From: Alteromonas pelagimontana
GTDB lineage: Bacteria; Pseudomonadota; Gammaproteobacteria; Enterobacterales; Alteromonadaceae
NCBI RefSeq assembly: GCF_002499975.2
Contig: NZ_CP052766.1
Coordinates: 3,906,001 to 3,970,000 of the forward strand
Direction: 5' to 3'
Length of the DNA stretch: 64,000 bases
Below are positions 1 to 64,000 of the stretch, in pieces (positions within the stretch are counted from its first letter, which is position 1; each line of letters begins with the position of its first letter). The position numbers were made by a program, and so were the translations under genes. The notes beneath the pieces were generated by a model. The model had not been told where the DNA came from and searched no databases. It was given only the letters and a program-made list of their open reading frames with translations.

Positions 1-1101
1 TGGGGCGGTGAGCACCAGTTCGTCAATGTATCGGCAAAAACCGGTATGGGCGTGGACAGCCTGCTTGAAGCCATTAATTTGCAAGCTGAATTGTTGGATC
101 TGCAAGCCATCACTTCTGGCCCTGGCCGCGGAATCGTTATCGAATCTCGTCTTGATAAAGGTCGTGGTCCGGTTGCGTCAGTGCTTATCCAGAATGGTAC
201 GCTGCGAGCGGGTGACATCTTTTTATGCGGCGAAGAATATGGCCGTGTTCGCGCAATGCGTGACGAAAATGGTCAAACGCTGGACCAGGCTGGACCTTCC
301 ACCCCAGTAGAAGTGCTGGGCTTATCTGGCGTGCCTGTTGCCGGTGAAGACGCCGTAGTGGTTAAAGATGAACGCAAAGCGCGGGAAGTTGCAGCTAAAC
401 GTCATCAGAAGAAACGTGAACTGAAACTGGCTCGCCAGCAAAAGGCGAAATTGGAAAATATGTTCGCCAATATGGAAGCTGGTGATGTTAGTGAGTTGAA
501 CATCGTACTAAAAGCGGACGTACAAGGTTCTGTAGAAGCTATCGCCGAATCGTTGATGAAGCTGTCTACTGATGAAGTGAAAGTTAACATTGTCGGCAGC
601 GGTGTAGGTGGAATTACCGAAACTGATGCAACATTGGCAGCGGCTTCTGGCGCTATTGTCGTGGGCTTTAACGTACGTGCTGACGCCACTGCCCGTCGGG
701 TTCTGGAAACCGAAGAAGTCGATTTACGTTATTACAGCGTTATCTATGACCTGATTGATGAAGTGAAGGCAGCGATGAGCGGTATGTTGTCACCAGAGTT
801 CAGACAAGAAATTGTCGGCCTTGCTCAGGTGCGTGACGTATTTAAATCGCCTAAACTCGGAGCCATTGCAGGCTGTATGGTAACCGAAGGTACGGTTAAA
901 CGTAGCAGTCCAATTCGTGTTCTGCGTGAAAACGTGGTGATATACGAAGGTGAGCTGGAATCTTTACGTCGCTTCAAAGACGACGTTCAGGAAGTGCGTA
1001 ACGGTATGGAATGTGGTATCGGCGTGAAAAACTACAATGACGTTAAAGTCGGTGACCAAATTGAGGTCTTCGAAGTTATTGAGGTTGCACGTCAGATCTA
1101 G
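1..1101 (+). CDS. infB: Translation initiation factor IF-2, C-terminal part
   Basis: Partial gene; the frame is open from base 1 and the start lies upstream of the window. IF-2 is the GTPase that brings initiator fMet-tRNA to the ribosome and promotes subunit joining. The visible 366 residues begin at the end of the G domain (VSAKTGMG is the G5 SAK loop), continue through the beta-barrel domain II ([19 protein letters not shown]) and domain III ([12 protein letters not shown]), and end in the C-terminal fMet-tRNA binding barrel ([27 protein letters not shown]). It heads a standard infB-rbfA-truB-rpsO gene order. A strong hairpin separates it from rbfA, so part of the transcription may stop there. 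Confidence 0.97.
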
Positions 1102-1131
1102 TTGCCAGCCAACGTAGTATAGTATGTAAAG

Positions 1132-1155
1132 CGGGGGTCGAAAGCCCCCGTTTTT
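1132..1155 (+). terminator. Rho-independent terminator or attenuator after infB
   Basis: Six-base-pair GC stem CGGGGG/CCCCCG with a 7-nt loop, followed directly by five T. It lies between infB and rbfA, which are usually co-transcribed, so it may act as a partial terminator. Confidence 0.75.
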
Positions 1156-1202
1156 GTCTGTATTAGGAAATCTTTGGCAGACATAAAATCAGGAGAGTGA
1201 AT

Positions 1203-1601
1203 ATGGCACGGGAATTTTCTCGAACCGACAGGGTAGCTCAGCAAATTCACAAAGAAGTTGCGAGTATTTTGCAAAACGAATACAAGCATCGCGTAGGACA
1301 ATTGCCTCTTATTACGGTGTCTGATGTTGAGGTATCGCGAGACTTAGCGCACGCAAAAATTTTTGTCACTATTTATGAGAACGATGAAGCAGAAGGCAAA
1401 GCGCAAGTAAAACAACTGGTGGAATATAAAGGTTTTATCCGGAGTATTTTAGCTAAACGCGTTCGTATGCGAAGTGTGCCGGATTTACATTTTTTCCAAG
1501 ATACTTCTATCACTGAAGGTATGCGGATCTCTAATCTTGTTTCCGAGACAGTGGCTCAGGATAAAGCCAGAAGTCAGGACAGAGACGAAGAGCAGGAGTA
1601 G
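1203..1601 (+). CDS. rbfA: Ribosome-binding factor A
   Basis: RbfA is a small KH-type RNA-binding protein needed for late maturation of the 30S subunit (16S rRNA 5' end) and for growth in the cold. The protein is 132 residues, normal for the family, and starts with the typical MAREFSRTDRVAQQIHKE. A GTG six bases upstream is in frame, but the ATG at 1203 has AGGAG at 1191-1195 with good spacing and matches the family N-terminus. The stop codon directly abuts the truB ATG, so the two are translated from one message. Confidence 0.97.
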   Translation: MAREFSRTDRVAQQIHKEVASILQNEYKHRVGQLPLITVSDVEVSRDLAHAKIFVTIYENDEAEGKAQVKQLVEYKGFIRSILAKRVRMRSVPDLHFFQDTSITEGMRISNLVSETVAQDKARSQDRDEEQE

Positions 1602-2579
1602 ATGGCTAGACGACGTAAGGGCCGTGACATAAACGGCATCGTGTTACTTGATAAACCCCGTGGTGGTTCCTCCAACCAGATTCTGCAAAAAGTCCGTTGG
1701 TTGTTTAATGCTTCTAAAGCTGGCCATACCGGGGCGCTGGATCCTCTGGCCAGCGGCATGTTGCCGATTTGTCTTGGCGAAGCCACAAAATTTTCTCAGT
1801 TCCTGCTGGAAGCCGAGAAAACTTATGAAGTTACAGCGCATCTTGGCATCCGTACTACCACATCAGATGCCGATGGTGATGTGGTCGAACAACGCGAAGT
1901 TAATGTGGATGAAGCCGCGGTAAGAGAAGTCTGTGAAAGTTTTAAAGGGCCGGGTAAACAAATTCCCTCCATGTTTTCCGCCTTAAAATACCAAGGTAAA
2001 CCGCTGTATTATTACGCTCGCCTGGGTCAGACGGTGGAACGAGAGCCTCGGGATATTATTATCTATGAGTTAGAGATTCTACAAATTGCTCTGCCTGATG
2101 TTTATATGCGGGTTAAATGTAGTAAAGGTACTTATATACGTTCCTTAGTTGACGATATTGGGCAGAAGTTGGGCTGTGGTGCCTATGTTACCCGTTTACA
2201 TCGCACCGAGGTCGCGGACTATCCTACAGATAAAATGATTTCTCTGGCAGCACTGGAAGCAATGAATTCTTCTTTGGCGGACGGGCAATTTGATGAGTTG
2301 GATAAGCTGCTGTTGCCTATGGATTCAGCTGTGTTACGGCTACCGGCAATTTATTTAGACGACAGTGAACAACATCGTTTTGAGCACGGCCAAAGCGTGA
2401 GTGGAAAGACCGCTCAGGCATTGCAAGAAGGCCAAAGTTATCGTGTATACGCTGAAAAGCCTGAGCAAGCTCTGTTTTTAGGCGTAGGTGATGGAATAAC
2501 CTTGCCCAAGGATCAGACGCGTTGTAAAGATCCAGATAAAGTATTTGTTTCGCCACGGCGACGCGTCGTTTACGAATAG
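1602..2579 (+). CDS. truB: tRNA pseudouridine-55 synthase
   Basis: TruB isomerises U55 to pseudouridine in the T-loop of elongator tRNAs and also acts as a tRNA chaperone. The 325-residue protein has the catalytic-Asp motif [15 protein letters not shown] (Asp47), the [10 protein letters not shown] strand, the SKGTYIRSL motif and a C-terminal PUA-like domain after about residue 250. The ATG follows the rbfA stop with no gap. It belongs to the conserved infB-rbfA-truB-rpsO group. Confidence 0.97.
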
Positions 2580-2606
2580 GAAATTACGATCCTCACCAGA
2601 GAATAC

Positions 2607-2634
2607 TTGCTATCAGAGTACGCATCGCTATAAT
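2607..2634 (+). promoter_or_regulatory. Sigma-70 promoter of rpsO
   Basis: TTGCTA at 2607-2612 and a perfect TATAAT at 2629-2634, separated by 16 bp, placed 62 bp upstream of the rpsO start. rpsO therefore probably has its own promoter in addition to read-through from truB. Confidence 0.7.
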
Positions 2635-2696
2635 ACGCGCTCTTATAATCTGGCTGAATTAGTGATTGGCCAGATTTCACTCACTAGGAGATACAT

Positions 2697-2966
2697 ATGT
2701 CACTAACTAAAGAAGAAACTGCAAATCTTATTGCCGAATATGGCGTAAAGGAAGGCGATACCGGCTCACCTGAAGTTCAAGTTGCATTGTTAACTCATAA
2801 CATCAACAAACTTCAAGGCCACTTTGCTGACCATAAGAAAGATCACCACTCACGTCGTGGTTTGTTACGTATGGTTAGCCAGCGCCGTAAGCTTCTTGAT
2901 TATTTGAAAGGTAAAAACGCAGAGCGTTACCTTGATCTGATTAAGCGTTTAGGCCTGCGTCGATAA
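2697..2966 (+). CDS. rpsO: 30S ribosomal protein S15
   Basis: S15 is a primary binding protein of the central domain of 16S rRNA and forms an intersubunit bridge. The protein is 89 residues, the usual length, with the family signature [48 protein letters not shown] and the ending IKRLGLRR. A good ribosome binding site (TAGGAGATA) precedes the ATG. It is followed by a strong terminator and then by a repeat element. The polynucleotide phosphorylase gene pnp, which normally follows rpsO in gammaproteobacteria, is not here. Confidence 0.98.
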
Positions 2967-2982
2967 GCACAGGTTTCTAAGA

Positions 2983-3007
2983 AAAGCGCCTTTATGGCGC
3001 TTTTTTT
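2983..3007 (+). terminator. Terminator of rpsO
   Basis: Stem AAAGCGCC / GGCGCTTT with a 5-nt loop; the second arm merges into seven T (3001-3007). Confidence 0.85.
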
Positions 3008-3033
3008 CTATCTGTTGTCTAGTATGGAGTATT

Positions 3034-3222
3034 ATACTAATCCGCTTTAATGGGTTCTTCTATTTCCCTTTGGTCGCGGTCAGCGGCCAGCAAGGCGCGG
3101 CTTTTTAGCTTTGGAGCTGAGCCAATTGCATTCGATTTAGCCCACTAAACCTTCACGAAATTCGCTTGTCGAAAGGTGGAAATTCTCGTGCTGAGTGAGG
3201 ACACATCAAGGCGGAGTAGTAT
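3034..3222. repeat. Palindromic intergenic repeat, type A, copy 1
   Basis: About 189 bp with near-perfect terminal inverted repeats: ATACTAATCCGC at the left end and the complement of ATACTACTCCGC at the right end. The inside (CGGCCAGCAAGGCGCGGCTTT, the stretch around CCACTAAACCTTCACGAAATT, and CTGAGTGAG near the right end) recurs at 8399-8551. No coding potential is seen. It fills most of the 407-bp gap between rpsO and the next gene. It resembles a miniature inverted-repeat element without a transposase. Confidence 0.7.
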
Positions 3223-3325
3223 TGCGCTGATGTTCATCTGATTTCATTTTGAAGAGCGGTATAAGCGTATCCAGCCGAATTCGCTCGCTTGTTCAGCAAA
3301 TGGAAGAAGGGTGAGATAGGGGTTA

Positions 3326-3358
3326 AATAAATAAGCGCCAGGAAGGCGCTTATTTATT
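3326..3358 (-). terminator. Hairpin downstream of the coiled-coil gene
   Basis: Perfect 14-bp stem (arms 3326-3339 and 3345-3358) with a 5-nt loop, 15 bp beyond the stop of the minus-strand gene at 3374. The A/T-rich lower stem gives a weak T-rich end on the minus strand. Confidence 0.55.
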
Positions 3359-3373
3359 AGGAAAAGAGATAAT

Positions 3374-4156
3374 TTAGCCTTGCGGCGAAGGTTGACTCAC
3401 TACTTTCGTGGCTACTTCTCTTATTTCGTTTTCCATACTGCTGATGCGGCCGGCCAAAGAATTGTTTCGTTGTTCAAGCACCGCAAGTTTATCGGCAAGG
3501 TTTTTTATCCCTTGCGCCTGCGCTTGTTTATCACCTGCCGCTTGTTCCATCTGGACATTTAAAGATAAAATTTCATCTGCAAGAGAAGCAAGCTGATTCT
3601 TTACTGACGCTATTTGATTCTTCTGTGCAGCAACATCATCGGTCACTGTATTAAGTGATGTAGAAAGGGAGTTTTGAACTGAATTTAGCTTGTCGCCCAA
3701 TTCAGTGATTTCTTTTTGGTTTCGGCGCCAAGCTGAAGCCCACAGCTTATCCATTTGCTCCCAAAGATTATTGGTACGCTCCGTGACCTCACTTACCTTC
3801 ACCTGAAGCGCGACTGTAGATTCACCCATTTCTTCACCGGTAGCAGAAAGCCTTTTCTCAAGCTGTGCAATTCTTGTTTCTGCCTGAGCTGCACTTTCCT
3901 GCTGTTGTTGAAGCAAGGTATACAAGTAGTAGCAACCGCCGCACCCTAATAACGCCACAAGTGCTACCAATGCTATCCATAAACCATTACCGCTTTTACT
4001 GGTTGCGGAATTACCAGCGTCCGCGTTCTCCGTTTGCTTGTTCGACTGAGACGAAATAGTATGCGCAGCAGTATGTTTCTTTTTTTGGTACTCACGACGA
4101 TCTTCTTCATCCAATCTAATGGTAGGAAAATCCTCGTTTCTTGAATCGTTTGCCAT
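3374..4156 (-). CDS. Single-pass membrane protein with long coiled coil
   Basis: Function not recognised. The 260-residue protein has a polar N-terminal tail of about 57 residues (rich in D, E, K, N and S), one transmembrane helix (about 58-80, GLWIALVALVALLGCGGCYYLY), then a long periplasmic alpha-helical region with heptad-like leucine, alanine and glutamine spacing to the C-terminus. The TM segment contains two cysteines (CGGC). The topology, cytoplasmic tail followed by periplasmic coiled coil, resembles envelope scaffold proteins, but no enzymatic motif is visible. It stands alone between two intergenic regions. Confidence 0.7.
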   Translation of the reverse strand: MANDSRNEDFPTIRLDEEDRREYQKKKHTAAHTISSQSNKQTENADAGNSATSKSGNGLWIALVALVALLGCGGCYYLYTLLQQQQESAAQAETRIAQLEKRLSATGEEMGESTVALQVKVSEVTERTNNLWEQMDKLWASAWRRNQKEITELGDKLNSVQNSLSTSLNTVTDDVAAQKNQIASVKNQLASLADEILSLNVQMEQAAGDKQAQAQGIKNLADKLAVLEQRNNSLAGRISSMENEIREVATKVVSQPSPQG

Positions 4157-4469
4157 ATTCTCTCTTTACTCGTTGTTCCATAGGAAAATAAGCGTGAAAG
4201 CGGATGTTAGCGCTATTTTCTCCTCAATACCAACTCTTTACTTAAATGCCTTTGCAGAATACAACAAGGCATAGTTATCTAAAACCAACATGTTGCCCTT
4301 TCATCTTGCTTAACGGCTGTCAAAACGCTACGGGCTTATTTCTTGCCCCAGCAATGCAACCTAAACCGCTCTGTAGTTACCACACACGCCTTAACGTTAC
4401 TGGCAGAAACAGAAGTCTTTACCATAACAAAGAATTCTGTTCTGCCAGTAAGAGCTAACGGCATGTTAA
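4157..4469. other. Intergenic region with an inverted repeat
   Basis: 313 bp without a convincing gene. The only structure seen is a 12-bp inverted repeat, TTACTGGCAGAA at 4397-4408 and its complement at 4440-4451, 31 nt apart. It lies just past the stop of the GNAT-nitrilase gene, so it may form a 3' hairpin on that message. The part near 4157 should hold the promoter of the coiled-coil gene. Confidence 0.4.
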
Positions 4470-6020
4470 TTAATTGCCCATCCATTCAACCCGATACAGA
4501 TCTCTGCGACGATCAAGATAATTTCTCACCGACCCCTCATTTTGCAATTTGGTCAGTTTATCCAAATCCAGGTCCACAATCAGCGTCATTTCAGTATTTG
4601 GCGTGGTTTCCGAGACAATCGCATCGTGGGGAAATGAAAAGTCGGAAGGGGAGAATACGGCGGTCTGGCCGTATTGGATATCCACATTATCTACTTTAGG
4701 CAGATTGCCCACGCTGCCAGCAATGACCACGTAGCATTCGTTCTCGATAGCGCGAGCCTGCGCGCAACGGCGAACCCGCAGATAGCCATTTTTAGTATCG
4801 GTCCAAAATGGCACAAATAAAATCTGCATTTCCTGCTCTGACATCAGTCGTGCGAGTTCTGGAAATTCAACGTCGTAGCAGATAAGAACCCCGATTTTAC
4901 CAAAATCGGTATTAAATACCTTCAGGCTATTACCGCCTTGCATGATCCAGTCTTTCTTTTCGTGCGGAGTGGGGTGTAGCTTATACTGACTTTCAATGGT
5001 GCCATCGCGTTTACAAATATAACTGACGTTGTAAAGCTCGTCTTCTTCTACAACCGGCATCGAGCCCGCGATGATCGTAATGTTGTACGACACCGCTAGG
5101 TGCGACATCGCAGAAAGAATTTCATCGGTGTAAGTTGCAAGGTGCCAGATAGCGTCAATAGAAGATTCCGACGGGCTAAGGCCCATCAGTGGCGCATTGA
5201 AAAACTCAGGGAACAATGCCACATCACATTTATAGTCAGACAACGCATCGACAAAATATTCGACCTGCTGCAGGAGTTCTTCCACACTGTCAAAATAACG
5301 CATTTGCCATTGAATACAGCCAATCCGAGCATTAGATTTTTTACCGCCAAACAACCTTGGATTATCCGGCTCGTAATAGATGTTATGCCATTGCAGTAAC
5401 GTCGCATAGCCTTTTGACGCCTCATCTTCCGGCAAATAAGCCTGAAGAACCTGTTTGACTTCAAAGCCATTGGACAACTGAAACGTCAAAATCGGATCGT
5501 ATATATCTTTTGATTTAACCTGTTCAATATATTCGTACGGCGATAGCTCTTCAGAATATTTAGAGTAATTAGGAATTCTGCCGCCAGCCATAATGGATGT
5601 CAGATTTAAGTTTCGGCACAACTCTTTGCGTGCTTCGTACAGACGTCTACCTAACCGCAAGCCGCGATAGTCGGGCGAGACAATAACTTCTACCCCGTAC
5701 AGCACATCACCGTTTGGATCGTGAGTGGTTAAGTAGGCATCGCCGGTTATTTCATCATAACTGTGTTTATCGCCAAACTGCTCGTAATCCACGATGACAG
5801 AAATTGCAAACGCTACGACTTTGCCTTTGTCTTCAATGCAAATCTGGCCGTCTGGAAACGTTGTTACCTGGGCTTTAAAATTTTTATAGGGCCATGCGCC
5901 GCCAACGCGAGCATAAACCGCATTCATTAACTCTTTTACATCATCGTAATCTTCAAGTTTTAAATGTCTCAGCTCCAGGTGATGTTCTGTGTCTTCCACT
6001 ACAGTCTGATCTTGACTCAT
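4470..6020 (-). CDS. GNAT acetyltransferase-nitrilase fusion protein
   Basis: Two enzymes in one 516-residue chain. Residues about 10-200 are a GNAT N-acetyltransferase domain (LRHLKLEDYDDVKELM; acetyl-CoA loop SPDYRGLRLGRRLYEARK). Residues about 225-500 are a carbon-nitrogen hydrolase (nitrilase/omega-amidase) domain with the catalytic Glu in ALFPEFFNAP, a candidate Lys in HPTPHEKKDW and the nucleophilic Cys in GVLICYDVEFPEL. Fusions of this layout are widespread in bacteria, but their substrates are largely unknown. The frame extends 21 codons upstream, but the ATG at 6020 has a GAGG element and begins the recognisable domain. It is a stand-alone gene. Confidence 0.88.
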   Translation of the reverse strand: MSQDQTVVEDTEHHLELRHLKLEDYDDVKELMNAVYARVGGAWPYKNFKAQVTTFPDGQICIEDKGKVVAFAISVIVDYEQFGDKHSYDEITGDAYLTTHDPNGDVLYGVEVIVSPDYRGLRLGRRLYEARKELCRNLNLTSIMAGGRIPNYSKYSEELSPYEYIEQVKSKDIYDPILTFQLSNGFEVKQVLQAYLPEDEASKGYATLLQWHNIYYEPDNPRLFGGKKSNARIGCIQWQMRYFDSVEELLQQVEYFVDALSDYKCDVALFPEFFNAPLMGLSPSESSIDAIWHLATYTDEILSAMSHLAVSYNITIIAGSMPVVEEDELYNVSYICKRDGTIESQYKLHPTPHEKKDWIMQGGNSLKVFNTDFGKIGVLICYDVEFPELARLMSEQEMQILFVPFWTDTKNGYLRVRRCAQARAIENECYVVIAGSVGNLPKVDNVDIQYGQTAVFSPSDFSFPHDAIVSETTPNTEMTLIVDLDLDKLTKLQNEGSVRNYLDRRRDLYRVEWMGN

Positions 6021-6311
6021 AGTTATACCGCCTCGTGTAAAAACAATTCTATTAGGTATTGTGATGCCAACTTCATTAATCAAGGTGTGGCGAGTTTACT
6101 TCTACTGTAAGTCAGTCTCTACGCTGCCCTTTATCTCTGTTTCAACAGCGTTACTGAATTATGCCACAAATATCCTGCTGGGTTAAAAATCCCCTGCAAT
6201 TAGAATGAATAGTTAATAAATTTCGTACTATCCCTGATGAAAAAGCCTTGTCAGCATTTATATTACGGCGTATAAGTCAGTTTCTTTATTAACCAGCGCA
6301 TATTAACGATA

Positions 6312-6986
6312 ATGACGGGTATTGTTCAGCAATTACTTTCACCCTGTGAGGGGGAGAATAACGTTATTCTTTTTGAAAAAATTGTAGAAGATTTATGCAC
6401 TAAAGGTTACAGCATTCAGCATCAGGCCTTACCCACCGGATTGTCCCAACAACTTTCCGATTGCCAACATCGCCTCAGTGATCATAACTTTACTGCAGCA
6501 GGCATCGGGCGCCAGCAGGAATACCAAAAAAATAGCTTCGTACGTACAGATGAGATCTGCTGGATTGACGGTACCAGCGAAGCAGGTCGTAGATGGTTGT
6601 TGTGGTGTGAAGAACTAAAAGCGTATCTCAATCGTCGGCTGTTCCTTGGTCTGTTTTCGTTCGAAAGTCACTTTGCGCACTACGCACCCGGGAGCTTTTA
6701 CAAACGCCATACGGATGCCTTCAAGGGCGAATCCAACCGGATGCTCTCGCTGGTAACCTATCTGAACGCCGATTGGCAATTGGAGGATGGGGGAGAATTG
6801 GTGCTTTATCGGGACGAAGCGGACAGAGAAGGCATTAATGTGTTACCTCGAATGGGCACCGTCGCTATTTTCTTAAGCGAAGATTTTCCTCACGAAGTAA
6901 AGCCAGCGAAGCGTGATCGTTATTCCGTTGCGGGCTGGTTTCGAATTAATACCACTCACGGCAATAAAGTTGATCCGCCTCGTTAG
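6312..6986 (+). CDS. 2OG-Fe(II) dioxygenase, prolyl-hydroxylase-like
   Basis: A 224-residue non-haem iron dioxygenase of the prolyl-4-hydroxylase type. The iron ligands are visible as H133 and D135 in FYKRHTDAF and H194 in DFPHEVKPA. R203 in RDRYSVAGWFR is the likely 2-oxoglutarate anchor. The core reads SNRMLSLVTYLN...GGELVLY...GTVAIFLSE, a double-stranded beta-helix. The substrate cannot be read from the sequence; relatives hydroxylate proline in proteins. It is monocistronic, with an A/T-rich upstream region and a divergent neighbour. Confidence 0.88.
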   Translation: MTGIVQQLLSPCEGENNVILFEKIVEDLCTKGYSIQHQALPTGLSQQLSDCQHRLSDHNFTAAGIGRQQEYQKNSFVRTDEICWIDGTSEAGRRWLLWCEELKAYLNRRLFLGLFSFESHFAHYAPGSFYKRHTDAFKGESNRMLSLVTYLNADWQLEDGGELVLYRDEADREGINVLPRMGTVAIFLSEDFPHEVKPAKRDRYSVAGWFRINTTHGNKVDPPR

Positions 6987-7366
6987 TTTGTTTGTTATCT
7001 ATTTAAGGCAAATACGCGCGTGAATTTTTATAAACCTGAAGGTAGCATAACCGGTTTCAGCACAACTTTATTCGGCCGCTTCTTTTATCCTGATAATACG
7101 TCTATTCTTTAGGAAGAGAGCGCGAATGCTTTTTGAACAAGCGAGGGTTTATTAGCCGCCCTGCTGGAGCTGGGGGGGCTACAGCAAAGCCCTTCGGGAT
7201 AATTTAACGGCGTTTCGGATAAGAAATTCCGCTTGATTCTCAAGGCTGCTGGCTTTTCGTTCATTCTCGCTCTTGCCCAGGTCTATTCTCTAAGAAAAGG
7301 TTGGAAAACAGATGTAATCTGGTTCCTTTGCTACACTCAAGTCACTTATTTTGCAGGATTGTCGTT
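6987..7366. other. Intergenic region, no gene seen
   Basis: 380 bp with no credible gene. It includes a G-rich stretch (CTGCTGGAGCTGGGGGGG near 7163-7180); the core CTGCTGGAGCTGGG also occurs on the minus strand near 21423-21436. The end should contain the promoter of the GGDEF gene. Confidence 0.4.
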
Positions 7367-8308
7367 ATGCCGCAAACGCGCCCTCGTGTGCTGATAGTAG
7401 ATGATGATACCACCACTATTCATATTATAGCCGCTGCATTATCATCAGATTACGAGGTGACGATTGCCACAACTGCGGGCGAGGGCTTTCGACTGGCAAC
7501 GACAGTTAAACCTCATATCATTCTGGTAGACGTTGTAATGCCGCAGGTGAGCGGTTTCGAGTTCTGCAAACAGCTAAAGCAGGATGAACGCACCCACAAG
7601 ATCCCGGTTATTTTTGTCAGCGCTGAAGACACTATACGTCAGCAAACTAAAGGGTTTGATATTGGAGGGGTAGATTACATCATTAAACCTGTTGAAGTTC
7701 CTATCTTAAAAGCGCGGGTAAAGACCCATACCCGCCTTTACAGGCAGACTCTGCAACTTGAATCTTTAGCGGCAACCGATCCATTAACAAATCTGGCGAA
7801 TCGACGAAAATTTGATGAAGCCATCGAACACGAGATAGAGCGGTGCCAGCGAAATGGTAATCCTCTTGCGCTTCTCATTGTCGATATCGATGATTTTAAA
7901 TCGTATAACGACTATTACGGCCACGCCAAAGGTGATGATTGTCTTGTTGCTGTTGCAAGGATCCTTAAAGCAGAAGCTAAAAGAAGTACTGATCTTGTCA
8001 GCCGGCTTGGTGGTGAGGAATTCGGAATAATCCTGGGAGAAACAGACGATTCGGGGGCGATGGCAATTGCAGAAGCAATTATTGCAGAATTCCGTCATCA
8101 GCAAATAGAGCATGTGAAAGCCAATCAAGCCGCTTATTTATCCGTGAGTATCGGTGTTACGTTTGTCGATTTTAGTCGAGGAGGCCGCCAGGGGGTAAGT
8201 ATTCGCACTTTGGTTGATACGGCAGACCACGCGCTGTATCGAGCAAAAGACGCGGGCCGAAACAGAATTGAATACGAATATTTAGAAGTGCCTGGTAAAC
8301 CACACTAG
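7367..8308 (+). CDS. Response regulator with diguanylate cyclase domain
   Basis: A 313-residue receiver-GGDEF protein (WspR/PleD-like layout) that should make cyclic di-GMP from two GTP when phosphorylated. The receiver domain (about 6-125) has the acidic pocket VDDD, phospho-acceptor D55 (LVDVVMP), the S/T site in FVSAED and K107 in YIIKPVE. The GGDEF domain (about 135-305) has the intact active motif GGEEF at 215-219. RSTD at 206-209, five residues before it, matches the inhibitory I-site RxxD, so product inhibition is expected. The frame is open from 7301, but the ATG at 7367 with GCAGGA upstream gives the normal receiver N-terminus. No histidine kinase is adjacent. Confidence 0.92.
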   Translation: MPQTRPRVLIVDDDTTTIHIIAAALSSDYEVTIATTAGEGFRLATTVKPHIILVDVVMPQVSGFEFCKQLKQDERTHKIPVIFVSAEDTIRQQTKGFDIGGVDYIIKPVEVPILKARVKTHTRLYRQTLQLESLAATDPLTNLANRRKFDEAIEHEIERCQRNGNPLALLIVDIDDFKSYNDYYGHAKGDDCLVAVARILKAEAKRSTDLVSRLGGEEFGIILGETDDSGAMAIAEAIIAEFRHQQIEHVKANQAAYLSVSIGVTFVDFSRGGRQGVSIRTLVDTADHALYRAKDAGRNRIEYEYLEVPGKPH

Positions 8309-8398
8309 GTTTCCACAGAAAAACCCGCTACCAACACACCTTAAATGCTTATGCTGAACCCGTTCCTGCCCCAATCTCTTGTCGTTGTGCTGCATCCC

Positions 8399-8551
8399 CC
8401 GTCGGGCGCGGCCAGCAAGGCGCGGCTTTTTCAGCTTTTCAGCTGCGCCAATTGCGTTCGATTTAACCCCACTAAACCTTCACGAAATTGGCTTGTTAAA
8501 AGTTGAAAAATTCTCGCGCTGAGTGAGCACTCGTCAAGGTGGATGAGTATA
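8399..8551. repeat. Palindromic intergenic repeat, type A, copy 2
   Basis: Matches 3070-3222 over its length: GCGGCCAGCAAGGCGCGGCTT, the ACTAAACCTTCACGAAATT stretch, CGCTGAGTGAGCAC, and the end GGTGGATGAGTATA. The left inverted-repeat end is not recognisable, so this copy looks truncated. Confidence 0.65.
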
Positions 8552-8883
8552 AACAGCATCGCTGAGATTTTCTTGGCGGTACTCAAAAGCGAAATAAATT
8601 TGAACTACCTTTAAAAATTTGTCATTCTTATAGTTCAATATATGTGCGGAAAGGAAGGGTTTTTGATTTGTTTTCTAGATTAGAGCATTCAACATTCCCA
8701 ATTATCTTTCTTAGCTGCCTCACGTTAGAATTTTTCCAAGTTGAACAGACGCTTTAAAAGATATTCAAACCAGTCTAGGTTGTTTATTTTTTTAAAACGA
8801 TGTTCTGAATAATTACGTAACGAAGGTGTCGTTCTTCTTTTCGGAGGATGCCACACCACCAACCCAACTAATGGAGATTAACC
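8552..8883 (+). promoter_or_regulatory. Upstream region of ahpC
   Basis: About 330 A/T-rich bases before ahpC, long enough for a regulated promoter. Peroxide-responsive OxyR control would be expected for this operon, but I could not place a convincing OxyR site by eye. The leader just before the gene carries TAATGGAGATTAACC as ribosome binding site. Confidence 0.35.
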
Positions 8884-9447
8884 ATGGCATTGATTAACAC
8901 TGCTATTAAACCTTTTAAAGCAAACGCATTTAAAAACGGCGAGTTCATCGAAGTAAGCAGCGAAGATATTAAAGGAAAGTGGGCTGTATTTGTATTTTAC
9001 CCAGCAGATTTTACTTTTGTATGCCCAACTGAACTTGGTGATATCGCAGACAAATATGAAGAGTTGCAAGCTCGTGGTGTTGAAGTGTTTTCTGTGTCTA
9101 CTGACACTCATTTCACTCATAAAGCATGGCACGATACTTCAGAAACTATCGGTAAAATCCAATTTGCCATGATTGGCGACCCAACAGGCGAAATTACTCG
9201 TAACTTCGACTGTATGCGTGAAACCATGGGCCTGGCGGACCGTGCGACTTTTGTAGTTGACCCTGATGGCGTTATCCAAGCTATGGAAATTACTGCTGAA
9301 GGTATTGGCCGTGACGCAGAAGACTTGGTGCGTAAAATCAAAGCTGCACAGTATGTAGCAGAGCATCCAGGGGAAGTTTGCCCAGCTAAATGGAAAGAAG
9401 GTGAAGCGACACTTTCTCCTTCATTAGATTTGGTAGGTAAAATCTAA
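8884..9447 (+). CDS. ahpC: Alkyl hydroperoxide reductase subunit C (peroxiredoxin)
   Basis: Typical 2-Cys peroxiredoxin that reduces H2O2, organic peroxides and peroxynitrite in the cytoplasm. It is 187 residues, identical in length to enterobacterial AhpC. The peroxidatic Cys47 lies in DFTFVCPTE and the resolving Cys166 in GEVCPAKW; the C-terminus [11 protein letters not shown] is the family ending. It is followed after 84 bp by its dedicated reductase ahpF, with a hairpin in between that probably sets the excess of AhpC over AhpF. Confidence 0.98.
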
Positions 9448-9475
9448 GTATTTGCTTAGACCAACTATCTGAGCC

Positions 9476-9499
9476 GGTGTGGGCCTTACGGCCCACACC
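9476..9499 (+). terminator. Stem-loop between ahpC and ahpF
   Basis: Perfect 10-bp stem GGTGTGGGCC / GGCCCACACC with loop TTAC. There is no T-tract behind it (ACTCTTGC follows), so it is better read as an attenuating or 3'-end-protecting hairpin than a full terminator. Confidence 0.6.
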
Positions 9500-9531
9500 A
9501 CTCTTGCAACCCTATAAGAGGCAGATTAACC

Positions 9532-11124
9532 GTGTTATCTAAAGAAATTTTACAAGCATTGAAAGGTTACACAGCCTCAATGCAAAAAGAAGTTACGTTC
9601 GTCGTGCAAACTGGTGAGCATAGCAAACGCGAAGAACTGGTTGAGTTTCTGTCCGGTATTGCAAGCGTGAGCGACAAGATCAAGTTGGAAGAACGTGATA
9701 CTAACGGCGTATTGCGCAGTGCAGTCAGCTTCTCACTTGAAGCCGATGGTGAAGATACTGGTATACGTTTTTCCGGTATTCCTGGTGGACATGAGTTTAA
9801 CTCACTGGTCTTAGCGTTATTGCATGCTTCCGGCACAGAGTTAAAAGTCGATGACAGCGTAAAAGGCATTGTGCAGGGCGTTAAGGAAAAGCTGAATTTC
9901 GAAGTATTTATCAGCCTTAGCTGCCATAATTGCCCGGAAGTGGTACAGGCGCTAAATCAGTTTGCCTTACTGAATCCGAATATTTCGTCTGAAATGATTG
10001 ATGGCGGCTTATATCAGAAACTGGTTGCAGAACGCGATATCCAAGGCGTTCCAAGCGTTTATCTTAATGGCAAACTTTTTGCCAATGGTAAGGTAGATGC
10101 AGCGACATTGATTGATAAATTAATTGAAAGGGATCCCAGCCTTACTCAAGCGAATGCGTCTAAATCGCTGCCGCTGCAGGATGTTACCGTAATCGGTGGT
10201 GGCCCTGCGGGTGTAAGTGCCGCTATTTATAGCGCTCGTAAAGGTTTGAAGGTTACCTTAATTGCTGACCGCGTAGGCGGGCAGGTTAAAGATACTATGG
10301 GTATTGAGAACTTAATCTCTGTGCCTAAAACATCTGGTCCGGAATTAGTGGGAAATCTGGTTTCTCACATGGAAGATTACGATATTACGCTTAAAGAGCA
10401 TGTCAGAGTCAGTGACATTCAAAAAGGCGATATCAAAACGCTGACATTGTCATCTGGCGAAACAGTAAAAACGCGCTCTATGATTGTCGCTACCGGCGCA
10501 CGTTGGAGAGAGCTTGGCGTACCCGGCGAGAAAGAAAACGTAGGAAACGGTGTGGCATACTGCCCTCACTGTGACGGGCCTTTCTTTAAAGGGAAAGACG
10601 TCGCAGTAATTGGTGGCGGTAACTCAGGTATTGAAGCTGCGCTGGATTTAGCAGGTATTGTGAAATCGGTCACTGTGTTTGAGTTCATGCCTGACTTAAA
10701 AGCGGACCAGGTACTGATTAACCAAGCACAAAAGCGTGACAATGTTACCATTATCCGCAATGCCGCTACTCGTCAGATAGTGGCTGAAAATGGGAAGGTA
10801 ACCGGTATCGAATATCAGGATCGCGCTACCGAAGAAGTGCACACCAAAGCGCTGTCAGGTGTATTTGTTCAAATTGGCCTGGTACCAAACAGTCAGTTTA
10901 TGAAAGGAGTGATAGACATGACACCGCACGGCGAGATTATTGTAGATAATAAGTGTAATACGTCGGAATCAGGTATTTTTGCTGCAGGTGATGTTACTAC
11001 GGTACCTTATAAGCAAATCGTTATTTCGATGGGGGAAGGAGCAAAAGCATCACTGGCTGCTTTTGAGTATCTTCTGAGCCACGAAGTACCCGAGGAAGAA
11101 ACATCGGAGTCTGCAGCCGCTTAG
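9532..11124 (+). CDS. ahpF: Alkyl hydroperoxide reductase subunit F
   Basis: Flavoprotein disulfide reductase that passes electrons from NADH to AhpC. The 530-residue chain has an N-terminal tandem thioredoxin-fold domain with redox pair C131/C134 (SCHNCPEV), an FAD domain starting at [11 protein letters not shown] (about 221), the thioredoxin-reductase-type active site C344/C347 (YCPHCDGP), and an NADH-binding GGGNSG. The start is GTG at 9532, chosen because the next residues [12 protein letters not shown] begin the known AhpF N-terminus and AGAGG lies upstream. A terminator follows the gene. Confidence 0.97.
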
Positions 11125-11150
11125 GCTCTACATCGCTGGCTATGACTTAG

Positions 11151-11174
11151 GAAACCGGGCGAAAGCCCGGTTTC
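11151..11174 (+). terminator. Terminator of ahpCF
   Basis: Stem GAAACCGGGC / GCCCGGTTTC with a GAAA tetraloop, followed by TTCGTATC; strong stem, short T-tract. Confidence 0.7.
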
Positions 11175-11220
11175 TTCGTATCTGTAATCTGTTAAAACAA
11201 ATTCCCTTTCTTTTTCCCCC

Positions 11221-11490
11221 TAATACCGATCCACATAAAGAAGTGATCAGCTCAGAGAAAGCAGGACTTTTCAGTTCCAGACGTATTATTGAAGGAATGC
11301 TATAGCCTTTCAAAATAATGCAACGCAGAAATGGGAAGTCCTGCTTTCTCCCTCTGGGCGCGGCCTTCCCGCATCCTGAAGCTACATCAGTTGCACTTGC
11401 TTTGGCACCACCAAAGCGGCGTACAACTTCTTTGTCAGCAAGCGAGAAGACCCACGCTGAGTGAGCACTTCTTTATGCGGATCGGTATAA
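11221..11490. repeat. Large inverted-repeat element, type B, copy 1
   Basis: A 270-bp element bounded by inverted repeats of about 33 bp: left TAATACCGATCCACATAAAG..., right the complement of TTATACCGATCCGCATAAAG.... A second, perfect 15-bp inverted repeat is nested inside (GAGAAAGCAGGACTT at 11255-11269 and its complement at 11336-11350). The right half, from about 11391 on, recurs in reverse orientation at 60902-61033. Its right end (CGCTGAGTGAGCAC) is shared with the type A repeats. No transposase is encoded; it looks like a non-autonomous miniature inverted-repeat element. Confidence 0.75.
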
Positions 11491-11588
11491 GATGTTTTTA
11501 TCCTTACATCGTCTACCTGCTCACACTTTACCTGAAGGGGTAAATCTGCCCTAATAGACAGACAGCTATGAGGAAGGAAAATGGATAT

Positions 11589-12683
11589 ATGCGAATAAAA
11601 CGTATAACTCGTGTGGGGTTGGCGACATTCTTATTTACCGCTATTGCACTAAGCAGTGCAGTGGCAAAGACAGTTCCAGCGGATAATCCCGCGTTTCAGT
11701 ATGTCGGCAGGATTGATTTTACCGATCCAAAAGCGCCATTGCTTTCCTGGCCAGGAAGTCAGGTTAAAACAACCTTTACCGGAAGTTCGGTAAGCGTAAT
11801 TTTAGATGATGACAGCGGGAATAATTATTACAACATTATTCTCGATGGTAACTCCGATGCGCCTTACGTTATTAATGCGTTGCAGGGAAAACACGTTTAC
11901 TGGATCTCCAGCGCTTTGGCAGATACCTCTCACACTATTGAGATTTATAAGCGCACTGAAGGCGAAGAAGGTGCCACTCGGTTTTTAGGACTAGATATTC
12001 CAGATAGTGCCACCGTGAAAGCTCCCCCCGCAGCGCCTAAGCGAAAAATAGAGATTTATGGCGATTCCATTACCAGTGGTATGGGGAACGAGGGCATATT
12101 TAATGGCCGCGACGATCTTCCTTCACAGAAAAACCATTATCTGTCCTATGGCGCCATAGCTGCAAGAGAGCTGAACGCGCAGCTCCACACTATTTCCCAG
12201 AGCGGGATAGGTGTGCTGGTAAGCTGGTTTGGTTTCACCATGTCTGATTTTTACGATCAGCTCATTGCTGTGGGTAACAATGATACACAATGGAATTTCG
12301 ATTCCTGGACGCCTGACGTAGTTGTCGTCAATCTCTTCCAAAACGACCGGGCACTTTTTTTAGATAAGCAGCGCCTGAATCCAACACCTTCAGACAAGGA
12401 CTTTATTAATGCGTATGCCGATTTTATTAAAACCCTTCGGGGGCAATATCCTGAGGCAAAAATACTATGCGCATTAGGCAGTATGGATGCCTCAGCTCAA
12501 GAATCTAAATGGCCAGAGATTATCCGGCAGGCTGTGGCAAAGCAGCAACAAGCGGGTGATAAAGACATAGACACGCTAATATTTCCATTCACCGGATACA
12601 CGCAACATCCGCGGGTGATGCATCATCAGCAAAATGCCGCATTACTGGCGGCGAAAATTCGAGAAATGACTGGCTGGCAATAG
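11589..12683 (+). CDS. Secreted SGNH/GDSL esterase, CE2-like
   Basis: A 364-residue exported protein with a signal peptide (about 1-26, cut near AVAKT), an N-terminal beta-sandwich (about 35-145) and a C-terminal SGNH hydrolase domain. The nucleophile block is IEIYGDSITSG (S160), and the C-terminal catalytic pair is probably in GYTQHPRVMHHQ. This two-domain layout matches carbohydrate esterase family 2 (deacetylation of plant or algal polysaccharides); the substrate is inferred only. An in-frame ATG at 11568 exists, but AGGAAGGA at 11571-11578 points to the ATG at 11589. The pectinesterase-like lipoprotein at 15841 is a possible functional partner. Confidence 0.85.
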   Translation: MRIKRITRVGLATFLFTAIALSSAVAKTVPADNPAFQYVGRIDFTDPKAPLLSWPGSQVKTTFTGSSVSVILDDDSGNNYYNIILDGNSDAPYVINALQGKHVYWISSALADTSHTIEIYKRTEGEEGATRFLGLDIPDSATVKAPPAAPKRKIEIYGDSITSGMGNEGIFNGRDDLPSQKNHYLSYGAIAARELNAQLHTISQSGIGVLVSWFGFTMSDFYDQLIAVGNNDTQWNFDSWTPDVVVVNLFQNDRALFLDKQRLNPTPSDKDFINAYADFIKTLRGQYPEAKILCALGSMDASAQESKWPEIIRQAVAKQQQAGDKDIDTLIFPFTGYTQHPRVMHHQQNAALLAAKIREMTGWQ

Positions 12684-12859
12684 CGTTTAGTGTATTTTAC
12701 AGGCGGCCTTAAATCGCAGGCCCGCCTGCGAATGTACAACGGCGGTCGGATTATGCTGGGATAGCGATAGCCATTCGATTTTCCAGCCTTTTTCGAAAGC
12801 AGGCTAACGGAAGGCAGAATAAATCGGTTTTTCCTTCGAGATATTCTGCCGGTTTCGCA

Positions 12860-15058
12860 CTACTTCTTTCCCTTGGGCGTACTGGTAACCGTAGTTTGAC
12901 TACGTTGCTGCGGGCTTTTTCTCTTGCCCGTACGAAAGCCGCTGGGTGGTAAACCAGTATGCTTCGTTAACGCTCGCTCGCCATGTTTTGCCTTCTTCGC
13001 TTTACCACGTTTCTCATCAGCACTTTCTGGTGGGACTAAATGCTGAGGTCCTCTTCCGATAAGATCTTCGCGACCCATTTTGGTCAAAGCCTGGCGAATC
13101 TGCGCAAAGTTCTTTGGATCGTGGTATCGCAGCATTGCCTTGTGTAGCCGCCGGTGAATTTCGCCTTTTGCTGATGGCACCGCGTCGCTGTCTTTGCTCA
13201 CTTTGCGCAGCGAGTTTACCTCAGTGTGGTACATGGTTGTCGCTGTTGCCATCGGCGAAGGATAGAAGTTCTGTACCTGATCCAGTTTGAACTTGTTTTC
13301 CTTCAACCAAATTGCCAGATTTAACATGTCTTCATCGGTAGTGCCCGGATGAGAAGCAATAAAATAGGGAATAAGATACTGCTTTTTACCCGCTTCCTGA
13401 GAATATTTGTCGAACAATTCTTTAAAGCGGTAGTAGCTGCCCATACCCGGCTTCATCATTTTTGAGAGCGGGCCGTCCTCAGTATGTTCTGGCGCTATTT
13501 TCAAATAGCCGCCAACATGATGAAGGGCCAGCTCCTTCACATATTCCGGGTCTTCCACTGCCAGATCGTAGCGAACGCCTGAAGCAATCAGTATCTTTTT
13601 AACGCCGGGAAGTTTCCGTGCGCGGCGATAGAGATCAATAGTGGGTTTATGATCGGTATCCATATGCGCACAGATACTCGGATACACACACGAAGGCCGA
13701 CGACATGTGGCTTCTGCTTTGGGGCTTTTACAGCGCAATCGATACATATTGGCTGTAGGGCCGCCAAGATCAGAGATAACGCCGGTAAAACCAGGCACGG
13801 TATCGCGAATTTGTTCTATTTCACGAATGATAGAATCTTCCGATCGGCTTTGTATGATTCGACCTTCATGCTCGGTAATTGAGCAAAATGTACAGCCGCC
13901 GTAACATCCGCGCATGATGTTAATGGAGAAGCGGATCATATCGTAGGCGGGAATTTTCGCCTCGCCGTATACAGGATGCGGCACCCGCTGGTACGGTAAG
14001 TCGAAAACAGCGTCCATTTCTTCGGTTTCCAGCGGCATTGCCGGTGGATTGATCCAGATGTGCCGATCACCATGGCGCTGCATTAAGGCACGCGCACAAC
14101 CCGGGTTAGTTTCCTGATGCAAAATCCGTGAAGTATGAGCATAAAGGGTTTTGTTCTCACTAACCGTTTCATAGGCGGGCAATTTAACGTACACGTTCTC
14201 CCAGGGTTTCCGTCTTTCTGCCGGTTGAATAACAATGGGCTGGGTATCTGGCGCTTCAGAGTTGCCCTTGTCCTGCGAGTCACATTCCGGTTCCATTTGA
14301 TAAGGACTGGAAATGGGATCAATTTTGCCCGGCCGATCTAACGAGGTGGAATCTACCCCTTGCCAGTCCGGGAGCGCTTGCTTAACAATAATAGCGGTAC
14401 CGCGAATATCAGTAATATCGGCGATATCTTCACCAGCAGCCAGCCGGTGAGTGACCTCCACCAGAGGACGCTCGGCATTCCCGAACATCAGCAAATCTGC
14501 TTTAGAATCAAACAATACCGAACGGCGCACTTTTTCCGACCAATAATCGTAATGGGCAATACGGCGCAAGCTGGCCTCAATGCCGCCAATAATGACGGGA
14601 ACGCCTTTAAAAGCTTCCCGGCAGCGCTGCGAGTAAACAGTAACTGCGCGATCGGGGCGCTTGCCGCCAATATTTCCAGGCGTATAGGCATCGTCGTGAC
14701 GCAGCTTTTTGTCCGACGTATAGCGGTTAATCATGGAATCCATGTTGCCGGCCGTGACGCCAAAGTACAGGTTGGGCTTACCCAGCTTCATAAAGTCTTC
14801 TTTGCTGGTCCAGTCCGGCTGGGCAATAATACCAACACGAAACCCGTGGGCTTCTAATACCCGCCCAATCACTGCCATACCAAAGCTCGGGTGATCGACA
14901 TAAGCATCGCCAGTGACTAATATGACATCGCAGCTATCCCAGCCAAGCTCATCCATTTCCGCTTTGGACATTGGAAGAAACGGCGCAGTGCCTAAGCAGT
15001 GCGGCCAGTATTTTGGGTAGGAAAACAGGCTGCGATCAGCCTTAATAGTAGCTTGCAT
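12860..15058 (-). CDS. ygiQ: YgiQ family radical SAM protein
   Basis: A large (732-residue) radical S-adenosylmethionine enzyme of the YgiQ/UPF0313 family. The N-terminal DUF has the typical [20 protein letters not shown] and [16 protein letters not shown]. The 4Fe-4S cluster cysteines are C385, C389 and C392 in [18 protein letters not shown]. The tail after about 690 is a basic, low-complexity extension ([22 protein letters not shown]). The reaction is unknown. It is single-gene, facing the SGNH esterase tail to tail; a GC hairpin (TCGCAGG/CCTGCGA at 12714-12731) lies between them. Confidence 0.95.
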
Positions 15059-15255
15059 AACAACTGATTGTTGAAAAATTCAGCGCATATTATAGCAGGT
15101 GCATTTGGTGGGGTGATAGCATTACCTACTGGTAAAGATGAGGTAAGCAAATACAGAAGAACGCTTGCTGTCTTCGTTTAGTCTAACTCTTTAATATAAA
15201 ACGACAACCGGGCAATCTATAATGAAGGCTCTCAACAGAATGTGGCGGCAAGAGA

Positions 15256-15726
15256 ATGGGATATTGGCTGTTTAAAACCGAACCAGATACCTTTGGCATT
15301 GAAGATTTAAAACATCGGCCGCAACAAACAGAGCCGTGGGATGGGGTGAGGAACTATCAGGCGCGTAATTTTTTGCGTGATTCGGTAGCGCTAAATGATA
15401 AAGTCTTCATCTACCATTCCAGTTGTAAAGAGGTTGGAATAGCCGGTGTAGCAAAAGTAAGCCGAGCAGGGTACCCCGACGAAACCCAGTTTAATCCTGA
15501 ATCGGCTTACTACGATCCAAAGGCTTCACGGGACAATCCACGTTGGTATCGCGTCGATGTCACATTCGAGCAGCAATTCGCACGGGTATTGCCTCTAAGC
15601 ACTATTAAAGCTACACCTGCTATTCATGAAATTGGATTAGTGAAAAAGGGGCACCGTTTATCTGTAATGCCGGTTAGCGCTGAAGAATGGCAAATATTGA
15701 TGAATATGGCGCAGGGCAAACAATAA
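15256..15726 (+). CDS. EVE domain protein
   Basis: A 156-residue single-domain EVE (PUA-like) protein, starting MGYWLFKTEPDTFGIEDL and containing WDGVRNYQARNFLRD and VFIYHSSCKEVGIAGVAKV, all characteristic of the thymocyte nuclear protein 1/EVE family. EVE domains bind modified bases in DNA or RNA. In bacteria they occur either in RNA-modification contexts or fused to restriction enzymes; this one stands alone, so the ligand is open. Stand-alone bacterial versions are common housekeeping genes. Confidence 0.92.
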   Translation: MGYWLFKTEPDTFGIEDLKHRPQQTEPWDGVRNYQARNFLRDSVALNDKVFIYHSSCKEVGIAGVAKVSRAGYPDETQFNPESAYYDPKASRDNPRWYRVDVTFEQQFARVLPLSTIKATPAIHEIGLVKKGHRLSVMPVSAEEWQILMNMAQGKQ

Positions 15727-15840
15727 ACAGTATGCTCTTCCGTTTTACAAAGTGGCCTTATTGTCAACTATAAAGTCGGCTGTCATTGCGATGTATGAAG
15801 CTCGATATAGCGGCCGACGTTCGACCAGTGAATAGACCCG

Positions 15841-18252
15841 TTAACGATAATCCGCCCGCAAACTCTTTAGTACAAATCTACCGCCTTCGCCCACTGTGCC
15901 TGTGTGTTGCAGACCAAACCCTGCGCCATTAATTTCAGTAACGGGTGTAACGAGATTTACCTGTGAAGCTAGCCCCGCCTCTCGCTGTTGCTTGGAAAGA
16001 GGTGTTGCGGTGCTGACATGCGCACTAAACATCTGATGATCGAGTTTAAGTGTAATGTGGGTATTGCTGTTAAACGCCGTTGCCGTTACTGAAGACGTAA
16101 GAGGTTTACCCATACCATTTTGATAGTGCATCAAAGTGAAATCTGTGGCATAGCCATACTTGCTAGTACGCTCGATGCGTAGTGCGTACCCGCTTTTTGT
16201 TTGGGTATTATAGCCGATATAAAATTCAAGATATTGCCCGTTCGGGCTACCAAAACCTTGCGCGGCCGTCTTTTCGGTATCAAGCGTAGCCAACACTTCC
16301 ATTTCTTTATAAATTGCACTTCTGCTATACAGTAACCTGGCGCCTTGAGAAGCCGGCATAAGACCATATTCAGGCGCGCCATTTATGCCTTTGCCGAAGC
16401 GCCATGGCCTTTCAGCTTTTGCCTGCCAATTAACCTGCTGATCTTTGGGATAGTAAGTATCTTGCGTCCAATAGCCGCTTTTGATCTCGGGTTGGCGTTG
16501 GGTGGGAAATTGTTGAGGTAACAGAACCACGCTAAAGGTATCTCCATTATCTGCAATGCTAGCGGCTGAAACAGGGCCGTAGTCAACCGTTAACGTTTTG
16601 CCGGGATCACTGCGTTGGCTTTTAGGAGTAATAGCGGCGGTTATTGTCTGCCCGATATCGGCGGGTACTAATGTGTATTGTTGTAAAGGCTGGTTTAGAC
16701 GCGAAGTTGCCACCATGGTTTGATTGCCGCTGCTGTCGTTGCGGTACCAGTGGATGAGAGACTTATCCGCATGAATACCGCCCGCGAACGCTAAGTCCAG
16801 TTTATAGTGTAGGTACAATTTACCGTTTTCTAATGTAATCTGCGGTGCCGATGCGAAGGGTGGGGCGGGCAGTTTTACAGGTTTTACCGCAAACGTCGTA
16901 TTGCTGTAGATCCCGTTTTCTGCGCTGGCAGTTAGCGTAACCTTTTGCGGATATTCGCCGTTATATTGGCTACTAATCGAAACAACGCCCTCCTCAATAT
17001 TTTTTATATCGACAATCGGTTTGCTGACCTTCCACGTTATGTCCTCCACTGTACGTTTGGGAAAGCTTTTTGCGGTAAACGTAATGCTGTCGCCACCAGC
17101 CAGCAAGTGCTGCGGCCCCTCGATTTGCATCGCGAGTGGCGAGGGCGTGGATGAAGCGTTGTTGCTGTCTGGCGACCAGCTATCGTCACCCGCCAACAAT
17201 GCGTTTGCTGTGAGAATATCGGCCTGTTTTTTTGTAAGGGAAATGACCGTGCTGGCAGGTTGTAACGCTATCGGATTGCCATTTAACGTGATGTTATACG
17301 TGTAACTTTGGATGTCAGGTTTGGGGTAGGGAGCGGTATGTACAGTAGTGACTTTATTATTGAGATCATTAAAGTTAACGTTCTTCAAGAATAAGCGGGA
17401 GGCCATTTTAGTGAGGTACAAGGGTTGCGTTTCAGCAAAATCGATATCCCATTGCACGTTGATAAATGCAGTACCCGATTTACCTGCAATATAGATTGGT
17501 CGGCTGGTATAGCTATGAATAGTGCTGTTTTTAAGAACTTGCACATTTCCGCCACCTAAAAAATCATCGGTCCCCTGGACATACACGTTATGGTAGTAAA
17601 CCCGCCGCACTTCCCCTAGCGCAATAGTGTCCAGCATGCTGATAAAACGTACGTTGTCGAAAACATATTTATCTAATATTTTATCAGGATGATGAGCCCC
17701 GATTGCATAAGCCTGGGTAATTGTGTCTGTCCGTTTAGGCTGATTCAGAGCGGGATTTCTGGGATAAACCAAATCCACGTTACAGTAGTTACCAATCGTC
17801 AGGTTATAAGCGGAAAAGCCGGTTCCGGTTATAAATACGCTTTCTGCGGGTGATGAACCTGTTTTACTGGTGGCACCAATAGTGTGGCCCCGATTATCCG
17901 CCAGCACCGTATCTTTTGCATTTGCGGATAACCCTACAAGCCTCAGCCAGTCTTGATGAATATACAAACCGCGATCGGTAGGCGAACCTTGTAACTGGTA
18001 AACATCGGGTGCCAGATATATCACTGTTGGCTTTGCTTCGGTTCCCGAAGGTGCTGCATTTATTGCCTTATGCAAATCGTTAAATTGATAGGGTTGACGT
18101 TCATGTTCTGAAAGTCGTTGGTCGACATAAAAAGCGTGCGGACCTAGTGTAGGGAGTAATTCGCTCTGCGGCGCTAATTCTGCCTCTGCAGGGTGTGGTT
18201 GAGCACAGGCCGATAAATATAGTAGGCTCAGAAATAGAATGACACAGCGCAT
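15841..18252 (-). CDS. Pectinesterase-like lipoprotein with C-terminal extensions
   Basis: An 803-residue lipoprotein: signal peptide with lipobox LSAC (C16) for attachment to the outer membrane. Residues about 40-350 form a right-handed beta-helix of the pectin methylesterase type. It keeps the catalytic-Asp motif in altered form (YVQGTDDFLGGG for the usual GTVDFIFG) and the upstream Asp block (SMLDTIAL). Residues about 370-590 look like Ig-like bacterial surface modules, and the last 200 residues resemble a concanavalin/LamG-like sandwich. The divergence of the active-site blocks leaves the substrate uncertain: pectin methyl ester or another esterified polysaccharide. Confidence 0.75.
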   Translation of the reverse strand: MRCVILFLSLLYLSACAQPHPAEAELAPQSELLPTLGPHAFYVDQRLSEHERQPYQFNDLHKAINAAPSGTEAKPTVIYLAPDVYQLQGSPTDRGLYIHQDWLRLVGLSANAKDTVLADNRGHTIGATSKTGSSPAESVFITGTGFSAYNLTIGNYCNVDLVYPRNPALNQPKRTDTITQAYAIGAHHPDKILDKYVFDNVRFISMLDTIALGEVRRVYYHNVYVQGTDDFLGGGNVQVLKNSTIHSYTSRPIYIAGKSGTAFINVQWDIDFAETQPLYLTKMASRLFLKNVNFNDLNNKVTTVHTAPYPKPDIQSYTYNITLNGNPIALQPASTVISLTKKQADILTANALLAGDDSWSPDSNNASSTPSPLAMQIEGPQHLLAGGDSITFTAKSFPKRTVEDITWKVSKPIVDIKNIEEGVVSISSQYNGEYPQKVTLTASAENGIYSNTTFAVKPVKLPAPPFASAPQITLENGKLYLHYKLDLAFAGGIHADKSLIHWYRNDSSGNQTMVATSRLNQPLQQYTLVPADIGQTITAAITPKSQRSDPGKTLTVDYGPVSAASIADNGDTFSVVLLPQQFPTQRQPEIKSGYWTQDTYYPKDQQVNWQAKAERPWRFGKGINGAPEYGLMPASQGARLLYSRSAIYKEMEVLATLDTEKTAAQGFGSPNGQYLEFYIGYNTQTKSGYALRIERTSKYGYATDFTLMHYQNGMGKPLTSSVTATAFNSNTHITLKLDHQMFSAHVSTATPLSKQQREAGLASQVNLVTPVTEINGAGFGLQHTGTVGEGGRFVLKSLRADYR

Positions 18253-18379
18253 GCTTAATAGCTTTCAGGTTTCGTTATAATGTCGTTAATTTATCCCGTT
18301 GCCACCGGTGGCGCAATGAAAAGCTGTATTTCCAAAAAAGCGAGTTTTGAGGGCAGCAGACACCAAGTGAATCTCTCGG

Positions 18380-18434
18380 GTAACTTTTTCTTATGTTACT
18401 TAGTATGGTAACTTTTAAATTTGTGACTTATAAT
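18380..18434 (+). promoter_or_regulatory. satD promoter with repeated GTAAC elements
   Basis: TATAAT at 18429-18434 lies 51 bp before the satD ATG. Upstream, GTAACTTTT occurs twice (18380-18388 and 18408-18416) with an inverted GTTAC in between. These repeats could bind a regulator, possibly SatD itself, which carries a predicted C-terminal helix-turn-helix. The -35 region is weak. Confidence 0.45.
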
Positions 18435-18484
18435 ACTCCCACACTAAAAGATTAACTTGTACAACAAAGCAGGTGGTGAGCAAA

Positions 18485-19120
18485 ATGGAAAAAAACGCTA
18501 TCGGTGTTCTCACCGGCGACATCGTCAATTCTCAAAAAATTCCCCCTGAACATTACGAAAAATTGTTGTATGCCCTGAACAGTACGTTTTCCCAGTTAGA
18601 AAAACGTTGTTCCATTAAATTCGATATCTTTCGGGGTGATTCTTTCCAGATTATCTTCGATAATCCGTCAGAGGCAATCGAGGGCGCCATTATACTGCGC
18701 TTGGCATTAAAGACATCAGAGCCTGCATTTAGCGTTAGACAAAGTATCGGAATTGGCAAAGCAATGCTGCTGCGTCACGATGTCAAAAGCTCAACCGGCG
18801 AAGCCTTTGTGCTTTCAGGGAAAGGATTAGACAGCATGAAAAACGCGTACCTCACTATAAATAGTAACGACAAACTGCTTCAGAATAAGCTGACATTACT
18901 GACTAAATTTGTGGACGCGCATCTTTTGGGGTTAACCACAATACAGGCTGAAACCTTGCTGTGTTACATAACTTCAGCCAACCAGTCACATGAAGCGGTT
19001 GCGAAAAAGCTAAAAAAAACACGCAGCAACACTACCAAGCTACTGCTCGCCAGCCGTTATCAACTTATTGATGAATACTGCGATTACTTCAAAGAAAGTG
19101 TAAAGGAAATGAACCTATGA
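18485..19120 (+). CDS. satD: SatD family protein
   Basis: A 211-residue member of the SatD family, recognised from IGVLTGDIVNSQKI at the N-terminus, FRGDSFQIIFDNP and the C-terminal SHEAVAKKLKKTRSNTTKLL, which looks like a helix-turn-helix. The biochemical role is unknown; the first part resembles nucleotide-cyclase-like folds. Two in-frame GTG codons precede the ATG at 18485, which has AGGTGG eight bases upstream. Its stop overlaps the start of the next gene (ATGA), showing translational coupling, and SatD/DUF3307 pairs recur in many bacteria. Confidence 0.85.
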   Translation: MEKNAIGVLTGDIVNSQKIPPEHYEKLLYALNSTFSQLEKRCSIKFDIFRGDSFQIIFDNPSEAIEGAIILRLALKTSEPAFSVRQSIGIGKAMLLRHDVKSSTGEAFVLSGKGLDSMKNAYLTINSNDKLLQNKLTLLTKFVDAHLLGLTTIQAETLLCYITSANQSHEAVAKKLKKTRSNTTKLLLASRYQLIDEYCDYFKESVKEMNL

Positions 19121-19926
19121 ACGAATGGGTTTTACTCAGCATGTTAGTATTGGCTCATCTGGTAGGGGATTTTTATCTGCAGCCGTATAGGTGGGTAGCC
19201 AGCCGTAATAGAGATCACCATAAATCCCCACAACTTACTGCGCATGCTTTGGTGCATGGAATACTAACGCTAACGGTTCTGTTATTATTTACCGATGAAA
19301 AGGTTGGCGCTACGGTAATTTTAGCGGCAACTGTTTTCGCTAGCCACTGGCTAATTGATTGGATTAAGTCTTATCAAAGGCCTCAGAGTATGCGCGCATT
19401 TCTTGCTGATCAGGTTGCCCACGCGCTGGTGTTAATAGGGGTATGGATAATTGCCACCGAACAAGTGCCTGCCTTCATAAAACTGGTAAATTCACCCAGT
19501 CTGTCATACAAGCACATAGTAGTTGTGGTTGCTTATCTCATTATTCTAAAGCCTACCTCCGTAATCATTACAATGCTCCTCGAACCCTGGACAAAGCAGC
19601 TAACTGAGCATGCTAAACCTTCGCCTAAACAGGATGTAGCGCGAGAAAAATTACCGGACACCGAAGGATCGCTGGCATCGGCAGGAAAAGGGATCGGATA
19701 TCTGGAGCGAATATTGATCCTGACCTTTATTCTACTTAATCAGTTCTCTGCCATTGGTTTTCTAATGGCGGCTAAGTCAGTATTTCGTTTTGGCGATTTG
19801 CGGCAGGATCAGGACAAGAAGCTCACAGAATATGTAATGTTAGGCACGCTTATCAGCTTCACCGTTACCATTATGGTTGGCATTCTCACTACCGCCATTG
19901 TCAGTCAGCTACCAACGGGAAAATAA
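19117..19926 (+). CDS. DUF3307 family integral membrane protein
   Basis: A 269-residue polytopic membrane protein. The first half carries the DUF3307 pattern (LAHLVGDFYLQPYRWVASRNRDHHKSPQLTAHALVHGI) with conserved His and Asp residues inside or next to membrane helices. About seven hydrophobic segments are visible, two of them near the C-terminus. It overlaps satD by 4 bp and must be co-translated with it. The function is not known. Confidence 0.85.
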   Translation: MNEWVLLSMLVLAHLVGDFYLQPYRWVASRNRDHHKSPQLTAHALVHGILTLTVLLLFTDEKVGATVILAATVFASHWLIDWIKSYQRPQSMRAFLADQVAHALVLIGVWIIATEQVPAFIKLVNSPSLSYKHIVVVVAYLIILKPTSVIITMLLEPWTKQLTEHAKPSPKQDVAREKLPDTEGSLASAGKGIGYLERILILTFILLNQFSAIGFLMAAKSVFRFGDLRQDQDKKLTEYVMLGTLISFTVTIMVGILTTAIVSQLPTGK

Positions 19927-19974
19927 GAAAGTAAAGGGAGCGTGTAGACGTTCCTGCTGACCGGATTTCCTACT

Positions 19975-20481
19975 TCAGGAGCGGGGCAATGAAGCCACAG
20001 TCTCTGCTTCATTCTCTAACGCAGATTCAATACAGTTGGAAACCGCCAATCGCGGCGGGTTCATATGCATAGCAAAGGGAGCAATGCGAGAAAGCACACT
20101 CATGCCTAAAATGTTATTGCCCTTGTCAATCACTGCCACTTCTACGTCATTGAAATCACAAGACTCCCCCAACTGAAAGTGCGAAACGCGATACAGCCTG
20201 ACCTTTTGAATTTTACCGTTTGCCAGGCGAGCGGCAGACACTCCAGCGGGTACAGCATCGCCGAGCTTATTTAGTCTTTGGAAAGTTTCTTTATTAACTG
20301 TCACCATGCCCGAACCCGTATCTACCATAAAATTTGTGGTGAGGGACGAGCCAAAGGACGCCTCAACATAAAGTGTCCCTCCTGAACTGGCAAGAAGAGT
20401 AAGTTCATGATCAAAATCTTTTCCCACTACGGACGGGGTGACCACTATCAACATCAGTAGCAGTGCGCACCATTTTGTCAT
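19975..20481 (-). CDS. Retropepsin-like aspartic protease, exported
   Basis: A 168-residue protein with a signal peptide (about 1-20) and a single retropepsin-like domain. The catalytic motif is FMVDTGSGMVTVNKETFQRL (D54-T-G) followed by the flap region and NNILGMSVLSRI (hydrophobic-hydrophobic-Gly motif). Such single-domain enzymes (clan AA, TIGR02281-like) must dimerise to form one active site. It should act in the periplasm; the substrate is unknown. It faces the DUF3307 gene tail to tail. Confidence 0.85.
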   Translation of the reverse strand: MTKWCALLLMLIVVTPSVVGKDFDHELTLLASSGGTLYVEASFGSSLTTNFMVDTGSGMVTVNKETFQRLNKLGDAVPAGVSAARLANGKIQKVRLYRVSHFQLGESCDFNDVEVAVIDKGNNILGMSVLSRIAPFAMHMNPPRLAVSNCIESALENEAETVASLPRS

Positions 20482-20775
20482 CGCTATTCCCCATATCTAA
20501 TGGGAATAACAATGGCAATTTTAAGGCCGTTTACTATCTTATTGAAAGCACAGGGAATTATTTTTACGGCGCGATCAAGGCGAAACACATTGGTGCACCA
20601 CAAATTAAACAATGCGCAGTATAGGTGCAGCTTCATAGAAGAAGATTCCGTTATAGCCGTTAGGTGATAGGTAACTGCTATCATGAAACGCCATTATTAT
20701 TATTGTTCTCAAATATATAATAGTGAGGTTAATCAAACATCTTGGTAAACGTCACAATTGCTGGTGGAGACGAAT

Positions 20776-21150
20776 ATGACAATGAAAACTTTAGCCTTAC
20801 TAAGCGGAATGTGTGTGATTGCCCTTCCAGGAGGGGCCAGCGCACAAGCCACGCATGAAAGCCAAGCAGTAGACACCGTGCGGGTGCAGGTAGTAGATCG
20901 CACCGGCAAACCGCCATTCACGCGTAAATTTGAAACCTTGCCTGTACAAGATGTCGCGCAGTTTGAAGCCCTTTCCCAGGAAAACGCCATGGAATGGGTA
21001 GAAGTGAGAACAGTAGATATGTCAGGTAAACCGCCTTATCAAAGAAAAGTAGAACGGCTCCGGGTTATCGATATTGCTCAATTTGAAGAAATCAAGAATC
21101 AAGACAGCACAGATTATAGTGGCCGCCCGCCTTTTAAACGGCACCGGTAA
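20776..21150 (+). CDS. Small secreted protein with an internal repeat
   Basis: A 124-residue protein with a signal peptide (about 1-24, cleavage near ASAQA). The mature part holds two copies of a block of about 45 residues: D-V/T-V-R-x-V-D-x-x-G-K-P-P-(F/Y)-x-R-K-(F/V)-E-x-L-x-V-x-D-(V/I)-A-Q-F-E, and a third partial copy YSGRPPFKRHR. No known family is recognised. The ATG at 20776 has TGGAG six bases upstream; a TTG farther upstream is in frame but lacks a binding site. Confidence 0.7.
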   Translation: MTMKTLALLSGMCVIALPGGASAQATHESQAVDTVRVQVVDRTGKPPFTRKFETLPVQDVAQFEALSQENAMEWVEVRTVDMSGKPPYQRKVERLRVIDIAQFEEIKNQDSTDYSGRPPFKRHR

Positions 21151-21520
21151 GTAAGTGTGAGGAAAGTCCAGTTGTGCAAGGACGCTAGCAACTAGATGAA
21201 CTCCTGTTTTGTACACAGAAGCATTTAAGCGTATTTGAATATCAAACATAAAAGCGTGCGAGGCGCGATAACATGCTTTTCTTAAGAAATTGCGCTTAAA
21301 CGTCTTCATCGCGTAACGAGAGTTTAACCTCTGTTTTTTAAGCTGCGCCAGAGACATGGGCGGTAACAGCGGCACAAACCATCATTCAGGGGAAAAATCA
21401 TTCAATATGACTCTGCTGGCGCATCCCAGCTCCAGCAGCTAATTTCAAGAATTTTTATCTGCCATTCGAGAAAACTTCGCGATCTTGCCCCGAGAATGTG
21501 GGGCAACAAATTATCGACAG
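21151..21520. other. Intergenic region, no gene seen
   Basis: 370 bp without a credible gene between the small repeat protein and the end of hmp. It contains an inverted repeat TTGCCCC / GGGGCAA at 21485-21506 just beyond the hmp stop, possibly a 3' hairpin of the hmp message, and a minus-strand CTGCTGGAGCTGGG shared with the gap near 7170. Confidence 0.4.
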
Positions 21521-22708
21521 TTACAGGTCGTCGTGGGGGCCAAATACTTCGTAAAAAATATTTGCTTCATTAACACCCATGGCTATCAGCTGGTGCTTAA
21601 TGAACGCCATAAAGCCGGTGGGGCCACAGAGATAAAATTCGCCATCTGCAAGGGGTAAATCATGGGCAACGGGAGAGAGCTCCATTAGCCCCTGGTATAC
21701 TCCAGTTTCCTCGTGGGGCTGTATATACCAGAACATCGGCGCGATAGATATTCCTGTTGCAGCGAGTTCTTCTATCCTTGTTTTAAAAGAATGCTGACGC
21801 GCAGATTCACAAGCGTGCAGGAAGTAAACGCTGCGTTCCGGATTGTCGGCTTTCATTGTTTCTAACATCGACATCATCGGCGTGAGCCCGACGCCTGCTG
21901 ATATTAACACTGCAGGTTTGTGGCTATCGCGAAGATAAAAAGCGCCAGCAGGTGGATACACATCAAGTGTATCTCCTTCTTTGATAGCTTCATGGAGATA
22001 ATGTGAAACAATGCCTTTTTCGGGATTTGTTTCCCGCTTAACGCTAATACGATAGGTCTCACCGTTAGGCTTATCAGAAAGGGAATACTGGCGAATCTGG
22101 TTGTGTACTTCTGTAACCGGTTTGATACTAACGCCTAAATACTGCCCCGGCGTATAGGTTATGACTGGTTTGCCGTCAACGGGTTTTAGCCGGAAGCTGG
22201 TTACCAGGTCCGACTCTACTTTTTTCTCAGCTACTTTAAATGAGCGCAGGCCGTACCAGCCACCTTGTTTTTGACGAGACATTTCATAAAGTGCTGCTTC
22301 TTTACCAATGAGAATATCGGCAAGAAACTGGTAAGCCTCGCTCCAGGCTTGCTCAACGTCAGGAGTAAATGCTTCAGGCGCCAACTCGCGGAGTGTCTCG
22401 ATTAAATGATGCCCTACAATCGCGTACTGTTCGGGTTGTATAAAAAATATGGTGTGTTTGTGTGCAACGCGTTCAACCAGAGGGGCAAGCGCATCAAGAT
22501 TGTCAATGTTCTTAGCATAAGCAGCAATAGCGCTGAACAAAGCGAATGGCTGTTTACCGGTTTTCTGATTGCTAATGTTAAAAGTGTCTTTAAGTTCAGG
22601 ATTATGTCTGAACATGCGGTTGTAAAAATAGTCGGTCACCGACGTCCCAGCTGATTCCAGCAACGGGATGGTGGATTTTACGGTATGGATTGTGTGTTGG
22701 CTAAGCAT
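21521..22708 (-). CDS. hmp: Nitric oxide dioxygenase (flavohaemoprotein)
   Basis: Hmp converts NO and O2 to nitrate with NADPH, protecting the cell from nitrosative stress. The 395-residue chain has an N-terminal globin domain (proximal haem His in YAIVGHHLIETL), an FAD domain (YTPGQYLGVSI, RQYSLSD) and an NAD domain (VLISAGVGLTPMMSML, FYLCGPTGFM). The frame stays open upstream into nnrS, but the ATG at 22708 with AGGA gives the standard start MLSQHTIHTVKSTIPLL. It is the last gene of a NorR-type operon: 79-residue membrane protein, nnrS, hmp. Confidence 0.97.
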   Translation of the reverse strand: MLSQHTIHTVKSTIPLLESAGTSVTDYFYNRMFRHNPELKDTFNISNQKTGKQPFALFSAIAAYAKNIDNLDALAPLVERVAHKHTIFFIQPEQYAIVGHHLIETLRELAPEAFTPDVEQAWSEAYQFLADILIGKEAALYEMSRQKQGGWYGLRSFKVAEKKVESDLVTSFRLKPVDGKPVITYTPGQYLGVSIKPVTEVHNQIRQYSLSDKPNGETYRISVKRETNPEKGIVSHYLHEAIKEGDTLDVYPPAGAFYLRDSHKPAVLISAGVGLTPMMSMLETMKADNPERSVYFLHACESARQHSFKTRIEELAATGISIAPMFWYIQPHEETGVYQGLMELSPVAHDLPLADGEFYLCGPTGFMAFIKHQLIAMGVNEANIFYEVFGPHDDL

Positions 22709-22724
22709 CAAACTGTCCTGTAGG

Positions 22725-23885
22725 TTAGGCTTCATCAATTCGGGGACGAAGCAAAATAGCGCCAAAGCGAATAACAAAAAGTGAGATAACAAATGCGGCT
22801 CCCCACGCTGTAATCGACCAGATAAGCGGCGGAGAGGGAAACAGAAACGCCAGCATACGTATGAACGCAATGCCGAAAAGCAGAATTAAAGCCAGGCCGA
22901 AATAGCGAGGCGCTCGAACAACGCGGCCTGTGTGACCCAGCGACACCCGAACCATGATGGCTAGCATCATGCTGCTCATAGCGCCAATGGTGATAAGGTG
23001 TAGCGCATCGTTAAACGGCACGAAGAACGCGAAAAAACTAATGCCGCAAAATAACAGCCCTAGACTCATGAACCCGAAAGCAACGTACAACGACCATAAG
23101 AGCGGGTGATGCCATATTCCTTTGGTGTGCCAACTGATCAACAGCGTGGCGTTAAGAAAACCTGCGGCTATCAGCCAGTAACCTGGAAGTGAGGAAACGG
23201 CAAACCATTTCGAAGTAAAAAAGGAAACGACGCTCACTGCGGTAATAACAAAGGTCAATTTCTCCAGCCGTGGTCGCCGGCGGACCTGATAACCCGCAAC
23301 TGCTCGCTGGGTGAAAAACGGTAGTATTTTGCTACCTATCAATCCAATCAGCACACAAAATAGCAAAACGGCGGTAGTCAATAACACCTGCACTTCCTGT
23401 TGAGCTCCTTCACGTTGTAAAATAAGCATGCTGATATCAACCATAGCCATAACGAAGAAGATGAGGAAATGACCGGCGTAAGTGCCAGACTGTTTGTGAA
23501 GCAACTGACGGTAAAGCGCGGCAAGGGCGGACACCCACCAGGTAAGATGTACGCCGATAAAAATTGCATTATGGGAATGAAGAAAAGGAATAAAAAAGGT
23601 AAACCGACACAACAGCCACAGCGCCAACAGGAATAGCTGGTAGGACAATAGGGTTGCCTGCTTACCGGTCCAGTGGCGGGCTGCGGTGAAAATAAATCCA
23701 AAAGCTACAGGCACAGCAAAACCAAATAGCATCTCGTGAGCGTGCCAGAACACAGGATTGACAGATAGCGTAAAGCCATGCAGAAAGAACTGCCCCCACA
23801 ACAACAGAGCGAGGACCGCCCACACACTGGAAGCAAGAAAAAACAATCTGAACGGAGCACAAGCGAATCGGTTGTTTATCTTCAC
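22725..23885 (-). CDS. nnrS: NnrS family haem-copper membrane protein
   Basis: NnrS proteins are 12-helix membrane proteins that limit damage from nitric oxide and occur in NO-responsive operons. The 386-residue chain has the family N-terminus (FRLFFLASSVWAVLALLLWG), the conserved WHAHEMLFGFAVPVAFGFIFTAARHWTG with likely haem/metal His, and HLITIGAMSSMMLAIMVRVSLGHTGR. The GTG at 23885 is chosen because it lies 2 bp after the stop of the preceding membrane gene and has GGAAG upstream; an in-frame GTG at 23927 would overlap that gene. It ends 16 bp before the hmp start. Confidence 0.92.
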   Translation of the reverse strand: MKINNRFACAPFRLFFLASSVWAVLALLLWGQFFLHGFTLSVNPVFWHAHEMLFGFAVPVAFGFIFTAARHWTGKQATLLSYQLFLLALWLLCRFTFFIPFLHSHNAIFIGVHLTWWVSALAALYRQLLHKQSGTYAGHFLIFFVMAMVDISMLILQREGAQQEVQVLLTTAVLLFCVLIGLIGSKILPFFTQRAVAGYQVRRRPRLEKLTFVITAVSVVSFFTSKWFAVSSLPGYWLIAAGFLNATLLISWHTKGIWHHPLLWSLYVAFGFMSLGLLFCGISFFAFFVPFNDALHLITIGAMSSMMLAIMVRVSLGHTGRVVRAPRYFGLALILLFGIAFIRMLAFLFPSPPLIWSITAWGAAFVISLFVIRFGAILLRPRIDEA

Positions 23886-23887
23886 GG

Positions 23888-24127
23888 TTATCTTACTTCC
23901 ATGCGTAATTCGTGCAGCGCAACGCACCGCGACACGTAGCTTATTTTAAGAGCAGCGGCGATAACGATCATCAATATATGGCTGGCGATTTGAGTGGGAA
24001 CCGAAAAATATTCAGAGAACGGGTAACAAATCAGTACGGTAGACACGAGTAGCATCAGCGTTATTGCCATGGCGATATTAGACATTCGTAGTAGGCGAAT
24101 ATAGCGATTGTTAAAGGCAGAATTCAT
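23888..24127 (-). CDS. Small two-helix membrane protein in the NO operon
   Basis: A 79-residue protein with two membrane helices (IAMAITLMLLVSTVLICY and ASHILMIVIAAALKISYV), first in the operon with nnrS and hmp. GGAG lies six bases before the ATG at 24127. The stop (TAA) is 2 bp from the nnrS GTG, so the genes are tightly coupled. Its position right behind a sigma-54/NorR promoter implies a role in the response to nitric oxide. The sequence does not identify one. Confidence 0.75.
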   Translation of the reverse strand: MNSAFNNRYIRLLRMSNIAMAITLMLLVSTVLICYPFSEYFSVPTQIASHILMIVIAAALKISYVSRCVALHELRMEVR

Positions 24128-24158
24128 TATCATCTCCGATAGTTGGCTACTAGAGAAT

Positions 24159-24174
24159 TGCACAGCTAATGCCA
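24159..24174 (-). promoter_or_regulatory. Sigma-54 promoter of the NO-detoxification operon
   Basis: On the minus strand the sequence reads TGGCATTAGCTGTGCA, matching the -24/-12 consensus TGGCACN5TTGCA at 10 of 11 fixed positions apart from one further mismatch, with the GG-GC spacing exact. It lies 32 bp upstream of the first gene of the operon, as expected for a NorR-activated promoter. Confidence 0.8.
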
Positions 24175-24224
24175 ATATTGTTTCCGCCTAATTTTCAATA
24201 ACATAAATAAATAAATTTGCTCTT

Positions 24225-24264
24225 TGAGTCAAAGTGACTCATAGTGAAGGTGTGTCTTTTTGAC
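24225..24264. promoter_or_regulatory. NorR enhancer sites
   Basis: TGAGTCAAAGTGACTCA at 24225-24241 is a perfect palindrome containing GTCA-N3-TGAC, the known NorR recognition sequence. A second copy with one mismatch, GTCTTTTTGAC, is at 24254-24264. They lie between norR and the divergent operon, 50-100 bp upstream of the sigma-54 promoter, the usual enhancer position. Confidence 0.75.
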
Positions 24265-24278
24265 TCACATGGGTTTAT

Positions 24279-25847
24279 ATGAATAACGACAATGTTCATC
24301 TGCTACTTAAAATTGCCGTGGATTTGGCAAACAGCCTGAACAACGAAGATCGTTTTGGGCGACTACTGACTACGGTAAGAAAAGTAATAGCATGCGATGC
24401 GGTAGCGTTAATGCGAAAGCAGGACGGGCTTTTGATCCCTTTAGCTGTCCAAGGATTGGCTCCGGGCACAATGGGAAGAAGGTTTGACATTGACGCTCAT
24501 CCTCGGTTAGAGCAAATCTGTGCAGACACCTTGCCCACCCGTTTTCCATCCGACAGTAATCTTCCTGATCCCTTTGATGGTCTATTGTCCAGCCCGGAAG
24601 ATGATTTAGCTGTACATTCCTGTCTAGGATTGCCTTTGCACTCTGATGGCGAATTGATAGGCGTGTTGTCCATGGACAGTCTGGCGCCACAGGCTTTCGA
24701 CAAGATTAGTGATGACACTCTGGAAATTCTCGCGGCGCTGTCGAGCGCTACGTTAAAGTCGGCGCTGTTGCTAGCAACGTTGCAAGAGTCCGCATCGCAT
24801 GCCAGCCAGCTTGTATCCGAACTCACCCAGGACGTATTTGCAAAAGATGGCGGTGAAATGATTGGCACAAGTACAGCGATGCAGAAGCTGAAAGCCGATA
24901 TTTCTCTTGTGTCGCCGTCCGATTTTACCGTGCTTATTACAGGCGAAACTGGTGTGGGAAAGGAGCTAGTTGCCCGAAATGTGCATTATCATTCGTTGCG
25001 TAAGCATCAGCCTTTGGTTTACCTGAACTGCGCCGCTCTAACAGAAACATTGGCGGAATCCGAATTATTCGGTCACGTCAAAGGAGCTTTTACGGGAGCT
25101 GACAGAGACAGAGTGGGGAAATTCCAGCTCGCCAACGGCGGAACACTGTTTCTGGATGAAGTTGGCGAACTTTCTCTCAATATTCAAAGTAAGTTGCTTC
25201 GAGCGTTACAAGGCGGGGAGATACAACCCGTGGGTAGAGACGAGATCCAACTTGTGAATGTTCGCGTTATTGCTGCCACCAATCGCAATTTACTCGCAGA
25301 AGCTGATAAGGGCAATTTCCGGCTAGACTTATACCATCGCCTGGCAATTTATCCAATCAGTGTACCGCCGCTAAAAGAACGTAAAAGTGACATCCTGCTA
25401 CTGGCAAACTATTTTTTGGAACGGCTTGCAAGAAAGCTGGGATTTCGTCAGCTCAGTCTAACGTCTTCTGCAGAATTAGCCTTACAACAATACTCCTGGC
25501 CAGGTAACGTAAGAGAACTTGAACATTCCCTTAGTCGTGCGGCAATTAATGTACAAAGAAAGAAATCGTCAGAGGCGATAGTCCCCATTGATGCAGATTC
25601 TTTGAGTCTTCCCTTTGAACAAACAGAAGTGCCAGCTCGAATTGAACCTCGCGCAGCTGACCTACAAACGCAGTCGATAAGCCTAAGAGATGAGACCGAA
25701 GCATTTCAGCGTGCGATCATCCGCGACGCGTTGCAAAGCAATGGCTTTAACTGGACCGCGGCAGCAGAGGCGGTAAGCATGGATAGAGCGAACCTGGCAA
25801 GATTGGCTAAGCGATTAGGCATTACCGTGGAAAAAGCCTTAAGGTAA
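24279..25847 (+). CDS. norR: NO-responsive sigma-54 activator NorR
   Basis: NorR senses nitric oxide through a non-haem iron in its GAF domain and activates sigma-54 promoters. The 522-residue chain has GAF (about 1-175), an AAA+ domain with Walker A GETGVGKE, the sigma-54-contacting loop GAFTGA, Walker [12 protein letters not shown] and the R-finger region [10 protein letters not shown], and a C-terminal Fis-type helix-turn-helix ([25 protein letters not shown]). It is divergent from the operon it should control, with two candidate NorR sites in between. Confidence 0.96.
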
Positions 25848-26129
25848 GCGGGCGAACTGTTAATGCTGGCCCGCTATGGGGAAGCCACCGCGGTGTAGCT
25901 ACAGTTATAGAGTCTTTCCACGATTATCCGGCAGCGCTTCGACCGGTAAATTACCTTTCAGCTGAGCGGAGGTAATCTGGATTATTTTCGTCCTGCTCTA
26001 AAACTGTTGCTCACATAACAAATCAAAAAACGTATATCTTCCGTTTAAACTCATATTGAACCTGCCTCCAACGCAGTTAATTTGCGAAAGAGGCAGTTTT
26101 TATTTTTCTTTAACCTGGAGAACAAAACC

Positions 26130-26579
26130 GTGAAGATTAAATATCTGGCAATACCTTTTGCGTGTGCAGCCATGGCAACGTCGGCAATGGCTGCCGAGTG
26201 CGAAGTTAACATCGATAGCACTGACGCGATGAAGTACGATAAAAACGAATTTGTCATCGACAAATCGTGCGAAGAGTTCACCGTTAATCTTACTCACTCA
26301 GGAAAGCTTCCTAAAAATGCGATGGGGCATAACGTTGTAATCACTAAAGCATCTAATGCACAAGCCGTGGCGAGTGATGGTATGACAGCAGGCTTAGATA
26401 ATGACTACATTAAACCCGATGACGAACGGGTCATTGCTCATACCGAAATTATTGGCGGAGGTGAAAAAACATCTGTTACGTTTCAGGTAGATAAAATAAA
26501 ACCAGAAGAAGATTATATGTTCTTTTGCTCCTTCCCCGGACACATTGCGGTTATGAAAGGAACAGTAAAATTGCAGTAG
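26130..26579 (+). CDS. azu: Azurin
   Basis: Periplasmic blue (type 1) copper protein that shuttles electrons, in many bacteria to nitrite reductase or cytochrome c peroxidase. The 149-residue precursor has a 21-residue signal peptide. The copper ligands H67, C133, H138 and M142 ([18 protein letters not shown]) become H46, C112, H117 and M121 after cleavage, exactly the Pseudomonas azurin numbering; a disulfide pair (C24, C47) is also present. The start is GTG at 26130 with TGGAG upstream. It follows the NO module, which suggests but does not prove a link to nitrogen oxides. Confidence 0.95.
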
Positions 26580-26667
26580 CAAACTCGTGAGGAAAACGTT
26601 GGTAGTAGTACTACCTAATTCTTGAGAATCGTAGATGTCACTGGATAATAAATCTCAGGAGACAATG

Positions 26668-26700
26668 AGGCTCTACACCTTACCGGTTAGAGCCTTTTTT
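26668..26700 (+). terminator. Terminator of azurin
   Basis: Stem AGGCTCTA / TAGAGCCT with a 12-nt loop, running into six T (26695-26700), 89 bp after the azurin stop. Confidence 0.7.
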
Positions 26701-26853
26701 GTGGTCTTTGGCTAACCCTGCATATGGTGAAGCTACCAAGAATATCCTCAGCGCTTTTCAAGGCGCTGACCCTCTGGGCGCCGGCGACGTGCGAATTGTC
26801 CCCAACGGTTTGTGAACCAAAGCAATCTTTATTCAACGGCAACCAGCACAAAC

Positions 26854-26881
26854 AAAAAACCCCACGTCTTACGACGCAGGG
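26854..26881 (-). terminator. Terminator of tmRNA
   Basis: On the minus strand a hairpin (arms CCCTGCGTC / GACGTGGGG, loop GTAA, one mismatch) is followed by six T, immediately 3' of the tmRNA CCA end. The remaining bases 26701-26853 hold no recognised feature. Confidence 0.75.
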
Positions 26882-26891
26882 CCTTATCATT

Positions 26892-27248
26892 TGGTGGAGC
26901 TGGCGGGATTTGAACCCGCGTCCAGAAAATGTCTACCTTTGGTACTACATGCTTATTTTGTCTTTTATTTAACTATTTCGGTCTCCGACAAACAGGATAC
27001 GTCATAGCTGTCCTGATACTATTTCGCGGTTCAACCTCAGGAAAGTTTCCCTCGCTAGTTTGCTTATATGACCTTCCGAACCCTCGCTAGCAAACAAAGC
27101 TGAGGTGGAAGGGCCTATGCCGGGTATTAAGCGGCTAGTGCGTAAGTTTCGTCGTTTGCGACTATTTAAATGCGGCTTTTTAAGAGGCAAACCGCTCCTC
27201 TGCATGCACCTCCAGCTTCCTAGATCCTGTCGAATCCTAATCAGCCCC
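26892..27248 (-). ncRNA. ssrA: Transfer-messenger RNA
   Basis: tmRNA rescues stalled ribosomes together with SmpB. The 5' end GGGGCTG pairs with the 3' CAGCTCC before CCA, making the tRNA-like acceptor stem; GGATTCGACAGGAT near the 5' end and GGGTTCAAATCCCGCC near the 3' end are the conserved tRNA-like parts. The resume reading frame on the minus strand (27159 to 27127) encodes ANDETYALAA followed by TAA, close to the E. coli tag ANDENYALAA. Length is 357 nt. smpB lies only 3 kb away. Confidence 0.97.
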
Positions 27249-27509
27249 GAGGACGTCCTATTGCTAGGTACGTCAAAACTTACTAACTTGCGGTAAGCTT
27301 TGATTTAAAAGCGATCTTACACTGAACTGCACCACAGTACAACAACGAACTTCAGTACTGTAAGTGAACGCACCATTCACATCCTGGTAAAACGTAAGAA
27401 CTTCTCCCTTTTCCATATTGTATGAACGCTTTGAAGGTAAAAAGTTCACACAGAAGTTCTCGAAGCCGCGGGTAAGCCGTAGGTAACCAGCTTTAAATTC
27501 CGGCTTTCA

Positions 27510-27824
27510 TTACGAAGCCAGTTTTAAACCGATTACTCCCAAAAGAATCAGCCCAATGCTGGCAAGCTTTAACAGACTTACTGATTCATGAAAAAATACT
27601 ATTCCCGCTATTGCGGTGCCGACGGCGCCAATGCCAACCCATACGCCATAGGCCACGCCTAACGGCAGGGTTCTCAGCGACAATCCCAACAGTAAAAAGC
27701 TGATTATCAGGCAGAATAATGTTAAAGCAGAAGGAAGTGGTTTGGTAAAACCGTCCGCATATTTTAGGCCTGCAGCCCATGCGACTTCACTAATGCCAGC
27801 GAAGAAAAGAATTATCCATGCCAT
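27510..27824 (-). CDS. gdx: Guanidinium exporter (SMR family)
   Basis: Four-helix small multidrug resistance protein of the Gdx/SugE subtype, 104 residues, exporting guanidinium against protons as an antiparallel dimer. The conserved membrane Glu is in ISEVAWAAGLKYADGFTKP, and YGVWVGIGAVGTAIAGIVFFHES is typical of SugE/Gdx rather than EmrE. The ATG at 27824 is preferred over a GTG three codons upstream because GGGGTG lies at proper distance. The guanidine-II riboswitch directly upstream confirms the substrate. Confidence 0.95.
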   Translation of the reverse strand: MAWIILFFAGISEVAWAAGLKYADGFTKPLPSALTLFCLIISFLLLGLSLRTLPLGVAYGVWVGIGAVGTAIAGIVFFHESVSLLKLASIGLILLGVIGLKLAS

Positions 27825-27830
27825 AAGGTT

Positions 27831-27888
27831 CACCCCGAAAAATTGGGGTCGTCCCCAGAATTAAAGTGAGCGGTAAGGTCGTCCTTAC
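27831..27888 (-). promoter_or_regulatory. Guanidine-II (mini-ykkC) riboswitch
   Basis: On the minus strand two hairpins have identical ACGA loops: GTAAGG-ACGA-CCTTAC (27888-27873) and TGGGG-ACGA-CCCCA (27857-27844), separated by 15 nt, followed by the GGGGTG ribosome binding region (27836-27831). Paired short stems with ACGR loops are the hallmark of the guanidine-II riboswitch, which frees the binding site when guanidine is present. Position directly before gdx fits. Confidence 0.93.
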
Positions 27889-27942
27889 TTCATAATAGAA
27901 TAAAAGCCATAAGACCAGCAGTCTGTAAAGGCCAACGACGTT

Positions 27943-28213
27943 CTATAGGTTTGCCAATTTCACCGGATTAAAAACCAGTCTCGCAAAGTAATTTTCTATA
28001 GCAACGACAGCAGCTGCAATGCCGCCAAAAAGCATTAGCCGAAGCTAAGCGCGTCACGGTTATGCGAAATACTATCTCGCCATAGGTAAAACCCGCCACT
28101 GAGTATATATAAAAAATAATAACAACCGCAGCGACTAGCGCTCACATGCTTGCTGTTAGCAACAATAGCCCGAGTATTTCTGTTTCAACTTTAGCATACC
28201 GATATAATTTCAT
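27943..28213 (-). pseudogene. Broken small membrane protein gene
   Basis: An ATG with GGGAGA upstream opens a frame that is interrupted by TGA after 23 codons (MKLYRYAKVETEILGLLLL...), continues in the same frame as a plausible membrane helix (ALVAAVVIIFYIYSVAGFTY), and then needs a one-base shift near 28035 to continue as GGIAAAVVAIENYFARLVFN to a TAG at 27943. Together this would be about 90 residues with two or three helices. One nonsense codon plus one frameshift suggests a decayed gene. The family is not recognised. Confidence 0.45.
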
Positions 28214-28266
28214 TTTGCTTTCTCCCTAAAGCAGATCAGGAGGGGGAGGGGTTAACTGTAGTACGA

Positions 28267-28671
28267 TTAACCCGCGGCCGATTCAAGCAGTTCTTTTAGC
28301 GTCTGCAAATCATTGCTAATGGCCAGTTTATCTGCAGCAAATTCGTCATCTGTCATACCCGGGTGGCGGAAAAGCGTAAATATCAATTCGCTACCTTCAC
28401 CATTAGGTACAACTCGCATTGGGTTGTGAAAAGTTTCGCCCGACTCAAGCTCTACGTCGTGATCCATCACACCTAACGCGTTTTGCTGAGCGAACCTGAT
28501 TTTCACTTTCCCAAACGGTGCTTGAGCAATCCAGATATCATTCTCTTGTTGGATTTCAGCCCCTGCAACTCCTGCAGCCCATTGCGGAAGATTGGCCGGA
28601 TTCCCTGCAAACTGGTATACGGCATCTGGAGGCCGCGCAATAGCGATGCTGATATGTTGCACGTCTTGCAT
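28267..28671 (-). CDS. SRPBCC (START-like) domain protein
   Basis: A 134-residue single-domain protein with the helix-grip START/SRPBCC fold: ISIAIARPPDAVYQFAGNPANLPQWAAGV at the N-terminus and a long C-terminal helix (DKLAISNDLQTLKELLESAAG). Such proteins bind hydrophobic ligands or act as polyketide-cyclase-like enzymes; no ligand can be named. It is a single gene, divergent from the flavin oxidoreductase. Confidence 0.8.
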   Translation of the reverse strand: MQDVQHISIAIARPPDAVYQFAGNPANLPQWAAGVAGAEIQQENDIWIAQAPFGKVKIRFAQQNALGVMDHDVELESGETFHNPMRVVPNGEGSELIFTLFRHPGMTDDEFAADKLAISNDLQTLKELLESAAG

Positions 28672-28933
28672 TGAAAAACCTCGTACTAACTAAGCTGTGG
28701 GAAGAAGGCGGATGATAGCGCTGCGATAAACGCTTTACTATTCCTACACTATAAGCCACCCAGTTTGAAGTTAAGCATAGCTACTTTTTAGCGCAACCTT
28801 CCGTAACTAAAGTTCAAAAATTGTTCACTTCGTTGTTTTTGTTCAAAGTATGAGGACGTCAGAGAATATCAACGGGTGCATTCTTACCTCAGGTCATTTA
28901 AAGTATGGCGGCCTTTTCACCGTCGAAGTATCT

Positions 28934-30190
28934 ATGAGCTCAACGTCTATAGTTTACACTCCCTTTACCCTGCCTTGTGGTAAAACCGTGCGCAACCGTT
29001 TGGTCAAGGCGGCGATGGAAGAAAATATGTCAGGGCGCTGGCTGTTACCTGACCACGCATTGTTTTCCCTTTACCGCTATTGGGCTCATGGCGGCCTGGG
29101 GATGATAATCACCGGCAACGTTATGATTGATCGCCATGCTATGACTGGCCCGGGTGGCGTAGCGCTTGAGGCTGATTCACCCATTGAACCATTTATACAA
29201 TGGGCAAAAATTATTAGATCCGGCGGCGCCCTCGCCATTATGCAAATTAATCATCCCGGGCGACAGGTGTTAAAAGCTATGAGGGATACAGCGTTGGCTC
29301 CTTCTGCAATTAGCTTGAATATGGGGCGGCATTCAAGTTTATTTGCAAAACCGATAGCCATGCAGGGCAGTGATATTCACACAATTTGCGCCCGTTTTGT
29401 TACCACTGCAGTGAGAGCGAAAGAGGCTGGCTTTGATGGTGTTGAAATTCATGCGGCTCATGGTTATCTGCTAACGCAGTTTCTGTCGCCGTTGTGGAAC
29501 CAGCGTGAAGATGAATGGGGTGGAAACTTACTGAATCGCGCCCGTTTGCTGCTTAACATTGTTTGCCAGATCCGCGCGTGTTGCGGTAGCAATTTCATTA
29601 TTATGGTGAAACTGAATTCCGCTGATTTTCAGCATGGTGGTTTTGATATTGATGACGCCCAGGTCGTGGTCTCTATGCTTGAAGGCGTAGGGGTGGATGT
29701 GGTTGAGCTTACAGGAGGTAGTTACGAATCGCCTGCTATGCAAGGACGAACCCATAACGAACGCACGTTACCTAAAGAAGCTTATTTTCTGGAGTTTGCT
29801 AAAAGGATTGCGGCTTCAACATCGCTTCCTGTGATGACAACCGGAGGAATTAGAAGGCTTGCAGTGGCGGAGCGGGTAATTGAACAAGGTTGCGCACTCG
29901 CGGGCATGGGCTCAGCCGTGGCATCCACTCCGGATCTGGCGAAGAAATGGCAAATAAAGGCCGATTATCAAGGCGTAGCTCCCGTTTGTCATTGGCGAGA
30001 CAAAACGTTAGCAAGTTTTGTGAAAATGGCAAAGGTACGGCGGGAGCTTCGAAGGCTGGGAAATGATCTTACGCCTCTTAAACATCCATCTTCTTTTCAC
30101 AGTTTATTGCTTGACCTACTTCACCGACGCAAAATGACTAAGCGTTACCATACATATATGGCTGCCTGGGCGCAGGAAAAAGAAAAGTAA
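28934..30190 (+). CDS. Old-yellow-enzyme-type NADH:flavin oxidoreductase
   Basis: An FMN-dependent TIM-barrel ene-reductase, about 418 residues. Visible signatures are the FMN/phosphate and active-site blocks KAAMEENMSGRWLLPDHALFSLYRYWAHGGLGMIITGNVMI, IMQINHPGRQ, FDGVEIHAAHGYLLTQFLSPLWNQREDEWGG and PVMTTGGIRR. The sequence EIHAAHGYL supplies the substrate-binding His pair region. The frame is open from 28850, but the ATG at 28934 begins the recognisable fold; neither start has a strong binding site. The substrate is unknown. Confidence 0.88.
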   Translation: MSSTSIVYTPFTLPCGKTVRNRLVKAAMEENMSGRWLLPDHALFSLYRYWAHGGLGMIITGNVMIDRHAMTGPGGVALEADSPIEPFIQWAKIIRSGGALAIMQINHPGRQVLKAMRDTALAPSAISLNMGRHSSLFAKPIAMQGSDIHTICARFVTTAVRAKEAGFDGVEIHAAHGYLLTQFLSPLWNQREDEWGGNLLNRARLLLNIVCQIRACCGSNFIIMVKLNSADFQHGGFDIDDAQVVVSMLEGVGVDVVELTGGSYESPAMQGRTHNERTLPKEAYFLEFAKRIAASTSLPVMTTGGIRRLAVAERVIEQGCALAGMGSAVASTPDLAKKWQIKADYQGVAPVCHWRDKTLASFVKMAKVRRELRRLGNDLTPLKHPSSFHSLLLDLLHRRKMTKRYHTYMAAWAQEKEK

Positions 30191-30214
30191 AAGAGGCAAA
30201 AAAATAGTGCTTAT

Positions 30215-30691
30215 TTAAACACTGCTCTTCATTACGCGTTCTTTCTGGCGCTGCCAGTCACGATCTTTAACCGCGTCACGTTTGTCATGAGCGTGCTTAC
30301 CTTTAGCAAGGTGAATTTCCAGTTTCACCCAGCACTTTTTCCAATACATTGCCGTGGCCACAATGGAATAACCCTCACGTTCGCGGGCACCAATAAGACG
30401 GTTAATCTCTTTCTTATTTAGCAACAGCTTACGCGCCCGTTCCGGTTCACAGATGACGTGGGAAGAAGCTTGGGTAAGAGGCGCAATACGACAACCTACC
30501 AATAAAGCTTCACCATTTTGGATGATAACGTAGTTGTCAGTAAGATTTACTTTTCCGGCACGAATACTTTTGATTTCCCAACCCTGAAGCGCCATTCCGG
30601 CTTCCAGCTTGTCTTCTAAATGATAATCGTGTCGTGCTTTTTTATTCAGCGCGATGGTACCGGTCGAATTTTTAGCTTTGTTCTTTTTCAT
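30215..30691 (-). CDS. smpB: SsrA-binding protein
   Basis: SmpB binds the tRNA-like part of tmRNA and places it on stalled ribosomes. The 158-residue chain has the family blocks [37 protein letters not shown] and [22 protein letters not shown], and the basic C-terminal tail [24 protein letters not shown]. The start MKKNKAK at 30691 is the usual one, although the frame stays open further upstream. A perfect TATAAT lies only 7 nt before this ATG, so the message may be nearly leaderless. The gene is divergent from ratA, a common arrangement. Confidence 0.97.
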
Positions 30692-30697
30692 AGGCGC

Positions 30698-30726
30698 TAT
30701 TATACCGATTGCTACGGTAATGTCTT
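30698..30726 (-). promoter_or_regulatory. smpB promoter very close to the start codon
   Basis: On the minus strand AAGACA (4 of 6 to the -35 consensus) and a perfect TATAAT, 16 bp apart; the -10 box ends 7 nt before the smpB ATG. No Shine-Dalgarno sequence is visible in AGCGCCT. Confidence 0.5.
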
Positions 30727-30864
30727 TAATTTCAAAGAGGTGATAATGGGATAATTCATCATATGACAGCAGATATGGGGCAATCTTCAGAAAACAGAAG
30801 GGTAGGTGGCGGGAATATCTCATGATAAACTTATTGTTTCCGAAATAAATGCAAGCGAGCGTAC

Positions 30865-31293
30865 ATGCCGAGTATCCACCGTAGCGCGTTAGTCGCCTTT
30901 AGTGCTGAAGCCATGTTTAATCTGGTTAATGATGTGGAGTCGTACCCGCAGTTTTTACCCGGCTGCAAAGACAGTAAAATTGTGTCTCAGGAAGGGAAAA
31001 AAATGAAGGCCTCTTTACTGGTAGCAAAGGCAGGAGTAAAACAATGGTTTACCACTCTTAATACGCTAGAGCCGGCTAAACACATTGAAATGACGCTGAT
31101 TGAAGGGCCGTTTAAACGGTTAACAGGGGGTTGGACGTTTTCCGAACTATCGGAGACTGCTTGTAAAATTGAGCTGAATCTTGAGTTTGAATTCAGCAAT
31201 AAGCTGACCGAACTGGCTTTTGGCAAAATTTTTAACAGCCTGGCTTCTAGTATGGTCAATGCCTTCACCGAACGTGCGAGAATGGTTTACTGA
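30865..31293 (+). CDS. ratA: RatA family START protein
   Basis: A 142-residue START-like (COQ10/RatA) protein. RatA was described in E. coli as an inhibitor of ribosomal subunit association, while eukaryotic relatives bind ubiquinone; which applies here is open. Signatures: [39 protein letters not shown] and the end [20 protein letters not shown]. It overlaps rnfH (TGATG) and is divergent from smpB, as in E. coli (smpB, ratA, ratB). Confidence 0.92.
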
Positions 31294-31637
31294 TGGCGCC
31301 CAGAATGCTTAACATTGAAGTAGCGTATGCCTTGCCGACAAAGCAGTCTCTAATAGAATTAGCGGTTGCTGAAGGGACGACAGTAGAAGAAGCAATAGCC
31401 GCATCTCGAATTAGCGATTTGTACCCCGATCTTGATTTAAATGCGACAAAGGTAGGGATTTGGAGTCGCGTAGTAAAGCTGAAAGATACCGTAAAAGATG
31501 GAGACAGAATTGAAATTTATCGCAGTTTAATTGCTGATCCCAAAGAAGTGCGTAAACGCCGCGCCGAAAAAGCGAAAGAAGAGGGGAGAGCCGATAAGGT
31601 CACCGGTGGGCGACCCAATCCGCAAAAAGCTAAATAA
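31293..31637 (+). CDS. rnfH: RnfH family ubiquitin-like protein
   Basis: A 114-residue beta-grasp protein of the RnfH/RatB family: [31 protein letters not shown], then [46 protein letters not shown], which is diagnostic. The C-terminus is basic and disordered. Function is unsettled; it is the usual partner of ratA, whose stop overlaps its start by one base. Confidence 0.93.
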
Positions 31638-31639
31638 AG

Positions 31640-32119
31640 CTAAAGAGGCTTATCCATAATATTCCCCACTTCTAAAAACGGCGATGCATCAATATCTTCG
31701 GCATCCATCATACTCGCAATTCTTTGCATAGTGGAAACCAGCTGACTTTGCTCCCACTCCTTTAGCTGATTAAACCGTTCTATAAAATGTTCCTGCAATG
31801 GCCGCGGCGCATTATGCAGCGCGCTTTTCCCTTCATCAGATAAATATACGCCCACTTTGCGTTTATCCGTCGTGCTGCGAATACGCGTAGCTAATCCCCT
31901 GGCTTCCAGCCGATCGAGGATATTGGTGATGGTCGCCGGGCTTAAAGTAATGTTCTCAGCTATTTCCCGTACCATGATGCCGGGGCTGGTTCCAATGTTC
32001 TGCATAACCAGCAACTGTGGCCCTGTTAATCCCACATCTCTGCTGAGTTGTTTACTGCGCAGATCTACGGCGCGAATAACCCGCCGTAGTGCGACCAGTA
32101 GCTCTTCTTCTTTACGCAT
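31640..32119 (-). CDS. MarR family transcriptional regulator
   Basis: A 159-residue winged-helix repressor. The DNA-binding part reads LSRDVGLTGPQLLVMQNIGTSPGIMVREIAENITLSPATITNILDRLEARGLATRIRSTTDKRKVGVYLSDEG, with the helix-turn-helix and the DKR wing typical for MarR. It lies 33 bp behind the BCCT transporter on the same strand, so it may regulate or be co-expressed with it; the effector is not known. Confidence 0.9.
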   Translation of the reverse strand: MRKEEELLVALRRVIRAVDLRSKQLSRDVGLTGPQLLVMQNIGTSPGIMVREIAENITLSPATITNILDRLEARGLATRIRSTTDKRKVGVYLSDEGKSALHNAPRPLQEHFIERFNQLKEWEQSQLVSTMQRIASMMDAEDIDASPFLEVGNIMDKPL

Positions 32120-32152
32120 CTAAAGTAATCCTACTTAACATCTTTTATTGTA

Positions 32153-34162
32153 TCACTTCATTAAATGTAGGAAGTGTTGGTGCTTATGGTAATGATCAAT
32201 AACATCATTGATAACAGCAAGTTTTGACCACCCCATGATATCGTAATTCTGCCCGCCTTCACTCAGGTGGACCTCGGCGCGATAGTACGTCTGGTCGCCG
32301 TCTGTGTCCAATGATTCACCCTCAGTTACGGTAAAATCAGGCTGAGCTGTCGGTGTCGGGTAAACGGCATAAACGAATTCAGGCTCGTCGCCCATGGCGA
32401 CTGAAAATTTCATATGCTCTTCATCTTCAATGATGACCACTTCGAAATTTTGTTTCTCTAATTCCAGGCCAACTTCTTTAAAAGCGGGTAAAACAACTTT
32501 TTTCATAAAGCGGGAAACGGCAACTTTATTTGGATAACTGACAATATTTTCCAGTCGATCTCTCCAGTTCTGGTTTGTCTCGTTATCGGCAGATTGCACG
32601 GCGGGAATTTGTAAACTTTCCCGTTTGTACGCTTCAACCCGCAACGCTTTTAACAACCCAAGTAGAGAAACCAGCAGAATTATCGCAAACGGTAACGCCG
32701 ACGCAATGGTCATTGTCTGTAGGGCATCAAGACCACCAGCGTAAAGTAAGATAGATGCTACCACCCCAACACCTACTGCCCAGTAAATACGCTGCCACAC
32801 GGGAGTGTTGTTACTTCCGTGGGAACAAAGCATATCCACTACCATAGCGCCTGAATCACAGGATGTAATGAAAAAGATGATTACCATCAGTACGGCAATC
32901 ACACTTAAAAACTGGCTGAACGGAAAGTTATCCAGAAATACAAATAGCGCTACGGAAGTATCCTGATCCACCATCGACGCAAGCGCGACGTTGTGTTGGG
33001 AAAAAACTAAGTCGATAGCACTATTGCCAAATACTGTCATCCACAGCAGTGTGAACAGTGAAGGGATAAGTAGCACACCTAAAATAAACTCACGAATTGT
33101 GCGTCCATAAGAAATTCTGGCGATAAATAAGCCAACAAAAGGTGCCCAAGCCAACCACCAGCCCCAGTAAAAGATAGTCCAGCCGCCAATCCAGTCGGTT
33201 TTTTCGTAGGCATATAGGTTAAGAGTGTTTCTTACGATATCAGACAAGTATGCGCCAGTGTTTTGCAGATAGGCCTGTAGCAAAAACACCGTTGGTCCAA
33301 GTATCAAAATAAAAATAAGCAATGCCACTGCCAGCAGCATGTTCGTTTCCGAAAGGCGACGAATGCCTTTATCAAGCCCGGTTACCACTGAAACTATGGC
33401 GATGCAGACTACGCCTGCCATCAGCGAGATCTGCACCGTAGTACTTTTAGGAAGCTCAAATACGTAATTTAGTCCAGCGTTTATTTGCGAGGCGCCCACA
33501 CCTAAAGAGGTTGCAATCCCGAAAATAGTTGAAGTCACAGCAAAAATGTCAACCAGATGACCAGCCCAACCGTAAATGCGATCGCCAATAAACGGGTATA
33601 GTGCAGAACGCAGGGTAAGGGGCAAATTGTGCCGGTAAGCAAAATATCCTAAGACGAGCGCCACCACCGCGTAGATAGCCCACGCATGAATTCCCCAATG
33701 AAAAAACGTGGTTTTCATCGCCTCACGCACAGCTTCTACAGAATTCGGATCGGCGGTGGGTGGGTCCATGAAGTGCATTAACGGCTCTGCTACACCGAAG
33801 AACATCAATCCGATACCCATCCCCGCCGCAAATAACATCGACAGCCAGGTGGGTAAGGAAAATTCAGGTTTTGAATGGTCAGGTCCGAGGCGGATATTAC
33901 CGTAGCTGGAAAGCCCAAGAAAAGTGACAAAAAGGACAATTATGGCCACAGCCAGAATATAAAACCAACTACCGTTTTTAATTATCACGTCCAATAAATG
34001 CTGGAAAAACGTATTGGCTACCTCGGGCGAGGATACGGCAAAAATAAGTAAAGCGATGATAAGCAGCGACGAGGAAATAAATACAGGTTTATTAAGCTGG
34101 CCTGCCTCGGAATCGTTGGCGCTTAACTCTTTAGTATCTTGATCTGAATGAGATGTTTTAAT
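32153..34162 (-). CDS. BCCT family betaine/choline transporter with AUU start
   Basis: Secondary transporter of quaternary ammonium compounds such as choline or glycine betaine, with 12 membrane helices. Signatures are the Trp-rich segment WTIFYWGWWLAWAPFVGLFIARISYGRTIREF and MFFGVAEPLMHF; a cytoplasmic C-terminal domain of about 150 residues follows, as in BetT-like osmoregulated members. No ATG, GTG or TTG gives a complete protein: the first TTG (33994) would remove helix 1. The frame continues upstream through KPVFISSSLLIIALLIFAVSS (helix 1) to an ATT at 34162 that lies 8 nt after a perfect AGGAGG (34176-34171). I therefore annotate an AUU start, 669 residues. A mutated ATG is the alternative. 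Confidence 0.85.
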   Translation of the reverse strand: MKTSHSDQDTKELSANDSEAGQLNKPVFISSSLLIIALLIFAVSSPEVANTFFQHLLDVIIKNGSWFYILAVAIIVLFVTFLGLSSYGNIRLGPDHSKPEFSLPTWLSMLFAAGMGIGLMFFGVAEPLMHFMDPPTADPNSVEAVREAMKTTFFHWGIHAWAIYAVVALVLGYFAYRHNLPLTLRSALYPFIGDRIYGWAGHLVDIFAVTSTIFGIATSLGVGASQINAGLNYVFELPKSTTVQISLMAGVVCIAIVSVVTGLDKGIRRLSETNMLLAVALLIFILILGPTVFLLQAYLQNTGAYLSDIVRNTLNLYAYEKTDWIGGWTIFYWGWWLAWAPFVGLFIARISYGRTIREFILGVLLIPSLFTLLWMTVFGNSAIDLVFSQHNVALASMVDQDTSVALFVFLDNFPFSQFLSVIAVLMVIIFFITSCDSGAMVVDMLCSHGSNNTPVWQRIYWAVGVGVVASILLYAGGLDALQTMTIASALPFAIILLVSLLGLLKALRVEAYKRESLQIPAVQSADNETNQNWRDRLENIVSYPNKVAVSRFMKKVVLPAFKEVGLELEKQNFEVVIIEDEEHMKFSVAMGDEPEFVYAVYPTPTAQPDFTVTEGESLDTDGDQTYYRAEVHLSEGGQNYDIMGWSKLAVINDVIDHYHKHQHFLHLMK

Positions 34163-34453
34163 TTTACTTTCCTCCTATCAAAGCCAACATTTTTCTGCTG
34201 GAAGACGGTGCTTTTTAAGTTTCTACTGTAATTATTAGTAGTCAAATCTAGTTTTTTGCCACTTTTCTGCAGAACCTATTGATTTCATGTATTATATCGC
34301 CTCTCGCTATATAAATATAGTTAGAGAAGAAGGTAAAATTTCAATTTAAGTTCATATAATGCAATACGTCTATTTTTCAATCTGGTGCAATCGACAGCAG
34401 CAGTAACAGGTAAATATTGCAAATAAAAAGATTATAGACCAAGGAATACACTC

Positions 34454-37093
34454 ATGCGAAAAACACAGCTTAGCTGCGCAATTTTGGCTGCGCTCACCTC
34501 TACGCATATTTATGCGCAGGAAAGTGATACGAAGGCAAAAATTGAAACCATTGAAGTGACGGCGACAAAGCGCACCGAATCAATTCAAGATGTACCGGTT
34601 GCGATTACCGCGTTAAACGGTAAAGCCTTAGAAAATCTTGGTATCGACAACTTTGGAGACTATGTAGAGTTTCTGCCAAACGTTACGTTTCAGGGAACGG
34701 GTCCTGGACAAAACGAAATTTACATTCGCGGTGCCGCAACAACACAATCCAGCATTATGCTTTCGTCTGTTCAGGCGCTACAGCCATCCGTGGCATTTTA
34801 TGTGGATGAAATGCCGGTATCTATGGCTGGCCGTAATTTGGATGTATATGCCACGGACGTAGAGCGGATTGAAGTATTACCCGGGCCGCAAGGTACGCTT
34901 TTTGGTGCCAGTTCTCAGGCTGGAACCGTAAGAATGATCACCAAAAAGCCTAATCATTCCGGTTTTGCCGCTGGATTGGATATGTCATTGGCTTCAACTA
35001 AAGGCGGCGAAATAAGTAACGCTGTTGAAGCTTATATAAACATGCCGCTAACTGATAAGCTTGCAGTACGCGTGGCCGCATATAACGATAAACAAGGCGG
35101 TTGGATTGATAATATCGAAAACCAGCCAGGTAACGGTGGCTATACTGGCAGTGCGGTGGTAATTGACAGAATCTCTGGCGGGGTGCTGGCTGACCCGGAA
35201 AACACTCCCGTCGTGGCCCCACAAAATGACGCGCTAATTGAAGATGATTTTAATGATGCCGTTTATGCAGGGGCACGTTTCGGTTTATCTTATATCTTTA
35301 ATGAGAATTGGGATCTGCTGGTTCAGCACACGCAGCAAACGTTGGATACCGAAGGTGTATTTGCCTACGATCCGAATCTGGAAGGGCAAAGCTCAACCAA
35401 CCGCTTTCAGCCGGAAGAAAACACTGACGAATTTGGCCTGACAACCTGGACCTTGGAAGGACGACTGGAAAAGCTCGATGTTCTCTATACCGGCGGCTAT
35501 TTAGACAGAGAGATTGATACTCTGGTCGACTACACCGGCTATACCAATGGCGGTTTGTTTTCTGCATATTATGTATGTAATTACGGTGCCAATGTTAATG
35601 CGGCGGATGAAACCTGTTTAGATCCCACTAAATTCTATAAAGAAGACACTACTTCAACGCGAAATACCCATGAATTGCGGTTTAACACTACTATTGATGC
35701 GCCTTGGCGTGTAACCGCAGGGATTTTCTATGATAAGCAGGAGGTGGCTACCATTGGTCAGTTTAAGATCCCCAGCACTGAAAAATTTCCCGATATGGCG
35801 CGCACGCTTCTTGGTAGCGAAGGTATTAACAGCAACGGCGGTCCTTTTCCTTCAGAGGTAGGCTTTGTTAACGATGTCACCCATACTATTGAACAATATG
35901 CTCTGTTTGGTCAACTGGAATACGATTTAACTGACACTCTTACAGCCAGTTTTGGTGCGCGCTGGTATCAGATAGATGATACTTATAAAGGGTCGACCAC
36001 CACTGTGGATGTCAGCCGCAGAATAAGAGCTTTTGGCTCTTTGGATACGGACGAGCTAGAAGCTGTGGGTGAAGATCCCGAAGCGGTGTTAGCTGCTGTA
36101 GAAAGTGGTCAGCTGCAAGTGGGTTCACTGGATCCCGACGGCACCCTAACCGTCGATGATACGATCTATAAGTTTTCATTCGACTGGAAAGCGACAGACA
36201 ACATTTTGCTGTTTGCCACCTATGCTGAAGGTTTTCGTCCTCCCGTCACTAACCGTGTAGGTGGTGGTCAGGCGAGTAATCAGACTGGCGCTTTTGAAGG
36301 CTTCCGTATTCCTGTTTATTCCACCACTGATACCCTGGATAATTATGAACTGGGTTTAAAAGGCGACTTTTTTGACGGTCAGGTGAGGTTGAATGCTACC
36401 GCGTATTATTCTGAAATTCAGGATTTGCAGACCTCACGTTTCGATCCGACTAACATCAGCTTCCTGGTATTTACCGATAATGTGGGCGATGCAGAAATTA
36501 GAGGATTGGATGCAGATATTACCTGGCTGGCTACCGACGATTTAGTAATCAGCTCTGCAATCAGTCTATTAGATACCGAACTTACACGGATAAATACGGA
36601 GCTGCAAGGAATAGCGCCAGGAGAAGGGGCAAGGTTACCTTACTCTGCAAAATTTTCCGGTAACATTAATGCTCGATATTATTTTGAGCTTCCAGAGTCA
36701 AGGACCGGGTACGTAAACGCTTCAGTGGCTTATACGGGTGACAGGCTCGCGGGCATGGTAATGGGTGCTTATGTTATGGAAGACGCCACGCAGCTAATTT
36801 ACGGCACGGGCTCTGGACTCGAAATTGAAGAGGAAGCAGCAGTCTATGAGGGCGTGACATACAGTGACGCTGACGGGGATACCTTCCGTGGCGGTCGTTA
36901 TGTTCAAGACAGCTACATTATCGCGAACTTGGCGATGGGTGTAACTAAGAACGATTGGAAGGCAGAGTTGTATATTGATAACGTATTTGATGAAAATGCA
37001 GTCTTGAATATTGATACCCAACAATTTACGCCAAAAGTGGTTACTAATCGTCCGAGAACTATTGGCTTGCGCTTTTCTTACGATTATTACTAG
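34454..37093 (+). CDS. TonB-dependent outer membrane receptor
   Basis: An 879-residue outer membrane transporter: signal peptide (about 1-21, cut after HIYA), TonB-box-like ETIEVTATKR (about 31-40), plug domain (QDVPVAITALNGKAL...YIRGAATTQ) and a 22-strand barrel ending in IGLRFSYDYY with the aromatic C-terminus. The type (IEVTATKR...QDVPVAITAL) is common in Alteromonadales and sphingomonads for uptake of complex organic ligands; the ligand is unknown. The TPR-sulfotransferase downstream is a frequent neighbour of such receptors. Confidence 0.93.
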   Translation: MRKTQLSCAILAALTSTHIYAQESDTKAKIETIEVTATKRTESIQDVPVAITALNGKALENLGIDNFGDYVEFLPNVTFQGTGPGQNEIYIRGAATTQSSIMLSSVQALQPSVAFYVDEMPVSMAGRNLDVYATDVERIEVLPGPQGTLFGASSQAGTVRMITKKPNHSGFAAGLDMSLASTKGGEISNAVEAYINMPLTDKLAVRVAAYNDKQGGWIDNIENQPGNGGYTGSAVVIDRISGGVLADPENTPVVAPQNDALIEDDFNDAVYAGARFGLSYIFNENWDLLVQHTQQTLDTEGVFAYDPNLEGQSSTNRFQPEENTDEFGLTTWTLEGRLEKLDVLYTGGYLDREIDTLVDYTGYTNGGLFSAYYVCNYGANVNAADETCLDPTKFYKEDTTSTRNTHELRFNTTIDAPWRVTAGIFYDKQEVATIGQFKIPSTEKFPDMARTLLGSEGINSNGGPFPSEVGFVNDVTHTIEQYALFGQLEYDLTDTLTASFGARWYQIDDTYKGSTTTVDVSRRIRAFGSLDTDELEAVGEDPEAVLAAVESGQLQVGSLDPDGTLTVDDTIYKFSFDWKATDNILLFATYAEGFRPPVTNRVGGGQASNQTGAFEGFRIPVYSTTDTLDNYELGLKGDFFDGQVRLNATAYYSEIQDLQTSRFDPTNISFLVFTDNVGDAEIRGLDADITWLATDDLVISSAISLLDTELTRINTELQGIAPGEGARLPYSAKFSGNINARYYFELPESRTGYVNASVAYTGDRLAGMVMGAYVMEDATQLIYGTGSGLEIEEEAAVYEGVTYSDADGDTFRGGRYVQDSYIIANLAMGVTKNDWKAELYIDNVFDENAVLNIDTQQFTPKVVTNRPRTIGLRFSYDYY

Positions 37094-37264
37094 GACCAGT
37101 TGATCATTGCTACCCGAAGGAATTGTCGTGAATCTGTCTTGCTCGTTGTTGCTCAATACTTATTTAGCTGACTTTTCTGTAGCGAAAAGGCTTCATGGTT
37201 CGCTGCACAATTAAAGCAGGTTTACTGAAAATTCGGACGGCAAAGATCGACAGACGTTAGGCTT

Positions 37265-37292
37265 ATACTAATCCATATCAGCGGATTAGTAT
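37265..37292. repeat. Short palindrome related to the repeat ends
   Basis: Perfect 10-bp inverted repeat ATACTAATCC / GGATTAGTAT with an 8-nt spacer. The arm sequence equals the terminal repeat of the element at 3034. It sits in the 264-bp gap between the TonB receptor and the TPR-sulfotransferase and looks like two element ends with the middle deleted. Confidence 0.6.
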
Positions 37293-37357
37293 TACGCGGT
37301 AGTAAAAAATAGCGGCAAGCGCTTACGCTTGCCGTTTCCAATTAGACTTGGTGAGTT

Positions 37358-39325
37358 ATGATGGAAGTAGATGGACAAGATATCGCAGCGCAAGTAAAAC
37401 GGGCGGTGCAGCAGGCGCGACTGGCCGAGGCAAAATCTCTCATAGATATGCATTTGGATAGTCTTGCTGATGAACGACAAAAAGCTGAGCTGCTATATCT
37501 TGATGCCGTTATTTATCGCATACAAAAGAACTATAGTGAGGCGTTATCCTCGCTCACCAGATTGCTGGTACTGCGACCTGATTACGGCAGAGCTTATCAG
37601 GAAAAAGGTTATTGTTTACTTGCTCTTGAGGCGAACAAAGAAGCTGCGGCCTGCTTCTACCATGCCACCTTACACAACCCCGCTTTGCTCCCGAGCTGGC
37701 AGCAATTGATAATTATTTATCAGCAACAGGAGCAGCATAATGCTTTTGCACTTGCCCAACAAAAAGTTGCTGCGCTTAATTCCCTGCCAAAACCTGTATT
37801 GGGCGGGTACGATTTGATGTATGAAGGCGCGTTTCATGCTGCCGATAAAGTCTGTCGGCAATTCTTGCAGGAGAATAAACATCATCCGGAAGGCATGGTT
37901 CTGCTCGCAGAAATCGGCATGCAACTAAATGTATTTTATGAAGCGGAATTTTTGTTGGAAAGTTGCACAACACTGTATCCTGAGAATCAAGCCGCCGCAC
38001 AAAGCTATCTCAATTTGCTTTACAAGTTAGGAAAGTATGAACAGGTAATAAAAGTAGCTGATCGTTTGCTGAAGCAGCAGCCTGAAAATGTTGCGGTTTC
38101 TGTCACCAAAGCGAACGCGGTGGTTGGGCTAGGCCAACTTGATGACGGCATTGCTATTTTTATGGAAAGACTGGAAGCGCAGGAAAACCTGCCTGGTGTT
38201 TGGCTAGCCCTCGGTCATGCATACAAAGCGAAAGGAAACATTGCTCATGCATTGCACGCGTACCAAAAAGCGGCATCATTAACGCCCGAACTCGGCGACG
38301 CCTACTGGAGTTTAGCCAACACCAAAACCTACACATTCAGCGATCAAGAAATAGAGGCTATGCAGCAACTTGAAAGTACTAGTCTTTCTATCGAAAACAG
38401 AATTCACCTTCTGTTTGCTTTAGCAAAAGCACAGGAAGATCGACAGCACTACGATGAAGCATTTCAGTATTATGCGCGGGCGAACTCACTAAAATTGCGT
38501 ACCAGCCGGTTTAATATTGAACCTGTTGAAAGGGCAGTTGAGGCTCAAATTGAGGCTTGTCCAGCAGAGTTATCCGGCTTAGGCGATGCAGGTTGTGACA
38601 TAGCCGATCCCATTTTTATTGTAGGCTTACCACGCGCCGGCTCTACATTACTTGAGCAGATCCTTGCTTCTCATTCCTGCGTAGACGGCACAATGGAATT
38701 GCATAATATTATGGGGATTGCTGCCAGCCTTGGCGGAGGAAAAAAAGCCTACCCCCACAGCCTTGCTGATTTGACAAGCGAGCAGCGCCGACTTCTTGGG
38801 CAAAAGTACATTGACGATACCCGCTGCTATCGCGCGGGTGCACCGTATTTTATTGACAAGATGCCAAACAATTTTATGCACATTGGTTTAATCAAAAGCA
38901 TACTTCCTCACGCAAAAATTATTGATGCCCGTCGAGAGCCATTTGCGTGCTGTTTCAGTGGCTATAAGCAATTGTTTGGCGATGGGCAGGAATTCACCTA
39001 TGGGCTCAACGAAATCGGGCGGTACTACGTGGCCTACGAAAAGCTGATGAAGCACTGGGACGAGTTATTTCCCGGGCAAATCCTGCGCGTTCAGCATGAA
39101 GATGTCTTAGATGATTTGGAAGGGCAGGTACATCGTATGCTCGACTATTGCGGGCTGCCTTTTGAGGAGCAGTGCTTATCGTTTTATAACACTGAGCGCG
39201 TGGTGAAAACACCAAGCTCACAACAAGTGCGCCAGCCCATATACCAAACGGGAAGGGATCAGTGGCGGCACTTTGAAAGTCACCTGCAGCCGTTGTTCGA
39301 TGCACTGAACCGGTACCCGGCTTAA
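37358..39325 (+). CDS. TPR-repeat sulfotransferase
   Basis: A 655-residue protein with tetratricopeptide-like helical repeats over about residues 1-390 (for example ALSSLTRLLVLRPDYGRAYQEKGYCLLALE, WLALGHAYKAKGNIAHALHAYQKAASL) and a sulfotransferase domain over about 420-655. The PAPS-binding P-loop-like motif is IFIVGLPRAGSTLLEQILASH; the 3'-phosphate loop is probably in DARREPFACCFSGY. No signal peptide is seen, so it acts in the cytoplasm. The acceptor is unknown; TPRs suggest a protein or peptide partner. Confidence 0.9.
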   Translation: MMEVDGQDIAAQVKRAVQQARLAEAKSLIDMHLDSLADERQKAELLYLDAVIYRIQKNYSEALSSLTRLLVLRPDYGRAYQEKGYCLLALEANKEAAACFYHATLHNPALLPSWQQLIIIYQQQEQHNAFALAQQKVAALNSLPKPVLGGYDLMYEGAFHAADKVCRQFLQENKHHPEGMVLLAEIGMQLNVFYEAEFLLESCTTLYPENQAAAQSYLNLLYKLGKYEQVIKVADRLLKQQPENVAVSVTKANAVVGLGQLDDGIAIFMERLEAQENLPGVWLALGHAYKAKGNIAHALHAYQKAASLTPELGDAYWSLANTKTYTFSDQEIEAMQQLESTSLSIENRIHLLFALAKAQEDRQHYDEAFQYYARANSLKLRTSRFNIEPVERAVEAQIEACPAELSGLGDAGCDIADPIFIVGLPRAGSTLLEQILASHSCVDGTMELHNIMGIAASLGGGKKAYPHSLADLTSEQRRLLGQKYIDDTRCYRAGAPYFIDKMPNNFMHIGLIKSILPHAKIIDARREPFACCFSGYKQLFGDGQEFTYGLNEIGRYYVAYEKLMKHWDELFPGQILRVQHEDVLDDLEGQVHRMLDYCGLPFEEQCLSFYNTERVVKTPSSQQVRQPIYQTGRDQWRHFESHLQPLFDALNRYPA

Positions 39326-39361
39326 CGAACTTTAAACTGATGGAGCAGGATGCGCGGATCG

Positions 39362-40174
39362 TTAATATTTTTTCCGCTGAAGACCTGTTTCAGCAAGGAT
39401 TTTCGCGGAAATTTCCTCAATCGAGAACTTGGTGCTGTTGAGGAAAGGAATTTTTTCCCGGCGATAAAGATTCTCTACTTCCCGCAGTTCCATTCTACAT
39501 TGCTGTAAAGAAGCATAGCGACTGTTGGCACGCCTTTCGGAGCGTATTTGATGTAAACGATCAGGATGAATAGTTAAGCCAAACAATTTATCTTTAAAGC
39601 GTCGCAACGCGGGCGGTAGCTTTAATATGTCTCCCATATCTTCTTCTGTGAACGGATAATTAGCGGCTTTGATGCCGTACTGCAGCGCCAGATAAAGGCT
39701 GGTGGGTGTTTTACCCGAACGCGATACGCCCACCAGAATAATATCGGCGCTGGCGTAATCTTTTACACTGGAACCATCGTCGTTAGCTAGCGCGTAGTTT
39801 ACCGCGTCAATGCGAATATCGTATGTCTTCTCATGAATACTGTGGGTGCGGTGTTTTTCCGGTTTGGACGGCACCCCCAGCACCTTTTCAACCGGCGCTA
39901 CGAACTGATCGAGAAAATTATAATTAATTCCCACTGAGCGGGCGATAATCTTACGCACATCAATATTTACAATTGTATAAAAAACAAGCGGTCGCTCACC
40001 GCTGTCTTGAAAACTTTCAGATATTTTTTCCAGCACTTTATAAGCGTGTTCTTCCGTTTCGACGAAAGGAATCGTTTTATGATTGAACTGAATAGGGAAC
40101 AGAGACAACAGGGCGTGGCCAAACACCTCAGAGGTAATGGCGGTACCATCGGAAATATAAAAAGCTGTGCGCAC
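39362..40174 (-). CDS. ppsR: PEP synthase regulatory kinase/pyrophosphorylase
   Basis: PpsR (DUF299) is a bifunctional enzyme that inactivates PEP synthase by ADP-dependent phosphorylation and reactivates it by phosphate-dependent release. The 270-residue chain starts MRTAFYISDGTAITSEVFGHALL and holds the P-loop IILVGVSRSGKTPTSLYLA and the family block GIKAANYPFTEEDM. It is divergent from ppsA, the standard arrangement. Confidence 0.96.
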   Translation of the reverse strand: MRTAFYISDGTAITSEVFGHALLSLFPIQFNHKTIPFVETEEHAYKVLEKISESFQDSGERPLVFYTIVNIDVRKIIARSVGINYNFLDQFVAPVEKVLGVPSKPEKHRTHSIHEKTYDIRIDAVNYALANDDGSSVKDYASADIILVGVSRSGKTPTSLYLALQYGIKAANYPFTEEDMGDILKLPPALRRFKDKLFGLTIHPDRLHQIRSERRANSRYASLQQCRMELREVENLYRREKIPFLNSTKFSIEEISAKILAETGLQRKKY

Positions 40175-40367
40175 AACATATCCTTAACAATTGTCGTAAA
40201 TTTATTACGAATTTAAGATAAATTTTACTTTCTGATTTTTCCCATTCTAAGATGGATTTATCGAAAAGCCAGTGCATCAAACAATTTGCTTGAGATGGCT
40301 TATGACGCGATACATCGGGCCCAGACAACTGGGCTACCATTTTTATGAAAAGCTGGAGGCTTTGGCA

Positions 40368-42740
40368 GTGCAAGATTACGTATTTTGGTATCAAGAATTA
40401 GGCATGCAGGATGTCGTACGCGTGGGTGGGAAAAATGCTTCATTGGGGGAGATGATTTCTAATCTGGCGAATGCCGGGGTTCAAGTGCCCGGAGGTTTTG
40501 CTACCACAGCAGACGCATTCAATGAGTTTCTGGAGCAAAGCGGCCTTGACGCCCGGATTCACCAGTTGCTGGATTCACTCGATGTTGATGATGTCACGGC
40601 GCTTGCTGAAGCTGGTAAAAATATCCGCCAATGGATTATTGATACACCGTTTCAGCCAGAGCTTGAAGCTGCGATAAAGCAATATTTTATTGAATTACAA
40701 GGTGACGCTGACCAAGATGCATCTTTTGCAGTACGTTCCTCGGCGACCGCGGAAGATATGCCTGACGCTTCTTTCGCCGGACAGCAAGAAACATTTTTAA
40801 ATGTGAAAGGCTATGAATCGGTGCTGGTTGCGATAAAGCATGTTTTTGCGTCTTTATTTAACGACCGTGCCATATCCTACCGCGTGCATCAGGGGTACGA
40901 TCATAAGGGCGTTGCATTGTCTGCTGGCGTTCAGCGCATGGTAAGAAGTGACATTGCTTCCTCTGGCGTTATGTTCACGATAGATACAGAATCTGGTTTT
41001 GAAGATGTGGTGTTTATCACCAGTTCCTTCGGATTGGGTGAGATGGTCGTTCAGGGCGCGGTGAATCCTGATGAATTTTACGTACACAAGCCTACTCTCA
41101 ACAAGGGACTTCCTGCAATTTTGCGGCGTAATCTTGGCAGTAAGCTAATTAAAATGATCTATTCCGATGACCAAAGCCACGGAAAGCAAGTTTCTATTGT
41201 TGATATTGAGAAAAAAGACAGTATGCAATTCTCGTTGACCGATGAAGAAGTCACGGAATTGGCCAAACAGGCGATGATTATCGAAAAGCACTATAAACGT
41301 CCAATGGATATTGAATGGGCAAAAGATGGTGTAGATGGCAAATTGTATATTGTGCAGGCACGTCCGGAGACGGTCCGCAGTCGAGAAAATACGCAAAGCA
41401 TAGAACGCTTTCATTTGAAAAGTGAAGGGAAAGTTATCTGCGAGGGCCGGGCTATCGGCCATAAAATTGGTGCCGGTGAAGCAAAGGTGCTGGCCTCTAT
41501 TGAAGAGATGAACAAGATTCAGGCAGGGGATGTGTTGGTGACGGATATGACTGATCCTGACTGGGAGCCGATTATGAAAAAGGCTTCCGCCATTGTCACC
41601 AATCGCGGCGGCAGAACTTGCCACGCAGCCATTATTGCACGTGAGCTGGGTATTCCTGCGGTTGTCGGATGTGGAAATGCCACTGACACGCTTAAAAACG
41701 GCGAGAAAGTAACGGTTTCCTGTGCAGAAGGCGATACCGGCTACATCTATAGTTCAGCGCTGGAATTCGATGTGACAACGTCGCGGATAGATGCCATGCC
41801 CGACCTGCCGCTAAAAGTGATGATGAATGTGGGCAATCCTGACCGGGCCTTTGATTTTGCGCGGTTACCTCATAAAGGTGTAGGTTTGGCGCGGCTTGAA
41901 TTTATTATTAATCGAATGATTGGCGTGCATCCAAAAGCTCTGCTCAATTTCGACAGCCAACCTGAGGAGCTGAAAGAAGAAATCAGCGATATGATTGCGG
42001 GTTACGAATCTCCCACTGAGTTTTATATTGAAAAGCTTGTAGAAGGCATTGCCACAATTGGTGCGGCGTTTTCACCGGAAAAAGTTATTGTGCGCATGTC
42101 GGATTTTAAGTCCAACGAGTATTTTAATCTAGTGGGAGGATATCAATACGAGCCAGATGAAGAAAACCCGATGTTGGGCTTTCGCGGAGCGAGCCGGTAT
42201 GTGTCAGACGATTTCAGAGACTGTTTTGCCCTTGAATGTGAGGCGGTAAAGCGGGTACGCAATAAGATGGGGCTTACCAACGTGGAAATAATGATCCCGT
42301 TTGTACGTACTCTGGATGAAGGTCAGCAGGTTATTGATATTCTGGCAGAGCAGGGGCTGGTTCAGGGAGAAAATGGTTTGCGTGTTATTATGATGTGCGA
42401 ACTACCTTCTAATGCATTGTTGGCAGACAAGTTCCTAGATATTTTTGACGGTTTTTCTATTGGCTCCAACGATTTGACTCAGCTTACGCTGGGACTAGAT
42501 CGGGATTCAGGGCTTATCGCTCATTTGTTTGATGAGCGAGACGACGCTGTAAAAGCGTTGTTATCCATGGCAATCCGGGCCGCGAAAGAACGCGGAAAAT
42601 ACGTAGGAATATGCGGACAGGGCCCTTCAGATCATGAAGATTTTGCAGGATGGTTAGTGAATGAAGGAATAGACTCCGTCTCGCTGAATCCCGATACTGT
42701 TGTTGAGACATGGCTGTACCTGGCAGAAAATCATAATTAG
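40368..42740 (+). CDS. ppsA: Phosphoenolpyruvate synthase
   Basis: PpsA makes PEP from pyruvate and ATP (to AMP and phosphate), the entry to gluconeogenesis. The 790-residue chain (E. coli 792) has the ATP-grasp-like N-terminal domain ([39 protein letters not shown]), the swivelling domain with catalytic His in [21 protein letters not shown], and the C-terminal TIM barrel ([46 protein letters not shown]). The GTG at 40368 is the start: GGAGG lies eight bases upstream and the length then matches the family. Confidence 0.97.
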
Positions 42741-42758
42741 ATTCGTCTTCTGTAATTT

Positions 42759-42779
42759 AGGTCGGCGCTTTGCCGATCT
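42759..42779 (+). terminator. Hairpin after ppsA
   Basis: Eight-pair stem (AGGTCGGC / GCCGATCT, one G-T pair), 5-nt loop, 18 bp beyond the ppsA stop; no T-tract follows, so termination is uncertain. Confidence 0.4.
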
Positions 42780-42920
42780 ATACTACAGTGTTTGCAAACT
42801 TTTGATCATAGATCAGAAAGTGAACTTCCCGCTGTTTTAGCCAAGCCGTATGTAGCGAAAGGGGTACCCGAAAGCGCTCTGCTTTTCCACTTAGCTATAT
42901 CTGCATCTGCTAAGCCGGAA

Positions 42921-43100
42921 TCAGTTTTTACTACGGCCAAACAAGTAATACCCATAGGCACCTAACATGATCCCGATTATCCCGCTATACCATAACGATA
43001 GCGCCTGATCTAAGGGTTTCGCTACGGCGTGAGTAATTTGAATTACCAAATATCCTAAGGCAGCAAGAAAGAAAACAGAATATTTTAAAATGTTCATCAT
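42921..43100 (-). CDS. Two-helix membrane protein, possible immunity protein
   Basis: A 59-residue hydrophobic protein with two helices (NILKYSVFFLAALGYLVIQI and YSGIIGIMLGAYGYYLFG) and a basic C-terminus GRSKN. Two ATGs are adjacent (43100 and 43097); a GAGTAGAGA sequence precedes them. It follows the two double-glycine peptide genes on the same strand, 48 bp after the second, with a 26-bp palindrome between. Small membrane proteins in this position commonly are immunity proteins of bacteriocins. That role is inferred from position, size and topology only. Confidence 0.6.
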   Translation of the reverse strand: MMNILKYSVFFLAALGYLVIQITHAVAKPLDQALSLWYSGIIGIMLGAYGYYLFGRSKN

Positions 43101-43115
43101 ATCTCTACTCGGAAT

Positions 43116-43141
43116 AGCCAGATATTTTAAAATATCTGGCT
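43116..43141. repeat. Perfect 26-bp palindrome in the peptide cassette
   Basis: Arms AGCCAGATATTTT and its exact complement with no spacer. On the plus strand it runs into TTGTTTTTT, so it has the form of a terminator for plus-strand transcripts. On the minus strand it lies between the second peptide gene and the membrane protein gene and could be a processing or stabilising hairpin. Confidence 0.7.
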
Positions 43142-43148
43142 TTGTTTT

Positions 43149-43274
43149 TTAACGCCAGTAACCCGCTCCGTACATGGCACTAATTAATCCCATATCCGCA
43201 GCTGCAATACCAAGAATAAGCGGTAAAATGCCGCCATTGACGGTTTCCAGTTCTTGAAGTGTTAATTCTTGCAT
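43149..43274 (-). CDS. Double-glycine leader peptide B (bacteriocin-like)
   Basis: A 41-residue precursor: a 15-residue leader MQELTLQELETVNGG, matching the double-glycine consensus (L-x-x-x-E-L-x-x-V-x-G-G), and a 26-residue hydrophobic core starting ILPLILGIAAADMG and ending GAGYWR. The ATG at 43274 has GGAGAG six bases upstream. The gene follows peptide A after 21 bp on the same strand, and the two cores share ILP at the start and AGYW at the end, so they arose by duplication and may act as a pair. Double-glycine leaders are removed during export by C39-peptidase ABC transporters; none lies in the window. Confidence 0.75.
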   Translation of the reverse strand: MQELTLQELETVNGGILPLILGIAAADMGLISAMYGAGYWR

Positions 43275-43295
43275 AACATACTCTCCTTTTAAAGT

Positions 43296-43445
43296 TTACC
43301 AATAACCTGCGCTGATCATAAAGCCGGTAAGTGCCGCATCTAAACCTACAGCAGCTGCAATAATGGGAAGGATCCCACCATTGACTTGCTCAATTTCCGA
43401 CGCGTTAAGTTGCATGGCTGGTGAATCGAAACTTATTTCGTTCAT
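43296..43445 (-). CDS. Double-glycine leader peptide A (bacteriocin-like)
   Basis: A 49-residue precursor: a 24-residue leader ending LNASEIEQVNGG, a clear double-glycine export signal, and a 25-residue core starting ILPIIAAAVGLD and ending SAGYW. The core is hydrophobic with one Asp and no Cys, so it looks like an unmodified membrane-active peptide (class IIb bacteriocin or microcin type). AAGGAGG lies seven bases before the ATG, one of the best ribosome binding sites in the window. Genes of such size are easily missed by annotation. The function is inferred; a signalling peptide is the main alternative. Confidence 0.75.
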   Translation of the reverse strand: MNEISFDSPAMQLNASEIEQVNGGILPIIAAAVGLDAALTGFMISAGYW

Positions 43446-43764
43446 CGTTTTTCCTCCTTGAATTGATGTTGTGCCAAAATGGCCAAACCATTATTAACGT
43501 CTCTATAAGCTTTAACAACGGCCGAAAGGCCAGTTTTGTGACACGATGCAGCGTAAGTCTTCATTTATAGAAGAGTTGTTGAACCCGTTACTTACGAACG
43601 TTTATCTTAAATCACGTTATTTGAAAGTCAGATTTGACGTGAAATAAATTTATGCTTTGTCGGAATGAAGCAAAAGGAATTGTGGAAAACCGCAAGTTTT
43701 GGCTAGAGACTGACAGGAGCGATGGGTATACTTAGCGTCCAAATATCAGTTGGAGAGTTGTAAC
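43446..43764. promoter_or_regulatory. Divergent control region of the peptide cassette and ydiJ
   Basis: 319 bp. For the minus-strand peptides, TTGTTA and TAATAA 16 bp apart (about 43519 to 43492) make a plausible promoter. An overlapping 40-codon frame (43564 to 43442) runs through the AAGGAGG site and stops with ATGA at the peptide A start; it may be a chance frame. For the plus-strand dehydrogenase, TTGAAA at 43621 with TAAATT 18 bp later is a candidate promoter. A GGCC-GAAA-GGCC hairpin lies near 43520. Confidence 0.4.
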
Positions 43765-46700
43765 TTGAGCCTGCCGCGTATTGCCCCACAGAGTAGTCCC
43801 CTAAGCCATTATCAAGCGTACCTGACTGCGCTGGAAAATTCGGCTTTCAGCGGCGATATTGACTTCAGTTATGGCAGCAGGCTCGTTGTTGCTACCGATA
43901 ATTCGGTGTATCAGAAGCTTCCTCAGGCGGTAATCTTTCCCAAGAACATTGCCGATATGCGAGCAATTGGTGAGATAGCGAATCAGCATCCGCTGGTGAA
44001 GTTTTCCGCCCGTGGCGGCGGAACCGGTACCAATGGCCAAAGCCTGACCGACGGTATTGTGGTAGATGTCTCACGATACATGACACAAATTCTGGAAATC
44101 AATGTTGAAGAGCAATGGGTTCGGGTACAGGCTGGTGTAGTTAAAGATGCGTTGAATGACGCATTACGCCCCCACGGCTTTTTCTTCTCACCTGATTTAT
44201 CCACCAGTAATCGCGCTACGCTGGGCGGCATGATAAGTACCGACGCGTCGGGGCAGGGCTCGCTGGTGTACGGCAAAACCAGCGACCATGTACTTGGTCT
44301 TACCGCAGTACTCGCTAACGGTGAAGTACTGCAGACTTCTTCCATATCGATGGAAGAAGCAAAAAAGCGAGCGAGCGACAACACCAGCGAAGGGAAAATA
44401 TTACAGCAGGTTTTAGCCACATGTGTGGGCAAACGCGATGAAATTCTGGCTAAATTTCCCCGCTTAAACCGCTTTCTCACCGGCTACGATCTTGAACATG
44501 CTTATGATGATCAGAAGCAACAAATTGATATCGGACGTTTGATCACCGGCGCGGAAGGGTCTTTGGCAATGGTTGCTGAAGCGAAGCTGTCGCTGACACC
44601 AATCGCTCGCCATAAGGCTTTGGTAAACATCAAATATGATAGTTTTGATTCTGCTCTGCGCCACGCTCCGCGCATGATAGCTGCAAAAGCGACATCAGTA
44701 GAAACGGTAGACAGCAAAGTTCTCAACTTAGCAAAAACAGACATTATCTGGCATTCCATTGCCGATCTCATTACTGATGTGCCCAATCAAACCATGCTTG
44801 GCTTAAATATGGTGGAGTACAACAGCAACGATGAAGCGCAAATCAAACAACGTATTGCCGCGTTAGAGCAGGAATTATCAGAAGCAGCAAGAACCGGGGA
44901 GTCTGGTGTAATCGGCTATCAGGTCACGTTTGATAAAGCTGACATCAGTAAAATTTACGCGATGCGAAAGAAATCTGTCGGCTTGCTTGGAAAAACAGCC
45001 GGAAGCCAGAAGCCCATTGCGTTTGCCGAAGACACCGCTGTGCCGCCTGAAAATCTGGCTGATTTTATCTTGGAATTTCGCGCGCTTTTGGATGGGCACG
45101 GTTTACATTATGGCATGTTTGGCCACGTCGACGCTGGTGTACTGCATGTTCGTCCCGCGTTGGATTTGTGCGATATTGAGCAGGAAAAGCTCATGCATAC
45201 GATTTCGGATGAAGTTGTCGCGCTGGTGGCAAAATATGGTGGATTAATGTGGGGAGAGCACGGTAAAGGCTACCGCAGCGAATATGGTCCGGCGTTCTTT
45301 GGTGAAAGCCTGTTTACCGAATTGCGTAAGATAAAAAGTGCCTTTGATCCTCACAATAAAATGAATCCTGGAAAAATTTGTACACCTTTTGACAGTAACG
45401 AGGAATTGGTAAAAGTAAGCGATACCAAGCGCGCTACGTTTGATCGGACTATTCCCGTCGCCTTTAAAAGTGCCTTATCACCTGCAATGGAATGTAATGG
45501 CAATGGCTTGTGTTTCAACTATGACACGACCTCGCCAATGTGTCCTTCAAGTAAAATTACCGGCGATCGCCGTCATAGTCCAAAAGGAAGAGCCGGGCTG
45601 ATACGGGAGTGGATCCGCTTACTTAGCGAACAAGGGGTGAATACCGCTAAATTGAACGCGCAGATGTTTTCCTCTTCCTGGTGGCAGCGTTGGCAAAACA
45701 GCCGTAATCGCCAGGACGATTTTTCTCACGAAGTATTTGATGCGCTTAATGGCTGCCTTGCTTGTAAATCATGTTCGAGTCAGTGTCCGGTAAAGGTGGA
45801 TGTGCCGGAATTCCGCTCGACGTTTTTATCTATTTACTACCAGCGCTATTTGCGACCTTTAAAAGATCATATGGTAGCAAATATTGAACGTATGGCACCG
45901 ATAATGGCAATCGTGCCTGGCTTTATCAATTTCTTTCTTAATCAAAAGTTCGTACAGGGAATGATTGAAAAATCCATAGGTTATGTAGATACGCCGCTGC
46001 TGTCAGTGCCGGTGCTGGGGGATCGTATTGATAAAGACGAGGTTGCTTTCGATTTCCAGTCGCTAGCAAAATTAGATTCCGCGGCCCGTCAACGTCATGT
46101 ACTTATTGTGCAGGATCCTTTCACCAGCTACTACGACGCCCAGGTGGTGGCTGATTTTGTGCAGTTAGTGAAAGAACTGGGGCTACAACCAGTATTGCTG
46201 CCTTTTAAACCAAATGGGAAGCCGGAACATGTAAAAGGCTTTTTGCAACGTTTCGCGAAGACAGCGGCAAACACCGCCGCATTTTTAAATCAGTTGCAGG
46301 AATTAGATATTCCCATGGTGGGAGTGGATGCATCACTGGTACTGTGTTATCGCGATGAATATACTAAAACGTTAGGGGAGGCGAGAGGCCACTTTTCTGT
46401 TCTCACCGTGCATGAATGGCTATTATCGCTGCCAGAGTCGATTTGGCCCGTCCTTTCAGCCGCGCAAGCCACCGAACCATTAGCGCTTTTCAGCCACTGT
46501 ACAGAAAAAACGGCATTACCAAAATCTGAAAACCAATGGCAGTCGATTTTTGCTCGTATAAAACAGCCTCTTGATATCGTTGCGGTTGGCTGTTGCGGTA
46601 TGGCAGGGACATACGGTCACGAGGCTGATCAAAAGGAACGTTCACTAGGCATTTATGCTTTGAGCTGGGAACAAGCAGTTCAGCGATACCGGGCAAGCCA

Positions 46701-46809
46701 AATTCTCGCAACCGGCTACTCTTGCCGAAGCCAGGTGCATCGCATTGAAGACTTTAAACCGCGCCACCCGTTGCAGGCATTGCTTTCTTTAATACGAGTG
46801 CACCCTTAA
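43765..46809 (+). CDS. ydiJ: FAD-linked oxidase with Fe-S domain (YdiJ type)
   Basis: A 1014-residue fusion of a flavin oxidase and an iron-sulfur domain, as in E. coli YdiJ (1018 residues), which oxidises D-2-hydroxy acids. The FAD domain (PCMH type) has FSARGGGTGTNGQSLTDGIVVD and NRATLGGMISTDASGQGS. The FAD-oxidase C domain has YGMFGHVDAGVLHVRP and MWGEHGKGYRSEYGP. The C-terminal third has Cys blocks CNGNGLCFNY...MCPS and GCLACKSCSSQCPV for 4Fe-4S clusters and two Cys-rich CCG-like blocks (VGCCGMAGTYGHE). The start is TTG at 43765 with GGAG nine bases upstream. Confidence 0.92.
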   Translation: MSLPRIAPQSSPLSHYQAYLTALENSAFSGDIDFSYGSRLVVATDNSVYQKLPQAVIFPKNIADMRAIGEIANQHPLVKFSARGGGTGTNGQSLTDGIVVDVSRYMTQILEINVEEQWVRVQAGVVKDALNDALRPHGFFFSPDLSTSNRATLGGMISTDASGQGSLVYGKTSDHVLGLTAVLANGEVLQTSSISMEEAKKRASDNTSEGKILQQVLATCVGKRDEILAKFPRLNRFLTGYDLEHAYDDQKQQIDIGRLITGAEGSLAMVAEAKLSLTPIARHKALVNIKYDSFDSALRHAPRMIAAKATSVETVDSKVLNLAKTDIIWHSIADLITDVPNQTMLGLNMVEYNSNDEAQIKQRIAALEQELSEAARTGESGVIGYQVTFDKADISKIYAMRKKSVGLLGKTAGSQKPIAFAEDTAVPPENLADFILEFRALLDGHGLHYGMFGHVDAGVLHVRPALDLCDIEQEKLMHTISDEVVALVAKYGGLMWGEHGKGYRSEYGPAFFGESLFTELRKIKSAFDPHNKMNPGKICTPFDSNEELVKVSDTKRATFDRTIPVAFKSALSPAMECNGNGLCFNYDTTSPMCPSSKITGDRRHSPKGRAGLIREWIRLLSEQGVNTAKLNAQMFSSSWWQRWQNSRNRQDDFSHEVFDALNGCLACKSCSSQCPVKVDVPEFRSTFLSIYYQRYLRPLKDHMVANIERMAPIMAIVPGFINFFLNQKFVQGMIEKSIGYVDTPLLSVPVLGDRIDKDEVAFDFQSLAKLDSAARQRHVLIVQDPFTSYYDAQVVADFVQLVKELGLQPVLLPFKPNGKPEHVKGFLQRFAKTAANTAAFLNQLQELDIPMVGVDASLVLCYRDEYTKTLGEARGHFSVLTVHEWLLSLPESIWPVLSAAQATEPLALFSHCTEKTALPKSENQWQSIFARIKQPLDIVAVGCCGMAGTYGHEADQKERSLGIYALSWEQAVQRYRASQILATGYSCRSQVHRIEDFKPRHPLQALLSLIRVHP

Positions 46810-46812
46810 ACG

Positions 46813-46983
46813 ATGCCAGATCGGTCGCCGAATCGACTGGTCTGGTGCGAAATATTTGTTTTAGCCCTGCCGGAAAAAGCCGGTTCCCTTGCTAACCGTT
46901 TAACCGATATTGTGCTGGCTCCAGATCGCGTGGCTCGCGCCGCAATCATTCATTCGCATTTCTCTTCTATCTCTACGTTTTAA
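46813..46983 (+). CDS. Small hypothetical protein behind ydiJ
   Basis: A 56-codon frame starting 3 bp after the ydiJ stop: MPDRSPNRLVWCEIF, then VLALPEKAGSLANRLTDIVLAP and a polar C-terminus. No family is recognised, there is no separate ribosome binding site, and it would rely on coupling to ydiJ. It could be a real co-translated small protein or a chance frame. Confidence 0.35.
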   Translation: MPDRSPNRLVWCEIFVLALPEKAGSLANRLTDIVLAPDRVARAAIIHSHFSSISTF

Positions 46984-47063
46984 ATCCTTCATCAATCTGT
47001 CATTGATGTTTCATATTGTCTTGCCAGTATCGCTATTCACACTGTAAATCCTGGAGAAAACTG

Positions 47064-47306
47064 ATGGGCGTGAATATGTGGCAGATCCTGCTGGTATTAG
47101 CGATATTTTTACTTTTATTTGGTCGCGGCAAGATCCCGGCGCTCATGGGTGACCTTGCGTCGGGTATAAAAAACTTCAAGCAGGGGATGCGAGAAGATGA
47201 GGAGGAAACGCCAAAAGACACTCTGGCAAATCGATCCTCTACAGAAACATCAGCGGTTGAGCCTGCCGCCACTGCTGCTGCATTGTCTGAAAAAACAAGC
47301 CGCTAA
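47064..47306 (+). CDS. tatA: Twin-arginine translocase subunit TatA
   Basis: Pore-forming subunit of the Tat system that exports folded proteins. It is 80 residues: one N-terminal membrane helix ([21 protein letters not shown]), the [24 protein letters not shown] amphipathic helix typical of TatA, and an acidic disordered tail. The frame is open from 47016, but GGAG upstream and the family length place the start at 47064. It is first in tatABC. Confidence 0.96.
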
Positions 47307-47308
47307 TT

Positions 47309-47725
47309 ATGCTGGATTTCAGTTGGGCTGAACTATTTTTTGTCGCTGTTCTGGCACTTATCATTCTGGGGCCGAAAGATTTGCCTCAGCTTTTCCATAT
47401 CGTCGGAAAATTTATTGCTAAAGTGCGCCGTATGTATGCCGACCTTCAAGGCAGCATTTTGCAGCTGGAAAAGGAAGTGAATATTGCATCAGGCAAAGGA
47501 AAAAAAGGTGATGACAGCTGGCGTGATTTACTTCCGCCTGAGTTACGCGAATTACCCGCCGATTTCCGTCCCGGCACAATAAGTGCGGCTCAGCATCAGC
47601 AGCGGCAAGAAATGATAACTGCTGCTCGTAATCAACATGCTGAAGCCACCGCGAATGCTGCAAAAGAAGCAGCGTCACCAGTTACACAAACATCTTCTAA
47701 CATCGGCAAAGGCTTGGACAGATGA
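47309..47725 (+). CDS. tatB: Twin-arginine translocase subunit TatB
   Basis: TatB forms the receptor complex with TatC that recognises twin-arginine signal peptides. It is 138 residues with an N-terminal helix and the TatB signature MLDFSWAELFFVAVLALIILGPKDLPQLFHIVGKFIAKVRRM (GPKDLP rather than TatA's GRGKIP), then an Ala/Gln-rich tail. It starts 3 bp after tatA and overlaps tatC by 4 bp. Confidence 0.96.
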   Translation: MLDFSWAELFFVAVLALIILGPKDLPQLFHIVGKFIAKVRRMYADLQGSILQLEKEVNIASGKGKKGDDSWRDLLPPELRELPADFRPGTISAAQHQQRQEMITAARNQHAEATANAAKEAASPVTQTSSNIGKGLDR

Positions 47726-48513
47726 ATCAGGAAAACCTTGATCTTTCCCGGGCGCCGTTGCTGGCGCATCTCACGGAGCTACGGACCCGACTGCTATATT
47801 GCTTACTGTTTTTTGCGGCCGCTTTTGGTATCGCATACTATTTTGCTAACGATATTTACCGCTTCCTGCAACAACCATTAGTGGAGATATTTGGCGCGCA
47901 AAGCGGAAGAAGGATGATTTATACCAGCTTGCAGGAAGCATTTTTTACCTATTTAAAGCTGTCCTTTTTTACCGCGCTTTTCTTCACTTTGCCTCTTATG
48001 TTAATGCAACTGTGGCGTTTTTTGGCGCCTGGGTTGTATTTACACGAACGTAAAAGTTTGATTCCTTTGTTTTGTATGACACCGGTGCTGTTTATAGCCG
48101 GCGGCGCTCTGGCCTTTTACGTGGTCATGCCGATGGCGTGGGAGTTCTTTATCAGCTTTGAAACCACAGGAACGCAGCAGGCCATCAACGTTGAGCTTGA
48201 AGCCAAAGTCAGTGAATACCTTTCTCTCGTAATAAAGTTGATTTTAGCCTTTGGACTAAGTTTTGAACTACCGGTATGTCTACTAGTGATGGCAAAAGCG
48301 GGTTTGGTCACTGCCGAAACGTTGAAGCGTTATAGACGCCACGCCATTGTGATTATTTTTCTACTTGCTGCGTTAATTACGCCGCCAGATTTAATTTCAC
48401 AAATAGCATTAGGCACACCCATTATTTTGCTCTATGAACTGTCGATTATGATGATTAGCTGGATGCAAAAGCAGCAGCAAAAGGAGAGTCAGCAGGCTGT
48501 AAGCGATCTATAA
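47722..48513 (+). CDS. tatC: Twin-arginine translocase subunit TatC
   Basis: Six-helix core of the Tat receptor, 263 residues. Signatures: the N-terminal LSRAPLLAHLTELRTRLLYCLLFF, FFTYLKLSFFTALFFTLPLMLMQLWRFLAPGLYLHERK with the conserved Glu, and the C-terminal ALITPPDLISQIALGTPIILLYE. It overlaps tatB by 4 bp (ATGA). A Tat-exported PhoX-family protein is encoded next. Confidence 0.97.
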   Translation: MNQENLDLSRAPLLAHLTELRTRLLYCLLFFAAAFGIAYYFANDIYRFLQQPLVEIFGAQSGRRMIYTSLQEAFFTYLKLSFFTALFFTLPLMLMQLWRFLAPGLYLHERKSLIPLFCMTPVLFIAGGALAFYVVMPMAWEFFISFETTGTQQAINVELEAKVSEYLSLVIKLILAFGLSFELPVCLLVMAKAGLVTAETLKRYRRHAIVIIFLLAALITPPDLISQIALGTPIILLYELSIMMISWMQKQQQKESQQAVSDL

Positions 48514-48686
48514 CATAAGCCGTTGTTTAACCGTAACAAAACTGTACGAAAAACGTAAAAAAAAATGCCTAATCCTGTCACTTTTGGACCGTAGATTGGT
48601 GTTGGAAGCAAGACCTGAGGAAGCCGTACCCTTACACCATTTGGGATTTCTTCTTGATAATAACCCAACATCAACAGGTATAAAAA

Positions 48687-50120
48687 ATGTCAAACGTAAA
48701 AAAATCTTTGGCCGCCTCGAGCCAAGCTGTAGTCAACCGTCGGGAATTCGTTAAAGGCAGCTCCGTTGTCGCTGCCAGCACCGCTTTTGCAGCAATGTCG
48801 ACTAAGGCAGTAGCCGCAAATTTGCCTTATTCAGATTCTTACGGCCCTCTTTCGCTAAAAAAGGACAAGGCCACTGGTCTTGAGCTACTGGCATTGCCAG
48901 AAGGATTTGAATACACCTCATACGGATGGACCGGGCAGATACAGTCTGACCGTACCCCAACTCCAACTGATCACGATGGCATGGCGGTAGTTGCAGCAAA
49001 ACAAAACGTGGTTTGTCTTGTTCGTAACCATGAACTGGATTTTGGCGAAAGTCATCCCTGTTCACCTGTTAGCGGCCGCGGCATTTATAACGCTGCCCAA
49101 AATGGTGGAACAACCAACGTCTTGTTTGATGTGATGGAGGGCAAGTTCCTTTCTTCCTACAACAGCTTAGGTGGCACTATCCGTAATTGTTGTGGCGGTC
49201 CTACGCCTTGGGGCAGCTGGCTTTCTTGTGAAGAAACCTATCAACAACAACAGGGTTTTTATCACGGATACGTATTTGAAGTACCCGGATTCGGTATTTC
49301 AGATGGCAATCCAATTCGCGAGATGGGACGTTTTTCTCATGAAGCAGCGGCTGTCGATCCCGCTACCGGCTATGTGTACATGACAGAAGACACTGGCGCT
49401 TCTGGCTTTTACAAGTTTGAATCTGCAGGAGAATACGGCGACCTGAAAGCGGGCGGCAAGCTTTACGCCATGGTATTAAATAATACCCCTCGTGTTGATT
49501 TGCGCAATGGTCTGGTAGAAGGTTCTTCGTGGACAGTAAGCTGGCAGGAAGTGCCTGATCCAGATGCGTTTAACGAAACCTGTTTTTCTCAGGCGTCTGA
49601 TGCTGCAATTATCGAGCGCGGTGAAGGTTGCTGGTATGACGATGGCAAAATTTACTTTGTTTCGACCAGTGGTGGCGCGGCAAACCTGGGTCAGATTTTC
49701 TGCTTCGATCCTAGAAAGCAACAACTGACCATTATTTTTGAATCACAAAGCGACTCCCAGGTAAATGGCCCGGATAACATAGTGGTAAGTCCTCGCGGCA
49801 GCATTTTGATGTGTGAAGACGGAAGCTCTAATCCTAAGCGGTTGGTGGGTCTGACGCAGGGTGGTGATACATTCACTTTTGCGGAAAATCATATGATGCT
49901 GGATCAAGGCGATTTGGAAACCATTGATGGTGTGTATCCGGGCGTTAAAGACAACTTTTCTGATTCTGTGGGAAGCTCGACTGACGGTAGCGCACGTCGC
50001 AGTTTCTCGAGCAGCGAATGGGCTGGCGCCTGTTTCTATGGCCGTTGGTTGTTCGTCAACATTCAAACTCCAGGTGTGACTTTTGCAATTACCGGTCCGT
50101 GGGAAAACGGCGCTCTATAA
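48687..50120 (+). CDS. Tat-exported PhoX-family protein (DUF839)
   Basis: A 477-residue protein of the PhoX/DUF839 family (PF05787), calcium- and iron-dependent beta-propeller phosphatases, but the substrate here is open. The N-terminus carries a twin-arginine signal NRREFVKGSSVVAASTAFAA (cleavage near AVAA, about residue 44). Family blocks are GTIRNCCGGPTPWGSWLSCEET, GRFSHEAAAVDPATGYVYMTEDTGASGFYKF and NIVVSPRGSILMCEDG. Its place right behind tatABC matches its export route. The chain is shorter than classical PhoX (about 600-700), so it may belong to a distinct subfamily. Confidence 0.88.
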   Translation: MSNVKKSLAASSQAVVNRREFVKGSSVVAASTAFAAMSTKAVAANLPYSDSYGPLSLKKDKATGLELLALPEGFEYTSYGWTGQIQSDRTPTPTDHDGMAVVAAKQNVVCLVRNHELDFGESHPCSPVSGRGIYNAAQNGGTTNVLFDVMEGKFLSSYNSLGGTIRNCCGGPTPWGSWLSCEETYQQQQGFYHGYVFEVPGFGISDGNPIREMGRFSHEAAAVDPATGYVYMTEDTGASGFYKFESAGEYGDLKAGGKLYAMVLNNTPRVDLRNGLVEGSSWTVSWQEVPDPDAFNETCFSQASDAAIIERGEGCWYDDGKIYFVSTSGGAANLGQIFCFDPRKQQLTIIFESQSDSQVNGPDNIVVSPRGSILMCEDGSSNPKRLVGLTQGGDTFTFAENHMMLDQGDLETIDGVYPGVKDNFSDSVGSSTDGSARRSFSSSEWAGACFYGRWLFVNIQTPGVTFAITGPWENGAL

Positions 50121-50193
50121 ACTGCGCGAAATTAAATAATGCTACGCCCGCTAAGGGCGTACTTCACATAATAAAATAATATAGGAATACACA

Positions 50194-50757
50194 ATGAAAC
50201 AATTAATTAAAGCCATTGCAGTGGCGTCACTTATGATTGGAAGTTTTGCCGCGAACGCAGGAATTATGCCGATTTCACTACCTTCATCTTATACTGGAAC
50301 GGTAGCGTCAGAAGACGGTTGGTTGGCAGGAGATACTTCAGCCATCGATTTCTTCGTATTTTCCTTGGATAAGGAAACTGAGATTAGTTTTAATATCGAC
50401 GCTTTAACGTCATTCGGCATGAGCTTATACGCCGGTGAACTATCGGCAGATCCGAGTTTTCTTTTCTCGAACTCCAGTGACTTTATCACGTTCACTGGAG
50501 AAAGCTTGACGTACCTGACAGGCATCGACGGATTTACACCCAATGCAGGTGAAAATGAACTTGATGCGGGATGGCTTGCTGCGGGTGTCTATACACTTGC
50601 GCTAGGGGGTAACGAAGGTATAAGTTTTGCCAGCGCAGCATATACCTTAGAAGCTATTGCCAATGCTGCACAGGTTCCAGAGCCAGGCACTTTTATCTTA
50701 ACGATAATGGGTGTGGCTGCCTTGATACAACGTAAAAAACGTAACGCCTACAAGTAG
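50194..50757 (+). CDS. PEP-CTERM sorted exported protein
   Basis: A 187-residue exported protein with a signal peptide (cut near ANAG) and a C-terminal sorting signal: VPEPGTFILTIMGVAALIQRKKR, meaning PEP motif, membrane helix and basic tail. Such proteins are cleaved by an exosortase and end up in or beyond the outer envelope, usually with exopolysaccharide. The middle is acidic, Ser/Thr/Gly-rich and beta-like, with no recognised domain (a bacterial pre-peptidase-like sandwich is possible). No exosortase is in the window. Confidence 0.9.
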   Translation: MKQLIKAIAVASLMIGSFAANAGIMPISLPSSYTGTVASEDGWLAGDTSAIDFFVFSLDKETEISFNIDALTSFGMSLYAGELSADPSFLFSNSSDFITFTGESLTYLTGIDGFTPNAGENELDAGWLAAGVYTLALGGNEGISFASAAYTLEAIANAAQVPEPGTFILTIMGVAALIQRKKRNAYK

Positions 50758-50877
50758 ACATAAAAAAAATCGCGGCAGGAATGGGCTTGCCGCGTCTTTT
50801 CCACGCTATCACACATTTTGCCAATCAAGGTACGCTGTACAGTAATGCTAATTACATCAAGCTGCTGTGCAGTAATC

Positions 50878-51297
50878 ATGACAGATAATAAAGCCAACGA
50901 ATTGACTGACGAACAACGTGCTGCTTGGGTAAAACAGCAATACCAGAAAGCCAATAAACATTTAGCTGAGCATGAAATATTATTTGATACAGTAGATGCG
51001 CCAGCCAGTCGTTACCTAGCTCCTTTTGTTGCCATCTGGAAAATCAAATCTCAGGATAATAAGCACTACTGGGTTCTTACAGGTAATTTACCTTCAGACG
51101 TTACAACCATTGATAACGCGCAAAATGCCAGAGATGCCGTTCGATATTTTGCCATGTCTTGGCAAATTAAATCAGCTAACCTGGCTCAGGCAAGTGAGGA
51201 TAAGATCAAAATGGATTTTGCCGCACTTTTACAGCAACGTGCAGAAGATCTGTACGATATATTTGATAATGAAAAATTGTGGCCGTCTGTTTCTTAG
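50878..51297 (+). CDS. DUF4826 family protein
   Basis: A 139-residue cytoplasmic protein of the DUF4826 type found in Alteromonadales and relatives: LTDEQRAAWVKQQYQKANKHLAEHEIL, ASRYLAPFVAIWKIKSQDNKHYWVLTGNLPSD, NARDAVRYFAMSWQIKSANL. The function is unknown. The ATG at 50878 is chosen over one at 50818 because it gives the usual N-terminus; the ribosome binding site is weak. Confidence 0.75.
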   Translation: MTDNKANELTDEQRAAWVKQQYQKANKHLAEHEILFDTVDAPASRYLAPFVAIWKIKSQDNKHYWVLTGNLPSDVTTIDNAQNARDAVRYFAMSWQIKSANLAQASEDKIKMDFAALLQQRAEDLYDIFDNEKLWPSVS

Positions 51298-51313
51298 TTC
51301 TGTCTGCACGCAG

Positions 51314-51772
51314 TTAATGCATTTTAGTAACATCAGGTAGTGGAAAGTTATTCACCGAACAGGCCATACGCTGGCGCGGAATCCCAGCTTCCATAAAAAC
51401 CGGCCCCGAGGGTTTGAAGCCTAATTGACGGTGGTGTTCCACCCCTTCCAGATCGCAGCTTACGCTTACGGTGGGAACTTGTTCAATTTTCGCCAGCCCT
51501 ATTAAAGCATTAAAAAGTTTTTGATAGACTGCTTGATCCCGATGCTCTTGCTTTACCGCAATTCTGCCAATTTCTCCGTCGCGGGTTAAACGTCCGGTTG
51601 CAATGGGTTCACGTTTATCATTGCTAATCAGAATATGGAATGCATTAGCGTCACGTTCGTCAAACTCCGCCTCTCGCGGAAGCCGCCATTCAAGAATAAA
51701 AACCCGTTCTCGTAATTGTGTTAGTCGATTTTTACCGCTCACCCAATCAACGTTTTCTACCTGAAACGCCAT
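51314..51772 (-). CDS. GNAT family N-acetyltransferase
   Basis: A 152-residue GNAT protein resembling the YjcF/ElaA-like group. It has LRERVFILEWRLPREAEFDERDANAFHILI (substrate side), ATGRLTRDGEIGRIAVKQEHRDQAVYQKLFNALI (acetyl-CoA loop, with the normal Q/RxxGxG/A partly degenerate) and HHRQLGFKPSGPVFMEAGIPRQRM. The substrate is unknown. Confidence 0.85.
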   Translation of the reverse strand: MAFQVENVDWVSGKNRLTQLRERVFILEWRLPREAEFDERDANAFHILISNDKREPIATGRLTRDGEIGRIAVKQEHRDQAVYQKLFNALIGLAKIEQVPTVSVSCDLEGVEHHRQLGFKPSGPVFMEAGIPRQRMACSVNNFPLPDVTKMH

Positions 51773-51852
51773 ATGATTTACTATGATGATGTTTTAAACT
51801 GATTATGTTTTAAACTGATTATGTGTTGGTTAGGGAACTGTTAATCATGCAG

Positions 51853-53010
51853 TCATTCGTGCAGTTCCCAATACCCCTTATTGATAAGAGTAGACACAAT
51901 TTCTAAAAGCGCGAATTTATTTTCGCACTTGCTTATGCATTCAGAAGTTACCCACTCGCCAGAAAGTATAGCGAGCACAGACGATTCGCAAGCCCGTGAC
52001 GCGGTAAAGAGTTCTCCGTTGACGAAAAACGTAAAAATACTGCTGTTGTTAGTGGGGGTAAACAGCGGGCGACATCCCGGCACACGCTGAAAAATAGCAC
52101 CAGCTTTCAGCGCGTTGTTTAAGGTTTCCGGTTGATAAAGCGTAGCGGGAAAAGATTCGGGCAGTTGCTGATCACTTAATAACCGCAGCATAGCTTGTTG
52201 CCACTGATCGCCGTTGAGTACGTCCATCAGCAGGGATTTCAACGTTAAAAGTGCGGTAGAGCTGACGAGGGAAGGGTGTGATTGGGCAGTCAAAGCCGGA
52301 TCGGTGTAACGTATTGCGGTATCGGAAGCTGTTGCAAATATCTCTGGCAGGCTTTGAACGATTTGCGCCTGATCTGGTGCTCTGAAACCAACCGAGTATG
52401 TCATACATTCATCTACAGCCACGCCATTGTGCGGCCAGTTTGGCGGGATATAAAGCATGTCTCCTGGTGCAAGTACCACGTCCATAACAGCTGCAAAAGG
52501 CTGGATTTGCTTTAGGTCAGGATGAGGATACTGCGCGATATGTTCCCCAGGCTTTCCCACTTGCCAGCGGCGTTTGCCTTTTCCCTGAACCAGAAAAACA
52601 TCGTATTGGTCAAGGTGGGGCCCAACTCCGCCTCCAGGGGAGGCAAAACTTACCATTAAGTCATCCATGCGCCAATAAGGAATAAAGTTAAACGCTTCCA
52701 TTAAGGCATCAGCGTCGGGTAAGTATTTATCGACTCCCTGCACTAACAGCGTCCATTTGTCCCGGCAAAGCTCGCCAAAATCTGTTTCAGTAAAAGGACC
52801 ATGCTCAACGTGCCAGCCGTGCGCATCTTGAATAACCATGCGACTGTCTGCTTCCTCTTCCATTGCTATGCCAGCTAAATCATTTTCATCCAGAGGATCA
52901 ACGAATGGCGAAAAGACATGGCGGAACACAGCGGGTTTCTTTTGCCAATGCTGGCTCAGAAAGTCATGAATGGAGAAGTTTGTCAGCGAGAAAGTCATGG
53001 CATGAGTCAT
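51853..53010 (-). CDS. roxA: Ribosomal protein L16 arginine hydroxylase
   Basis: RoxA (YcfD) is a JmjC-type 2-oxoglutarate/iron oxygenase that hydroxylates an arginine of ribosomal protein L16. The 385-residue chain starts with the cupin/JmjC barrel. Iron ligands are H and D in GPHLDQYDVFLVQ and H in PPNWPHNGVAV; GKRRWQVGK and APGDMLYIPPNWPH are the family blocks. The C-terminal half is the dimerisation and winged-helix-like part. It is a single gene next to a cyclase gene. Confidence 0.93.
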   Translation of the reverse strand: MTHAMTFSLTNFSIHDFLSQHWQKKPAVFRHVFSPFVDPLDENDLAGIAMEEEADSRMVIQDAHGWHVEHGPFTETDFGELCRDKWTLLVQGVDKYLPDADALMEAFNFIPYWRMDDLMVSFASPGGGVGPHLDQYDVFLVQGKGKRRWQVGKPGEHIAQYPHPDLKQIQPFAAVMDVVLAPGDMLYIPPNWPHNGVAVDECMTYSVGFRAPDQAQIVQSLPEIFATASDTAIRYTDPALTAQSHPSLVSSTALLTLKSLLMDVLNGDQWQQAMLRLLSDQQLPESFPATLYQPETLNNALKAGAIFQRVPGCRPLFTPTNNSSIFTFFVNGELFTASRACESSVLAILSGEWVTSECISKCENKFALLEIVSTLINKGYWELHE

Positions 53011-53049
53011 TTAGTAAAAGCAGAATTATGCGGATTTGTTCTCTCAGCT

Positions 53050-54258
53050 TCAAGTAACAAAAGCGGGCGGCGGATGCGTCACTTTGAAGGCGGTCAGCGA
53101 TAAACTGGATGCCGGGACAGCGAGTGGCTGATTATAGTATGTGACGATTGCATTGTAAGAATTTTGACAGAGGAAAATGGTGCCGGGTGTAGCGGCGTGT
53201 TCCAGGCGTGCGGCACGATTGACTGTCTTCCCCCAGATGTCAAATACCGGTTTTTCTTTACCTATGATTCCTGCGGTTACAGCACCAGTCGCGATACCTA
53301 TTCGCAAATTGCACGGTAAATGTAACCTTGTACAATAGCGTTGAAACGTTTCATTTATCCGCCAGGCAAAGCGGTACATTGTCACGGCGTTGGGTTCCGA
53401 TGTGGGTCTAGAGCTTACGGTAGAGGGAATGCCGACTGCTGCCATATATTCATCGCCGTTAGTTTTTATCTTCTCGACACCTAGTTGCTTGGCAATAGCG
53501 TCAAACTGGCAGTACAGGCTATCTAAAATCTCTACTACCTCTTCATCCTCAAACGTTTCGCTTAAGCGAGTAAAGCCTTGTAAGTCAGCGAACATTACGC
53601 TAGCACAGGAGACTGTCTTCGTTTGTCCCATTGGCCATAGCTGCTGCAGATTATTGCTGCTTGAAGGCGGAAATATATTGGCTAATAAAGCGCGTGTGTC
53701 ATTGTTAACCTTCTTGAGCGCCTGCCACCTCGTTTGAGTTTGTCTTTGAAAGCATAACAGGATGATGAGAGTGGCAAAGGTGAGGGTAAGACTGTCTGCA
53801 AGACGAACAACGTGCTGCCATTGCGCAAAATCGGTATTCATCATTTCTATAGCAATAAATAGCCCACTAAAAGCCATTGCGGTGCCTAGTTGTTCAGTTC
53901 GCTCGTTAGTGCGGTAAAAGAATCCACACACAAGGTTACCGAGCAACAAAAAGTGCTGGATGCCAAGAGACATTCCCCAAATTACGCAAGCACAGCATAA
54001 ATAACTGGCAAAAATTACGTTTAGTAAACGACGAGCGATAAGAACCTGCTGGCGGGAACAGTAAAGCAGTATTAATGGAATGGCGGCACTATGACAAAGC
54101 AGGTTTATATAACCGCCAGCACCAATGGTTTCAACATAATAAATAGCAATGGAGAGCTGAATAACGAAGCAAAAGCTCATCATCAGTGTTATCTGCTTTA
54201 TCAGTGCAGACAAGTAGCCGCGGGAAGAGGTAGATGATGAAAATATCTGATGATGCAT
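53050..54258 (-). CDS. Membrane-bound adenylate/guanylate cyclase
   Basis: A 402-residue class III nucleotide cyclase with an N-terminal membrane region of about six helices and a C-terminal catalytic domain. It keeps the metal-binding Asp (SVMFADLQGFTRLSE), KIKTNGDEYMAAVG with the second Asp and base-recognising residues, and NLRIGIATGAVTAGIIG. The frame continues upstream across the purB terminator, but GGAAGG directly before the ATG at 54258 marks the real start. Whether it makes cAMP or cGMP is not decided. Confidence 0.88.
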   Translation of the reverse strand: MHHQIFSSSTSSRGYLSALIKQITLMMSFCFVIQLSIAIYYVETIGAGGYINLLCHSAAIPLILLYCSRQQVLIARRLLNVIFASYLCCACVIWGMSLGIQHFLLLGNLVCGFFYRTNERTEQLGTAMAFSGLFIAIEMMNTDFAQWQHVVRLADSLTLTFATLIILLCFQRQTQTRWQALKKVNNDTRALLANIFPPSSSNNLQQLWPMGQTKTVSCASVMFADLQGFTRLSETFEDEEVVEILDSLYCQFDAIAKQLGVEKIKTNGDEYMAAVGIPSTVSSRPTSEPNAVTMYRFAWRINETFQRYCTRLHLPCNLRIGIATGAVTAGIIGKEKPVFDIWGKTVNRAARLEHAATPGTIFLCQNSYNAIVTYYNQPLAVPASSLSLTAFKVTHPPPAFVT

Positions 54259-54271
54259 TAGCCTTCCAATA

Positions 54272-54301
54272 ATAAAAAAGACCGGCGTTAAAACCGGTCT
54301 T
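54272..54301 (-). terminator. Terminator of purB
   Basis: On the minus strand the stem AAGACCGG / CCGGTCTT (arms 54301-54294 and 54285-54278) is followed by a T-rich run at 54279-54272, 21 bp after the purB stop. Confidence 0.85.
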
Positions 54302-54321
54302 AGAAGGCTACAAAACATTTC

Positions 54322-56335
<2,014 letters not shown>

Positions 56336-56336
<1 letters not shown>

Positions 56337-57457
56337 CAGCGGATGTAACTCTCAATGATGCCGCCGCCAAGACAGACTTCCTCTTGATAAAAAACCGCCG
56401 ACTGACCCGGGGTGACCGCCTTTTGCGGCTCATCAAACGTCACCTTTATTTCATCATCGGTTGTCGGTGTCAGTACGCAAGGAATGTCATTCTGGCGGTA
56501 GCGGGTTTTAACCATAGCACGAACCGAGGTCGTAAGCGGATTGCGATCGACCCAATGTAGTTGTTTGGCAATCAAGCCATTAGAAAATAAACGCGGATGA
56601 TCAGCGCCTTGGCCAACAATCAACACATTGCGGGAGACATCTTTATCCACGACATACCAGGGGTCATCGCCAAAATCTTTCAGCCCGCCGATATGCAACC
56701 CTTTACGTTGTCCTAACGTATGATACATCAAACCTTCATGCTCACCGATAACATCGCCTTCAGCGGTTTCAATGACACCAGGTTGAGCAGGTAAAAAACG
56801 AGCGAGAAAATCTTTAAATTTCCGTTCGCCGATAAAGCATATACCGGTAGAGTCTTTTTTATCGTGGGTAACCAGCCCCTGATCTTCCGCTATTTTCCTT
56901 ACCATCGGCTTTTCCAGTTCCCCTACAGGAAACAAGGTTTTAGCGATGTGCTGTTCACCTAATGTATAAAGGAAATAGCTTTGATCTTTATTGCTGTCCA
57001 GCCCCCGCAGCATCTGCCAGCCATCCTGATATTTACGCCGTCTTACGTAGTGACCGGTGGCGATATAATCAGCGCCTAAATCTTCCGCGGCGAATTCAAG
57101 AAAGGCCTTAAATTTGATTTCTTTGTTGCACATGATATCGGGATTGGGAGTACGCCCGGCTTTATATTCAGCCAGAAAATATTCAAATACGTTGTCCCAA
57201 TATTCAGCAGCAAAATTGATAGTGTGTAGATGAATGCCCAGTTTATCCGCGACGGCTTGAGCATCGGCAAGATCTTCTGCTGCAGAGCAATACTCATCAT
57301 TGTCATCTTCTTCCCAGTTTTTCATGAACAGGCCTTCTACCTGATATCCCTGTTCTTTTAACAGGTAAGCAGAAACGGACGAATCGACACCGCCGGATAG
57401 GCCAACAATGACTTTTTTCTGTTCAGGGGAATTGTGAGCAAATGACGAATTATTCAC
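56336..57457 (-). CDS. mnmA: tRNA 2-thiouridine-34 synthase
   Basis: MnmA thiolates the wobble uridine of Lys, Glu and Gln tRNAs using sulfur from the IscS-TusABCDE relay. The 373-residue chain has the PP-loop [18 protein letters not shown], catalytic cysteines in [12 protein letters not shown] and [13 protein letters not shown], and [12 protein letters not shown]. It is first in mnmA-hflD-purB. In E. coli nudJ lies between rluE and mnmA; here that space has only a palindrome. Confidence 0.97.
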
Positions 57458-57543
57458 CTTTTATAACACACTCTTTTACAGGTAATTCAGGGTCGCGGAT
57501 TCTACCAGATTAATTGTCATTTAGCACGACTCAACACGCACTT

Positions 57544-57573
57544 ATACTGATCCGCATTGATGCGGATGTGTAT
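57544..57573. repeat. Short palindrome related to the repeat ends
   Basis: ATACTGATCCGCA, spacer TTGA, and the complement of ATACACATCCGCA: a 13-bp inverted repeat with two mismatches. The arms match the ends of the larger elements at 11221 and 60902. It sits between mnmA and rluE. Confidence 0.6.
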
Positions 57574-57632
57574 TACAGTGTTGTGCTTTCGTGCAGACTC
57601 TGGAATTACGCACGCTGCGTCGACGCGTGGCG

Positions 57633-58181
57633 TTAAAGCGGAATACTGCGGTATGCGCCATTCGCCAGACCGTCAATAGTCCAACTGCCTACACGATAGC
57701 GAATGAGTCTGAGTGTAGGATAGCCGACATTGGCCGTCATTCTACGAACCTGGCGGTTCTTGCCTTCTGTAATGGTGATGGATAGCCAGGTGGTTGGGAT
57801 AAGCTTACGGAACCGAACCGGCGGATTTCTTGGCCATACAGAAGGCGGCTCCATACGTTGAATTTTAGCGGGTAAAGTTCGGCCATCTTTTAGTTCAACG
57901 CCGTGGCACAACATCCGAATGGCATCATCTGTGGGCTCACCTTCTACTTGCGCCCAATACGTTTTACTGGTTTTGGCGGCTGGGTGAGCGAGTTTGTGCT
58001 GTAACTTGCCGTCGTTTGTCAACACCAGTAATCCTTCTGAATCACGATCCAGTCGACCGGCTGCATACACGTTAGGAATGGGAATAAAATCTTTCAATGT
58101 TTTTCGTCCATCCTCGTCAGTAAACTGAGAAAGAACGTCGAAAGGCTTGTTGAACAGGACCACGCAGGGGGAAGCAGACAT
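57633..58181 (-). CDS. rluE: 23S rRNA pseudouridine-2457 synthase
   Basis: A 182-residue RsuA/RluB/E/F-family pseudouridine synthase without an S4 domain, as in RluE. The catalytic Asp is in [19 protein letters not shown]; other blocks are [14 protein letters not shown] and [29 protein letters not shown]. The C-terminus overlaps the start of the repeat-bearing gap. It is divergent from the isocitrate dehydrogenase gene, the order also seen in E. coli (icd/rluE). Confidence 0.95.
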
Positions 58182-60839
<2,658 letters not shown>

Positions 60840-60862
60840 TTTTTCGGAACGTTCAAGATACC

Positions 60863-60886
60863 AAGCCTGCGAAAGCAGGCTTTTTT
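60863..60886 (+). terminator. Terminator of icd
   Basis: Stem AAGCCTGC / GCAGGCTT with a GAAA loop and a six-T tract, 23 bp after the stop. Confidence 0.85.
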
Positions 60887-60901
60887 GGGCCTTCGCCGAA
60901 G

Positions 60902-61033
60902 TAATATTGATCCGCATAGATAAGTACTTACTCAGCGTGAGTCCACCCACTTGCTGACGAAGAAGTCGTACGCCGCTATGGTGGTTCCAGAGCAAGTGGG
61001 ACTGATGCAGCTTTAGCAAGCGGGCAGGCTTCA
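60902..61033. repeat. Type B repeat, copy 2 (half element, reverse orientation)
   Basis: The complement matches 11391-11490: GCTGCATCAGT..CACTTGCT, ACCACCA.AGCGGCGTAC, CTTC.TCAGCAAG, CACGCTGAGT, then ATGCGGATC at the end. Only one terminal repeat (TAATATTGATCCGCATA) is present; the other half is missing. It lies between the icd terminator and the IS200-like element. Confidence 0.7.
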
Positions 61034-61229
61034 CGCCACATATCCATACCTATACACTGGCTTCTATCGCTGACATTAATAATTTGAAATGATCAGAGGA
61101 ATTTGTTGAGGCTAGAAAATGTGATGCTATCTACAAATGGGTATTATTGATTAGGTATAGGTGTTTCGTTTAAAGCATGAGGGGGAATACGCAGTATCTA
61201 AGGAAGATACTCCAGCAATAAAGGATAAG

Positions 61230-61835
61230 TAAAGAATCCACCTTCTAAAGAAGGTGGCTTTGTGTGAACCCCCTAAAAGGGGGCCTTCTATTCTAGGGCG
61301 AGCTGAGCTTGCTCTTGTCTTTCAACCTTCTCCTGGTGACGTACATAACGTCTAATGATCTCTTCGTTCACTCCCACTGAATCAACAAAGTAACCTCGTT
61401 GCCAGAAGTGGTTTCCCCACATTTTGTTCTTTCTCAAATGTGGGTACTTATTGAATAGTTTCAAAGCTATCTTGCCTTTTAAAGCACCCATCAGGTTTGA
61501 TATCGACAGCTTTGGAGGAATTTTTACTACTAGGTGAACATGGTCTATCTGCACGTTCAACTCCATCACTATGCAGTCGAGTTGCTGACAGTAGACGTGA
61601 ATACACCTGTAAACATCTTTGCCTAATTTATTCGATAATATCCTGAACCGGTATTTCGGAGTCCAGACTATGTGATATTGACATCGCCAAAACACGTGCG
61701 ATGCTTGCTCGTATCTACTCATGTTATTTTCCTTTTTGACTTCGCTAAAAATCAAAGGGAGATTTAACATGGGTAGGTATACGGGCAAAGCCCTGACATT
61801 AATGATAACCACCTACTGAAGTAGGTGGTTTAGGG
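61230..61835 (-). mobile_element. IS200/IS605-type insertion sequence
   Basis: About 600 bp holding only a tnpA gene. Both ends carry subterminal hairpins of the kind TnpA recognises: CCACCTTC-TAAA-GAAGGTGG at 61238-61257 and AACCACCTAC-TGAA-GTAGGTGGTT at 61807-61830, with no terminal inverted repeats. A further hairpin (CCCCC-TAAA-AGGGGG, about 61268-61282) directly follows the transposase stop. Exact ends are estimates. No tnpB is present. Confidence 0.8.
61288..61722 (-). CDS. tnpA: IS200-type Y1 transposase
   Basis: Single-strand transposase of the HUH family, 144 residues, apparently intact. The HUH pair is H61/H63 in QIDHVHLVVKIPP; the catalytic Tyr is probably Y126 in IIRRYVRHQE. Other family blocks are YHIVWTPKYRFRIL and HFWQRGYFVDSVG. 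The frame continues upstream, but AAGGA before the ATG at 61722 and the family start MSRYEQASHVFWRCQYHIVW decide. It acts on the hairpin ends of its own element. Confidence 0.93.
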   Translation of the reverse strand: MSRYEQASHVFWRCQYHIVWTPKYRFRILSNKLGKDVYRCIHVYCQQLDCIVMELNVQIDHVHLVVKIPPKLSISNLMGALKGKIALKLFNKYPHLRKNKMWGNHFWQRGYFVDSVGVNEEIIRRYVRHQEKVERQEQAQLALE

Positions 61836-61912
61836 CTGAAAATAAAAAAGACTCTTTACTGACTGCACAACAGTAAAGAGCCTCTTCGGAAACGCTAGTC
61901 TGATAGTATCAG

Positions 61913-62131
61913 TTAACGCTCAGGCTCGTCGACCAAGCCAATATTTTCGGCATGCAAGCCTTTGGGGCCCTGCTGAACATCGAATTTAACTTCTTGCCCA
62001 GCTTTTAATGAACGATAACCTTCCATCTGAATGGTAGAATAATGGGCGAAAATATCTTCACCGCCATCTTCCGGAACGATAAAACCAAACCCTTTTGCGT
62101 TGTTAAACCATTTAACTTTTCCAACCGCCAT
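61913..62131 (-). CDS. cspD: Cold-shock domain protein CspD
   Basis: A 72-residue single cold-shock domain with both nucleic-acid-binding motifs, KGFGFI and DIFAHYS. It starts MAVGKVKWFNNAKGFGFI at 62131, with AGAGGA upstream. CspD in E. coli inhibits replication in stationary phase; the conserved divergent position next to clpS-clpA supports the name. Confidence 0.93.
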   Translation of the reverse strand: MAVGKVKWFNNAKGFGFIVPEDGGEDIFAHYSTIQMEGYRSLKAGQEVKFDVQQGPKGLHAENIGLVDEPER

Positions 62132-62336
62132 ACTTCGACTTCCTCTTAATCCTTGAACTAACATGTATATGCCCCCACAATAGAAAATACCGAGAGCACA
62201 ATGGCTATGTGCGTCACTTCACATACCCATATTGAAACTGTAGATATTTTAACCACTAAATGTCAAGCGTAAATTGCAGAATTATTCAATTAGAAAAAAT
62301 TCTGTTCTGGACACCTACAGGCACTATCATAATACT

Positions 62337-62657
62337 ATGAGTAAAGACAACGCGATCAGTATAGAGAAAGAAAAGCAGAGAGAAGCGGAGCGCCAAAAAA
62401 CGCAACCGCCGCCGATGTACAAAGTGTTGTTAAACAACGACGATTACACCCCTATGGATTTCGTGGTCGAAGTTCTCACCCATTTTTTTAATTTGGATGC
62501 TGAGAGGGCCAATCAAATTATGCTCACAGTCCATTATCAGGGCAAAGCGGTATGTGGCATATTTACTGCAGAAATTGCGGAAACGAAAGTGATGCAGGTC
62601 AATCAGTACGCACGTAAGCACCAACATCCGCTTATGTGCACCATGGAGCAGGCGTAA
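62337..62657 (+). CDS. clpS: ATP-dependent Clp protease adaptor ClpS
   Basis: ClpS delivers N-degron substrates to ClpAP. The 106-residue protein has a disordered N-terminus and the conserved core [28 protein letters not shown] with the substrate-binding NDDYTPM and [20 protein letters not shown]. The frame is open from 62274, but the ATG at 62337 gives the normal length. It is followed after 24 bp by clpA. Confidence 0.97.
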
Positions 62658-62681
62658 GTCAATTAACAGAGGGCGAGCGAT

Positions 62682-64000
62682 ATGTTGAATAAAGAATTAG
62701 AGCAAACGTTAAACGAAGCTTTCGTGTTTGCCAGAGAGCACCGTCATGAATTTATGACGGTGGAGCATCTGTTACTCGCATTAATGGATAATACAGCTGC
62801 TCGGGACGCTCTAAAGGCCTGTGGCGCAGATATTGATGCAATCAAAAGCGAACTCCTGGATTTCGTAAAAGACACCACACCATTAATTCTGGATGATCAG
62901 GCGACGGACAGAGAAACGCAACCTACCTTAGGTTTTCAGCGTGTGTTACAGCGCGCAGTGTTTCATGTTCAGTCTTCGGGAAAGGATGAAGTTACCGGGG
63001 CGAATGTGCTTGTCGCGATTTTTAGCGAACAAGAATCTCAAGCGGTGTACATTCTTAAGAAAGCGGATGTCACCCGCTTGGATGTAGTAAATTATATCAG
63101 TCACGGCGTAAGTAAAATGGACGATGACGCTTCCGGTGCACCGGAAGGCGGAGAAGATGCGGCTGAAGGCGAGGAAAACGGATCTGCCTTAAGCAAATAT
63201 GCCACCGATCTTAACAAGCAGGCGAAAGACGGCAAAATCGATCCACTTATTGGACGGGATTCTGAATTAGAGCGGACAATCCAGATTTTGTGTCGGCGTC
63301 GCAAAAATAACCCGTTGCTAGTGGGCGAAGCGGGTGTGGGTAAAACCGCCATTGCCGAAGGTTTGGCGTACCGGATTGTAAAAGAAGATGTACCTGATGT
63401 TATCGCTGCAAGTACCGTCTATTCGCTGGACTTGGGCGGGCTGCTAGCAGGCACCAAGTATCGCGGCGATTTTGAAAAACGTCTTAAATCAATTCTACGC
63501 GAACTGAGTAAAGATCCTGACGCAATATTATTCATTGATGAAATCCATACCATCATAGGTGCTGGTGCGGCATCGGGTGGGGTGATGGATGCGTCCAATC
63601 TGCTCAAACCGAAGTTGAGCAGTGGCGAGCTACGTTGTATTGGATCTACCACGTATCAGGAATATCAGAGTATTTTCGAGAAAGACCGTGCACTGGCCCG
63701 TCGTTTTCAGAAAGTTGATGTGGTTGAACCTAGCGTTAGCGATACTACGAAAATTTTGCTGGGGCTTAAGTCGCGATATGAAGAGCATCACAGCGTGCGC
63801 TTTACGCAAAAAGCATTGCAAGCAGCAGCGGAATTGTCGGCAAAGTATATCAATGAGCGGCACCTGCCCGATAAAGCTATCGACGTAATGGATGAAGCCG
63901 GAGCTAGCCAGCGCTTGTTGCCGCAGTCTAAACGGAAGAAAACAATTAACGTCGCGGACATTGAACAAATAATTGCAAAGATGGCCCGTATCCCTGAGAA
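62682..64000 (+). CDS. clpA: ATP-dependent Clp protease ATPase subunit ClpA (partial)
   Basis: The gene runs off the right end; 439 codons are visible. ClpA is the unfoldase of ClpAP. The N-terminal Clp-N repeat domain starts [35 protein letters not shown]; a linker with an acidic stretch ([13 protein letters not shown]) leads to AAA+ domain 1 with Walker [16 protein letters not shown], pore loop [11 protein letters not shown], Walker [20 protein letters not shown] and [20 protein letters not shown] precedes the ATG at 62682. Confidence 0.97.

Follow-up and report, generated by a model that had tools for sequence, protein, structure and literature searches.

The window analysed here, a stretch of DNA of 64,000 nucleotides, carries at 42921..43445 three minus-strand open reading frames (49, 41 and 59 aa in the window's ORF list) that, on sequence grounds, make up a well-formed cassette belonging to an already described bacteriocin sequence family; what sets it apart is its duplicated alpha peptides and the distance separating it from its predicted exporter. 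The reading favoured, and held with fair confidence, is that the first two frames (pepA and pepB) encode unmodified class II bacteriocin precursors derived from a duplicated alpha gene, and the third a protective inner-membrane protein, with the peptides being exported in trans and causing membrane leakage. Given their strong ribosome sites, both precursors would be made; a distant C39 exporter, together with an HlyD adaptor and a TolC-like channel, parts recognisable by sequence, would cut after NGG and export the cores. The hydrophobic, near-neutral cores would then insert as helices and leak the inner membrane of close relatives without the matching protein, while the 59-aa protein, with two transmembrane (TM) segments, would by its position be the component that blocks insertion damage in the producer.

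Precursor genes and family assignment

The two peptide genes described in an earlier note on this DNA, 21 nt apart on the minus strand and each preceded by a good Shine-Dalgarno site (AAGGAGG and AAGGAG, in front of ATG start codons), were recovered as described (Table 1), as were their NGG leaders and the cores of 25 and 26 residues, with few charges, that run from ILP to AGYW. Net charges of the pepA and pepB cores are −1 and 0, and Kyte-Doolittle maxima of 1.91 and 1.97 make them hydrophobic enough for membrane insertion. Chance origin of the two frames was ruled out by a dinucleotide-shuffle test of the leader pattern, in which two ORFs of 30-75 aa with the pattern were found in the window (pepA and pepB) versus an average of 0.13, and never more than one, in 30 shuffles of the whole window, for a pattern written after pepA, pepB and related leaders had been seen. 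Promoter-like matches in the cassette region number six over both strands, against a shuffle mean of 2.4. The G+C content of the cassette is 41%, compared with 46% for the window, which places it among the lowest 5% of the window's 525-bp stretches. Elsewhere in the window, at 61288-61812, lies an IS200-like Y1 transposase gene (Pfam PF01797).

Table 1. Positions and properties of the cassette features within the window
Feature	Position	Strand	Details
pepA, 49-aa precursor	43296..43445	-	leader MNEISFDSPAMQLNASEIEQVNGG, core ILPIIAAAVGLDAALTGFMISAGYW; TIGR03949 32.8 bits; alpha-type core
pepB, 41-aa precursor	43149..43274	-	leader MQELTLQELETVNGG, core ILPLILGIAAADMGLISAMYGAGYWR; TIGR03949 34.1 bits; alpha-type core
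59-aa small membrane protein, immunity candidate	42921..43100	-	two hydrophobic segments; homologues in genomes G003 and G027 at the ppsA flank
pepA Shine-Dalgarno site AAGGAGG	43453..43459	-	from the sequence
pepB Shine-Dalgarno site AAGGAG	43283..43288	-	from the sequence
11-bp perfect hairpin in the gap between pepB and the 59-aa gene	43116..43141		T-run on the plus strand only, terminator-like there
Weak promoter-like TTGTTA-17-AATAAT, 5' of pepA	43490..43518	-	consensus match, 9/12; not taken as a sign of function

The earlier note knew of no described family with an AGYW ending, and in this it was mistaken. Both peptides exceed the 21.5-bit cut-off of the NCBIfam model TIGR03949, "class IIb bacteriocin, lactobin A/cerein 7B family", with matches (32.8 and 34.1 bits) that span nearly the whole model, leader and core, and they are the only two matches to that model in their own genome at E <= 0.001. 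These matches rule out a new family without relatives, and by sequence pepA and pepB are members of the TIGR03949 family. The match draws on both leader and core, and the pass of pepB is largely leader-driven: shuffled cores behind the native pepA leader gave anything from no match to 18.2 bits, with none of five passing, and shuffled cores behind the native pepB leader gave 21.3-25.4 bits, with four of five still passing. Against PF10439, pepB reached 16.2 bits, under the 27.1 cut-off. The cassette departs from the family in its duplicated alpha-type peptides and in having no exporter in cis; the namesakes of the model, lactobin A and cerein 7B, come from Gram-positive bacteria.

Wider searches added little. 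Among 5.8 billion proteins, in a search that requires shared 5-residue words, pepA, pepB and the 59-aa protein matched only themselves. The best match in PHROGs was no better than E 0.08, pepB gave a single match at E 4 among plasmids, and pepA gave none among phages. When a 22-peptide profile was compared with solved structures the best match was Mcl-1 (E 0.0086), which was taken as chance.

A tandem pair of genes with one immunity candidate, matching a model that is named class IIb, in a genus that has two-gene cassettes with both partners conserved across species, could belong to a true two-peptide class IIb bacteriocin, the peptides of which are active solely in combination, each complementing the other in a membrane pore. 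That interpretation is nevertheless doubtful. Each core has the other as its nearest match (z about 7), as paralogues do, and both are alpha-like (z 3.7-6.3 versus the alpha cores of genomes G004, G031 and G028), whereas their likeness to beta cores is lower or lacking (z −0.4 to 2.1; z 3.0-3.2 versus one first partner of the type II pairs described below). No beta-like gene was found among intergenic ORFs of at least 20 aa, which disposes of a beta partner in the window at that size, and neither core has a GxxxG motif. Small-xxx-small spacings (4 and 5) were reached by 37% and 10.5% of shuffles and, not being above shuffles, were rejected as support for packing of the GxxxG kind. Because the z scores are alpha-like, no beta ORF was found and GxxxG is absent, pepA and pepB are read as a duplicated alpha peptide, the copies of which may work alone or jointly; and because GxxxG is absent and small-xxx-small spacing is not above shuffles, the cassette is filed as a member of the sequence family only, rather than as a proven class IIb bacteriocin. 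Of the duplicated two-component bacteriocin proposed earlier, then, the duplication stands, but complementarity is doubtful, since both peptides are alpha-type and the beta peptide of genomes G004, G022, G028 and G031 is absent.

The small membrane protein and its genomic site

The 59-residue protein, proposed earlier as a two-helix membrane protein following the peptides, does have two hydrophobic segments, with Kyte-Doolittle scores of 1.93 and 1.21, the second being weak. Its candidacy for immunity was examined with a positional rule that asks for a same-strand ORF of 45-95 aa with two TM segments no more than 450 bp downstream. The rule was applied to 31 sites, made up of the one in the window, 24 from elsewhere in the genus, two additional ones in the window's own genome and four in two Shewanella species. 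The sites were hand-picked, not blind, from the stronger matches (mostly E of about 1e-6 or better) to A2, a 22-row alignment of related peptides with rows mostly from the same genus as the window, plus the own-genome extras and Shewanella, and a triple-peptide site in genome G002 was left uncounted. Two sets of controls, 353 ORFs of at least 120 aa and 44 small ORFs with a ribosome site but without a GG (double-glycine) motif, were cleaned of duplicate copies of cassette loci. At a TM threshold of 1.2, which was set after the second segment of the window protein had been seen, the rule held at 28 of 31 sites and at 17 of the 19 loci into which shared flanking genes group these non-independent sites, versus 11 of 353 and five of 44 controls; the misses were G079a and the two extra peptides of the own genome. 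A threshold of 1.3, at which the window's 59-aa protein itself fails, left 24 of 31 sites and 13 of 19 loci (controls, 8/353 and 3/44), and one of 1.6 left 19 of 31 sites and 11 of 19 loci (controls, 5/353 and 2/44).

Twelve small membrane proteins, 11 of them cassette neighbours and the other the G003 homologue, were also compared pairwise from four queries. Close agreement was seen within the cassette types G004/G022/G031 and G014/G024, and most of the other proteins were unlike, the pattern to be expected of proteins each fitted to the peptide of its own cassette. As a general rule of cassettes of this sort, immunity by position has good support, and the 59-aa gene is, judged from where it lies, a probable immunity gene.

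The cassette lies between two plus-strand genes. One, ending at 42740, we take to be a phosphoenolpyruvate synthase-like gene, 'ppsA'; the other, starting at 43750, encodes a large FAD/Fe-S oxidase (Pfam) and is presumably 'ydiJ'. Of the ppsA flanks fetched from 13 relatives, four (L074, L075, L076 and L085) have ppsA and the oxidase gene together on a single stretch, and all four include a small membrane-protein gene, the product of which matches Pfam PGPGW in L085 and is similar by eye in the other three. No PGPGW-like gene is present in the intergenic region of the window, so the cassette stands in place of that gene. Homologues of the 59-aa protein occur at the ppsA flank in G003 (L075; E 9e-34, from a profile that includes G003) and in G027 (L144; E 1e-15), the L144 homologue adjoining ppsA, and neither a GG peptide nor a leader remnant was seen by eye upstream of the two. 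Across the genus the 59-aa profile matches 12 of 59 genomes at E <= 0.01, with weaker matches falling inside frames of about 155-164 aa. The pattern in G003 and G027 fits either an immunity gene orphaned by loss of its peptides or a protein native to the site that serves some other purpose.

These peptide-less homologues lower the confidence placed in an immunity role for the 59-aa protein, weakening for this gene a proposal that the positional rule otherwise upholds. They favour the view that the protein belongs to the ppsA flank and has nothing to do with the peptides, which would then be protected otherwise or not at all, as does the 48-nt gap that holds a strong hairpin between pepB and the 59-aa gene (−14.9 kcal/mol, z −5.4, when folded as minus-strand RNA). 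However, the position of the gene fits a rule seen with proteins of several unlike families, and the same pattern would be seen if peptides were lost and their immunity genes stayed; an unrelated resident is judged unlikely, though by no means negligible. The ribosome site of the 59-aa gene is weak, as judged by eye. The hairpin is terminator-like solely for transcription arriving from the ppsA side.

Export in trans

The window's own genome has a single Peptidase_C39 match at E <= 0.001, 1.19 Mb from the cassette, which rules out an exporter nearby and agrees with the earlier statement that none lies close to the peptides. The match, found on carrying out the genome-wide check proposed in the earlier note, belongs to an ABC exporter of 733 aa, next to which lies an HlyD gene. 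Its residues Cys32, His105 and Asp121 bear the same numbers as the catalytic positions of CvaB in the excerpted text of PMC9746304. The exporter and the HlyD protein both fall under the cut-offs of the NCBIfam models shown for them, and the latter exceeds that of Pfam HlyD_3; OEP outer-membrane channel proteins are represented in the genome by eight domain matches in four frames. Since the sole detected C39 exporter sits at such a distance, export would be in trans, as previously suggested, and pepA and pepB are probably exported through it.

The leaders are compatible with such an exporter. At positions −4, −7, −12 and −15, pepA has V, I, L and A and pepB V, L, L and M, with hydrophobic residues at the first three positions in both peptides and at −15 in pepB also; hydrophobic residues at these four positions are what C39 exporters recognise, according to the portion of PMC7018657 consulted. 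The same portion describes several C39 exporters that accept peptides with distinct leaders, and one, studied there, that discriminates.

The exporter locus, a conserved one (L015 9170-14475; genome C1 about 2,752,200-2,757,500), contains genes for the HlyD protein, the C39 exporter, a LuxR-type regulator, a graspetide-like precursor and an ATP-grasp enzyme. The precursor is a 64-aa ORF with a GG-like leader and a core with YITLAIGEDGGKLPD; it has no NCBIfam match, and its resemblance to graspetide precursors is our own reading. The enzyme lies just above Pfam cut-offs (MvdD pre-ATP-grasp, RimK) and below the NCBIfam cut-offs for MvdC/MvdD. An ATP-grasp gene was present in 13 of 20 exporter loci drawn from 18 relatives, and the locus is of a known kind, since C39 exporters and HlyD proteins are named among the commonest partners of ATP-grasp loci in the excerpt of PMC8939145. 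The partner of the exporter at its own locus is in any case another GG-leader peptide, and we infer the use of the exporter by pepA and pepB; it may serve solely the adjacent GG-leader precursor as substrate. Co-occurrence of exporter and TIGR03949 peptides is uninformative here, since a C39 match below 1e-30 turns up in 34 of 36 genomes of the same genus regardless.

The lack of an exporter in cis, and the fact that the sole C39 exporter belongs to a graspetide-like locus, would also suit a cassette that has decayed or fallen silent and whose peptides no exporter can deal with. This is improbable, however, as the frames are intact, both peptides have strong ribosome sites, and several C39 exporters take distinct leaders, as excerpted above. 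In addition, two more GG-leader ORFs of the same genome (L117 3699-3869 and L118 4067-4207; weak profile matches, E 7.5e-4 and 0.0037) likewise lack a local exporter; neither has a two-TM neighbour at a threshold of 1.2. Secreted signalling peptides of the GG pheromone kind, in place of killers, are very improbable: double-glycine export is also used for cell-cell signals (PMC7018657, in part) and a LuxR-family regulator gene adjoins the exporter, but the hydrophobicity of the cores suits membrane insertion, the genes flanking the cassette (ppsA-like and oxidase) include no sensor, and the two-TM neighbour rule better suits immunity.

Physical linkage of homologous exporters to similar peptides is seen in Shewanella. 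An HlyD-C39 exporter of Shewanella gaetbuli (L001; 48% identical to the own exporter) lies directly ahead of three cassettes, and in S. waksmanii (L002) a homologous exporter (47%) lies directly ahead of one, which shows that homologous exporters are linked there to NGG peptides of the pepA/pepB kind. The S. gaetbuli array resembles the window cassette in its GG peptides with EIEQVNGG leaders and in the small two-TM ORF downstream of each, the nearest that passes the rule being 372 bp away for the third cassette. It differs in having the exporter in cis and in comprising three cassettes with one repeated leader, MQNSKIEELTFDEIEQVNGG, and unlike cores; the small membrane proteins are unlike also. 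Within the array (L001 6007-8730) the same ribosome-site sequence is repeated across cassettes, and an identical antisense ORF lies 5' of two of them.

Related cassettes across the genus

Homologues with conserved leaders, for which the earlier note had proposed a search, were found in other genomes. TIGR03949 is exceeded in 11 of 59 genus genomes, the own one included, and the A2 profile matches 38 of 59 at E <= 0.01 and, by our own count, 26 of 59 at E <= 1e-4. Across the order, eight of 247 genomes match at the latter threshold, three of them from the same genus; with seven of the 247 assigned to the genus by listing order, matches outside it come to five of 240, and the contrast of 26/59 with 5/240 is biased by A2 having been built mostly from the same genus.

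Reading of the loci distinguished at least four core types in the genus. Type I comprises alpha cores like those of the window, with a beta partner in G004, G022, G028 (where beta comes first) and G031. Type II is a pair with WGHVAIAIAVADAAYDFYQGYSDHR-like and GLFYDLGxFFAxVxNAxDSIYxQYGNTNxNHW-like cores, found in eight genomes (G003, G014, G015, G016, G024, G027, G073 and G079); the partners keep the same order and are followed by a small hydrophobic ORF, which in G079 fails the two-TM rule. The type II loci (L119 2808-3360, L120, L123, L124, L128, L130, L018 and L009) have GG or GA leaders. In the example scanned, L119, all three proteins stay below the NCBIfam cut-offs, and the first partners of G014 and G024 pass TIGR03949, as do some type III peptides. 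Type III is a single RLDWDSGGLAVIGLGFAGGPAT-like peptide and type IV a single peptide with a GAGLYDATH ending. The G002 site (L158 637-1596) has three tandem GG peptides and, after them, a membrane protein of 75 aa in which three segments are hydrophobic; this site and L117 are both, we presume, near ribosomal protein genes. Related GG peptides are, in short, present as many unlike cassettes across the genus, in which one to three such peptides repeatedly come with a two-TM ORF.

By component types the cassette has a likeness to class II microcins of the microcin V type, since its genome encodes all five (a precursor with a GG leader, a candidate for the immunity protein, a C39 exporter with catalytic triad, an HlyD adaptor and an OEP/TolC-like channel; component list from the excerpt of PMC9746304). 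It differs from these in that its components are split by 1.19 Mb and its cores have 25-26 residues. Known microcin cores are longer than this. The Cdz system of Caulobacter crescentus (CdzC/CdzD/CdzI), as given in the excerpt of PMC5380434, is similarly a small pair with type I export and a small transmembrane immunity protein. The Cdz proteins, however, are of 86 and 84 aa with glycine zippers, RTX-like N termini and an exporter in cis (same excerpt), whereas the window peptides, of 49 and 41 aa, have NGG leaders and lack GxxxG as well as the extended GxxxGxxxG zipper. Annotation often overlooks small twin-glycine bacteriocins close to C39 type I systems, according to the text seen of PMC3223724, which also cites a genome-wide screen for Gram-negative GG peptides (Dirix 2004). 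Peptides from such genome screens were sought beside an exporter, and the window cassette is far from its own. Open-licence literature yielded nothing on double-glycine bacteriocins in Alteromonas, on double-glycine two-peptide bacteriocins of Gram-negative Proteobacteria or on graspetides in Alteromonas.

A wider reading, to which somewhat less than even weight is given, is that the genus maintains a sizeable and quickly changing collection of orphan GG-peptide/immunity cassettes, with products that would be secreted in trans by a conserved graspetide-linked exporter acting as a shared hub. The collection, dispersed along the chromosomes, would comprise four or more dissimilar core types, of which two are conserved alpha/beta pairs, and the cis-linked substrate of the exporter is graspetide-like in its own genome and in most relatives examined. 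If true, one exporter would serve both modified and unmodified antimicrobial peptides, and cassettes could be gained and lost freely. Characterised Gram-negative GG bacteriocins are few, and ten class II microcins, most of them from E. coli, are listed as validated in the excerpt of PMC9746304. A genus rich in small, unlike cassettes that probably share an exporter would offer a test bed for trans export, for the matching of immunity proteins to cores and for exclusion among close relatives, and the genus-wide repertoire around the cassette is a more interesting result than the cassette itself.
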